This document shows, piece after piece, positions 1-44,180 of a stretch of 44,180 nt of DNA. Positions within the stretch are counted from its first letter, which is position 1; each line of letters opens with the position of its first letter. This DNA comes from Planctomycetaceae bacterium (GTDB lineage Bacteria; Planctomycetota; Planctomycetia; Pirellulales; Pirellulaceae): contig JAHEJI010000020.1 in the NCBI GenBank assembly GCA_024638965.1, positions 1-44,180 of the forward strand, in the 5' to 3' direction. The notes under the pieces are model-generated. The model was not told the origin of the DNA. It saw only the letters and a list, made by a program, of their open reading frames with translations, and searched no databases. The position numbers were made by a program, and so were the translations under genes.

Positions 1-464
1 ACCTTGATTTCGTCACACGGTTCAAAAACGGTTCCAATCGGTTTCCAATTCATGCCGTCGTCGGATTTCGCACCAACCACTCTCTGGCCCGGGCCGTCTT
101 CCCCCGAAGGGTGGTTACTCCAAATCGCAAAAAATCTGTTTTGAAAAAAGGAGATTTGGGGGTGGTGGTGATAGGCTCCACTTTCCAGCGAAGCAGAATG
201 GACCGAAACGTGGGTAGCTCCGTCGAGCAACGGATAGCCCGGCCGAACGCGCGTTACGGCCCAATCGACGTTCCAGGCAACAGTCGGAATGTCGGTCAAC
301 GTCGGCGTTTGTGGACTTTGAAGCGGATTTTCAGCAACGTTGGTCGGCTCTTGCGTCGCCGCTTGCGTTGGTTGAAAGAAAATCGTGCAGTCGGTAGACC
401 GGGCCATCAAGACCAGGCAAATAACGATAAGAAAATGAGTTAAATTAGGTTGGAATTTTTGCAT
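1..464 (-). CDS. Sialidase/BNR-like secreted protein, 5' part only
   Basis: This gene runs off the left edge, so only about 154 N-terminal codons are visible. Reading the minus strand from the ATG at 464-462 gives an open frame to base 1. It begins with a hydrophobic segment (residues 9-20, LTHFLIVICLVL region) that looks like a signal peptide or anchor. A Thr/Pro/Gln-rich linker follows, then a stretch typical of the exo-alpha-sialidase / BNR-repeat beta-propeller family: HHHPQISFFQNRFFAIWSNH, then an Asp-Gly rich turn and a SDDGMNW Asp-box-like motif. Family knowledge suggests an extracytoplasmic glycan-acting or glycan-binding propeller, but the catalytic residues lie outside the window. 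No other frame in this stretch gives a recognisable protein. The family call is fairly safe; the substrate is unknown. Confidence 0.8.
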   Translation of the reverse strand, partial: MQKFQPNLTHFLIVICLVLMARSTDCTIFFQPTQAATQEPTNVAENPLQSPQTPTLTDIPTVAWNVDWAVTRVRPGYPLLDGATHVSVHSASLESGAYHHHPQISFFQNRFFAIWSNHPSGEDGPGQRVVGAKSDDGMNWKPIGTVFEPCDEIK

Positions 465-874
465 CTTGGTCCGAAATCGGTTTGAAACACGCGTTCGAGT
501 TAATGCTAATCGGCAATCGAAACTGCTTCCACGATGACCGATCCGTTGCGAACGGATTTGACGACATTACGGGGTGTCTTCGGGCATGATCTTACGCTTA
601 GAGGACTGGGTGGCAGTCTGGGCGAATGACCGCGAAATCCTGCACCAATTAGGAAGCCGCGTTGAGCCAGATCAAGAGGGCCTTATCGTCATCCAATCAG
701 CCGATCGGATCGCCATAATGCGGTCGCAATAAAGGCATTGGGCCTACTTATGAATATCGATAAATTCCGTAACAGAATGTCACAGCGTGTTGACAGTCTC
801 CCAATATTGGTTAACTTTTTTCGCAGTGTTTTAAACAACTTAGCCTTTAATTCTCACTCAAGGAGACCCTCTTG
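465..874. other. Intergenic region between divergent genes
   Basis: This 410-base spacer separates the sialidase-like gene (minus) from the Cys-rich protein gene (plus) and should hold promoters for both. I found no convincing ORF or RNA gene in it. A small inverted repeat (GATCCGTTGCGAACGGAT) lies around 540-557. The last 90 bases before 875 are AT-rich. Confidence 0.5.
790..817 (+). promoter_or_regulatory. Possible promoter of the Cys-rich protein gene
   Basis: A perfect TTGACA at 790-795 is followed 16 bases later by a weak -10-like TAACTT (812-817), about 57 bases upstream of the ATG at 875. The -35 match is exact but the -10 is poor. Planctomycete promoters are not well described by the E. 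coli consensus, so this is a tentative call. Confidence 0.3.
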
Positions 875-1273
875 ATGAACCGTATCCTATTACCGCTTCT
901 CGTCGTTGGCCTTTTGTTCGCGTGTAACACAGCTGACGCGGGTATTTTTGGCTGCTGCAAAAAGAAAAGCAATTGTTGTGCACCAGCACCAAGCTGCTGC
1001 CCTGCTCCTACTTGCTGCCAGCCAGCTCCTCAGCCTTGCTGTCCACAACCAACACCTTGTTGCGCACAACCAACACCTTGTTGCGCACAACCAGCACCTT
1101 GTTGCGCACAAGCAACACCTTGTTGTTCACCTGCGCCAGCAGCCCCATGTTGTGCGGCTCCAGCACCTTGCTGCCCACAGCCTGTTGCCACTTGCTGCGA
1201 ACCTCAGAAGAGGCGAGGATTGTTTCGGGGTCGTCGTCTTGCCCGACGCCAAGCGTACGCAACGACTTACTAA
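875..1273 (+). CDS. Small secreted Cys-Cys/Pro repeat protein
   Basis: The product is 132 aa. The ATG at 875 has AAGGAGA ten bases upstream; a TTG just before it is in frame but less likely. The N-terminus is a signal peptide (MNRILLPLLVVGLLFACNTADA), with either a signal peptidase I site after ADA or, less typically, lipidation of Cys-18. The mature part is built from CC doublets spaced by 4-7 residues rich in Pro, Ala and Gln. It includes four tandem P-[TA]-P-C-C-A/S-Q heptads encoded by 21-bp DNA repeats. The C-terminus is strongly basic (KRRGLFRGRRLARRQ). There are 12 CC pairs or so, suggesting either heavy disulfide cross-linking or metal binding outside the cytoplasm. I recognise no named domain. 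A strong terminator follows. The role is unknown. Confidence 0.85.
   Translation: MNRILLPLLVVGLLFACNTADAGIFGCCKKKSNCCAPAPSCCPAPTCCQPAPQPCCPQPTPCCAQPTPCCAQPAPCCAQATPCCSPAPAAPCCAAPAPCCPQPVATCCEPQKRRGLFRGRRLARRQAYATTY
1044..1129 (+). repeat. 21-bp tandem repeat inside the Cys-rich gene
   Basis: Four near-identical 21-bp units (CAACCAACACCTTGTTGCGCA and variants) encode successive PTPCCAQ-type heptads. Units differ mainly at the Thr/Ala codon (ACA or GCA), and the last one diverges into TTGTTCAC. Repeats of this kind readily change copy number by slippage. Confidence 0.85.
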
Positions 1274-1306
1274 CAATTGATTAGTTTGTCGACTTGAAAA
1301 AATAAT

Positions 1307-1337
1307 CGCCCTTTCCAAGTTGGAAAGGGCGTTTTTT
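1307..1337 (+). terminator. Rho-independent terminator, possibly bidirectional
   Basis: A perfect 10-bp stem CGCCCTTTCC (1307-1316) pairs with GGAAAGGGCG (1322-1331) around an AAGTT loop and is followed by six T. On the minus strand the stem is followed by ATTATTTTTT, so it can also end transcripts of the kinase gene that stops at 1470. Confidence 0.9.
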
Positions 1338-1469
1338 GTGCGCACCCGCGAGGTAATTTGGTTGCGTTGGGTTGCTTTGTCGTAGTTTTGGACAGGTTAA
1401 GGCAGCAATCGAGCTGGATCTGGTTAGAGTCAGATCGGATTTTTTCCGTTTACAGTAACGGCAAGTCAG

Positions 1470-3737
1470 CTATTCTTCTTTTCTTTGCTTCGATTTTTCC
1501 AAACGTTTTTTAACCGCTTCGTGGAAGAGTCCGCCAAGTTCCTTTTTGAGATGATCACCAATTTCGTAAACGGGAATATCCAGCTCGTCAAACTCGACTT
1601 TCATTTCCTGCAATGCGTTGGTCACCTCGTCAGATAAGCCTTCCAAATCGTCTAGTTTTCCCAAGCTTTGTGCGAAGGCTTCTTTGGCGTCTGCGATTTT
1701 GTCTTGATGCAACAGTGCTTTGCCCAACAATAACTCAACCTTGGCGATACGCTCGTCGGTAATCGCATTCTTTTTCAAGATTTCACGACATTCTCGCAAA
1801 TTGTCTTCTGCCAGAATCCAATCCTTATTACGTAATGCCAGCCCGCCTATTTCGATCAAGGTGTTGGCGACCATGCGATCATCTTTGCCAAACAGTTGTC
1901 GTTGTTCGTCAGCGAGATAGCGCAGGAATCGTTTGGTTTGATCGTTGCCTTCGCTATCCTGGACGACGACAAATTGGGCCGACCGGTGATCCAGGTGTTC
2001 TCCAGGAACGATAACGCCGTCGGTGGATACATTGGATTGAGTTACCGTAATTTTGCCTTCCGGTGAGAACATGACTTTGCAAGCAAGTTTGTCAGGATGC
2101 ATAACGCGAATCGATCTGGTCGCTCCAGGAGGGCCTGGAACGGGGATTGTTGCTCCCCCGCCTTGTGAGGATCTCAGAACCATGTTTTGCACCTCTACTT
2201 CGGTATTTGAAGCCGGCGAGTTATCTGGCAACTGATCGGTTGAAGAGGTAAAGACCCAAACGCCAGGATTCTCTTCCTTGAATTTATTTGAGGCCCGAAC
2301 GGTGGCGACAGCGTTTCGGCTTTGACGCTCCAAGACCTGCAATCGTTTTTCGGCTTCAATCGCGCGGTCCCGCTCGTCTTCGGCTTTTTTCTGCAACACC
2401 TCGACTTTTTGCAGACTTGCTGTTGCCCGCTGTTCGGACTGAATGGCACTAATTGCGAACGCCGTTGAAATAATGGTCGCTCCAACCAAAGAGAGCAGCA
2501 TGACGGTGGCCATGGTGAATGCGGTTCGATGTTTGGCGGCAAATTTTCGCACTCGGTAGCTCATTCGAGGGCCGGCTGCTTCGATCGGCTGACCGTTTAG
2601 ATATCGCTCAATATCTCGGGCCAGGTCGGCCGCTGACTCGTATCGTCGTTTGCGATCCTTGGCCATACATTTGGACAAAATCCAATCGATATCGCCGCGC
2701 AGCTTGCGGTTCAAGGACCGAACATCCGTACTGCGGTTCTTGGAAATCTCATCGACGGTGTTGGCCATGTTGTTGACGCGAGTCGATGCGAGTTCCGGTT
2801 CTTCGTTGCAAATCGCTTCACAGAATTTGTGAAGGCCTTTTTGCTTCCACCGGTAAAACGGAGTGGTACCCGTCAACAATTCATACAATACAACGCCCAA
2901 TGAATAGACGTCCGAACGAGTGTCGATATCCAGTCCGCTCATTTCCGCCTGCTCGGGACTCATGTATTCAGGCGTCCCGATCATGTTGCCATAACTGGTA
3001 AACAGTGTCTTGTCGGTGAGGGTCTTGTCGACAGCTTTGGAAATTCCAAAATCAATAATTTTGGGAACCGCCACTCCATCGTAGTGCGTTACCATAACAT
3101 TTGAAGGCTTCAAATCCCGGTGAATAATGCCTTTTTGGTGGGCGTGCTTCACACCCAGGCATACTTTGTGGAACAGCTCTAAACGTTTGCGAAGCGGCAG
3201 GCGTTTCTTGTCACAATAATCCGTGATCGCCAACCCTGTGACCAACTCCATAGCAAAGTATGGCCGTCCAGATTCCGTCCGACCCGCGTCAAAGACTTTC
3301 GTGATGTTGGGATGATCCATCATCGCCAGGGCTTGTCGTTCTGCTTCAAATCGAGCGATGACGTTGCGGGTATCCATGCCAAGTTTAATGATCTTGACGG
3401 CCACCTTCCGACGGACCGGCTGCGATTGGTCGGCCATGAAGACGACGCCCATGCCTCCGACACCGATTTCCTGAAGCAATTTATATGGGCCGATTGTGGA
3501 GCCAATGTTTATGTCGTTGTCATTTGCCGACTCATTTTGAACACCCAATAAACCCTGCGATGTCTCGTCGAGAATGTTGTTCTTTTGCTCGTGAAAATCC
3601 AGCAACTGTTCTACACGAGTTTGTAACTCAACATCGGTGCCGCACTTCTGGGCGAGAAAGTCGGAACGCATGGTGCCACCCGGTATTTCCAGGGCCTCCA
3701 TAAACAATTGTTCTTCGCGTTGACTGGTTTCGTTCAT
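1470..3737 (-). CDS. Membrane Ser/Thr protein kinase (PknB/Hanks type)
   Basis: The product is 755 aa. The ATG at 3737 is chosen because GGAGAAGG lies just upstream; an in-frame extension to 3782 lacks such support. After about 85 residues of variable N-terminus comes a full Hanks kinase domain. It has a Gly loop GVGGMG (about 92-97), the VAVK lysine (115), HRDLKPSN with catalytic Asp near 208, DFG (229-231), GTPEYMSPEQ (about 254-263) and DVYSLGVVLYELLTG. A transmembrane helix follows at about 406-432. Next is a short coiled-coil (EQRATASLQKVEVLQKKAEDERDRA region), and then a 250-residue presumably extracytoplasmic part ending in TPR-like helices. The gene lies downstream of and in the same direction as the ECF sigma gene, a pairing known in planctomycetes. 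It is therefore likely a signalling partner of that sigma factor. All catalytic motifs are present, so it should be active. Confidence 0.93.
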   Translation of the reverse strand: MNETSQREEQLFMEALEIPGGTMRSDFLAQKCGTDVELQTRVEQLLDFHEQKNNILDETSQGLLGVQNESANDNDINIGSTIGPYKLLQEIGVGGMGVVFMADQSQPVRRKVAVKIIKLGMDTRNVIARFEAERQALAMMDHPNITKVFDAGRTESGRPYFAMELVTGLAITDYCDKKRLPLRKRLELFHKVCLGVKHAHQKGIIHRDLKPSNVMVTHYDGVAVPKIIDFGISKAVDKTLTDKTLFTSYGNMIGTPEYMSPEQAEMSGLDIDTRSDVYSLGVVLYELLTGTTPFYRWKQKGLHKFCEAICNEEPELASTRVNNMANTVDEISKNRSTDVRSLNRKLRGDIDWILSKCMAKDRKRRYESAADLARDIERYLNGQPIEAAGPRMSYRVRKFAAKHRTAFTMATVMLLSLVGATIISTAFAISAIQSEQRATASLQKVEVLQKKAEDERDRAIEAEKRLQVLERQSRNAVATVRASNKFKEENPGVWVFTSSTDQLPDNSPASNTEVEVQNMVLRSSQGGGATIPVPGPPGATRSIRVMHPDKLACKVMFSPEGKITVTQSNVSTDGVIVPGEHLDHRSAQFVVVQDSEGNDQTKRFLRYLADEQRQLFGKDDRMVANTLIEIGGLALRNKDWILAEDNLRECREILKKNAITDERIAKVELLLGKALLHQDKIADAKEAFAQSLGKLDDLEGLSDEVTNALQEMKVEFDELDIPVYEIGDHLKKELGGLFHEAVKKRLEKSKQRKEE

Positions 3738-3923
3738 TGCGCCTTCTCCACAAATGACAGCAGAATTAGTGGACTGCCCCAACCGTCCGAATATTAGTTT
3801 TGTACAAAGTCTGCATCGCTCTCTTCCGACCCCGATTATTTAGTGCGTCACCGGCGAAAATATCCCGCCAAAAAAACCGGCAGATTCTCGAACTTCCCGG
3901 GAATTTCAAAAAAACGTTTGTTT

Positions 3924-4496
3924 TTAAGAGTCATTGGCCGCGCCTTCGCAGATTTGGCGATGTAACCAGGCTCTTGCGTAAGCCCAATTACGTTCCGCCG
4001 TACGTAGTGACATACCCAACACCTCAGCCGCTTGTTCCATATTCATACCAACGAAAAATCGAAGTTTGACCAAATCGGCTTTGGACTTGTCGCGTTCTGC
4101 CAATTCCGTCAACGCGGCATCGAGCGCGAGCAGCTCTTCTTCACGACGGATTGGAACTCCTTCAAGAGCCTTTATTGAAACGCGATTGAATTCGCCACCA
4201 CGTTTTTGGCTTTTCTTTGCGCGGGCGTGATCAATCAAGATGCGGCGCATGGCTTCGGCAGCCGCTGCAAAAAAATGACGGCGATTTTGCCAATCATCAT
4301 CGATATCCCCAATCAATCGCAAATAAGCCTCGTGGACGAGGGCGGTTGGCTCAAGCGTGTGCCCGAAAACTTCCTTATTCAATTTGCTGGCCGCCAGACT
4401 GCGAAGCTCTTTGTAAACGATCGGCAGCAATTCCTCGGTCGCTTCACGGCGGCCGGACGTAATTGCTTTGAGAATCTGGGTGACGTCAGTTTCCAT
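3924..4496 (-). CDS. ECF-type RNA polymerase sigma factor (TIGR02999-like)
   Basis: The product is 190 aa from the ATG at 4496. An in-frame TTG at 4535 would add 13 residues, and an AGGAG lies between the two starts, so the start is not certain. Region 2 is recognisable (ELLPIVYKELRSLAASKLNK, then TALVHEAYLRLIG and RHFFAAAAEAMRRILIDHAR). The spacing and wording are those of the planctomycete/acidobacterial sigma-70 X6 group. Region 4 forms the C-terminal helix-turn-helix (LVKLRFFVGMNMEQAAEVLG, then SLRTAERNWAYARAWL). No anti-sigma factor gene is adjacent. Instead a membrane Ser/Thr kinase follows in the same direction after 186 bases, which suggests control by phosphorylation. Target promoters are unknown. 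Confidence 0.93.
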   Translation of the reverse strand: METDVTQILKAITSGRREATEELLPIVYKELRSLAASKLNKEVFGHTLEPTALVHEAYLRLIGDIDDDWQNRRHFFAAAAEAMRRILIDHARAKKSQKRGGEFNRVSIKALEGVPIRREEELLALDAALTELAERDKSKADLVKLRFFVGMNMEQAAEVLGMSLRTAERNWAYARAWLHRQICEGAANDS

Positions 4497-4594
4497 GCCC
4501 CGCGAAATCCGCTCCTGAATTGATGAATGTGTCAATTCAAGAATAGTCGACAGGAAGTTTGCGTCAATTCAGGTGAGTCCGTGAAAAAGCGTCG

Positions 4595-4690
4595 ATAACC
4601 GCGCTGTCGGTTATAATTCGATCTTAGTTTTAGTCTTAGTCTCGGCTAAACCTACGACTACGACAAAGATTACGACTACGACTAAGATTC
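4595..4690. repeat. Hairpin plus GTAGTC/TTAGTC hexamer repeat element
   Basis: A short hairpin ATAACCG...CGGTTAT (4595-4614) is followed by a low-complexity block (about 4617-4690). Its left half is built from TTAGTC/TTAGTT hexamers and its right half from CTACGA/TTACGA hexamers (GTAGTC on the other strand). The two ends (GATCTTAG... and ...CTAAGATTC) are inverted, so the block can fold on itself. It sits in the spacer between the DUF3500 gene stop and the ECF sigma start. I see no coding potential. Confidence 0.7.
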
Positions 4691-4736
4691 AAAGACCACC
4701 CAGTAAATCGCCCGCCTCACTCGCCGACTCGTCAGC

Positions 4737-5822
4737 TTACGGTTTCTCCAACTGTTTTCCGTATTCGTTTGTCGGATCCCGATAAATACTGTGCAAGTGG
4801 TTCAGCGGATTGCCTCCCAGATTCTGACAGGCGTATTCGATAATTAGCGATGGGCCTTGTATTGAATAGGAAACATCGCTACGGGCAGCCGACGGTCCAT
4901 GCCAGGCGAATCGCATTTCGTCGAGCTCGGAAATCAGTTGCTTCATCCGCAGTTCTGCGTGCGTCGGTGGCAAATCACCGACCCATTGCGAGATTAATTC
5001 CATCAGAATTTGTTTTTGTTCCTTCGTATATGTCGCGCATGAAACGCCTTGAGCTTCCGGGACGAGATTGTCTTTGCCGGGCCCGGTCCGAATGAATCCA
5101 CGTTTAGGGCTAACGATCGCCTGTTTTCGTTGTTCGTCGGACAAACTGGCGATCAATTTGAATGCATCATCGACTTCACCCGCAAACGGACGAAACTCTT
5201 TGTCGCCAATCTTAAACGCCTCAGGCTGCGTACCGATGAAGCTGGGAGACATTGTCAAGTCTTCTCCCTGGAGCGCGATATTGACTCCCACATGGTGACC
5301 ATCAATTTGAAAAGCCCAAGGTTCTGTGGGGGACGGTGTTGAAAAAATGACTAACGAGAAGTTTTCTGTTCCAAATCCATCGCGAGGCCGACCGTTTCTT
5401 AGCAGCTGGTCGTCGGCCAGCATAATGTGGCACATCTTGTCGTAGCCTTGTTTGCTGAAAAGCGCGGCCATCATGTCGCAAGCCGCCTTGACCTGGTTTG
5501 CGTTGAGATCGCCAAAACGGACGCCGCCAGCATTCACGGGCGCGGGCAAATTGGTCCATTGACGACGTTCGGGACTGTCCAGTTGATGTGCGGCCCGTTG
5601 ACGCTGGTTGTCGTCAAGTGAATCAAGAAAAATCGTGGCAGTTTTGGCGATCGACTCCGGGGAGTGATCTGAAGATTTCGGCAGATAGGTGCCGATAATG
5701 AAACTGGCATCAGAGACGTAATGGTCCCGTTGTTTCGTGTCCGACGCGTCCTGGGCGACGACGTATCCGTTAAACGACCATGCGACCAACATGGTACCCA
5801 AAGACAAGATCAGACTTCTCAT
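4737..5822 (-). CDS. Secreted DUF3500 family protein
   Basis: The product is 361 aa. The ATG at 5822 follows GGAGAAAAA; the in-frame extension to 5861 is not supported. It has an N-terminal signal peptide (MRSLILSLGTMLVAWSFNGYVVAQ). The body matches the DUF3500 pattern: an early helical part (SIAKTATIFLDSLDDNQRQ), a stretch around FSLVIFSTPSPTEPWAFQIDGHH, then VGVNIALQGEDLTMSPSFIG. A later SDEQRKQAIVS segment and a C-terminal FAWHGP...YSIQGPSLIIEYACQ segment are also family-like. DUF3500 proteins have no established activity that I know of and are common in planctomycetes and other environmental bacteria. The gene stands alone between two repeats, in the same direction as its neighbours. Function unknown; export is well supported. 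Confidence 0.88.
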   Translation of the reverse strand: MRSLILSLGTMLVAWSFNGYVVAQDASDTKQRDHYVSDASFIIGTYLPKSSDHSPESIAKTATIFLDSLDDNQRQRAAHQLDSPERRQWTNLPAPVNAGGVRFGDLNANQVKAACDMMAALFSKQGYDKMCHIMLADDQLLRNGRPRDGFGTENFSLVIFSTPSPTEPWAFQIDGHHVGVNIALQGEDLTMSPSFIGTQPEAFKIGDKEFRPFAGEVDDAFKLIASLSDEQRKQAIVSPKRGFIRTGPGKDNLVPEAQGVSCATYTKEQKQILMELISQWVGDLPPTHAELRMKQLISELDEMRFAWHGPSAARSDVSYSIQGPSLIIEYACQNLGGNPLNHLHSIYRDPTNEYGKQLEKP

Positions 5823-5903
5823 TTTTTCTCCAATGCAATGTTTCGGCTTGATCGAAATCAAACGGCCTCAGGCGAAAGCAGACACGTTGATATGGTTTGC
5901 AGG

Positions 5904-5940
5904 GCGAGATCCTTTGGTTGTTGCTCCCTCAGGATGACGG
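5904..5940. repeat. Partial copy of the dispersed ATCCTGA/GGATCTC repeat
   Basis: The segment around GAGATCC...TGCTCCCTCAGGATGAC matches one half of the dispersed repeat found complete at 14121, 21098, 29060 and 40909. The inverted second half is missing or degraded. It lies in the spacer upstream of the DUF3500 gene. Confidence 0.65.
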
Positions 5941-6007
5941 GATACTCTAAAGCTCCATCAGGCTGATTGGATCAAGGTACCAATTCTTGAACCGCAGTTA
6001 ACAAAGC

Positions 6008-7000
6008 TCAATAATCCGGAATCACTTCATGGCCATTGATGGTACTGAGATATCGATACGTCGTCGCGTCAATCGACTCTCTAATGTACTGTACCGATGC
6101 ATCTCCCAGAACAAAATTTGCGCCGCCGGGATGGTAACTGAAATAGCCTCTTACCCGATCAAGAGGGTTCGTCAGATCTGTTGAAGAACTGCTCGCATCC
6201 ATTGAGATACTTAACGGTTGGCTATTTAACGGTTCCAGGATGTCGTCGGGAGTATCCCACATCCCGTCCGGACCTGGGTTTTGTGAGGTGGCTGCCAAGC
6301 AGCTGCCGCGCCCGCCTTCGTTACCTTCACCACTGACACCGTCGAAATCTGCTTTGGACCAGACCTGGCCCATGGTGCGACCCGGTCAGCCTCACGTCCC
6401 TTCGCATTCGAGTTGTGCGTTGCTGGCGGCTTCTCCGATCATGAGCGTATTTGAAACGCCGTCGGTAACACTTGCCAATGTCGTGTGGCTGTTGACGTCA
6501 AACATCCCATCGCGTAGCTCCTGGTTGTGCAAGTATGCCAAGGGACCCTTGTTCAATGCATAGTCAAGAGGCGCACCTGGAATCCCACCATCTTGATCGA
6601 CTCGTGAATCATTCGAAGGACAAAGGAAAACGTCAATTTCGACTTCTGTCAACTCAAGATTAGGAGTGGTCTTCCAATCAAAATCAAAATCGTACAGATC
6701 ATAGAGGTTTTGCTGCTCCATGTAAGGCAGCAGATAGACGAAGCCCGAATGGAGAGCGTCGCGCAAATCATCGTCGTTGTCGACGACGCCCGGCGGCAGT
6801 TCACCGAAGGCCGACTCGTAGTTGTGAACGGCCAACCCAAGTTGTCGAATATTATTGCTGCAACTTGTTCGGCGAGCCGCCTCGCGAACCATTTGAACGG
6901 CTGGTAACAGCATTCCAATCAGAATGCCGATAATGGCAATTACGACAAGTAACTCCACCAGTGTAAAACCACATCGCGGCTGTTTTGGATTGCGATTCAT
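6008..7000 (-). CDS. DUF1559 prepilin-like protein with in-frame TGA-GGC-TGA (candidate selenoprotein)
   Basis: Reading from the ATG at 7000 (GAGAG upstream), 202 codons run into TGA-GGC-TGA (6394-6386) and then 125 more codons continue in the same frame to a normal stop at 6008. Total length of 330 residues is normal for DUF1559. The N-terminus is the type IV prepilin signal GFTLVELLVVIAIIGILIGM, followed by LLPAVQMVREAARRTSCSNN. After the TGAs the frame carries the diagnostic DUF1559 end FSYHPGGANFVLGDASVQYI. Both halves are therefore parts of one gene and no frameshift is needed. The sequence around the codons would be CEGT-U-G-U-PG (U for selenocysteine at 203 and 205). A SECIS-like hairpin follows at 6355-6372. 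Alternatives are a recent pseudogene, a sequencing error, or a separate start at the ATG at 6373, which lacks a good ribosome site. Confidence 0.75.
6355..6372 (-). promoter_or_regulatory. Candidate bacterial SECIS hairpin (fdhF-like apex)
   Basis: On the minus strand, U6372-G-G-G-C-C-A6366 pairs with U6361-G-G-U-C-C-A6355 (one G-U pair) to give a 7-bp stem closed by a GGUC tetraloop. The apical A-GGUC-U is, from memory, the same as in the E. coli fdhF SECIS. The loop starts 21 bases after the second TGA and 27 after the first; functional bacterial SECIS loops lie about 16-37 bases from UGA with a G in the first loop positions. A stem this short can occur by chance, so the call rests on the match of position, apex and in-frame TGAs together. 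Confidence 0.55.
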
Positions 7001-7199
7001 TTGGCTCTCGTTTGACAAGACTCGTAATTGAGAGGTTGGTCTCCCTACTAGATCTGATTGTATTCTTAATGCCCGAATCGAGCAAATATCAAGACTTTCC
7101 GTGGTGACACACTGTCGAAAGGAGCCTCTGCTCTGAACGCCGCTCAATTCAGCTCTAACGTGCTACTCGCGATTGAGAGATTCTATACAAAGCCAGAGA

Positions 7200-9428
7200 T
7201 TATTGACTGCTATTCTCGCCAACGGCGAGGACACTGTCTTGTGTTCGAAGATAGATGGCACCTTCGGAAACTGCTGGCGTCGCCAGAATGCTTTCACCCG
7301 CTTTGTTTGTTGAAACCAGCGCGAATTCAGGGCCTGCTTTGACGACGAGCACGCGGCCATCTTCGGCCGTCAAGTACAGGTGACCGTCGCTGGCGATTGG
7401 CGATGCTGTGAAAGCCAGGGAACCACCAGGGGCGCGCATGCGTTTTCGATAGACTTGAGCACCGGTTGTAGCTTCAAAACAAGCAAGAATTCCGTTATTG
7501 CTGCAACAATAAAGATAATCACCGTACACGATCGGAGTTGGCATGTAGGGACCGCCTCGTTTGGCGCTCCAGGGAATAAATTCATTGGTCAAGTTGTCGC
7601 CATCGAGGCTGATATCGCCTCGCGCGTCAGGTCGAACCGCATAAATCGGCTGAATCGGACTGTAACCGCTGGCAAGAAAAATCAAGTTGTGTGCTACGAA
7701 TGGAGTTGGCACAACAATCTCCGAATGTTCTTTGAGCGACCACAGGAGTTGTCCGGTTCTCGCATCATAGCCACGTGCGGCTTTCGTCCCCCCGGTGATT
7801 AGCATCGGTAAGCCATCAAATTGGTGAACCGTTGGGCTGGACCAACTGGGAATTTCTTCTCGTTCGGTTCGCCAGACTTCTTTGCCAGTGCCAATATCAA
7901 ACGCCGCGATGAAGGAGTCCTTTTGAATATCGCATTGAACGATCACAAGGTCGTTGAAGATGATGGGTGAGCTACCGAAACCCCACTGATACCCAGGGTC
8001 GTAGAACCAGCCGCTATCGAGAAAGCCGAGTTCCTGTTTCCACAGTTGGTTGCCTTCCATGTCGTAGCAGAAAAGTCCTTCACTGCCAAAAAAGGCCACA
8101 ACGTATTTTCCATCGGTCGCGGTAGTTGGATTCGCGTGCGAAGATTTTGCGTGCCGTTTGACTGCAGGTTTCTTTTTGTTCGCTGTTTGTTTCCAGAGGA
8201 TTTCGCCTGTCGTTTTGCTTAAGCAAAGCAATTGGAATTCGTATTCGTTGTCTTCTTCGACTGACGCCACATCGCCGTAAAGTCCAATTCGAAGCGAGGC
8301 GTCGTCACCCTCGCTAACCGCAGACGTAATAAACAACTTGTTATCCCAGATGACGGGACACGAAAGTCCCAGTCCTTCGATCGGCGTTTTCCACAGCACG
8401 TTTTGATTGTCTTCGACGTTCCATTCAATCGGTGGATTCTGTCCGTCAGCGATTCCACGGGCACCAATGCCTCGAAACGAAGGCCAGTTTTTGGAGGATA
8501 CGGAACGATCGGCGGCTCGAGATTCTTCGCTGGACGGTTGCCACTCGACGGTTTCAGGCTCCGTTTCCGTTGCGGCTTCAGGATTTTCGGTTTTCGCCGT
8601 TTCTGGCGAGGCGGCTACCGGCTTAAATTTCAATTCTCGTAGACCAGCTTCGACCACCAGTTGTTTCACTTTTTCGCCGTCCATTTCAAATTTGAGGTTC
8701 GCCCCCGTCATCATGAATTCGTCTTTAGCGACTGGCTCAATTTGGGACTTTTGACCGGCACCAAATGAAAACATTAGTTTTTCATCTTTCAACTCAACGA
8801 ACACAGTCATCCGGTCTTGTTTGTAAGTGCCCTCGTACTTTTTTAGTGTTTCTGGTGTGACGACAAAGTCCGGTTCATTGTCAGCCGCAATATCCAACCC
8901 TTCAAAAAGCGCACTGAGTTTTTCATTCTTTTTCGCGTCCACAATTTTCTTGGCGCGTTTTAATCCCTCAGGCGTTACCGCACCCGAGTCGAGCACGATT
9001 TTTGCCAGATCGATGTTCACGCCGGCGACTGCCGTCATCAGCATCGAATCGGCGCCCTTGCCACCTTTGGAAAACAATAATCCGACGATTTTGAAGTGGC
9101 CTTTTGATTGAGCCCAGGTGAGTGGAGTCGCGTTGTAAAACGTGTCTTTCGCGTTCGGGTCGGCTCCCGCATCGAGCAGGACTTTGACAATTTCTTCGTG
9201 TCCACGGTCACAAGCGTAAAACAGGGCTGTCGCTCCATAATCCGTTTTTGAATTTACATCGATTCCTGATTCAAGCGCGGTTTTCACTCGTTCGAAGTTG
9301 CCCGTTCGCGCGGCTTCAAAGAGTTTTTCTTTTGTCCAGTCTTGTTTGTCTTGCGCAAAGCATGTGGTCGATTCGGCTACCAGCACCAGCATCATACTGA
9401 TGTACATGCATTTCTGAATCGTTCGCAT
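7200..9428 (-). CDS. Secreted ankyrin-repeat / PQQ-like beta-propeller fusion
   Basis: The product is 742 aa. The ATG at 9428 follows GGAGAGATC; the longer frame begins with TTG and is less likely. A signal peptide (residues 1-26, ending CFAQ) is followed by ankyrin repeats at about 35-150, with the hallmarks GATALFYACDRGHEEIVKVL, LLDAGADPNAKD and ATPLTWAQSKGHFKIV. A middle part (about 190-290) carries a KYEGTYK-type small beta domain. From about 320 on there is a PQQ-like propeller with repeated GxxxWK/xLW blades: NWPSFRGIGARGIADG, NVLWKTPIEGLGLSCPVIWD, GEILWKQTA, GNQLWKQELG, GKEVWRTER, GQLLWSLKE. Propellers opening with WPSFRG are widespread in planctomycetes and are usually structural or binding, not quinone enzymes. 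Combining both repeat types in one exported chain suggests protein-protein interaction. Function unknown. Confidence 0.9.
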   Translation of the reverse strand: MRTIQKCMYISMMLVLVAESTTCFAQDKQDWTKEKLFEAARTGNFERVKTALESGIDVNSKTDYGATALFYACDRGHEEIVKVLLDAGADPNAKDTFYNATPLTWAQSKGHFKIVGLLFSKGGKGADSMLMTAVAGVNIDLAKIVLDSGAVTPEGLKRAKKIVDAKKNEKLSALFEGLDIAADNEPDFVVTPETLKKYEGTYKQDRMTVFVELKDEKLMFSFGAGQKSQIEPVAKDEFMMTGANLKFEMDGEKVKQLVVEAGLRELKFKPVAASPETAKTENPEAATETEPETVEWQPSSEESRAADRSVSSKNWPSFRGIGARGIADGQNPPIEWNVEDNQNVLWKTPIEGLGLSCPVIWDNKLFITSAVSEGDDASLRIGLYGDVASVEEDNEYEFQLLCLSKTTGEILWKQTANKKKPAVKRHAKSSHANPTTATDGKYVVAFFGSEGLFCYDMEGNQLWKQELGFLDSGWFYDPGYQWGFGSSPIIFNDLVIVQCDIQKDSFIAAFDIGTGKEVWRTEREEIPSWSSPTVHQFDGLPMLITGGTKAARGYDARTGQLLWSLKEHSEIVVPTPFVAHNLIFLASGYSPIQPIYAVRPDARGDISLDGDNLTNEFIPWSAKRGGPYMPTPIVYGDYLYCCSNNGILACFEATTGAQVYRKRMRAPGGSLAFTASPIASDGHLYLTAEDGRVLVVKAGPEFALVSTNKAGESILATPAVSEGAIYLRTQDSVLAVGENSSQ

Positions 9429-9803
9429 TCGATCTCTCCGTTCGGTGATCTTGGATGATTTCCGCGTATTCAATGTTCATCAACAAGTAGAACCAATCGT
9501 GGCCAGTTTTAAAACAGCCGGGATCGAGGAGAAATTATTCGATTTTAATCTCAGGATCCTGTCGGGGATTTAACCACTGAAATTAATAGTTAACCATTCA
9601 CAGTTCACCATTAATTATTGAAAGACAGCAATGTGATTACGCGAGTGCAAGTTAACAATTCGAGGCAACGGCCGTAATAATTAACTGCGAATGGTGACTT
9701 GTGAATCACTAATAAGGTCGGAAATTTCTGCTCTTAATGACATTCTCGATCAGCCTGTTCGCCCCTGTCTTCACGTGCTCTGGCGTAACAAGAACCTCTA
9801 GGC
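9429..9803. other. Intergenic region with an AT-rich imperfect inverted repeat
   Basis: This 375-base spacer lies between the ankyrin-PQQ gene start and the asnS stop. I see no ORF or RNA gene. Two similar arms (about 9583-9619 and 9673-9713), each containing a TTCAC..TCACCATT..AATTATT type sequence, are inverted relative to each other and could form a large imperfect hairpin. Confidence 0.5.
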
Positions 9804-11222
9804 TCAAAACTCGGCGTTTCCGGGCGTTCTCGGAAACGCGATTACGTCGCGAATATTGCCCATGCTGGTCACGAATTGAACGGCGCGTTCCAAGCCCAGA
9901 CCAAATCCCGCATGTGGGACGGTGCCAAACCGGCGAAGATCGGTGTACCACCAATAATCGCCGACATCGAGGCCTTGATCTTTCATTCGGCTTTCCAGAA
10001 CGTCCAAACGATGTTCGCGCTGACTGCCGCCGATAATTTCACCGACATTGGGAACCAGGACGTCCATCGCCCGAACTGTCTTGTCATCGTCATTACAGTA
10101 CATGTAAAACGGTTTGATCCTTTTCGGATAGTCGAACAAGATGACCGGATTCTTGAAATGTGTTTCTGTCAGAAAGCGTTCGTGCTCGCTTTGCAGGTCG
10201 ACGCCCCATTGAACCGGAAATTCGAATTTCTGGTCCGATTTTTCAAGGATCTCGATTGCCTCGGTGTACGGTAGCCGAACAAACTCATTTTCGACCAAGC
10301 TATTTAGAACTTCAAGCAACGTATGTGATTCGTCGATGCGATCGTTGAAGAACTCCATGTCCTCGCCGCACTGGCTGAGAGAATCGGCAACGATTCTTTT
10401 AATGAATGCTTCTGCCAGATCCATGTTGTCCGATAAATCATAAAAGGCCATTTCTGGCTCAATCATCCAGAACTCGGCGAGGTGGCGGGATGTGTTTGAG
10501 TTTTCTGCGCGAAACGTAGGACCAAATGTATAGACTTTTCCAAGTGCACACGCATAGGTTTCAGCCGAAAGTTGTCCGCTCACGGTTAAGTAAGACGGGC
10601 GATCAAAAAAATCGAATTTATAGTTGAGGTTTTCAATCGCATTTTTGGCAATTTCGTCCAAATTCATCGTCGTAACCTGAAACATTTCACCGGCGCCTTC
10701 ACAATCACTGGCAGTGATCACCGGAGTGTGCACGTAAAGGAATCCTCGTTCCTGATAAAACTGGTGAATGGAGTTGCAGATGCCGTTGCGAACGCGCGCG
10801 ACCGCACCAAAAGTGTTAGTTCGCGGTCGCAAGTGTGCCCATTCGCGGAGTTTCTCGAAGGAGTGTCTTTTCTTTTGCAATGGATAAGTCTCAGGATCGG
10901 CCCAGCCGTGGACAACGACCTGAGAAGCCTGCATTTCAGTCTTCTGGCCGCGACCACCCGATTCGACGATTTCGCCTTCGGCTGAAATGCTGCATCCGGC
11001 CGTCAGCGCTTTGACTTCCGATTCATAGTTTTCAAGTTCAGCCGGGGCCACAATCTGAATGTTGCCTTGACTTGAGCCGTCGTTGATCTCGATGAAACTA
11101 AATCCGGCTTTCGAGTCGCGACGCGTTCGTACCCAGCCTTGAATTAACGTGGTCTTGCCAATCGACGATTCGTCGCGGGCATCCTTCACAGAGAGTTTTG
11201 ACATTTCAGAAAGTTTTGACAT
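9804..11222 (-). CDS. asnS: Asparaginyl-tRNA synthetase
   Basis: Class IIb aminoacyl-tRNA synthetase that charges tRNA-Asn with asparagine in the cytoplasm. The length of 472 aa is close to the usual 460-470. The N-terminal OB-fold anticodon-binding domain is visible ([32 protein letters not shown]). The catalytic core has motif 1 ([20 protein letters not shown]), the AsnRS-typical GEMFQVTT, motif 2 ([20 protein letters not shown]) and motif 3 ([20 protein letters not shown]). It ends [14 protein letters not shown] as family members do. The ATG at 11222 gives [11 protein letters not shown], an 18-bp tandem duplication, so the ATG at 11204 is an alternative start. It lies 29 bases behind the Nramp-like gene and may be cotranscribed with it. 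Confidence 0.97.
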
Positions 11223-11251
11223 TGGTCCGATCTTATTCAGAGTTAATTTTG

Positions 11252-12970
11252 TTATGTAGGCTCGTCAGATTTTCTAATCCGGGCGGAAAAGCCAATGATT
11301 GCTAACAACAGGAATGTGGCAACGCTACCGATCACAAAACTCCCCGTTCCCGGCTTGCCGATTTGAATTGCTGTGCCAGCATAGGCCTGAATCAATGCAC
11401 CAATGACACCAATTGCCATCAAAAGGTTCCAGATCGCCATCCGTGCTCCCTGCGGCTTCTCTTCGCCCAGCAACCTGCGGCTGTTCATGAGAGCCAGGAA
11501 AGAAACATAAGCAATGGGTAACAAGATGGCGGCAAACGTCGAAGCAACGATGATCAACCAGGTTTTCGATTCGCCTTGCCAGAAAATAAACCAGCAGAAC
11601 CCCACAGCACAAGCCGCCAGCGCCCCGATTGCCCTCGCCCAGGTACTCTCATGCTGGCCGAAGATTTCTGCAAAAGCATATCCGTTGATCAACATAAGAA
11701 TGATAATCGTGGAAAAGCCCATTCCCAGGGCTCCCAGTCCAAACACGAGGTTGGCGTTCTTTTCACCCAATAACGGCACTAACGATGCAGCCAATTGGCC
11801 TGCGGTTGGTTTGACGACGGTCGGCGCCAGCCGACGTTCGGACTCGCTTAGACTAGCCGCATACTCGGCAAGCTTTTGTTTCTTCTCGTCGGGCTCAAGT
11901 CTGTTCAACTCGGCCAAGGCTTCGTCACCAATGACTTCGGCGTAATGACCCTCAAGAACACCCATCGTGCTTGTGAATAGTTTGCTTGTCTGAATGACTG
12001 CTGGATCGGTGCTCAAAAACTCTGCGTCCGCTTTGACGTGAAACGCATTTGCAGATGCAATCACGATGCAAGTGGTAACGATCAAATAAGGAATTGCCAT
12101 CCCGGTGATCAAGTCAAACCGGGCGAGTCCTCGAAACGGCTTGTCCCAGCCGCGAGCCAACATCGAATAAGGCAACAGAAATGTCATGTTCAGCCCAACC
12201 GCCGTCGCCGTCACACCAATCATGCTCGTCCGTTGTTCCCCAATAATCAAATCTCCCCAATATTCTCTTTTTTCAACGGGAATACTGCTCAAAACATCCT
12301 GCACGGCCGGAGCCGTCGAATTCCAGTGGCCGAAATTTGGAATAAAACCCATGAAGATCTCATTCCAGTTGAGTTCGCCGTTGGTCCCCAACCGATAAAC
12401 GACCGCGACAAAACAAATCACGATCATGGCGACGATCAGTTTCAAGATCACGTCAAACAGACGCGACATCCAACCCGGGTTGAAACTCAACAAGACGATA
12501 ATCAGCGCAGCAACAGCCAGAACACCTGATACGATCATCTTCATCTGGCCTGTGTCGGCGAAGCCATTAGTCAGATTGGTATCGAGCGCGTCGTAACAGA
12601 GACTGAACTGCGGCATGATCCAAATCATGTTGGCGAGAATCGTGGCAGTGATCCAGCCGACTCCCAGCACGGGATTTACGTACTCATTGATCGCCGCATA
12701 GGGGCGTTTACCTGTTGAAAGCGTCACATAGCTGATTGCCGAAAGCATGATCACACCGATCACAATCGCCACCAGTTGCAACCAGAGCATGCTGGTTCCG
12801 CCGAGCATACCCAGGTAAAGTGCACCACCCAACGAACCACCGCCCAGCGTGATCGCGCTTTGTAACCAGCCAGGACCGGAAAGGCGAAAAAAAGCTCCCA
12901 GCGTTGCGACAGGACCACGTTCATGGGCGGCCGTCAAAATCGCTCGGTCGGTGAATGTCTTGTCTGTCAT
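11252..12970 (-). CDS. Nramp-like (APC-fold) membrane transporter lacking the DPGN motif
   Basis: The product is 572 aa with about 11-12 hydrophobic segments. The ATG at 12970 was chosen; the longer frame starts at a TTG inside a repeat. TM1 contains [20 protein letters not shown] (from about residue 31), which sits where classical Nramp proteins have DPGN-type metal ligands. TM3 has [20 protein letters not shown], and TM4-5 [20 protein letters not shown]-terminal part resembles the Nramp core ([20 protein letters not shown]). A soluble insert at about 310-385 ([13 protein letters not shown] region) is unusual. Planctomycete proteins of this kind are normally named Nramp family, but without DPGN the transported ion is open to doubt. 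The gene sits 57 bases after trxB and 29 before asnS, consistent with one operon. Confidence 0.8.
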
Positions 12971-12989
12971 GGTGGGCAACCCATCGGTC

Positions 12990-13022
12990 AATTCCGCATT
13001 CTGCAATCCGCAATCCGCATTT
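12990..13022. repeat. Short low-complexity ATTCCGCA/ATCCGCA repeat
   Basis: The trxB to Nramp spacer contains consecutive variants of an 8-9 bp unit (ATTCCGCATTCTGCAATCCG and on into CAATCCGCATT). Simple tandem blocks like this are common spacer elements. It overlaps the region where an upstream TTG start for the transporter would lie, which argues against that longer start. Confidence 0.6.
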
Positions 13023-13027
13023 GCGAC

Positions 13028-14089
13028 TTATTCAATCCCCTGGTCGACCAGCCAACGTTCAACATCGAGAGCTGCCATGCAGCCGGTGCCTGCCGAAGTG
13101 ATCGCTTGCCGATAGTAATCGTCCGCAACGTCACCGGACGCAAACACGCCGTCAACGCTCGTATCAGTTCGAAATGGTTTTTGCCACACGATGTAACCCT
13201 TTTCGTTCATTTCGACTTTGCCCCGGAGGAATGCGGTGTTGGGCGTGTGGCCAATCGCGACAAACATGCCTCCGACGTTCAGATCGCTGATGGAATCGTC
13301 TTTAGTACTCTTCAATTTCAGGCCTGTCACAAGATTGCCGTCACCTACGACCTCGTCAACAACCCTGTTCCAAAGCAGCTTAATTTTCGGATGATCGAGG
13401 GCTCGTTGCTGCATGATCTTGGATGCCCGCATTTGGTCTCGGCGGACGACCATGTAAATCGTGGCAGCGTCTTTCAAGTTGGCGAGATAGTTCGCTTCTT
13501 CGACGGCCGAATCGCCACCGCCAATGACAGCAAGCGGTTTTCTTCTAAAGATCGGCAAAGCACCGTCACAAACCGCACAGGCACTGACGCCCTTGTTTTT
13601 GTATTCTTCTTCGGAAGGAAGCCCAAGGTAATTCGCCCGGGCACCCGTCGCGATGATGATCGTGTGCGTCTCGACCGGATCTCCATTGCCGGGAATGACC
13701 TTAAAGGGGCGATTACTAATGTCGATATCGACGATGTCGTCACCGACGACTCGCGTATCAAAGTTGAGCGCCTGTTGCTTCATCAATTCCATCAGTTCGA
13801 CACCCTGAACTGCGTAATGGTATTTGCCGTCTTTTTTGTGATCCGGCGCCGGGGGCAGATTGTAATGGCGACTCTTGTCGACGGAACTTTCGACGAACTC
13901 ACGAACATTGCCGAATGGAAAACCGGGATAGTTTTCAACTTCGGTTGTATAGGCGAGTTGCCCAAGCGGGATCATCTCAGGCTGCGCGGTGCCTTCGAAA
14001 AGTAACGGATTTAGGTTGGCTCGGGCTGCGTAAATTGCGGCTGACCAACCCGCAGGTCCACTGCCAATAACGACGACTTTTTCTGGCAC
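13028..14089 (-). CDS. trxB: Thioredoxin-disulfide reductase
   Basis: FAD/NADPH enzyme that reduces thioredoxin in the cytoplasm. The product is 353 aa from a GTG at 14089, with GAAGGAG eight bases upstream. The FAD-binding GSGPAG is at residues 9-14, the redox pair CAVC at 171-174 (ACAVCDG), the NADPH-binding [13 protein letters not shown] at about 190-202, and the C-terminal FAD motif [21 protein letters not shown]. It is about 35 residues longer than E. coli TrxB. Most of the excess is an insert at about 66-96 ([20 protein letters not shown] and following) between the first FAD segments. It heads a same-strand run with the Nramp-like gene and asnS. Confidence 0.95.
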
Positions 14090-14120
14090 AGATTTATCTC
14101 CTTCAGCAATTCAGACGATC

Positions 14121-14206
14121 GTCATCCTGAACCGAGTGGAGCGAAGTGAAGGATCTCTCGTGCTTTAACCGAGATTCTTCGGTCGCTGAAGCTCTCTCAG
14201 AATGAC
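14121..14206. repeat. Dispersed palindromic intergenic repeat, full copy
   Basis: Starts GTCATCCTGAACCGAGTGGA and ends inverted as CTCTCTCAGAATGACTT, with internal GAAGGATCTC and GAGATTCTTCGG that also face each other. The whole can fold into a long imperfect hairpin. It lies between the divergent trxB and cstA genes. See copies at 21098, 29060 and 40909. Confidence 0.85.
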
Positions 14207-14427
14207 TTGCGCAATGTAGATCAAAACATAAACGGCTGGGCGTCAAACGATTCATGTGAATCGGCATGACTACCCGTGTCACGTTTCACAAAAGTTTCGG
14301 GATTATAAGTGCTAACAGTTCGAATTGGCAGTGGACGCCGCGCGGGTTAAGATTGGGACACCGGATCGCTGGTTTTTTCGGCGGTTTGGTTTGGGGGAGC
14401 ATATCCCGGTTTCATTTGGACACGTTT

Positions 14428-16281
14428 ATGAGTACTTTTTTTGTCGCCGCTGGATCATTTCTGCTGTTCATCGTCGCGTACCACACCTACGGTCGCTGGC
14501 TGGCGAAAAAGATCTTTAGGCTTGACGCGAACGCAGAAATGCCAAGTCAACAACTGTGCGATGGCGTGGACTACGTCCCGTCCAAAAAATCGGTCGTGTT
14601 TGGGCACCATTTCACGAGTATTGCCGGGACGGGGCCGATTGTGGGTCCCGCAATTGCCGTTTTTTGGGGGTGGCTGCCGGCATTGATTTGGGTTGTTTTT
14701 GGCAGCATCTTTATCGGTGCGGTTCACGATTTTGGTGCTCTTGTTGTCAGTCTGAGAAATCGAGGCCAGACCGTTGGCGAGATAGCAGGGCGGATGATTT
14801 CGCCACGCACAAAAGTGCTCTTCCTGTTAACGCTATTTTTCGCGCTCACGATTGTGCTGGCGATCTTTGGCCTGGTGATCGCATCGATTTTCAAAATTTA
14901 CCCACAATCCGTACTGCCAGTTTGGATCTCACTGCCGATCGCGGTTGTGGTCGGGATCATGGTAAGAAAAAGTGCAGCGAATTTGCTGCCCCTTTCTCTG
15001 ATTTCACTGTTGTTGATTTACGCGAGCGTATGGATCGGTGCCTATTATTTGCCAATCGTTTTGCCGGTCGACAATCCTGTCGTTGTCTGGACGATTATTT
15101 TGTTGGGATATTGCGCGGTTGCTTCCGTATTGCCTGTTTGGTTGTTGCTTCAGCCACGAGACTACGTTAACAGTCATCAACTGATCGTTGCCCTCGTTTT
15201 GTTGATGGCCGGACTACTGGTAGCGTCTCTACTAGGCAAAGCCGATTTGTTTGCGTCGGCTCCCGCGATCGTTGAAGTCGACAAGTTGCCTGCGGGCACT
15301 CCGCCGATCTGGCCGTTTCTGTTTATCACCATTGCTTGCGGCGCGATCAGCGGTTTTCATTGTCTGGTGAGCAGCGGCACCAGCAGCAAACAGGTCGCGT
15401 GCGAAAGTGATGCCCAGTACATCGGTTATGGTGCGATGTTGCTCGAAGGCGCGTTGGCGGTCGTGGTGATTCTGGCATGTTGCGCGGGGGTGGGGATGGG
15501 CAGGTTCGATTTGGAAACGGGAAATGCAATGTTGGATGCCCAGAACAATCCTGTTGTGGGTGAGGCCGCTTGGAGCGGCTATTACGACGCATCCGGAAGC
15601 TGGTCGAAGTTCGGGCTGGCTCAAAAAGTCGGTGCGTTTGTCGATGGCGGGGCGAACTTCTTGACGGCGCTCGGATTGCCAGTCAAGTTGGCGATCGGAA
15701 TCATTGCCGTTTTAGTCGCCTGTTTTGCTGCCACGACACTTGACACGGCAACACGACTTCAACGGTATGTCATCCAAGAGTTGGGGGCTTCCCTTCGACT
15801 ACCGCCGCTGCGAAACATGTACGTCGCGACTGGAGTCGCCGTTGTTCTGGCGGGCGCGATTGCGATGTTGCCGGGCCCGTCGGGAGTTGCCGGTACTGGC
15901 GGACTGTTATTGTGGCCGTTATTTGGCGCGACCAACCAATTACTGGCGGGACTTGCGTTTATGGTGACTGTGTTTTACTTATGGCGACGCAATAAGCCGA
16001 TTTGGTTTGTGGCCATTCCGATGGTGATCATGATCATCTTGCCAGCCTGGGCGCTTCTGTGGCAGTTGTTCAACCGCACGAACGGCTGGTGCTGGTCGCT
16101 GGGTGAGCACAAGTTGTTAGCGACGATCGGCTTAATCACGCTTGGATTGCAATTCTGGATGGTTATCGAAGCGATTCTTATGTGGCCAAGAGCAAAAGGC
16201 ATTTTGGAAGAAGCTTTGCCGCCTTTGAAGTCTGCTGGCCGTTCCAAAGACCTGCAAACGACCGGAGGCCGATCATGTTGA
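14428..16281 (+). CDS. cstA: CstA family peptide/pyruvate transporter
   Basis: The product is 617 aa from the ATG at 14428, where the protein begins MSTFFVAAGSFLLFIVAYHT as CstA proteins normally do. The frame is open back to an ATG at 14266, but the extra 54 residues do not look like the family. The signature HFTSIAGTGPIVGPAIAVFW is followed by FIGAVHDFGALVVSLRNRG, then many hydrophobic helices. The motif ISGFHCLVSSGTSSKQ and the C-terminal TTLDTATRLQRYVIQEL and WPLFGATNQLLAGL are all typical. CstA proteins import peptides or pyruvate across the inner membrane, classically under carbon limitation. The 3' end overlaps the next gene by seven bases, so the two are probably cotranscribed. Confidence 0.94.
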   Translation: MSTFFVAAGSFLLFIVAYHTYGRWLAKKIFRLDANAEMPSQQLCDGVDYVPSKKSVVFGHHFTSIAGTGPIVGPAIAVFWGWLPALIWVVFGSIFIGAVHDFGALVVSLRNRGQTVGEIAGRMISPRTKVLFLLTLFFALTIVLAIFGLVIASIFKIYPQSVLPVWISLPIAVVVGIMVRKSAANLLPLSLISLLLIYASVWIGAYYLPIVLPVDNPVVVWTIILLGYCAVASVLPVWLLLQPRDYVNSHQLIVALVLLMAGLLVASLLGKADLFASAPAIVEVDKLPAGTPPIWPFLFITIACGAISGFHCLVSSGTSSKQVACESDAQYIGYGAMLLEGALAVVVILACCAGVGMGRFDLETGNAMLDAQNNPVVGEAAWSGYYDASGSWSKFGLAQKVGAFVDGGANFLTALGLPVKLAIGIIAVLVACFAATTLDTATRLQRYVIQELGASLRLPPLRNMYVATGVAVVLAGAIAMLPGPSGVAGTGGLLLWPLFGATNQLLAGLAFMVTVFYLWRRNKPIWFVAIPMVIMIILPAWALLWQLFNRTNGWCWSLGEHKLLATIGLITLGLQFWMVIEAILMWPRAKGILEEALPPLKSAGRSKDLQTTGGRSC

Positions 16282-16799
16282 ACCGATTGAAGATCACTGG
16301 CATGTTTTTGATCGCGACGATGGTCGGAATTCTTGTGACGTTGGGTTGCAATCCGGACTCAATCGGCGAATCTTCAACGAAAGATGTGTTCGGCCAGGTG
16401 CTTCTTGATGGGAAGCCTGTCGCAGGGGCCAAGGTTGTCTTTATTCCTTTTCGGATCGCAGGGCCAACTGGGGAATTCCAAGAGATGGCTCTCGGGACGA
16501 CCGACGCAGAGGGAAAATTCACTTTGTCGCGAACCAACGGCGAGCCCGGAGTTGTGAGCGGCATGCATCGAGTCATGATCAGTAAGAAAGATCCGAATCC
16601 GGCAAGACCTGTTCTGCTGGAGAGCGTTGACCTCGCGCCCCTATCTGAACAAGAAACCTACCTCAGACAACCCGCCGACGAGATGATTCCCGTCATTTAC
16701 AACTTGCATTCGACGCTAACATTCAACGTCGACCCTGAATTGAATCCAGTGCAAGCCAATTTTGATCTCAGTTCCGTTGATCCATTGTTGCGGCACTGA
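16275..16799 (+). CDS. Small carboxypeptidase-regulatory-like lipoprotein
   Basis: The product is 174 aa. The ATG at 16275 has GGAGG at an ideal distance and overlaps the cstA stop by seven bases. A hydrophobic N-terminus (ITGMFLIATMVGILVTLGC) ends in a Cys suited to lipidation. The rest resembles a transthyretin/carboxypeptidase-regulatory beta-sandwich, with GQVLLDGKPVAGAKVVFIPF and GTTDAEGKFTLSRTNGEPGV followed by HRVMIS. Such lipoproteins are abundant in planctomycetes and have no assigned reaction. Position within the cstA transcription unit suggests a cell-envelope role, but nothing more specific can be inferred. Confidence 0.88.
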   Translation: MLNRLKITGMFLIATMVGILVTLGCNPDSIGESSTKDVFGQVLLDGKPVAGAKVVFIPFRIAGPTGEFQEMALGTTDAEGKFTLSRTNGEPGVVSGMHRVMISKKDPNPARPVLLESVDLAPLSEQETYLRQPADEMIPVIYNLHSTLTFNVDPELNPVQANFDLSSVDPLLRH

Positions 16800-17443
16800 C
16801 ACTGTCGTGTGAATCTGAGCCAAGAGCGCCAGCCATGGTTGTATCCTCAAGTCGGCTCGCCTTGAGGGCAGCGGCCCGGACACCCGGTTGTGAGCCCTAG
16901 CCGTTCGGCGTGCTTTTCGCTTTCAGCCCAACGGGCCAGCCGTTTTCCTAGCCCAGGTCGACACGACGCTCGCGAGCTCGCTCTGTTTGGCCTGGGCTAT
17001 GCAAGTTGACGGGCCCTTGGCCCTGCACCAGCGATAAAGATGTGTATCACAACCAGGACGCTCGCCTCAGGTAATCGCGTTTTATTGCCTGATTCTGTAA
17101 TACCCGACGCAAGCGTACACGGGTTTTGAAATGACTTCAAACTCCATTTTGTGCCATAACAACCGGATGACCACGAAGCGGGCTAGTGATTCCTGCGCGC
17201 ATGCACTTAGTTACGGTTTTCTCGGCCCATGTTTGCAGGCTCTTCCACACAACGGCGAAACACGTTTTACATAGCCGTTACAACCCTACACAGTTAAACG
17301 CACAATAATGCTTATCATTAGCAGGCTTTTTTGCAAAAAACGATATTTTTTACTCTGCGAGTTACGTCGGAACTTATGAAACAGACAACTCGTCTCATTC
17401 TCCGCGACAGAAGTAAAACCCGTTTTCAGACAGAGGTGACCAA
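16800..17443. other. Long intergenic region with hairpin repeats
   Basis: This spacer of 644 bases contains no convincing ORF, rRNA or tRNA. Its first third holds inverted repeats: CCTCAAG/CTTGAGG (16845-16867), and TAGCCCAGG (16949-16957) with CCTGGGCTA (16991-16999), along with GGCC/TTGG-rich text typical of planctomycete intergenic repeats. The last 150 bases are AT-rich and probably carry the promoter of the gene at 17444, but I cannot pick a clear -35/-10 pair. Confidence 0.5.
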
Positions 17444-18460
17444 ATGACCAGGAAGTTTATCCAAGTGCCGATGGCGTTGATGTTAGCGATGCTAATCACT
17501 GCCATCGCTCAACCGAGAGTTGGTGCACAAGAATCAGCTGAGGAATCTTGTAAAGAGGGTGAGGTCTGCGGGGAATATGGAACTTCCGTCGTCTTTGCAA
17601 AATCGCCAGCAGAAGCCGCCAAAAAAGCTTTCAAAGATGAAAAGCTGGTCTTTGTGCTCCATGTGTCCGGAAATTTTGAAACGCCGGACTATACGTGAAA
17701 CAACGCCGAAGCGCTCCGTGTGAACGCTCTCGCAAATCCTGAATTGGGCAAGTTTATCAACGAACATTTTGTTTCAGCTTTTCAGAAAGTCGGTACGTTT
17801 CGAATCGTTGGCAATCAAAAACAAGGTGGAAATGTTGCGTCATACTTTTGTGCACAAGATGGTCGCGTACTGCATGTGGTCGCGGGTCCGGTCAATGCAG
17901 CGACTTTGTTGAATGAGGCGCGATGGGTCGTGGAAACGGTCAAAAAGTCGCTTGTTGAAACGGAAAAGAGCGGCAAATCTTTCAAGGCACAGTTTCGCAT
18001 GGCTCACGCGGAGCGGCTGCGGCAAGAACATGGATTGATGGCCGAACCAGTCACGTTTGACGCGCCGGCCCAAGGTGAACGGAACGCATTGTCTTATCGA
18101 GACCCGTCCGGCAAGCCGTTGGCGCCGAAATTGCCACCGCCGCCAATCGCCGGCCCCGATGTCAGTTTTGACGAGAATCAACTTGCCGCTTTCAATGCTC
18201 AACAAGACGCCGCAAGAATGACTGCCAGCGAAATTCAACTGGTAAACGGGCTTGGAGGTCGGGGCCAAAAACGGTGGGTGCTGGGCAATCAAGGCCGCGT
18301 TCACTTGATGTTGGCCGCCCACTCAATGAAAAAAATCGAAACCATGTACGGCTCTATTTTTGAGGGCATCCTGGGCGAAAGAGTAAGCACCGAGCCCGTG
18401 ATCGTCGACACCCCGTTTCCATGGTATCGGTGCGGAACGCCAAATGGCGTTCGGCGCTAA
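17444..18460 (+). CDS. Secreted thioredoxin-like protein with in-frame TGA (candidate selenoprotein)
   Basis: From the ATG at 17444 (AGAGGTGA upstream) 84 codons are followed by TGA (17696-17698) and then 253 codons in the same frame to the stop at 18460, giving 338 residues if TGA is read. A signal peptide (about 1-28, ending RVGAQ) precedes ESCKEGEVCGEYG and then a thioredoxin-fold start: EKLVFVLHVSGNFETPDYT-U-NNAEALR. The segment after the TGA (ANPELGKFINEHFVSAFQKV) aligns with the helix after the active site in Thioredoxin_7/DUF255-type proteins. By that spacing the TGA takes the place of the first Cys of CxxC, giving UNNA. The rest (GGNVASYFCAQDGRVLHVVA, then a Pro-rich linker and an unrecognised C-terminus) is intact. 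A SECIS-like hairpin follows. Alternatives are a nonsense mutation or a sequencing error. Confidence 0.75.
17707..17732 (+). promoter_or_regulatory. Candidate bacterial SECIS hairpin
   Basis: Starting eight bases after the TGA, CGA-AGCG (17707-17713) pairs with CGCT-C-TCG (17725-17732) with one bulged C (17729). After one C/A mismatch, UC (17715-17716) pairs with GA (17722-17723), leaving a five-base loop CGUGU (17717-17721). That is nine pairs in total, the loop starting 19 bases after the TGA and with G as its second base. These values satisfy the known bacterial SECIS rules (loop about 16-37 bases away, G in the first two loop positions). The stem is interrupted, so this is weaker than the 6355 element. 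Confidence 0.5.
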
Positions 18461-18595
18461 AACGGTGTTAGTTGAGTACGTCAGAAATTTAGTAGCTGGA
18501 TTTCTTGAGAGTTCAGTCGCGGTACATGGGTTGTCTGAAGTCTCACGACTTCGGCTACGGCTTGTTTAACTTATGACAAACAGGAGAGGCTTCCG

Positions 18596-21028
18596 ATGAA
18601 ACATTACGTATTGTTGCCCCTAATGTTACTCGTTTTACTGTTGGCACTAACCCATGCTGCAAATGGTAACGGCTTGCTGATTCCGTCCGAACCGGATCTC
18701 CCGGCCTTGGCGATGTTGAACCACCACGTCCACGTGACGCTGGAAGATCAAGTAGCCATCACGAATGTGCAACAGACATTTCGCAATCACACCGACCGGA
18801 AGTTGGAAGCCACCTACGTTTTTCCAGTGCCCAAGGGCGCCAGCGTCCGCGAGTTTGCGATGTGGGTAAACGGAAAACGAATGAAGGGCGAACTGTTGAG
18901 CGCGGAAAAAGCCAAGTCGATGTACACCAACATCGTTCGCCAAACGAAGAACCCGGCTTTGCTGGATTATATCGGCTCGGATTTGCTGAGCCTGACGATT
19001 TTCCCGATTCCAGCCAAAGGCGATCAAAAGGTCGAAGTAAGTTTTACTTCCGTTGCCAACAAAGAGCACGACTTGGTTGAGTACCTGTATCCCTTGGAAA
19101 CGGATCGTGCATCGGCGAGCACACTCGAAGAATTTCGACTCAAGCTTGAACTCAAATCACAACAGCCGATCGGCAATATCTACAGCCCGACTCATGAAAT
19201 TACGATCGACCGGTCAAGTGACCACGAAGCCACCATTCTGTTCGAACAACAGGGTGCACAACTGAGTCGCGATTTTCAGCTGTTTTATACCAGCAGCGGA
19301 GATGACGTCGGCTTGACGGCCCTGGAACACCGCCCAATTTCCGATGAATACGGTTACGTAATGTTCCTGGTCTCGCCAAGGGCCGAACTTTCGAAGAAAC
19401 AAAAAGTGCCTCGCGATATCGTCTTCGTAATCGACTCGTCCGGCAGCATGACAACAGACGATAAGATGGACCAGGCCAAGAATGCTCTGCGGCAATGTCT
19501 TGACGGTCTTTCGGCCGACGATCGATTCGCGCTGGTCAGCTTTGCATCGACCGCAAATCGTTACCGTGATCAATTGGTGCCCGCCACAGATGAGCATATC
19601 AAATCCGGTAAAGGCTGGGTCGCCGACCAATACGCCGGTGGTGGAACCGCGATTCACGCGGCGTTGACGGCGGCTCTGGAAATGCGAAGTGACGACGCCG
19701 ATCGCATGTTCACGATTGCATTTTTTACCGATGGCCACCCGACTATCGGCGAAACAAATACCGACAAAATTCTTGCCGACGTTCAAAAAAAGAACTCGTC
19801 TAACACACGCATTTTTTCGTTTGGCCTCGGTGACGATCTCAATGCCGTGTTCCTGGATCAGATTGCCGAGCAAACCCGCGCTGTCAGCAGCTATGTGCGG
19901 CCAAAACAAGATATCGAAGCGAAGGTGTCGAGCTTTTTCAACAAGATCCATCACCCGGTGTTAGCCGATCTGAAACTGTCTACGACCAGCGGCGTGCGAC
20001 TGGCCGAAGTTTACCCGCCACAACTTCCTGATTTGTTTCACGGCGACCAATTGGTGGTACTCGCTCGCTATCAGGGAGCCGGCCACGCGGCCGTTGTTTT
20101 GAACGGCAAAGTCGGGCCGCACAATAGGAAATTCGACTACGAAGTGAATTTCAAACCGCACTCCAACGACAAGCCATTTGTTGAAGAGTTGTGGGCGCGT
20201 CGAAAAGTTGGCTACCTGTTAGATCAAATTCGCATTAACGGCGAACAAAAAGAACTTGTCGATGAAGCAGTCCAATTAGCTAAGCGCTATGGAATTACAA
20301 CGCCCTACACCAGTTACTTGATAATGCCTGATGCGTCCATGCAAATCGCTGGCGCGAACGGACTGGGCAGTGGCGGTCGACTGAGACGCGTTGCGACTCC
20401 GGCGGCGCTAGCTCCAGGAAAAGACGGTGCGGGTCAACGAAAACTAGCAGAATTCGCGCGGGAAGTTCAACAACGTGCGGGCGACCTTGCCAGCAGTCGC
20501 GGCCGCTTTCAGGATGATTCGTTTGACAAATTCGATGCTGAAGCAGAAACCACCGCCGCGAGCGGCACCACACCGTGGTATCAATCGGAGGTTCAACGGT
20601 TTGCCGAGGCCAAAAAATTAAAAAATACATTGGATCTGGCCCAAGGGAATTATCGATCGGGACAGTTGCGACAGAATCAAATCAACAAATTGGGCGTTGA
20701 CCTGTCGCATTCGACAAACAACCTTAAAAACCAAACCCAATTGGAAGCAACCGCCATCCGCCGAGTGGCCAATCGTAACTGTATGGAGTTCGGAGGCGTT
20801 TGGATTGACGAAGACTTCACCGCAAAAACCAAAACGCTGGCAATCAAAGCCCAGAGCGATGCCTACTTCCGTATTTTGGACCGGCAGCCACAGATGAAAG
20901 ACGTTTTCCGACTTGGAAATCACGTCGTCTGGATCGCGCCCAACGGCATGGGACTGGTCATCGACACCACGGACGGAAACGAACAGATGACCGATCGGGA
21001 AATTGACTCGCTTTTCGCGAGCAAATGA
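18596..21028 (+). CDS. Secreted VIT and von Willebrand A domain protein
   Basis: The product is 810 aa; CAGGAGAGG precedes the ATG. After a signal peptide (1-22, ending THAA) comes a VIT domain (about 35-165: VHVTLEDQVAITNVQQTF, ATYVFPVPKGASVREFAMWV, LLSAEKAKSMY, SLTIFPIPAKGDQKVEVSF). The VWA domain at about 272-440 has a complete metal site: DSSGS at 280-284, Thr-351 in GGGTAIHAAL and Asp-379 in FFTDGHP. The C-terminal 300 residues contain a conserved RYGITTPYTSYLIM segment, as in inter-alpha-trypsin inhibitor-like bacterial proteins, then a Gln/Asn-rich part. The family binds other proteins through the metal site outside the cytoplasm. A second VWA gene follows, so the two may act together. 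It ends with an ordinary TGA stop. Confidence 0.93.
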   Translation: MKHYVLLPLMLLVLLLALTHAANGNGLLIPSEPDLPALAMLNHHVHVTLEDQVAITNVQQTFRNHTDRKLEATYVFPVPKGASVREFAMWVNGKRMKGELLSAEKAKSMYTNIVRQTKNPALLDYIGSDLLSLTIFPIPAKGDQKVEVSFTSVANKEHDLVEYLYPLETDRASASTLEEFRLKLELKSQQPIGNIYSPTHEITIDRSSDHEATILFEQQGAQLSRDFQLFYTSSGDDVGLTALEHRPISDEYGYVMFLVSPRAELSKKQKVPRDIVFVIDSSGSMTTDDKMDQAKNALRQCLDGLSADDRFALVSFASTANRYRDQLVPATDEHIKSGKGWVADQYAGGGTAIHAALTAALEMRSDDADRMFTIAFFTDGHPTIGETNTDKILADVQKKNSSNTRIFSFGLGDDLNAVFLDQIAEQTRAVSSYVRPKQDIEAKVSSFFNKIHHPVLADLKLSTTSGVRLAEVYPPQLPDLFHGDQLVVLARYQGAGHAAVVLNGKVGPHNRKFDYEVNFKPHSNDKPFVEELWARRKVGYLLDQIRINGEQKELVDEAVQLAKRYGITTPYTSYLIMPDASMQIAGANGLGSGGRLRRVATPAALAPGKDGAGQRKLAEFAREVQQRAGDLASSRGRFQDDSFDKFDAEAETTAASGTTPWYQSEVQRFAEAKKLKNTLDLAQGNYRSGQLRQNQINKLGVDLSHSTNNLKNQTQLEATAIRRVANRNCMEFGGVWIDEDFTAKTKTLAIKAQSDAYFRILDRQPQMKDVFRLGNHVVWIAPNGMGLVIDTTDGNEQMTDREIDSLFASK

Positions 21029-21097
21029 TCGTTCACTTGCAGTTTGAAATCGGGACCAAATCGATAACGTTAAAAGGAGCCAGAAACCAGCGAAAAA

Positions 21098-21182
21098 GTC
21101 ATTCTGAGAGAGCTTTAGCGACCGAAGAATCATTCGCAAAACACCAGAGATCCTTCAGTCGCCTAGGCTCCCTCAGGATGAC
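21098..21182. repeat. Dispersed palindromic intergenic repeat, full copy
   Basis: GTCATTCTGAGAGAGC and GACCGAAGAATC on the left face GAGATCCTTCAGTCGC and CTCCCTCAGGATGACT on the right, the same architecture as at 14121 but in inverse orientation. It lies between the two VWA genes and could weaken read-through transcription. Confidence 0.85.
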
Positions 21183-21255
21183 TCAACCGTTTTTTCGATT
21201 TTTGTTGGACAGATTGAGATACTAAAAAAACTAACACCTACCGGAGACTAAGAAG

Positions 21256-22395
21256 ATGACTCGACAACCATTTCAATTGTTAAGCTTGATTTTGATCGGG
21301 ATGATTACCTTCGCTTCCTTTGTTGCCGCGAATGAAGAGGCAAAAACCGACGGAGCCATAGCCAAATCGAACCCCAAAGTACAGATCGCGATCCTCTTGG
21401 ATAACTCCGGCAGTATGAGCGGGTTAATCAATCAGGCCCGCAGCGAGCTGTGGAAAATTGTCAATGAATTTGCGACCGCCAAATTGGACGGAGCAAGCCC
21501 GCAGTTAGAAGTTGCCGTTTATCACTACGGGAATCCGCCCGCGACGCAACTCGTACAGTTGACCGACGACCTGGATCGTGTCTCCGAAGCTCTATTCGGA
21601 ATTCCCGTTTCCGGCGGAAGTGAATACTGTGGTGAAGTGATTGACATGGCCACCAAGGAGCTGAAATGGAATGCTGATGATCGAAACCTCAAGATGATTT
21701 TTATCGCGGGCAACGAGCCTTTTACTCAAGGGCCCGTCGATTATCGCACGGCCTGCAAGGCGGCAATCGAAAAAGGAATCATCGTTAACACGATCCACTG
21801 TGGCAGTGGCATCCCATTTGGCTGGCGTGATGGTGCGTTGCTGACGGACGGCAAGTCGATGAATATTAACCACACGAAAGCCGTCGTTCACATCCCAGCG
21901 CCGCAAGACGAAGAGATCGCCAAACTCGGCGTCGAACTCAACAAGACCTATATCGCCTACGGAAAACTTGGCAAGGCCGGTCGCGACAGACAAGTGGCTC
22001 AAGATGGCAACGCCGCCAATTCATCGCTCGGAAGCGCCGGGCAGCGTGCTGTCGCCAAGGCTAACGGTCTCTATCGCAATTCGGCCTGGGATCTGTCCGA
22101 TGCGCTGAAAGAAGGCAAAGTCGATCTCGCCCAGATTAAACCAGAGGACTTGCCCGAAAACATGCGCAAGATGACGGTTGAAGAACGTGGCGCCTACGTC
22201 AAGAAAATGCAGGACGAACGGTCCGCCATCCAAAAGAAGATCAATACCCTGAACGCCGAACGCGTCAAGTTTGTCGCTGAAAAGCAAAAAGAGTTAGCCG
22301 AACAGACGGGTGATGCCACTCTCGACTTGGCCTTAATCCAGGCCATCCGCGATCAAGCAACAAAAAAGAACTTCTCGTTTGGCGATGGCAAATAA
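21256..22395 (+). CDS. Secreted von Willebrand A domain protein
   Basis: The product is 379 aa; CCGGAGAC precedes the ATG. It has a signal peptide (about 1-26, ending VAANE). A VWA domain begins at KVQIAILLDNSGSMSGLINQ with MIDAS DNSGS at 49-53. A GSEYCGEVIDMATKEL segment and FIAGNEPFTQGPVDY replace the usual later MIDAS loops, so metal binding may differ from the classical site. The C-terminal third is charged and helical (KMTVEERGAYVKKMQDERSA and a Lys/Gln/Glu-rich coil) and ends in a QAIRDQATKK stretch. Together with the preceding VIT-VWA gene it forms a pair of exported VWA proteins. The specific partner is unknown. Confidence 0.9.
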   Translation: MTRQPFQLLSLILIGMITFASFVAANEEAKTDGAIAKSNPKVQIAILLDNSGSMSGLINQARSELWKIVNEFATAKLDGASPQLEVAVYHYGNPPATQLVQLTDDLDRVSEALFGIPVSGGSEYCGEVIDMATKELKWNADDRNLKMIFIAGNEPFTQGPVDYRTACKAAIEKGIIVNTIHCGSGIPFGWRDGALLTDGKSMNINHTKAVVHIPAPQDEEIAKLGVELNKTYIAYGKLGKAGRDRQVAQDGNAANSSLGSAGQRAVAKANGLYRNSAWDLSDALKEGKVDLAQIKPEDLPENMRKMTVEERGAYVKKMQDERSAIQKKINTLNAERVKFVAEKQKELAEQTGDATLDLALIQAIRDQATKKNFSFGDGK

Positions 22396-22430
22396 GGGCG
22401 TTGACACTCAGTCTAACACCGTTACTCCTA

Positions 22431-22480
22431 CCTCTCCCAATTTTGGGAAAGGTCGACGTCTCAGCGTCGGGTGAGGGTTA
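22431..22480. repeat. Double-hairpin intergenic repeat / possible terminator
   Basis: Two adjacent small hairpins, TCCCAA..TTGGGA and CGACG..CGTCG, are bracketed by CCTCTCCC and GGTGAGGG. This CCTCTCCC..GTCGGGTGAGGG pattern resembles a dispersed repeat type of planctomycete genomes. It lies between the convergent VWA and glutamine cyclotransferase genes, where it could help end transcription from both sides. Confidence 0.6.
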
Positions 22481-22525
22481 ATAATTCTTGGCATAGCCCC
22501 GAAGCAAATCAATTTGGCAGTGTCT

Positions 22526-23413
22526 TCATTCCTCAATCAGCTTCAAATCGATTTCGAAAATCTTGGGGCACAGCTTGCCGGTCACCATCAGCTTTTTGGA
22601 TTTGGGGTTGAACGCGATGCCATTGAGCAAACCGTCTTCTGGGCGCTGGCGCGTCGGCCAGATTCCGCTTAAGTCGATGATGGCTGTTACGCCGCCAGTG
22701 GCGGGGTCGATCTCGTAAATAAAGTCGGTTCGCCATTGATTTGCGTAAATGTTCCCGTTAACAAATTCCAGCTCGTTTAGCTGACTGATGCTACGACGAC
22801 CTTCTCGAACCCGCACCCGGCGTGTTTCTTCGAAAGTCTCTGGATCAAAAAATCTCAGTCTTGCCGTGCCATCGCTCATGATCAATTCTTTACCATCATG
22901 TGTAATGCCCCAGCCCTGCCCTGAGTAGCGTTGTTCACCGACCTTGTTAAACTCCCGATCATAGACGTAGGCAGTTCCCGCTTTCCATGTCAGCATAATG
23001 AACTGATCGTTCCAAAGTGTGATTCCTTCTCCAAAACGGTCATCCGGCAAATCGGCTTTTTGTAACAACTCGCCCGTTTCGAGGTCAGTTTTGCGAATCG
23101 AAGACTCGCCCAAGCGCCCCGTGCTCTCCCATATGAAACCATCCTCATAAACCAGCCCCTGGGTGAAGGCGGTCGGGTCATGAGGATACTCGCGCAACAC
23201 GTCGTAAGTGTAGCGGGGAACTTCAGATTTAGGGCGCATCAGAATAACCATATAGCTGCCTCCAATGGCAATCACCAGAAAAACTACGACAAGATCCCAA
23301 CGCATGGGCCGTTTGCCATACCTGTCAGCTTGCGCCTGCGGAGACTTGGCCTGCGGCGAAGGAGGTGGGTATGCTTTTGATTTTCTTCTCGGCGATTTTC
23401 GTTTTTTTGTCAT
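22526..23413 (-). CDS. Glutamine cyclotransferase (plant-type glutaminyl-peptide cyclase)
   Basis: The product is 295 aa from the ATG at 23413. It has a basic, Pro-rich cytoplasmic tail (1-37), a single transmembrane helix (about 39-59: WDLVVVFLVIAIGGSYMVIL) and an extracytoplasmic five-bladed propeller of the Glu_cyclase_2 family. Diagnostic stretches are HDPTAFTQGLVYEDGFIWES, TGRLGESSIRKTDLETGE, WGITHDGKELIMSDGTARL, LNELEFVNGNIYANQW and PEDGLLNGIAFNPKSKKLMV. The family turns N-terminal Gln of peptides into pyroglutamate and releases ammonia. Membrane anchoring indicates it acts on exported or external peptides. No clear Shine-Dalgarno is seen, so an internal start near Met-37 cannot be excluded. 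Confidence 0.92.
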   Translation of the reverse strand: MTKKRKSPRRKSKAYPPPSPQAKSPQAQADRYGKRPMRWDLVVVFLVIAIGGSYMVILMRPKSEVPRYTYDVLREYPHDPTAFTQGLVYEDGFIWESTGRLGESSIRKTDLETGELLQKADLPDDRFGEGITLWNDQFIMLTWKAGTAYVYDREFNKVGEQRYSGQGWGITHDGKELIMSDGTARLRFFDPETFEETRRVRVREGRRSISQLNELEFVNGNIYANQWRTDFIYEIDPATGGVTAIIDLSGIWPTRQRPEDGLLNGIAFNPKSKKLMVTGKLCPKIFEIDLKLIEE

Positions 23414-23951
23414 GTCGACAACTTACGAAAACCGGTTGTGTTGGTCTACTGGAGTGAAACGAAATATGCCAAAATGTGGTGACCGACAGTGAAGGCGGTT
23501 TTGAGAGCCAGTGAAATTTATCCCTCTACCCTGAGCGTGTAATCACATCTCCCAATGTTGCGCCAACGATCAAAATCCGGCAATCGCCGGTCACAATAAC
23601 TGCGGAGCAGTGACAGCAGTTAGCCTGGGGTCAGGATTGCGAGCTTTAGCGAGTAAGCCGCAGCCCCAGGTATCAGCCCGTACAGAAAATCCCCGCCTCG
23701 ATTTGGCGGCGTAGCCGCCAAATCGAGGCGGGGAAGGAATGGTTGCACAGGAAACCTCGGGCTACATCAACACTCGCAAAACTCGGTTGGTTCACCCGAG
23801 GCTACCTGCTTGCACAGCTTCGCCGCTATTCCAAATGAGATTTGCGGGCCAAACGAACTCTAACGTAAACACTCGACTATCGTAGACGCTAATGCTCCGA
23901 GAAGAGAGCGAATCAATTTCGGCGAACAACTACTATTGTCACGTCGCTAGC
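23414..23951. other. Hairpin-rich intergenic region
   Basis: In these 538 bases without a gene I see at least three structured repeats. The first is a hairpin with TAGCCTGGGG...CCCCAGGTA arms (about 23618-23672). The second is a perfect 20-bp inverted repeat at 23691-23733. The third is a CCTCGGG...CCCGAGG pair (about 23755-23806). Text such as GGTTGCACAGG and CTTGCACAGC between them is also repetitive. No ORF or RNA gene was recognised. Confidence 0.6.
23691..23733. repeat. Perfect 20-bp inverted repeat with 3-base loop
   Basis: CCCCGCCTCGATTTGGCGGC (23691-23710), GTA, then its exact reverse complement (23714-23733). There is no T run on either side, so it is not a standard terminator. It is symmetrical and should form a very stable stem or cruciform. 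Confidence 0.95.
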
Positions 23952-24980
23952 CTAGCTTTCCTTAGCCCACAACGACGACGGCATCTGCAAGTTCTGAGTC
24001 AGCCCATCGATCATTCGTATCTCATCCTCGGAGAAATTCTTGTTTTTAATCGCTTTGCAGTTTTCCACAATCTGCTCGGGTCGGCTGGCACCGCAGAGCA
24101 CACTGGTGACTTGCGGCAAGCGCAAGATCCAGGCGATCGCCATCTGCGCTAACGATTGTCCGCGGTGCGATGCCAACTCATTAAGCTGGCGAACGATGTC
24201 GACGACTTCGGCCGACAAGTCTTCCGGGCGTAACAACTCCGGGCATGTTTCGGCTCGCGAACCCGCGGGGATCTGCGCCAAATATTTGTCAGTTAACAAA
24301 CCCTGGTAAAGCGGACAAAAAGCGATCATCCCCATCCCGGTGTCTTCACAAGTGGCAACGAGGTGGTCTTCGATCCAGCGATTGAACATCGAATAGTTGG
24401 GCTGGTGAATCAAGATCCGGCTCCAACCATTTTTCTGACAGATCTCAACCGCCTCTTTTGTTTGCGATGAAGAATAACTGCTGATTCCTGCGTAAAGTGC
24501 TTTGCCGTGTTCGACCGCCGTGTTCAAGGCGCCCATCGTTTCTTCAAGCGGCGTATCCGGGTCGAAACGATGGCTATAAAAAATGTCAAAGTAGTCCACA
24601 TTGACGCGTTTGAGGGACTGGTCGAGACTGGCAATGAGGTACTTTCGCGATCCCCATTCACCGTAGGGGCCGGGCCACATGATGTACCCAGCTTTTGACG
24701 AAACGATGATTTCGTCGCGAGGCAGATCGGCGAGGATCTTGCCAACGTTGCTTTCCGCACTTCCAAATGGAGGCCCATAATTATTCGCCAGATCGAAATG
24801 GGTGATCCCACAATCGAAGGCCGCAAAGATCATCTGGCGTTGAAGTTCCGTCGGCAATGCTCCCCCAAAATTGTGCCAACAACCAAGACTGATCTCAGGA
24901 AATTTCAGACCGGATTGGCCGCATCGTCGATATTCCATGCGGCCATCGTAACGGTTTTCGTCAGGTGTGAATCGGGACAC
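23952..24980 (-). CDS. yghZ: Aldo/keto reductase, YghZ/GPR type
   Basis: The product is 342 aa from a GTG at 24980. This start is preferred over the ATG at residue 15 because the leading DENRYDGRMEYRRCG matches the start of E. coli YghZ. The (beta/alpha)8 reductase shows MEYRRCGQSGLKFPEISLGC, THFDLANNYGPPFGSAE (catalytic Asp and Tyr), SSKAGYIMWPGPYGEWGSRK (catalytic Lys), YFDIFYSHRFDPDTPLEETM, LIHQPNYSMFNRW and a C-terminal NADPH-binding CGASRPEQIVEN. Relatives reduce L-glyceraldehyde 3-phosphate and similar aldehydes with NADPH in the cytoplasm. It diverges from the DPP4-like peptidase gene with a 104-base shared promoter region. Confidence 0.93.
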   Translation of the reverse strand: MSRFTPDENRYDGRMEYRRCGQSGLKFPEISLGCWHNFGGALPTELQRQMIFAAFDCGITHFDLANNYGPPFGSAESNVGKILADLPRDEIIVSSKAGYIMWPGPYGEWGSRKYLIASLDQSLKRVNVDYFDIFYSHRFDPDTPLEETMGALNTAVEHGKALYAGISSYSSSQTKEAVEICQKNGWSRILIHQPNYSMFNRWIEDHLVATCEDTGMGMIAFCPLYQGLLTDKYLAQIPAGSRAETCPELLRPEDLSAEVVDIVRQLNELASHRGQSLAQMAIAWILRLPQVTSVLCGASRPEQIVENCKAIKNKNFSEDEIRMIDGLTQNLQMPSSLWAKES

Positions 24981-25084
24981 TTTTTCTTTCGTCGCAAGGC
25001 ATTACGAACAGGGTTCAACGCAAGTAAACTACTTCAAACAAAGAGCGTAGTTTATTTCGCTGTTTTGACTCAAGTAGGCAAAAG

Positions 25085-27220
25085 ATGAAACAATCATTGA
25101 TCCGGATTGCTGGTCGGCTGGTAATCGTCTCGGTACTAGGTTGTGGCGGTAACTTTTTCGTCAGCGAATTATCGGCTCAGTCGCCGGTAGTTGCGGAACC
25201 GGTCATGTCAGAACTGCCGGGTTACGAGCAATATCAAGCCATTCGCAAGGCGAGGCGAAAACTTTCCGGCGGTGGAAAAGTAACGGACGTGAAGTGGTCG
25301 GCGGATGGCCAATCCGTTGCTTTCACGAAAAACGAGGAAAAGTTGCAACTCGATTTTTCCGACTACAGCATCAAACCCTATCAAGACACGCCAGCCTATG
25401 AGGCACCGAAAAAAGAGCGGACGCTTTCAAAATCGCGTGTTGGTCGAGCTTTGCAACGACAGATCGAAATCTCGCCAGACAAGAAATGGAAAGCCATCTT
25501 CCGCGATAACAACATCGTTCTTGAGCCCTATGAAGAAAACGACGCTGAAGCCGTGAACGTAACGACCGACGGGAATGACCGCTTGCGTTATGGAACCGGC
25601 TGTTGGGTGTATGGCGAAGAGTTAGATCAAAACGAAGCGATGTGGTGGTCGCCGGACAGCAAGTTACTCGTTTTTTACGAAATGGACGAGCAACACATGA
25701 AAGACTACTACTTGACCCTCGACAATACAAAATCGTACACCAAAGTCCAAACTGTTCGCTATCCGAAAGCGGGCGACGATAATCCCAAGGTTGCGTTGCT
25801 GGTATATGACTTGAATACGAAGGAGACCAAACGCCTGTCTATCGATGGCGAACCGATGCAGTATCTGTTCAATATTCGGTTTTCGCCTTCCGGAGATGAG
25901 TTATTGGTGAGTCGTACGAATCGTCATCAAAACAAACTTGATGTCCTTGCCATCAATCCAAAAACTGGCGTCGTCCGCAGTGTGGTGACGGAGACTCAGG
26001 ATACCTGGCAAGAGAACAAACCTCTGATGCGATTTCTTGAGGACAAGCACCGCTTCGTCTGGGAAACGGAGAAAAATGGCTACAAGCATTACGAGCTTAG
26101 AAATCTCGATGGCGATTTGATCAACCCGCTTTCTCAGCCAGACGTCTATCCTTGCAAGGGAATTGAAAAAATAGACGAAGAGAATGGATGGTTTTATTAC
26201 TCCGCGTACAGTGCCGACAATCCTTATAACGCTCAATTGCACCGCGTGCGTTGGGATGGAACGGAGCATCAACGGCTGACCAATTCGCCACTCAACCACA
26301 CCTACTTCAATTTCGCACCCGATCACAGCCACGTCATTGCGGTACGAGAACAATTTGATATCCCCCCGTCGACGGTCGTCTACAACGCCAAGGGCGAGGA
26401 AGTGGCGGTTCTCAACGAAGGGGATCGAAAGGGCGCTGAGGAATTGAACCTCGTTCCGCCGGAGCTGTTTTCATTTACCGCCGATGATGGTTCAACCCAG
26501 ATTTACGGCACACTGCATAAGCCTGCGAACTTTGATGAAAACAAAAAGTATCCGTTGGTCGTAGAGGTTTACGGTGGTCCCCAATCCGGTGCGTTTCGCA
26601 ATCGTTATCGTGCGGCAAACCCAAGTTGTGAATTTGGCTTTATCGTCGCCAAAATTGGAAACCGTGGCACGACCGCGCGGGGAAAAGCATTTGAAAGTGC
26701 GAACTACCTCAACCTGGGTGGAGTCGACATGAAGGATCAGGCCGATGGAGTTCGATTTCTCGCCCAACGACCCTACATCGACGGAAATCGCGTAGGCATG
26801 TATGGTCATTCGTATGGCGGCTACTTGTCGGCTTTGGGAATTCTCAAGCATCCAGATGTCTTTCACGTCGCTGTGGCCGGAGCACCGGTGACGACCTGGA
26901 AAAACTATGACACGATTTACACCGAGCGATACATGCGGACGCCCAAAGAAAATCCTAGCGGTTACGACGATGGTTCCTGCAAGACGTTCGCCAACAACCT
27001 GCAAGGACGCTTGCTCCTGGTGCACGGATTGATCGATGACAACGTGCATCCCGCCAACACCTGGCAATTGGCCAAGGCACTTCAAAACGCGGACAAACGA
27101 TTTGAGATGATGATCTATCCCGGGTTCAAACATGGAGTTGGCAGCACCTACCGTTCGTTGACCTGGGAGTACCTTGTCAAACACCTGCAACCCAATCGCC
27201 CTGAGCCCGCTGCGGAGTAG
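25085..27220 (+). CDS. Dipeptidyl peptidase IV-like S9 peptidase
   Basis: The product is 711 aa. A signal peptide (about 1-33, ending SAQS) is followed by the eight-bladed DPP IV N-terminal propeller (VKWSADGQSVAFTKNE, GYGEELDQNEAMWWSPDSK-like YGEELDQNEAMWWSPDSKLL, YPKAGDDNPKVALLVYDL). The S9 alpha/beta hydrolase domain starts near 465. The nucleophile is Ser-576 in YGHSYGGYLSA, the acid is an Asp in LIDDNVHP (about 651-652), and the His is 683 in GFKHGVG. The EELDQNE acidic pair corresponds to the Glu residues that hold the peptide N-terminus in DPP IV. It should remove dipeptides from exported or external peptides. The ribosome site is weak. A strong hairpin follows the stop. Confidence 0.95.
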   Translation: MKQSLIRIAGRLVIVSVLGCGGNFFVSELSAQSPVVAEPVMSELPGYEQYQAIRKARRKLSGGGKVTDVKWSADGQSVAFTKNEEKLQLDFSDYSIKPYQDTPAYEAPKKERTLSKSRVGRALQRQIEISPDKKWKAIFRDNNIVLEPYEENDAEAVNVTTDGNDRLRYGTGCWVYGEELDQNEAMWWSPDSKLLVFYEMDEQHMKDYYLTLDNTKSYTKVQTVRYPKAGDDNPKVALLVYDLNTKETKRLSIDGEPMQYLFNIRFSPSGDELLVSRTNRHQNKLDVLAINPKTGVVRSVVTETQDTWQENKPLMRFLEDKHRFVWETEKNGYKHYELRNLDGDLINPLSQPDVYPCKGIEKIDEENGWFYYSAYSADNPYNAQLHRVRWDGTEHQRLTNSPLNHTYFNFAPDHSHVIAVREQFDIPPSTVVYNAKGEEVAVLNEGDRKGAEELNLVPPELFSFTADDGSTQIYGTLHKPANFDENKKYPLVVEVYGGPQSGAFRNRYRAANPSCEFGFIVAKIGNRGTTARGKAFESANYLNLGGVDMKDQADGVRFLAQRPYIDGNRVGMYGHSYGGYLSALGILKHPDVFHVAVAGAPVTTWKNYDTIYTERYMRTPKENPSGYDDGSCKTFANNLQGRLLLVHGLIDDNVHPANTWQLAKALQNADKRFEMMIYPGFKHGVGSTYRSLTWEYLVKHLQPNRPEPAAE

Positions 27221-27230
27221 GTACAACATT

Positions 27231-27300
27231 GGGAGGGCGAGGCTCCTGCCGAGCCGAAAACCAAAAAACAATTCTCGGCTCAGCAGGAGCCTCGCCCTCC
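27231..27300. terminator. Long hairpin repeat between convergent genes
   Basis: GGGAGGGCGAGGCTCCTGCC... (27231-27256) pairs with its complement at 27275-27300 with a single mismatch over 26 bp, around a loop rich in A. It lies between the convergent peptidase (plus) and transglutaminase (minus) genes, ten bases after the peptidase stop. The GGCGAGGCTCC wording resembles dispersed repeats of planctomycetes. A role as bidirectional terminator is inferred; there is no long T run. Confidence 0.7.
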
Positions 27301-27355
27301 CGCTCATGTTCCCAACCGCGGAAAAATGTTCGAATTGCTACGTTGGCGTGATCAT

Positions 27356-28336
27356 TCAAAAAACCGGCGAGTTGTTTTTGAACGCAAAGTTGAGCTTTAC
27401 CTTTTCTCTTGGCCAAGGCTTGCCGTCAACTTCAATGTGGGGATAGATGAAATAGTTGAGAGGGCCGCTGTTCGACGCCGGGACAAGTTCAATATCGCGG
27501 CCCGTTGAAAAAGCCACTCGGTCGGCCGTCAAACGGCCGAAGTAGTAGTCCTTCATTTCAGGGTTTTTGTCCGCTTCAGAGATGTCAACAGGAGCCCAAC
27601 CTTTGCCCATCGCATGAAACCACGCCCAGCAATGATAGCCGCCGACCGTGCCTTCTTGTTTGTCCGGCGAAAGAGGAAAACCGATTTCAAATCTGGCGGG
27701 AATCGCTCGACTGCGAGCCAGAGAAATAAACAGGCTATGGAAATCGGTGCAATTGCCGGTCTTGCTGTTGCATGCCCAAACCGAGTCGCCGTTTCCGTAG
27801 CCGGGTTTTGATTTGTCATATTTCATATGATTTTCGACAACGTCATAGATCAAGCGACTCGCCGCCAACGGATCGGCGGGGAGTTGGGTTTCCTTGATCA
27901 ACTCCACCGGTTCACCATCAATCGGAACCAACGAATTTGAACTCAAGAAGAGCTTTTTCTCTTTTTCGGTTAACGCATCTTGGGCACCATGCAATTTTGC
28001 TTCTTTTCGAACAACGTGATAACTCGTCGTAAACTCCAGCTTCCCGCTTTTATCGATGGTTGTTTCAAAATAGCCGATTGAGTTTCCGTATTTCGGATCT
28101 TTGTTAATCTGCAGCGGCGCGGGTACTACGGCACCGAGAAACTCAACCGATTGGTGCTCGTTGTTGGTTGCAATCGGAATCCAGATTCGCACTTTCGAAC
28201 CGGCCGGCACGTTTTCAAGCGTCGCTCCGTAAGTGAACTGGAAAGATCGCGTCGTTGTCTCCGTGTTCGGATCCTCTGCCGCACAAAATGAAACGTTTAG
28301 AAAGAACACGACGATGAAGAACAGATGATTAGTCAT
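27356..28336 (-). CDS. Secreted transglutaminase-like cysteine protein
   Basis: The product is 326 aa. Signal peptide (1-20, ending FCAAE). Residues 30-140 form a beta-rich N-terminal domain (GATLENVPAGSKVRIWIPIA). The transglutaminase core follows (about 150-265) with Cys-196 in KTGNCTDFHSLFISLAR, His-235 in GGYHCWAWF and Asp-251 in WAPVDISEA, so the catalytic triad is complete. Bacterial proteins of this type act as cysteine proteases or amidases more often than as cross-linkers. Its start overlaps the TorD-like gene by eight bases (stop and start share ATGACTAA), which implies translational coupling. Substrate unknown. Confidence 0.92.
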   Translation of the reverse strand: MTNHLFFIVVFFLNVSFCAAEDPNTETTTRSFQFTYGATLENVPAGSKVRIWIPIATNNEHQSVEFLGAVVPAPLQINKDPKYGNSIGYFETTIDKSGKLEFTTSYHVVRKEAKLHGAQDALTEKEKKLFLSSNSLVPIDGEPVELIKETQLPADPLAASRLIYDVVENHMKYDKSKPGYGNGDSVWACNSKTGNCTDFHSLFISLARSRAIPARFEIGFPLSPDKQEGTVGGYHCWAWFHAMGKGWAPVDISEADKNPEMKDYYFGRLTADRVAFSTGRDIELVPASNSGPLNYFIYPHIEVDGKPWPREKVKLNFAFKNNSPVF

Positions 28337-29003
28337 TTGAATTAGCGATGGAAATCAGGTTTCGAGTAATGTTTGCAAGTCCGCGGTAAAAGTCGGTTTG
28401 GGCTTGGGCCCGGATTGAATCCAAAAACGGATCGGTCCAGGTCAAATGCTGTTGGACAAATTGTCCAAGAATCTCCCGTGCCGTCTCGACAGCTCCCCGT
28501 TTGGCCAAGAGTTTTGACACGAAATCGAGCTGTACACCCAGGTGATCAACGATCATATTCGGTGGTTCGTAGCCTGGCAATAATTCGAAGTATCGCTGCA
28601 TGGATACTGATGATAGGCTTTGAAATCTGGCGTCTTGCCAAATCGACTGAACAGGCGAGACTTGTCCCTTGGGGCCGATGAGTAATTGGCAAAAGTCGAT
28701 GGCCAACCGTTCCAGCGTTGAACCATGATCATCGGGCGGTATGCAACCTCCAAGCGACTCAAACGCTTCTTTGACCGGCTGGTCACGCAATCGGCGCACC
28801 ATCGCTTGGTCGACTTCAAATAGCCACAGCTGCGACAACAATCCGAACGCAGGTCCGAGCGATACGTCTTCACTTATCTCGATCGTCAGATTCTCCGCTG
28901 CCTTGGGTGTCGGGGTGGTGTTTGTTATGAGCTCCGACCCACGATTGTATAAGAACCTTGAATTTGGTGGAGAGGCAACTTTCCGATCGGTTAAAAATAC
29001 CAC
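28329..29003 (-). CDS. TorD family molybdoenzyme chaperone-like protein
   Basis: The product is 224 aa if read from the GTG at 29003; the first 30-35 residues look non-conserved and no good ribosome site is seen, so the start is uncertain. The all-helical TorD/DmsD fold is indicated by LGPAFGLLSQLWLFEVDQAM, LAIDFCQLLIGPKGQVSPVQ followed by SIW, and especially VDHLGVQLDFVSKLLAKRGA. Members bind twin-arginine signal peptides and help insert molybdenum cofactor into exported oxidoreductases. No molybdoenzyme gene lies in the window. Instead it is translationally coupled to a transglutaminase gene, and a MoaD/ThiS-like gene is 1.3 kb upstream. Confidence 0.85.
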   Translation of the reverse strand: MVFLTDRKVASPPNSRFLYNRGSELITNTTPTPKAAENLTIEISEDVSLGPAFGLLSQLWLFEVDQAMVRRLRDQPVKEAFESLGGCIPPDDHGSTLERLAIDFCQLLIGPKGQVSPVQSIWQDARFQSLSSVSMQRYFELLPGYEPPNMIVDHLGVQLDFVSKLLAKRGAVETAREILGQFVQQHLTWTDPFLDSIRAQAQTDFYRGLANITRNLISIANSND

Positions 29004-29059
29004 GTAAATAATTCGATGATTTTACTAACGTCGCAGAATCAAGAATGAACTTGGCACTT

Positions 29060-29151
29060 CATTGGAAAGAGCCTCGGCGACCGAAGGATCTCGCGTTCGA
29101 ACAATCCCAACGAGAGATCCTTCACCTCGCTCCACTCGGTCCAGGATGACT
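29060..29151. repeat. Dispersed palindromic intergenic repeat, full copy
   Basis: GAGCCTCGGCGACCGAAGGATCTCG on the left faces CGAGAGATCCTTCACCTCGC and CTCGGTCCAGGATGACT on the right. It belongs to the family of the 14121 copy and occupies most of the spacer between the BNR-propeller and TorD-like genes. Confidence 0.8.
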
Positions 29152-29188
29152 CCTCCGGCGTCTTGCTTAACGCGAAAGCCAAAGTTGC

Positions 29189-30313
29189 CTACACCACGGC
29201 GATGCTATAAATCGGAGGAAAGTGCGAACCAAGCGGTTTCCAGTTTTCACCCCGATCGTTTGAAAGATAAAGACTACCGCAGGCGGTTCCAAAGAGCACT
29301 TGCCCGTCCTCATACAACAAGTTGTGGCGGAAAGCAAAATCGAAGCAGTTGTGTTGTGGAAGCCCGTTTCTAAATGCAATCCAGGTCTTTCCACCATCAT
29401 CTGTTCGACAGACGCACATCTTGCGTTCAACGGCACTGCGAACCATGTCAGATTCAGCCGGCACGACCCAGGCCACGTCTCCGTCGTCGGGATCGACCGC
29501 AATCGCAAATCCGAAATTGGCTGGACCGTCATTTTCCGAGACATCTTGCCAATTGTGTCCGCTGTCGGTTGAACGAAATATTCCACAGTGGTTTTGATTC
29601 CACATGATGTCAGGCTGAGATTGGCACTGGACCAGCATATGTGGATCGTGCCCAACTTCCGCATACGGGTCCGGCAGAAAACCAGCTCGTTGCCCGGTAT
29701 TGGTGGGCCGCCAATTCTGTCCGCCATCTTCTGTCAAAAAAACACCTGCACAGCTGACACCGACGCGGATGTGATTTTCGTTTCGAGGATCGACACAGAC
29801 CGAATGAATTCCAGCTTGGTCTCGACCGCCTCCGAACCAGCCCATCCCTTCCGCCGTTCGCGACGGGTGATTCCAAAGACTTGAAACCAACTCAAATGAA
29901 TCGCCGTGATTGTCACTCACAAACAGACCGCCCGGCTCCGTTCCCAGATAGAGACGTCCCTCCTGAGTGGCGGCCCCGGTCGACATGCCCCATAAGTATT
30001 TTGTGACCGCGTCTTTTCCGTCGGGTAATTTGGATCCCTCGGGATACTTTGGCGCTTCAACCTCTTTCCAAACTTCTTTTGAGTCAGCGTCCGCCCAGTC
30101 GATCGCAGACGCGAAATTGTTCCATCGGAAGACCTTGTTTCCAAAGTGCCCATCATCCAGGCAGGCAAACAAATGCCCACTTCGATCGTCGAGAAATACG
30201 ATCGAAACATGGGAACCCGAAAACGATTCAGTTCGCACGACCCAATGGTCTCCATCCGGGGTCAGAATCAAAAGCCCTTTGCGAGTCGCCAAAGCAATTC
30301 TCTCGATCGCCAT
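29189..30313 (-). CDS. BNR/Ycf48-like beta-propeller, glycosyl-hydrolase type
   Basis: The product is 374 aa. The ATG at 30313 has GGAGGA six bases upstream; the longer frame is not supported. There is no signal peptide, so it is probably cytoplasmic. It starts RIALATRKGLLILTPDGDHW and carries repeated Asp-box motifs: SDNHGDSFELV, TEDGGQNWRPT, STDSGHNWQDV, RTDDGGKTWIAF and SNDRGENWKPL. These are signatures of sialidase/photosynthesis-system-II-assembly-like propellers. The conserved WNHPSRTAEGMGWFGGGRDQ and GHDPHMLVQC segments are typical of the subgroup that neighbours MoaD/ThiS genes. It begins one base after the MoaD/ThiS-like stop and its ribosome site lies inside that gene's last codons, so the two are coupled. 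Activity unknown. Confidence 0.9.
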   Translation of the reverse strand: MAIERIALATRKGLLILTPDGDHWVVRTESFSGSHVSIVFLDDRSGHLFACLDDGHFGNKVFRWNNFASAIDWADADSKEVWKEVEAPKYPEGSKLPDGKDAVTKYLWGMSTGAATQEGRLYLGTEPGGLFVSDNHGDSFELVSSLWNHPSRTAEGMGWFGGGRDQAGIHSVCVDPRNENHIRVGVSCAGVFLTEDGGQNWRPTNTGQRAGFLPDPYAEVGHDPHMLVQCQSQPDIMWNQNHCGIFRSTDSGHNWQDVSENDGPANFGFAIAVDPDDGDVAWVVPAESDMVRSAVERKMCVCRTDDGGKTWIAFRNGLPQHNCFDFAFRHNLLYEDGQVLFGTACGSLYLSNDRGENWKPLGSHFPPIYSIAVV

Positions 30314-30314
30314 A

Positions 30315-30599
30315 CTATCCTCCAGAAAGAGCCTGCATGATGAAGATCTGATTGATCTCCTCAACGGAATCGCTGAGCTCTTGGCGATCCGATATCATCT
30401 TTTCGTCGAGAAAGATGTTTACGTGTTGCCGTACTGCACCGTTCTCATGAAGCAAATAATCTGCGAAGCCTGGAAACTGATTGTCCAGGTTGTTGACAAT
30501 CTCACGAACGGTTTCGCCGGTGGCCTGACAAACTTCCGGCAACTCGATAAACCGACGCAGATGCGGTGGGAAACGGACTTCGGTTTGTTGGTTACGCAT
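30315..30599 (-). CDS. MoaD/ThiS family ubiquitin-like protein
   Basis: The product is 94 aa from the ATG at 30599. It has the beta-grasp layout (EVRFPPHLRRFIELPEVCQA, TVREIVNNLDNQFPGFADYL, VNIFLDEK, QIFIMQALSGG) and ends exactly in Gly-Gly. MoaD, ThiS and related sulfur carriers use this tail as the attachment point for AMP and sulfide. It thus has the features of a functional sulfur-carrier or protein-modifier. No E1-like (MoeB/ThiF) or MoaE gene is in the window. It is directly coupled to the downstream propeller gene, with one base between them. Confidence 0.9.
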   Translation of the reverse strand: MRNQQTEVRFPPHLRRFIELPEVCQATGETVREIVNNLDNQFPGFADYLLHENGAVRQHVNIFLDEKMISDRQELSDSVEEINQIFIMQALSGG

Positions 30600-30788
30600 T
30601 TCTGACTCAACTTTCGCTGAACGAAAATGAGTTTAACGAGTTCGGCTTGTACGTGAAAGCATATTTTGCAATCGCGTAGGAATGATGTCCAAACAGGTAA
30701 ACAAAACGGTCACGCCTTAACGCCCCGATTCTTGCTTCGACGATCCAACCCACGCTGCACTTGCGAAGTTTAATGGAGTAGCGCGAGA

Positions 30789-32708
30789 CTACTCGTATAC
30801 AACCCGATCCAGGTAAAACGTGACTGGTTGACCCTGTCCGGCGAGAGACCAAAAGAAACCGGTTTTGATTCGTTGCAGATCCAGGCCTGCCAAATCGATC
30901 TCGTGTTGTTTCCATTCGGTTTCCAATGTAACCTCGATCTCTTTTTTGGCCGTGTCAAAGTACTTTTTGTCTTGACCGAGAACTCCGAAACCAAATTGAA
31001 TTTTTTCACCACCGTTTTCGCTGCGCGTCCAAAAGGTCAGTTTTTTGGCTGCCGTCAAGTCGAAACCACCAGGCTTGTCACCCCAGTCGTTTTCGGGATG
31101 TTGCCAAACGACGCCGCCCCAGTCGTCGCTGCGTTTGAATTCACATTTTAAGCAGTGTTGTCCAACTTTGGGATCGTCTTGTGAGCTAATATCGAGAGCG
31201 ATCGAATCCACCGAACCCATATACCCCGAGGGAGCGTAGGTCATTTCGTCTTCAGGTTCGTCGTAAACTACAACGGATCCTTCGGGCTTGGGGCTCGCCT
31301 CAGCCAAGACATGTTTTCCCTGGACGCGAATCGGAATATTGGCGGTTGCCGCTCCGTTAGCCCCATCGTCAACAAAAGCATATACCCGATAGGTGCCCGT
31401 TGCTTCAGGTAACTTGACCGTCGCACTCGAGCTGTTAGCTGTCACGATGGCGTCATCGAAACTGGGCGGCGCTTTCTGAAAGTCGCCACCAGTGACGTAG
31501 GAACCGGCTTCCGCCATTACTTTCCAGGTGACGTTAATCGGTTGACCTTCGGGATCATCGGCGACTAATTTCAGTTTGACAGTCGCGTTCGCATCGACGG
31601 TGTCGGGACCCTCCAGCGACAAATCCTGAATTCTGGGGCATAAGTTTTCTGGTTTCTTTCCAGTCCAGAATTCTGACATCAAATCAACGGCGGCCGTTTT
31701 CTTTCCATCCGGAGTCAACATCCCAAACCAGGTGGCGGTGCCTTCCTGTTTGCTGCCCCACAGGAACGCATAGGAACCGAGGCAAAACTGTTGATCGTTT
31801 TTGAAAGCCGTATAACTGGCGCGATATTGATCAACTTTGGCGGTACTGGTTTTTTCGTTGATTGCTCCGAAGGAGTTCTTTCCAACTTCCCACGTTCCCT
31901 GTGGTCCAAACTCGGTGACGATATACGGCTTAGTCCCACCAAGGTCGCGATAACGTTCGGGGACGGTGCGTCCACCGCCATAGGAGTTGATGCCAATGAT
32001 ATCGACACTGGGGCAGAGCTTATGGATGGCCTCTATTTTTCGACCGCCCATTTCAGCGATCACGGTCATTACGGGGTGATTGGGGTCTTCAGCTTTGATT
32101 AGCTGAGCCAGGTGTTCGATGTGCGACCAAATCGCAGGGTTGTCACCCCCCTCTCCTTCCATTTCGTTTCCGATTCCCCAAATTAGAATCGCTGGATGGT
32201 TTTTAAGACGTTTTACGTGTGACAACGTCAGGTCAATTTGTTCGGTGACCTTATCGTAGTCCGTGTAGTCCATCCCGAGACGTTCGTGTTCCAGCCAGAT
32301 TCCCATCGTCACGCTCAAGCCGTTTTCGTGCGCTTTGTCCAGCAAGGCAATTGACTTGTCATCGGCACCCCAGGTTCGTGTCGAGTTTCCGCCGACTGCG
32401 GCCAACAGCGAAATCGGGCCTTCGTTTCCCGCACCACCGCTACCCTGAATGTAATAGGGCTCGCCGTTGCGGAAAAGTTGCCAATTCGATCCGGTTTTTT
32501 TGACTTCCACACGACTGCCATCAAGGTTTTCTGAAGCACCTGAACTTGGCGTTAAACCGACAACGTTGGGCGAAACGTGTTTTTTGGCAACTCGAGTTGG
32601 CGAAAGACTTTTGCTTCCCATCTCGCCGCATCCGGTCGTTGCGACGAATAAGATGAGTGATGAGACGAAAAATTTTGCCTGATTGATCGTTGTATTAATC
32701 GACATTGT
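30789..32708 (-). CDS. Lipoprotein with GH2-type catalytic barrel
   Basis: The product is 639 aa if the ATG at 32708 is used; an ATG at 32702 is equally possible, and both overlap the end of the upstream gene. A signal peptide ends in VATTGC, a plausible lipidation site. The GH2-like TIM barrel has GGNSTRTWGADDKSIALLDK, HPAILIWGIGNEMEGEGG (acid/base Glu about 182) and KPYIVTEFGPQG (nucleophile Glu about 266). An Ig-like beta domain (about 365-465, PDTVDANATVKLKLVADDPE) follows, then a C-terminal carbohydrate-binding-like beta-sandwich. The GH2 sugar-binding and immunoglobulin domains normally ahead of the barrel are absent. It probably cleaves or transfers a beta-linked sugar at the outer surface. 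It is the last gene of the carbohydrate locus. Confidence 0.88.
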   Translation of the reverse strand, partial: TMSINTTINQAKFFVSSLILFVATTGCGEMGSKSLSPTRVAKKHVSPNVVGLTPSSGASENLDGSRVEVKKTGSNWQLFRNGEPYYIQGSGGAGNEGPISLLAAVGGNSTRTWGADDKSIALLDKAHENGLSVTMGIWLEHERLGMDYTDYDKVTEQIDLTLSHVKRLKNHPAILIWGIGNEMEGEGGDNPAIWSHIEHLAQLIKAEDPNHPVMTVIAEMGGRKIEAIHKLCPSVDIIGINSYGGGRTVPERYRDLGGTKPYIVTEFGPQGTWEVGKNSFGAINEKTSTAKVDQYRASYTAFKNDQQFCLGSYAFLWGSKQEGTATWFGMLTPDGKKTAAVDLMSEFWTGKKPENLCPRIQDLSLEGPDTVDANATVKLKLVADDPEGQPINVTWKVMAEAGSYVTGGDFQKAPPSFDDAIVTANSSSATVKLPEATGTYRVYAFVDDGANGAATANIPIRVQGKHVLAEASPKPEGSVVVYDEPEDEMTYAPSGYMGSVDSIALDISSQDDPKVGQHCLKCEFKRSDDWGGVVWQHPENDWGDKPGGFDLTAAKKLTFWTRSENGGEKIQFGFGVLGQDKKYFDTAKKEIEVTLETEWKQHEIDLAGLDLQRIKTGFFWSLAGQGQPVTFYLDRVVYE

Positions 32709-35700
32709 CATTACGCGGTTTGAAAAAAAGTTCAATTTTTGTGACGGCTCCTGAGCGGGTGAACACCTCTGCTGTTTCCGACTCGCTCAACGTCAATTCA
32801 TGTCTTGAGACAATTTCGCCAACTTTGGAATGCACCACGATTTTGGATGTCTCAGATTTTCGGTAAATGATTGGGACTTGGCACAGCGTAAATCCGAAAC
32901 TGCCTTCGCTCAATTCGATCGTTTCATTTCTTCCCTCGATGCTCACGAAATCGAAATTGGAACTTTCGCTGACAAGCTCGTTGGACTCAAAAAATTTCGG
33001 ATCGAATCGGAGAGTTCCGTTTTCGATTCGCACTCCCAGTTCGATAAATCTGGAAAGGATGTCTTCCTTGACCTGCCCCGTCATCCCGGGTTGTTGGACA
33101 CCGGCGTGCCACGGGGTATGTGAATAGGGGTCGGTCGGAAAAGCACCATAATCGGAAGGCGGTTTGTTAACACCGATTCCTTCGCGGATTTCGCGATAAA
33201 GTTCTCGTAGACGTCTGAGCGTCGCGGGCTCCGTCGCCGGATCTTCGTTCGCCCAAACCAGATTCTCTATGGCTGCCAAGCACAATTTGGAGACCATATG
33301 CCAGTAGATTGAACCGAGGCCTTCATATCCGAAGAACGTGCCGGAACGACCTGTAAATCCTCGATGTTGAAACGTATCTTCATAAATCTGGTTTAACAGT
33401 TGTCGTTCTTCGCGAACAAGCTCGGTAAACTCGTTTTGTTTTTCAAGTTCGTCCAAGCTTCGATTCAGGTCATCAGAATTCCTGAATTGGCCATTGAAGT
33501 GCAATTCGCCGAGAACATCGGTCCGCACGAACGAACTGTCATTCAATTCGATCAGTCGCTGCACAAGCGTTGATTGTTCAATCCATTTTTGGTCGATCAG
33601 GTTTTTGTCAACGAATCGGGGCAGCTCGCGATCAGGATAAAGCATGTAACTTTGTTGATCGTCCCGATACATTGCGCTGTTCCGCAATGCTTCAAGCACT
33701 TCAACTGTTTCGTCTGGAGTTAATGCGGCGCTACTAAGCACGGCAACTTGTCCTTCGAGCATTTCATAGAGATGATCAATACCGGCTTCGTTCGGTTTCA
33801 AGGTAAGCAGGTTGTAAGCGTGGTACATCCCGTCATCGCGTCGATTTGCCTTGATCGTGTGGTCAAGAAAATGCAACGACTGCTCAAAAAACTCAACGAA
33901 CGCGGTGAGCGGAAGCTCCTCTTTGGCGCCAGATAGACCAATTTTGTACAGGCTTTTTCGATACGCGGCACCAATATTGGAGAGTGAATCAACAATCTGT
34001 CGACGTTTGACATCGTTGAGCTGTTTGCCAAGCGATAGCTCATGCTCCTGGAGAATGTGGAGCATGCGTTTCAATAACAAGACGACTTCTCGCGAAACCG
34101 ATATTGTGTCCGACAACGGCAACGTCGAAAACCAGTTGCTCATAAAGCTGAAGTAACGTCGGAGGTAGCAAACGGTTACCATCGACAAACCGTTGCCAAC
34201 TAAAGCATTGTTGGCGTCGTTCCATTCGGGACGTTGCGTGTTGAGCCAGATACCGCCTTCTGGCACAAAATTTGTCATTTTAATCAGTGCCGGCAGCAGC
34301 AGTTTTTCACCGAGTGTGACTTGATGTGTGTTGCCTAACGCATCTTGTAAGAGTTTTCCATCTGAGCCAATCTCGAGCACGCGGGACTTGATTTCTTTTT
34401 CTAATTCAAAATCGAAGTCAATTGTGTTTCGCGGGTCCTGTTTGATCTGTTCGTAGCTGCGAATCCGATAAGGAACATTCGCATAGGTACAACATTCCAT
34501 GCCTAGCCAATGATCAAGCCTGTCGGGCCGGAACCCGCGCGACCATTCAAGCAGCTTGAGGAGATAAATGATCTGGTGATCACCCCAATACCCAATGTTC
34601 GCCCACGGATCTGCTGGATCGGGAGCTTCCCACTCGAAACCTTCCTTGGTGACCCGGTATGGGTTGTAACCGTCAGCGGTCGACGCATTGACGAATCGAA
34701 AAATCATGCTCCTCGCGTACTCGGGATAGGACAGCGAAAGCGCTTCCCAATTTTGGAATATGTCGCGCCAGTTGCCCTGGTAATTTTGATTTTTTGAACC
34801 ATCTGGATTCAGCAGCTCAATCGAAAACGCATTCCATGGCCGGGACGGATCTCCATGTCGGCGACTAAACGAAAACGGCAAATATTCCAATCCAATTCGG
34901 AGAAGATCCAGATTCTTGAGCTCGCCAAGACGAGTGATCAACTCAATGATTGACAATTCTTCTGGAAGCGCATCGAGAAACGTCAGATTTTGTTCATAAA
35001 CAAGACGATTAATGAGCTCAACGTGATTGGCAAACTCATGTCTTTTGATTTGATATGCGTTTGCCGGGTAACCACCGCGCATCACATTGAACAAAACGTT
35101 AGATTGATGTCGATGTGTGCGAAGAAGATCAGCGCCCGCCTGCAGACCGTCAGCCGAAGCGATAATTCGTTTCAGTTCTTCCTCGTTTTGTCTGATATCC
35201 TGTTTGACGATGGACGCGATATCTGGAAGGTTATGCATTTGATGGCGGAGATTGGCGACGTCCGTCTGGTCGCAGCCTGTGTTCGCCACGATGGTCCAGG
35301 ATTGGGACTCGCCCCTGGGCAACTCAATCTGGGAATTAACGAAATAGGCACCACGATGCGCCCGAATATCGGTTTCCTGGGTTACTTGGTGGCCGGATCT
35401 AAATCGCTCAACTTGAATCGAGCTGATTAAGATCGTTGGCTGGTTCATGCCGTACTGCCAGACAACCGTCGACCGTAAGGCTTCACTTGGTTCTGCTCGG
35501 TCGGTTGGGATGGAACTCAGATAAAACAAACCCAATTGAGATTCCGCAAGCAGCTCGTTTTTCTTGTAGGCGTCGCCAAGATTGCTGTAACGCAATTGGA
35601 AATTCCGATCGAGTCCGTCGGGCATGATATTTTCTAAACCGTCCAGAATCTCAACCGTAACATCAGTGGACCCGTTATTTACGAGCTGAGAACTGCGGAC

Positions 35701-36156
35701 AAAACCATATTGATGTCCGAACGCCCAACAGCTGCGAAAAACCAATCCGCGGGTGAGGTTGAATTCTTCAAGACAAAGCCGACTGCCCAACACGTTCTTG
35801 TAGATGTTGCGAGCGATGGTGTCTTTGTTGTCGCCGGAATTAGCAAACGGCTCCCAGATTTCGCCGGAACCATCGCCCAGTCGGATCAACGTTTTGGGGC
35901 CCGTGTGATCGGCCATGTGAGAAATCTTGTCAGCCGAATAGTACGGAAACAAAGGCGTATCCGGATTTCGACGGCCAGCGGTTACCGCGCCACGGCTGGA
36001 TGCAAACATCCAGTGATCGCTGCCGCTGACCGGCATGATAAAAAACTCTGGCATCAAGTGGCAGTTGGCAATTTGGTAATAACGATCGCCATCTAAATCA
36101 AGATAGCCGCCGAGCACTTCATCGGTACAAACATTTTGTGGTGTGACCAAATTCAA
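32695..36156 (-). CDS. Very large GH94-like (cellobiose phosphorylase-like) protein
   Basis: The product is 1153 aa from a TTG at 36156, with GAGAAG six bases upstream; the next ATG would remove the conserved start. There is no signal peptide, so it is probably cytoplasmic. The N-terminal 300 residues are beta-rich (MASSRGAVTAGRR-like FASSRGAVTAGRRNPDTPLF, NLTRGLVFRSCWAFGHQYGF). The middle looks like an (alpha/alpha)6 barrel: GGYPANAYQIKRHEF, NYQGNWRDIFQNWEALSLSY, WANIGYWGDHQIIYLLKLLE and RPEWNDANNALVG at about 643-655. The EWND motif matches the position of GDWND, which holds the general acid in GH94 phosphorylases, but the first Asp is Glu here. It lies between a GPH symporter and a GH2-like lipoprotein, so a beta-glycoside is the likely substrate. 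Phosphorolysis or hydrolysis cannot be decided. Confidence 0.75.
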   Translation of the reverse strand: MNLVTPQNVCTDEVLGGYLDLDGDRYYQIANCHLMPEFFIMPVSGSDHWMFASSRGAVTAGRRNPDTPLFPYYSADKISHMADHTGPKTLIRLGDGSGEIWEPFANSGDNKDTIARNIYKNVLGSRLCLEEFNLTRGLVFRSCWAFGHQYGFVRSSQLVNNGSTDVTVEILDGLENIMPDGLDRNFQLRYSNLGDAYKKNELLAESQLGLFYLSSIPTDRAEPSEALRSTVVWQYGMNQPTILISSIQVERFRSGHQVTQETDIRAHRGAYFVNSQIELPRGESQSWTIVANTGCDQTDVANLRHQMHNLPDIASIVKQDIRQNEEELKRIIASADGLQAGADLLRTHRHQSNVLFNVMRGGYPANAYQIKRHEFANHVELINRLVYEQNLTFLDALPEELSIIELITRLGELKNLDLLRIGLEYLPFSFSRRHGDPSRPWNAFSIELLNPDGSKNQNYQGNWRDIFQNWEALSLSYPEYARSMIFRFVNASTADGYNPYRVTKEGFEWEAPDPADPWANIGYWGDHQIIYLLKLLEWSRGFRPDRLDHWLGMECCTYANVPYRIRSYEQIKQDPRNTIDFDFELEKEIKSRVLEIGSDGKLLQDALGNTHQVTLGEKLLLPALIKMTNFVPEGGIWLNTQRPEWNDANNALVGNGLSMVTVCYLRRYFSFMSNWFSTLPLSDTISVSREVVLLLKRMLHILQEHELSLGKQLNDVKRRQIVDSLSNIGAAYRKSLYKIGLSGAKEELPLTAFVEFFEQSLHFLDHTIKANRRDDGMYHAYNLLTLKPNEAGIDHLYEMLEGQVAVLSSAALTPDETVEVLEALRNSAMYRDDQQSYMLYPDRELPRFVDKNLIDQKWIEQSTLVQRLIELNDSSFVRTDVLGELHFNGQFRNSDDLNRSLDELEKQNEFTELVREERQLLNQIYEDTFQHRGFTGRSGTFFGYEGLGSIYWHMVSKLCLAAIENLVWANEDPATEPATLRRLRELYREIREGIGVNKPPSDYGAFPTDPYSHTPWHAGVQQPGMTGQVKEDILSRFIELGVRIENGTLRFDPKFFESNELVSESSNFDFVSIEGRNETIELSEGSFGFTLCQVPIIYRKSETSKIVVHSKVGEIVSRHELTLSESETAEVFTRSGAVTKIELFFKPRNDNVD

Positions 36157-36202
36157 TTAGCTTCTCATAACAAAGTTGAGTGACGTGATGTTTGCGAACA
36201 GC

Positions 36203-37750
36203 CTACGTATCCGTAACTGCCATTTTTCGGTTTTGCAAATCAGTTTCGATTTGCGCCAATAGTTTTGGGGTGATGTTGTAAAATAGCATTGCGGCGCAGG
36301 CACAAATCAGGAAAACAGCCGGGGTCAAACTCATCAGGGTGATGATCCCATTGATGGTGTTGTCGTTTTGAACTTGATTGACGTTTTCAACAGGCGCTTT
36401 GAACTCAAAAAAGGCCAGCGCCCAACCCGGTACCGCAGCACCAAGGGCGCTGCCGAGCTTTTGTGAAAAAGTTGCCGCGGCAAAAACGAGTCCTGTCGCC
36501 CGACGATGATTGACCCATTCGGAATAGTCTGCCACGTCCGCGTACATGGCCCAGAGTAGAATAGGCATTGGACCGCTGATGAATGCGCCGAGAGAATGAA
36601 TGGCGTACATCAATTGCCACTGATCACTTTTCAAAAACAGGAAAGCCGCCATGCATGCCGCGTTTCCAAGCATGACCAGGATCATCAGCAACTTGTTGCC
36701 GAACACGCGCACCAAAGGCTTGGTCAACAACATCCCGAGAATGCTGAAAAACGTCCCGGCGGCGAAGAAGTTGCCAAAAGAACCAGGATTTTCCAAAATC
36801 CCAATCACAAAATTAATGATGTATTTGGTGGGTCCGGGAAAATAGCCCGCAATGCTATGCAACGCGGGAAAAGTGATTTCACCGACCTCGACGAAGTAGT
36901 TGAAGTAGTATGCAGTTGCGCTGCCGCGCGTCCATCCTGCCAGAATCTGAAACAAACCAACCAATACCAGGACGATCCAAGGTCTGTTTTTCAACAGGTC
37001 GACGACATCTTGTCGAAATGTCGAGTTGTGTTTTTGTTCCGGCTGGACTCGTTCCTTGGTAGTTAAAAACGTGACTGTAAACAAAACGACGGCCGCGATT
37101 GCATAACAAACGACAGTCCAAAAAAAACCGGACTGCGGATCAACAACAACGTTCTGCGGGGCACCATCAACGATAACTTCTCTTGTGCCCCCTCCAAAGT
37201 GCTCGACCAATGGAAGCGTGCAAATCTGAACAATCAATCCCCCGCAGAACGCAAAAACAAATCGGTAAGTAGAGACCGACGTTCGTTCCAGTGAATTGGA
37301 AGAAATTACCCCCATCAGCGCGCCATAGGGAATGTTGATCGCCGTGTACGCCATAAACACCAACGTGTAGGTGATATAGGCGTAGATTAATTTTCCGTTC
37401 GGCGACAGATCCGGCGTGTAAAACGTCAGCATCCCAGTGACCGCGAATGGAATCGACATCCAGATCAGGTAGGGGCGAAACCGCCCCCAGGCCGTTTTAG
37501 TTCGATCCGAGATGTATCCCACCATTGGGTCATTGATTGCATCCCACATTTTGGTCACCAGGAACATGGTTCCTGCAGCAGCCGCAGAGATGCCGAAAAC
37601 GTCGGTATAGAAGTACAGCTGGAAATTTTCAAACAGTTTCCAATAGAAATTGGATGCCGTATCCCCCAAGCCATAACCGACTTTTTCACCAACCGATAAG
37701 CGTTGCTCACCGCTCGATTCGACATATGGTTTTTCCGGTTTACTGCTCAT
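36203..37750 (-). CDS. GPH family sugar:cation symporter
   Basis: The product is 515 aa of the glycoside-pentoside-hexuronide (MelB-like) branch of the major facilitator superfamily, with 12 predicted membrane helices. Family marks are SVGEKVGYGLGDTASNFYWK at the start of TM1, DAINDPMVGYISDRTKTAWG in loop 2-3 followed by RFRPYLIW, and YGALMGVISSNSLERTSVST. A long loop at about 205-250 (VEHFGGGTREVIVDGAPQNV) is an insertion not present in MelB. Members move disaccharides or glycosides inward with sodium or protons. It is 46 bases upstream of the GH94-like gene and should supply its substrate. Confidence 0.93.
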   Translation of the reverse strand: MSSKPEKPYVESSGEQRLSVGEKVGYGLGDTASNFYWKLFENFQLYFYTDVFGISAAAAGTMFLVTKMWDAINDPMVGYISDRTKTAWGRFRPYLIWMSIPFAVTGMLTFYTPDLSPNGKLIYAYITYTLVFMAYTAINIPYGALMGVISSNSLERTSVSTYRFVFAFCGGLIVQICTLPLVEHFGGGTREVIVDGAPQNVVVDPQSGFFWTVVCYAIAAVVLFTVTFLTTKERVQPEQKHNSTFRQDVVDLLKNRPWIVLVLVGLFQILAGWTRGSATAYYFNYFVEVGEITFPALHSIAGYFPGPTKYIINFVIGILENPGSFGNFFAAGTFFSILGMLLTKPLVRVFGNKLLMILVMLGNAACMAAFLFLKSDQWQLMYAIHSLGAFISGPMPILLWAMYADVADYSEWVNHRRATGLVFAAATFSQKLGSALGAAVPGWALAFFEFKAPVENVNQVQNDNTINGIITLMSLTPAVFLICACAAMLFYNITPKLLAQIETDLQNRKMAVTDT

Positions 37751-37942
37751 ATGTCGTCCCGGTGGAGAGTGTCAGTTAAAAATTTCAATTTCCATGTAGC
37801 CGCCATCATGGCGCTCGGCTTGGGTGGGCCAACTATCAAACTGACTTGTACCATACGCAAAAGAACTGGGCCGGCTACACGTATTTAGGCGGCCCCCTGC
37901 GGACGATCGAAACGAAAGCCATTTGGCGCCGTGGCCCCTCCC

Positions 37943-38464
37943 CTATCCACCGCTTCTGTCGTCGCCGCTTTTGCGACTTGAACTGGCCGCTGCTGGCGAA
38001 GAGCCCTTTCCAGCCATCAAACGCTCGTATTCTGAGCTGTCGACTTCCTGTTGAACCATATTCAAGAAACCCACCATGCGTTTACCGTTTTTGCCTGTGG
38101 CTTCAAAGACTGCTGGTTCACTGGATCCTCGAGGTCCGGAGGTAATGTTATAACGAATGTTGAACGGCTCTCCGTCTCTTTCGCTTACAAACAGTTCATC
38201 AACGGCGCCGGGATCCACACCCATGGGCTCGAGCATCCTGGGGTCCGTGTTTTTGATGAACTCTTTAAACGCGGCTTCATCAGCTGGCCCTTCGTACTTG
38301 TTTTGCAATTGATGCAAACCGTACAGATTAGCGAGCCGTTGTAGATTTGTTTTGTTCGCGCTGGTTACAGCTGAGGCTTCTGGATTTGCATCGCCGCATC
38401 CGAAGAGGCTGAGGACCGTAAATCCAAGCACTGATACGACCGATAATAGAACCAAGTTTTTCAC
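37943..38464 (-). CDS. Small lipoprotein of the carbohydrate locus
   Basis: The product is 173 aa from a GTG at 38464, chosen because GAAGGA lies about eight bases upstream. An in-frame ATG at 38473 abuts that Shine-Dalgarno and is less likely. The N-terminus KNLVLLSVVSVLGFTVLSLF is followed by GC, a good lipidation site (SLFGC). The mature part has a helical segment (NLQRLANLYGLHQLQNKYEG), EAAFKEFIKNTDPRMLEPMG and a C-terminal Ser/Ala/Gly-rich tail. I do not recognise a named domain. Small lipoproteins with a LYGLHQLQ-like start directly behind DUF1559 genes are, as far as I recall, common in planctomycetes. Function unknown. Confidence 0.85.
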   Translation of the reverse strand: MKNLVLLSVVSVLGFTVLSLFGCGDANPEASAVTSANKTNLQRLANLYGLHQLQNKYEGPADEAAFKEFIKNTDPRMLEPMGVDPGAVDELFVSERDGEPFNIRYNITSGPRGSSEPAVFEATGKNGKRMVGFLNMVQQEVDSSEYERLMAGKGSSPAAASSSRKSGDDRSGG

Positions 38465-38500
38465 GACATCCATCCTTCATTCAAATGTTACAAATAGCGT

Positions 38501-38536
38501 AAAAAACAAACTCCGCCCGAGCTGATCGGGCAGAGT
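38501..38536 (-). terminator. Rho-independent terminator after the DUF1559 gene
   Basis: On the minus strand an 11-bp stem ACTCTGCCCGA / TCGGGCGGAGT (one G-T pair) with a five-base TCAGC loop is followed by TTGTTTTTT. It begins 22 bases after the DUF1559 stop and precedes the lipoprotein gene, so it may set the ratio between the first gene and the rest of the locus by partial read-through. Confidence 0.9.
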
Positions 38537-38558
38537 TGGGTTTAAAACGCTTCGAGAT

Positions 38559-39620
38559 TTAGAGGTCTTCGAGGGAATAAATTCCACCATCGGCACGCTT
38601 GCCAAGGCTGTCGAGGATGATCAAATCTGCCGTATTACGAATAACATGGGTTGAACCGTCGCCCCAAACCGAGGTAATAACACCAGGGTGAGCTGAACCA
38701 AATCCATATTCTTCGGTCATTTCACGAGTTCCGTTGCTCTGGCGACCCCAGTCGTCTGGACGTGTTTCCGTGTCTGACAAAACGCCAACTTCCCAAATAT
38801 CGTCAGAGGTACCGGTGAGGTAACCGAACTGACGCATGTGTGGCCAATCCGCTCCCGTGTAGTAGCCAGTCATTTCCCACCAGGGCCAAATGCTCAGATC
38901 TGGAATGGTCCAATATTCCGCGGGAACTGCTTTTTCGGCCAACAAAATTGTATTCGAGGCTCCGTCGACGCACGAACCAAAAGTACATCCACCCACCTTG
39001 AGGACCTCAGGCGTCGAGGAAGTTACGTTAACGTGCCCACCCTTGGTGATCAGACCGGTCCACACTCGAGTGAACTCATTATCCCTTGGCGGTTGAGTAA
39101 CTTGCCATTCGAAACCCTGCCAGTCGGGCTCGTTCCAATTCGCCAGGACGCCAGCAAAGTCGCCGAGACGCATTGTTCCTGCACCAAAATTGACGAACCT
39201 TCCTGAACGCGACGGGCATTGGAAAGTCTCGATCTCAATAAATGAAATTCCATCAGCCGTATCAATGAAGCCGTCTGTTTTGCGAAGATCTGCAACATTA
39301 TTCTGCTCGATGTAGGGAAGAACTTGGAACATCCAGCTTGCGTTTTCGTAACCGTACAAAGGCTTAAGTTCTTCGCCCGTTTGATCAAACTGCTGGACAA
39401 CTCCGCCGGCCGTTGGGAATTCTCCAAACGACGATTCAAAATTGTGCATGGACAGCCCGAGTTGGCGTACACGGTTCAAGCAGTCGGTTCGCCGGGCAGC
39501 TTCCCGTACTTGTTGCACCGCGGGAAGAAGCATTCCAATCAAGATGCCAATGATGGCAATCACGACCAAGAGTTCGACCAGCGTAAATGCCCTTCGGGCC
39601 TGATGAGGGTGGTTTCGCAT
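38559..39620 (-). CDS. DUF1559 prepilin-like protein
   Basis: The product is 353 aa; AAGGAC precedes the ATG at 39620. The N-terminus has the type IV prepilin signal AFTLVELLVVIAIIGILIGM, so it is likely processed by prepilin peptidase after the residue before Phe and anchored through its helix. DUF1559 landmarks are PAVQQVREAARRTDCLNRVR followed by QLGLSMHNFESSFGEFPTAG, YIEQNN, VDGASNTILLAEKA and the H-X9-DG-like ending GSAHPGVITSVWGDGSTHVI. Planctomycetes encode many of these next to transport and degradation genes. This one is first in the carbohydrate locus and divergent from lacI. Its exact role is unknown. Confidence 0.93.
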   Translation of the reverse strand: MRNHPHQARRAFTLVELLVVIAIIGILIGMLLPAVQQVREAARRTDCLNRVRQLGLSMHNFESSFGEFPTAGGVVQQFDQTGEELKPLYGYENASWMFQVLPYIEQNNVADLRKTDGFIDTADGISFIEIETFQCPSRSGRFVNFGAGTMRLGDFAGVLANWNEPDWQGFEWQVTQPPRDNEFTRVWTGLITKGGHVNVTSSTPEVLKVGGCTFGSCVDGASNTILLAEKAVPAEYWTIPDLSIWPWWEMTGYYTGADWPHMRQFGYLTGTSDDIWEVGVLSDTETRPDDWGRQSNGTREMTEEYGFGSAHPGVITSVWGDGSTHVIRNTADLIILDSLGKRADGGIYSLEDL

Positions 39621-39734
39621 TTTAGTAGTCCTTAATAATTAGCGTGCTGGAAATGATAGCGGTTTCAAGACTGGTGTTAATTATGTGCACAACCGCCGTT
39701 TTGTCAAGCATTTTATCACATAAATGGATATTTT

Positions 39735-39750
39735 TTGAAAACGTTTTCAA
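39735..39750. promoter_or_regulatory. LacI-type operator, perfect 16-bp palindrome
   Basis: TTGAAAACGTTTTCAA is a perfect palindrome with the central CG step typical of LacI/GalR-family operators. It lies 115 bases upstream of the DUF1559 gene start and 125 upstream of the lacI-family start, in an AT-rich divergent promoter region. It is the obvious binding site for the adjacent regulator, allowing control of the whole minus-strand locus and autoregulation. I did not notice another copy nearby, but my scan was by eye. Confidence 0.8.
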
Positions 39751-39874
39751 CATGGTTTTTTACGGGTTTTTGGGATGGTTTTTGCCGTGTTTTGATTTCG
39801 CACATTCATTAACCGACCCAAACGAGCTATAATCGTGTAACCGTAGATTTCCCCTAGGGATGCAGAGAGCACTT

Positions 39875-40885
39875 ATGGAACCGAAGAAAGTCACAATTCA
39901 AGACATTGCGGAGAAAGCAAATGTCTCCAAAAGCACTGTTTCACGAGTCATCAACAACTCGACTCCAGTTAATGAGCGCAAGAAAAAAGCAGTGCTTTCC
40001 GCGATGAAAACCATGAATTTCCAGCCCAATGTGTTCGCCCGAGGCTTGGCGGGTGGTTTTTCAATGACCCTCGGCATCGTGACGCAGAATATTGGGAGCC
40101 CGTTTTTTGATACGGTGACCCAAGGAATCATTCATTCACTGGTCGGAACCAGCTATTCACCCATTTTTGTCGATGGCCAATGGGACCGGGAAACCGCCCG
40201 CTCCGGAATCAACACGCTACTCGGCCGGCAGGTCGATGGCCTCATCATCGTTGGCGGCAATATGTCGAAAGAACTGATGGACAAAATCAAGGAGAAGACG
40301 CCCTGCATATTTGTCGGGCCGGAACTCGAAAATTGGGACAATCAATGTGTCTTCATCGATAACTTCGACGCCGCTTATAAAGCAACCAAGTTTTTGATCG
40401 ATGCGGGGCATCGAGACATCGCACACATTACTGGAATTCCTGATCAACCCGATTCGATCAGTCGCCTCAAGGGTTATCAACAGGCTTTGGCGGACAATAA
40501 CATCCGATATGCAGAAGAGCTTGCGTACGAAGGCAATTTCGACGCGCCCTCTGGAGTATTGGCCATTGAGTCGTTGTTGATGCGAGGCAAAAGTTTCACC
40601 GCCATTTTCGCGGCCAACGACATGACGGCCTATGGAGCTCGTCTCGGATTGCATCGACGCGGGATCCGAGTACCTGAAGATGTTTCGATCATTGGATTCG
40701 ATGATCAGGCCGAATCTGCATTTGTGACCCCGCCTTTAACGACGGTCAGACAGCCCGCATTCGAAATGGGGCATGCCGCCGGATCGGCTTTGGTGAAGTT
40801 GCTTAAGAACGAGCCATACGATTTGCCTGTCCTGAAGGCAGAATTGCAAGTTCGCGAATCGGTCGCGAAGATCCGAGCGCGGTGA
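39875..40885 (+). CDS. LacI/GalR family transcriptional regulator
   Basis: The product is 336 aa. The ATG at 39875 follows GAGAG at good spacing; an in-frame ATG at 39860 has no proper ribosome site. The N-terminal helix-turn-helix and hinge are canonical (VTIQDIAEKANVSKSTVSRV, INNSTPVNERKKKAVLSAMK, NFQPNVFARGL). The periplasmic-binding-protein-like effector domain has LGIVTQNIGSPFFDTVTQGI, GRQVDGLIIVGG, AGHRDIAHITG, FAANDMTAYGARLGLHRRGI and VPEDVSIIGFDDQAESAFVT. It probably represses the divergent carbohydrate locus and is released by a sugar derived from its substrate. Confidence 0.96.
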   Translation: MEPKKVTIQDIAEKANVSKSTVSRVINNSTPVNERKKKAVLSAMKTMNFQPNVFARGLAGGFSMTLGIVTQNIGSPFFDTVTQGIIHSLVGTSYSPIFVDGQWDRETARSGINTLLGRQVDGLIIVGGNMSKELMDKIKEKTPCIFVGPELENWDNQCVFIDNFDAAYKATKFLIDAGHRDIAHITGIPDQPDSISRLKGYQQALADNNIRYAEELAYEGNFDAPSGVLAIESLLMRGKSFTAIFAANDMTAYGARLGLHRRGIRVPEDVSIIGFDDQAESAFVTPPLTTVRQPAFEMGHAAGSALVKLLKNEPYDLPVLKAELQVRESVAKIRAR

Positions 40886-40908
40886 TAACCGTCACTTTGG
40901 TGCATCCA

Positions 40909-41003
40909 GTCATCCTGAGCGAACCGTTAGTTCGCCGCGGCGAGAAGAATCTCGCGCGGCAAACAACTCGACAAGAGATTCTTCGCTCGTTGCTCGCTCA
41001 GAT
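40909..41003. repeat. Dispersed palindromic intergenic repeat, full copy
   Basis: GTCATCCTGAGCGAACCG and GAGAAGAATCTCGCGCGG on the left face CAAGAGATTCTTCGCTCG and TTGCTCGCTCAGAT on the right. It has the same build as the other copies and lies between the convergent lacI-family and DUF4177-like genes. Confidence 0.85.
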
Positions 41004-41087
41004 CAAAGTCCAAAGCTAATCTCGTAATACAGCCAAATCTAATGTTAGAAACAGGGCAGTTCATTGGAAGATCAGCCGTTTCAAATT

Positions 41088-41468
41088 CTATAGCTTTCGT
41101 TTGAAGGCCCAGTATTCTGTTGCATTCGAACCCTGACGGACGTCCACGAGTTCCCAGCCCTGACTCCCGATGGTGTTTAGCAAATTGCCAAGCGTTGCGC
41201 GACTCACTTTGCGACTGAGCAAACGATTAAGCGATTCAATGGATACAAATTGTGGAGCCAGATTGTCGGCTCCATAAATCCAGCGTACACGGAGTCCTTG
41301 ATCGCCAACTTGGACAAGATCCCCGTTGACGAGCAGTTGCGCGTATTCGAATGAGGAATCGGCTTGTTGCTGAACTGGCACCGTGGATTGAACCGGTTTG
41401 GCAAGCAGACTAATCGTAACGAATGCCAAAACGAAAACGAGTGAAACTGACGCTAATTTTTTGAGCAT
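41088..41468 (-). CDS. Small secreted DUF4177-like protein
   Basis: The product is 126 aa; GGAAGGAAA precedes the ATG at 41468, so the longer frame to 41537 is rejected. It has a signal peptide (MLKKLASVSLVFVLAFVTIS, cleavage about residue 28). A small domain follows ending TIGSQGWELVDVRQGSNATE and YWAFKRKL, which is the DUF4177 ending (GWELV...Y.FKR). The middle (LVNGDLVQVGDQGLRVRWIY) is not shared with the family as I know it. No operon partner is evident. Function unknown. Confidence 0.8.
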   Translation of the reverse strand: MLKKLASVSLVFVLAFVTISLLAKPVQSTVPVQQQADSSFEYAQLLVNGDLVQVGDQGLRVRWIYGADNLAPQFVSIESLNRLLSRKVSRATLGNLLNTIGSQGWELVDVRQGSNATEYWAFKRKL

Positions 41469-41818
41469 GATTTTTTCCTTCCAAGTTCTACCCTCGCTTC
41501 CATTAAACCCGATCCGTCCACCAATTGGCTGACCCAAACCGGCTCAAGCAAGGAGTTTTTTGCATTTTTTTTGAATTCTTGAGGTTCGTTTCTATTTTTA
41601 CAAAATATGTTCGCGTTAAAAAGCATCTCGTACTTTGAGGTTATTTGAAAGCCGTCCGGCCATTGCGAGCGGATTGTCGCTAACCAGCGGTGCCGTGCCG
41701 CTCACATTGTCCGGCTTTTACAACATTTGAATTCCCGGACACCCTCAGTTAGTTTAGTCAATTGAACCGAGATATTCCGTCTCAGATATTCCGTCTCAAT
41801 TGGGCCAGGGTCATTTCC
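41469..41818. other. Intergenic region between divergent genes
   Basis: These 350 bases should hold the promoters of the DUF4177-like and DUF1549 genes. The first part is AT-rich (T runs at about 41563-41600). A GC-rich imperfect hairpin lies around 41653-41720 (CCGTCCGGCC...TTGTCCGGC). A 14-bp tandem duplication follows at 41771-41798. No gene seen. Confidence 0.5.
41771..41798. repeat. Perfect 14-bp tandem duplication
   Basis: GATATTCCGTCTCA occurs twice in direct succession, 21 bases before the chosen start of the DUF1549/DUF1553 gene. It could be a recent slippage event or a paired binding site. Confidence 0.8.
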
Positions 41819-43957
41819 ATGAGCAGGATTCCTGAATTGTTGGTGAAGCTTTTATGTGGGGTCTTTCTGGCGGTTCTCGTGACGCCATTGGTCGCTGCGT
41901 CAGCTCCGCCTATCGAAAAACAGGCTCGCTCAGACAAGAACCGTGTCTCAGCGACTTCGATATCCAAGTCAACAATTCTCGCAATCAGCAAGCAGATTGA
42001 TGCGCTGGTCCTGAAACAGTTGAGCGAAAAAGAAGAGCAGCTCAACCAATGTGCAAGTGATGAGGTTTTCCTGCGGCGGATCTATCTCGACCTGGCAGGA
42101 CGAATCCCCACCCTCGATGAGACAAATCAGTTTTTGGCATCGCATAACAAGAACAAACGGAGCTTGTTGATTGACAGGTTACTTGATTCGTACGGCTGGG
42201 TCAGTCGTCAGTTCAACTTTTACGCGGATTTACTGCGCGTCAAATCGCGAGCTGGAAATGTTACGGGCCAACCCTATATCGATTTCATCAAAGATTCGCT
42301 TTCTGAAAACAAACCCTACGATCAATTTGTTCGCGAATTATTGACCTCCGAAGGTCCGATGGTGCGAGAGGGCAACGGAGCCGTCGGTTACTACTTGCGC
42401 GATGTCGCGATGCCGGAGGACAACATGTCGAACACCATTCGGATTTTTCTCGGGACGAGACTTGAATGCGCTCAATGCCACGACCACCCGTTTGACAAGT
42501 GGACACAACGCCAATACTTCGAAATGGTTGCCTTCACCGGGGGTATGAGTTATCGCTTACGGCGCCCAGATTCGGAATATAGCGAAGAAATTTTTGGTTT
42601 GCGAAAAATGAGAAACGAATTCGACCCGCAGGTGCTTCGTGTGCTGCGAAGAATCGTACGGCCAATGACCTATGGGATTAGCGGAACAGGCACTGGGCTG
42701 GCAAGATTACCAGAGGGTTTCATGGGTGATGACGGCGAGGAGTTTGATATCGTCGCTGGCAAAACCATGTTTGGCGAGTTGCCGCTTGTTGAAGCGGAGC
42801 ATCCAAGTTCGCGAAAAAGCAGACGGTTTGGTAAAAATCCACTGGTCATATTTGGTGCTCGCGAAGTCAATTCGCGTGAAAAATACGCGGAATGGCTCGT
42901 CAGTGCAGATAATCCTCGCTTTGCCAAAGTTATCGCTAATCGTTTATGGAAACAGGCGTTTGGGCTGGGCCTGATTGAACCGGTCGACGTCATCGAGGAT
43001 AGCACGGTCGCCTCGAATCCGGAATTGATGGACTTCCTGACCCAAACCATGATCGATCTCGAGTTCGATACGAAACAGTACTTGCGAGCGATTTACAATT
43101 CATCCACTTACCAGCGAATGTCCACTGGAACCGATGTCGTTGACCCCTCCAGATACAACTTCAACGGTCCAATCGTGCGTCGAATGTCGGCAGAGCAACT
43201 GTGGGATTCGTTGTTGACTCTTACGGTTGAAGACGTCGATCAACGCCAATCAGCCCAGAATCGAATGCGTTATTTGACTCCAGGCACGGGAGACATTTAT
43301 GACCAGTATGAAAGACTCCGCCAGATGAGTGTCGAAGAACTGATCACAACAGCAGAAGAATTGTCTCAGGGCGATCGGAGAGCCAGGATGTCGATGATGG
43401 CAAACGCGAAGCGGCGGACGCAACGGCAGAAATATCAAGGAGAAGTTTCCGCTCTCAGAAAACGAATGGCGGTTGAGATGAAAAAAGCGCGAAAGGCTGG
43501 CGACTCTTCGAAACTCCGGCAACTCCGACTTGAGATGAGTGAGTTGGTCGCCAAGTATCAAAAAAATCGTAAACCAAACACATACTTACGGGCTTCAGAG
43601 ATTACCTCGCCTGCTCGCCCCGGCCATTTTCTGAGAGAGTTTGGCCAATCCGACCGAGAATCCATCGATAACTCCAATTCCGATCCAGCGGTCACCCAGG
43701 TTCTTTCTTTGATGAACGGTATTATCGAGAAACAAATTGCCAACAATTCCAGTACCGTTTTGATGAGAAATGTCTTCAAATCCGAGGACGGAAATAAACT
43801 TGAGGCGGTATATCTGACGATGCTAAGTCGCGATCCAACACGCGGCGAACAGAAGATCTGGCGGGATGACTTCAAATCGAACGGCAAGAAAAACGAAGTT
43901 GTTGCAGATTTGATCTGGGTCCTCGCGAATTCCAACGAGTTTATTTTCGTGAAGTGA
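41819..43957 (+). CDS. DUF1549/DUF1553 protein with c-type-like CxxCH motif
   Basis: The product is 712 aa from the ATG at 41819; the frame is open to 41762, but that start is probably TTG and would put 19 residues before the signal peptide (IPELLVKLLCGVFLAVLVTP). The DUF1549 part (about 50-240) has FLRRIYLDLAGRIPTLDETN, KPYDQFVRELLTSEGP and ECAQCHDHPFDKWTQRQYFE. Cys-217, Cys-220 and His-221 form a CxxCH motif that could hold heme c or a metal. The DUF1553 part follows (WLVSADNPRFAKVIANRLWK, GLIEPVDVIEDSTVASNPEL). A long Lys/Arg-rich helical insert lies at about 510-585. These proteins are planctomycete hallmarks, nearly always followed by a DUF1501 gene as here. Their reaction is not established. 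Confidence 0.93.
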   Translation: MSRIPELLVKLLCGVFLAVLVTPLVAASAPPIEKQARSDKNRVSATSISKSTILAISKQIDALVLKQLSEKEEQLNQCASDEVFLRRIYLDLAGRIPTLDETNQFLASHNKNKRSLLIDRLLDSYGWVSRQFNFYADLLRVKSRAGNVTGQPYIDFIKDSLSENKPYDQFVRELLTSEGPMVREGNGAVGYYLRDVAMPEDNMSNTIRIFLGTRLECAQCHDHPFDKWTQRQYFEMVAFTGGMSYRLRRPDSEYSEEIFGLRKMRNEFDPQVLRVLRRIVRPMTYGISGTGTGLARLPEGFMGDDGEEFDIVAGKTMFGELPLVEAEHPSSRKSRRFGKNPLVIFGAREVNSREKYAEWLVSADNPRFAKVIANRLWKQAFGLGLIEPVDVIEDSTVASNPELMDFLTQTMIDLEFDTKQYLRAIYNSSTYQRMSTGTDVVDPSRYNFNGPIVRRMSAEQLWDSLLTLTVEDVDQRQSAQNRMRYLTPGTGDIYDQYERLRQMSVEELITTAEELSQGDRRARMSMMANAKRRTQRQKYQGEVSALRKRMAVEMKKARKAGDSSKLRQLRLEMSELVAKYQKNRKPNTYLRASEITSPARPGHFLREFGQSDRESIDNSNSDPAVTQVLSLMNGIIEKQIANNSSTVLMRNVFKSEDGNKLEAVYLTMLSRDPTRGEQKIWRDDFKSNGKKNEVVADLIWVLANSNEFIFVK

Positions 43958-43999
43958 AACATTCAAGAATTTCTGTATATCGAGCAGAAGGCCAATTCA

Positions 44000-44180
44000 A
44001 TGCCCAAGCCATTTCAAGCTCCATTTTCCCGACGTGCTTTTGTGGCTGGAGCGGCCAAGTCATTATTGGGGCTGGGTGCGTTGCCGATGATTGGTGATCT
44101 TGCCCGGGCTGCAGAATCAAGCGGAACCCCGTTTCGTAAAAGTGCGAGAGCCAAATCGGTGATCTACCTTTATCTTAACG
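44000..44180 (+). CDS. DUF1501 family protein, 5' part only
   Basis: The gene starts 42 bases after the DUF1549/DUF1553 stop and runs off the right edge; 60 codons are visible. It opens with MPKPFQAPFSRRAFVAGAAK followed by SLLGLGALP, a twin-arginine-type signal (SRRAF). It then reads AKSVIYLYLN, the usual beginning of DUF1501 proteins, which belong to the alkaline-phosphatase/sulfatase-like superfamily. The pairing with DUF1549/DUF1553 is a well-known planctomycete arrangement and suggests joint action in the periplasm. Confidence 0.88.
   Translation, partial: MPKPFQAPFSRRAFVAGAAKSLLGLGALPMIGDLARAAESSGTPFRKSARAKSVIYLYLN

Follow-up and report, generated by a model that had tools for sequence, protein, structure and literature searches.

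A putative two-selenocysteine selenoprotein family among the pilin-like DUF1559 proteins of Planctomycetes

In the E. coli gene for formate dehydrogenase H (fdhF), a single in-frame UGA is followed by a hairpin, the SECIS element. A model of such bacterial elements (bSECIS), as set out in the portion of its source available to us, allows a loop of 3-9 nt with a G in the first two loop positions, a stem of 4-16 bp and a distance of 16-37 nt from the UGA, and sets the folding energy at -7.5 kcal/mol or lower (PMC13188914). Some bacterial selenoproteins carry two selenocysteines (Sec, U) close together in a short motif, and the accessible part of a review table lists Prx-like UxxC/UxxU, FmdB-family UxxU and metal-binding UxxU proteins of this kind (PMC13188914). 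Here we analyse a gene that shares with fdhF the in-frame UGA and the downstream hairpin; its protein is unrelated, and it has two UGAs where fdhF has one. It lies in a 44,180-nt stretch of DNA from a Planctomycetaceae bacterium, called the window below. With a probability of about 0.88, we read it as a genuine selenoprotein gene: the product would be an extracytoplasmic, prepilin-like DUF1559 protein, with both UGAs decoded as Sec by SelB and tRNA-Sec under the direction of one hairpin in the coding sequence. The support that the sequences themselves provide consists of conserved UGAs, a Cys exchange at the first site, constrained silent sites in the hairpin, selection after the UGAs and Sec machinery in most carriers.

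The gene occupies positions 6008-7000 on the minus strand, as defined by its frame and its Pfam match, and begins with an ATG at 7000. A first-pass annotation had described it as one frame, uninterrupted except for TGA-GGC-TGA at 6394-6386 and with DUF1559 sequence on both sides, and this description holds: the only internal breaks are the TGAs at residue 203 (6392-6394, minus strand) and residue 205 (6386-6388, minus strand), the frame ends in an ordinary TGA stop (6008-6010, minus strand), and the Pfam domain DUF1559 (SBP_bac_10, PF07596) runs across the internal TGAs, from residue 36 to 312 (E 6e-54; 184.3 bits against a cut-off of 23.3). If both internal TGAs are read through, the product has 330 residues, two of them Sec. 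The prepilin leader is GFTLVELLVVIAIIGILIGMLLPA; residues 9-32 (6905-6976, minus strand) hold the N-methylation signal GFTLVELL and the start of the pilin helix (Pfam N_methyl; NCBIfam TIGR02532), so that the protein meets the type IV pilin-like criteria of a prepilin cleavage/methylation motif and an N-terminal helix. Nearer the C terminus lie the acidic stretch QNPGPDGMWDTPDD (residues 240-253; 6242-6283, minus strand), which by column comparison is absent from most of 17 compared paralogues and which we take to be reminiscent of calcium loops, and the H-X9-DG motif (residues 287-306; 6083-6142, minus strand; TIGR04294).

DUF1559 genes are numerous in this organism. Its genome has 25 places that match the domain, some being pieces of one gene, and the window itself contains a second DUF1559 gene (38559-39620) without an in-frame stop. 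Another own-genome copy (G000:C277:493-1368, L157) has one TGA and one TAG, at sites unlike the Sec site, and looks degraded or misassembled.

Orthologues were sought in 99 genomes, the gene's own included, with the window protein, its Sec residues replaced by C, as the query. Matches with exactly two internal TGAs were present in 15 of them (its own, 13 of the same genus and one of another genus of the family) at 49-99% identity; the next-best matches (37% identity, E 1.4e-52; 44%, 9.1e-50) had no internal TGA. When 241 family genomes were searched with a profile, 17 had matches, namely 16 two-TGA genes and, at threshold, a stop-free paralogue in G019. Sixteen genomes matched in an order sample of 396, with two TGAs in six, one TGA in two and no stop in eight; the one-TGA genes come from another family, f7 (E 8e-134 and 2e-129), and the stop-free matches were at E 1.5e-65 or weaker. 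A phylum sample of 392 genomes yielded eight matches, the two-TGA gene of the own genome and seven stop-free genes at E 3e-69 or weaker, and a sample of 43 f7 genomes yielded five, the same two one-TGA genes and three without stops. Note that these samples overlap, so their counts cannot be added, and that the family, order and phylum searches scored just 9, 5 and 5 first-look candidates per genome, which leaves room for overlooked members. Among the best 80 of 495 matches in a scan of named genomes, one (L067, on the G010 contig) was orthologous and the other 79 were 29-48% identical over their best segment. A strict Sec motif pattern run over 173 loci matched solely among the listed orthologues, passing over two of them (L031 and L033). 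This gave 17 orthologues, about 50-97% identical to the window gene, which makes a set of 18. All 18 match PF07596 at E 0.001 or better and have the whole DUF1559 domain and the prepilin signal, and 16 have the H-X9-DG motif. The codon and column counts exclude L020, which is near-identical to the window gene, and neither the tree nor the paralogue counts include L125, a 48% identical sequence that was aligned and lacks the region.

These orthologues bear directly on whether the gene is decaying or misassembled, that is, whether its TGAs are recent nonsense changes in one of many DUF1559 paralogues. DUF1559 is indeed a large paralogous family, its C277 copy in the same genome looks degraded, and further down among the matches listed in the 99-genome search there were at least three other paralogues with one TAG. 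The same two TGAs, however, are found in 16 genomes down to 50% identity, with a TGA plus a Cys codon in two more, and the presence of the TGAs in 17 further assemblies rules out an assembly error, a possibility that the first-pass annotation had left standing. Downstream of the TGAs, Nei-Gojobori dN/dS could be computed for six of nine pairs, with values of 0.29, 0.05, 0.21, 0.08, 0.10 and 0.11. These figures are rough, with three of the nine pairs saturated and dS above 1 in three of the six. Since they lie between 0.05 and 0.29, the part after the stops is, judged from codon comparison, most likely translated and under purifying selection. Decay or misassembly of the TGAs is refuted by the orthologues, and we give it practically no credence.

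A lineage-wide reassignment of UGA to an amino acid would also let the frame be read, and no evidence in its support was found. The 20 Pfam-supported genes of the window, with the Sec-type gene counted among them, end in TGA (8), TAA (7) or TAG (5), and the other 19 are free of internal stops; six of the 18 orthologues likewise end in TGA. Because TGA closes 8 of 20 window genes and no internal stop occurs in the other 19, it serves as an ordinary stop here and has not been reassigned. For the gene's own genome this use as a normal stop refutes reassignment, which can be dismissed for practical purposes.

Both sites are kept across the orthologues in a form that fits selenocysteine. At positions 203 and 205 all 18 genes have UGA/UGA or Cys/UGA, the first UGA standing one codon further upstream in three of them. 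The motif is U-x-U in 13 genes, U-x-x-U in three (U-P-G-U or U-G-G-U) and C-G-U in the two genes of family f7, so that the first UGA lies 6 or 9 nt before the second or is replaced by a Cys codon, and the distance from the second UGA to the hairpin is constant in 18/18. The first-pass annotation had held that TAA or TAG in relatives, or unrelated residues at these positions in homologues, would refute Sec. TAA and TAG are absent at both sites in all 18 orthologues. Unrelated residues occur in none of the orthologues but in all 17 of the more distant paralogues compared.

In these 17 non-Sec homologues, position 205 is A (9), P (5), V, G or M and never Cys, position 203 is not Cys either, with a Cys immediately before it in eight, and no in-frame stop or Sec-type motif was seen. 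Among the homologues found, position 205 never takes a Cys form, and Sec/Cys exchange is thus confined to the first site, where it affects two of the 18 genes. In a tree with the 17 homologues, the 18 Sec-type genes form one clade (99/98), in which the U-x-x-U genes (100/99) and the C-x-U genes (100/99) each form one group, the U-x-x-U group being derived within the Sec clade; some branches are long and rooting was at the midpoint. Because the non-Sec homologues lack Cys at both 203 and 205, the Sec pair looks, from this comparison, like a gain within the Sec clade with a Cys exchange at the first site, the direction of which is not settled. Eight non-Sec paralogues (L150-L156 and L037) have a C-x4-C motif, such as LCEGQGC, immediately ahead of the Sec-pair site, which may or may not be a structural counterpart.

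Other features mark the Sec clade as well, namely GQVWSK-A-DG, a Q-x-x-G-x-D-G-x-W-x-T-x-D-D stretch, and D268, R282 and R284. C47 and C127 are invariant in 43/43 aligned DUF1559 proteins and are likely, by inference, to form an ordinary disulfide of the DUF1559 family. The NCBIfam matches of the 18 members (June 2026) were to general pilin/prepilin models, with no clade-specific model among them.

Downstream of the TGAs, the first-pass annotation had pointed to a hairpin at 6372-6355 with a 7-bp stem and a GGUC loop. The hairpin is present (6355-6372, minus strand; loop at 6362-6365), overlies the codons of MGQVWSK and folds alone at -10.0 kcal/mol. The distances of 21 and 27 bases given for it are right as coordinate differences to the first loop base; the nucleotides in between number 20 and 26. 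In 18/18 genes the second UGA is separated by 15 nt from the GG of the stem and by 20 nt from the loop; the first UGA is 26 nt from the loop, or 29 nt in the U-x-x-U forms. The annotation had also named an apex shared with fdhF, correctly: the same eight bases, CAGGTCTG, form the apex in both, 16 nt past the UGA in fdhF and 18 nt past the second TGA here.

Taken alone, the hairpin is unremarkable. Comparable hairpins (stem of at least 7 bp, G early in the loop, 14-28 nt past the TGA) follow 52 of the 1612 TGA triplets of the window, counted on both strands and in any frame; the 26-nt hairpin folds better than most of its shuffles, with 15 of 200 as good, but at 66 nt the fold has no advantage over shuffled sequence (z +0.95), and longer windows favour other folds. 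An Rfam scan of 6200-6500 returned no SECIS family, its sole match being an archaeal leader at E 0.16, below the gathering score and at chance level. What goes beyond chance is conservation, in the 16 two-TGA genes and the two TGA-plus-Cys genes. The hairpin is kept in all 18, as a plain 7-bp stem in 14, with 6 bp in two and with an internal mismatch in two. Standard pairs fill 96.4% of 112 cells in 16 distinct rows, and RNAalifold returned the identical 7 pairs from the same alignment. The loop has 4 nt with G first or second in 18/18; in three genes (L024, L025 and L027) it is AGUU, with G second, within the bSECIS model. The hairpin thus falls within the loop, stem and distance limits of that model as far as the available portion of its source gives them, with the two mismatched stems noted (PMC13188914). 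For the 26-nt core, 13 of the 18 genes meet the energy limit of -7.5 kcal/mol and five are weaker.

Covariation, which had been put forward as a check on the hairpin, gave no significant support: a single pair had both partners altered (G-C to C-G, in L026, an orthologue from another genus), which 106 of 500 shuffles matched, and the covariation score was reached by 30 of 500. The hairpin's case rests instead on codons that could vary silently and stay constant: GGC for Gly211 in 16 of 17 genes, CAG for Gln212 in 14, GTC for Val213 in 14 and TCC for Ser215 in 12 of 12 serines. The three scored hairpin codon columns have a mean entropy of 0.56 bits, and 63 of 100000 random triples drawn from the 100 scored columns were as low after normalising; when neighbouring scored columns were taken three at a time, giving 98 runs, only the hairpin's own was so low. 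When the two codons just 3' of the hairpin are added, the value is 0.66 bits, compared with 1.37 in the remaining 95 columns (4-5 of 100000). Note that this stretch was picked after the hairpin had been seen.

The first-pass annotation had treated the Sec machinery of the genome as decisive, and the own genome (88.6% complete, 292 contigs) answers in part: selA is present (E 2e-172), selB runs for 326 residues from its start before its contig breaks off (G000:C166:28-954, L158/L011), and tRNA-Sec (selC), though present in most genus mates, was not found in this incomplete assembly. Across the carrier genomes, selB was found in 16 of 18 (not in G002 and G024), tRNA-Sec scoring at least 60 bits in 15 of 18 (not in G000, G022 and G024) and selA in 13 of the 15 searched (not in G002 and G024; in G022 as a fragment below the family cut-off), the selA count leaving out G139, G400 and G403. 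In G024, which is 71% complete and whose protein is 97% identical, no selA, selB or tRNA-Sec was found. Of 14 genus mates without the Sec-type gene, selA is present in 11 and tRNA-Sec in 13, and possession of the machinery is therefore no predictor of the gene.

Programmed readthrough by a near-cognate tRNA (Trp, Arg or Cys) would need no selenium and would yield short and long forms, both of them possibly useful, and sequence alone cannot exclude it. Two closely spaced stops would make ordinary readthrough very inefficient, however, and the remaining evidence points the same way: site 203 swaps with Cys, not with Trp or Arg; UGA is retained when U-x-U becomes U-x-x-U; the hairpin lies in the bSECIS range with its silent positions kept; and most carriers have the Sec machinery. 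We regard readthrough without selenium as very improbable. Sec insertion at the in-frame UGAs, taken by itself, seems to us very likely, in the absence of protein or selenium data.

An AlphaFold2 model built from 43 rows with C for U (mean pLDDT 86.1, pTM 0.83) has a long pilin helix at residues 14-65 and a mixed head, with residues 203-205 in a loop that follows strand 194-200 and precedes strand 208-210 (mean pLDDT of the block 73). A Foldseek search of the PDB gave nothing at E 0.001 or better; partners were found for the pilin helix alone, with no convincing relative of the head domain. The gene is flanked on the same strand by a PQQ-propeller/ankyrin gene upstream (9473-7200) and a DUF3500 gene downstream (5861-4737), an arrangement common, among the 18 loci, only to near-identical G024. 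No neighbour was shared by more than four of the 18 loci, some of which are cut by contig ends.

In the selenoprotein reading, UGA-203 and UGA-205 would be decoded by SelB with Sec-tRNA as directed by the single hairpin, and the protein, to judge from its leader, would be exported and processed like a prepilin. The Sec pair in the head-domain loop would then act outside the inner membrane, presumably as a diselenide or selenylsulfide redox site, or else as a soft-metal site. The changes from U-x-U to U-x-x-U and C-x-U fit, by inference, a chalcogen pair whose members are bonded together or share a metal; for a single catalytic Sec, a movable partner would be unnecessary. A redox role is slightly favoured, with the function inferred. 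Sec might alternatively be inserted into a soft-metal site or a structural diselenide that is no redox centre: a close chalcogen pair of variable spacing (UxU, UxxU, CxU) suits chelation as well as redox chemistry, the protein has a prepilin leader, and the review table, in the part available, includes a metal-binding UxxU selenoprotein (PMC13188914). On the other side, no widely shared neighbour gene offers a metal clue from context, and the present data do not separate metal binding from redox. We consider such a metal or structural role, again inferred, possible and rather unlikely. Returning to the selenoprotein as a whole, we offer as a tentative proposal, to which we would not commit ourselves, a pilin-like fibre or surface protein whose paired selenols serve extracellular diselenide redox chemistry or soft-metal capture, with Sec gained directly in a DUF1559 paralogue that had no known all-cysteine ancestor, and one hairpin serving two UGAs at two spacings.

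The family is apparently undescribed in the open literature, subscription papers and preprints not being covered; the first-pass annotation knew of no described selenoprotein among DUF1559 proteins, and with the same restriction no mention of one was found. In the accessible text of the 2026 prokaryotic selenoprotein catalogue, the terms pilin, Planctomycet and UxU are absent and the DUF numbers are others (PMC13188914); the available portions of two further surveys and of the deep-Sep paper likewise contain neither pilin nor Planctomycet (PMC12013277, PMC9312934, PMC5029168). One paper contains both DUF1559 and selenoprotein and, in the part available, treats them apart, a DUF1559 entry in its S9 candidate table not being excluded (PMC4807772). 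A screening method, as far as its source could be consulted, requires Cys homologues (PMC1088965). Screens of this design could miss the Sec-type DUF1559 genes, since none of the homologues found offers a Cys partner for the second Sec. Standard annotation is likely to split such a gene or label it a pseudogene. The case adds an apparently undescribed two-Sec family in prepilin-like surface proteins, a class for which we found no selenoprotein described, provides a chemically informative site in one member of DUF1559, a large family whose function is unknown, and suggests that more such hidden families may exist in Planctomycetes and other uncultured groups.

Compared with the DUF1559/SBP_bac_10 (PF07596) proteins of Planctomycetes, the Sec clade has the same domain, the prepilin signal and mostly the H-X9-DG motif, and yet stands separate, since the Sec pair, GQVWSK, DGxWxTxDD and the D/R positions occur, column by column, in at most 3 of 17 paralogues. 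The likeness to type IV pilins lies in the N-terminal prepilin helix, which aligns with that of the Neisseria pilin 1ay2 (Foldseek probability 0.99, 58 columns, E 0.21). The predicted upper stem of the fdhF hairpin is bulged, whereas the planctomycete hairpin is a plain 7-bp stem in most genes. The two-Sec proteins of the review table, as far as it is available, likewise pair two close Sec residues in a short motif, but they belong to protein families other than DUF1559 (PMC13188914).
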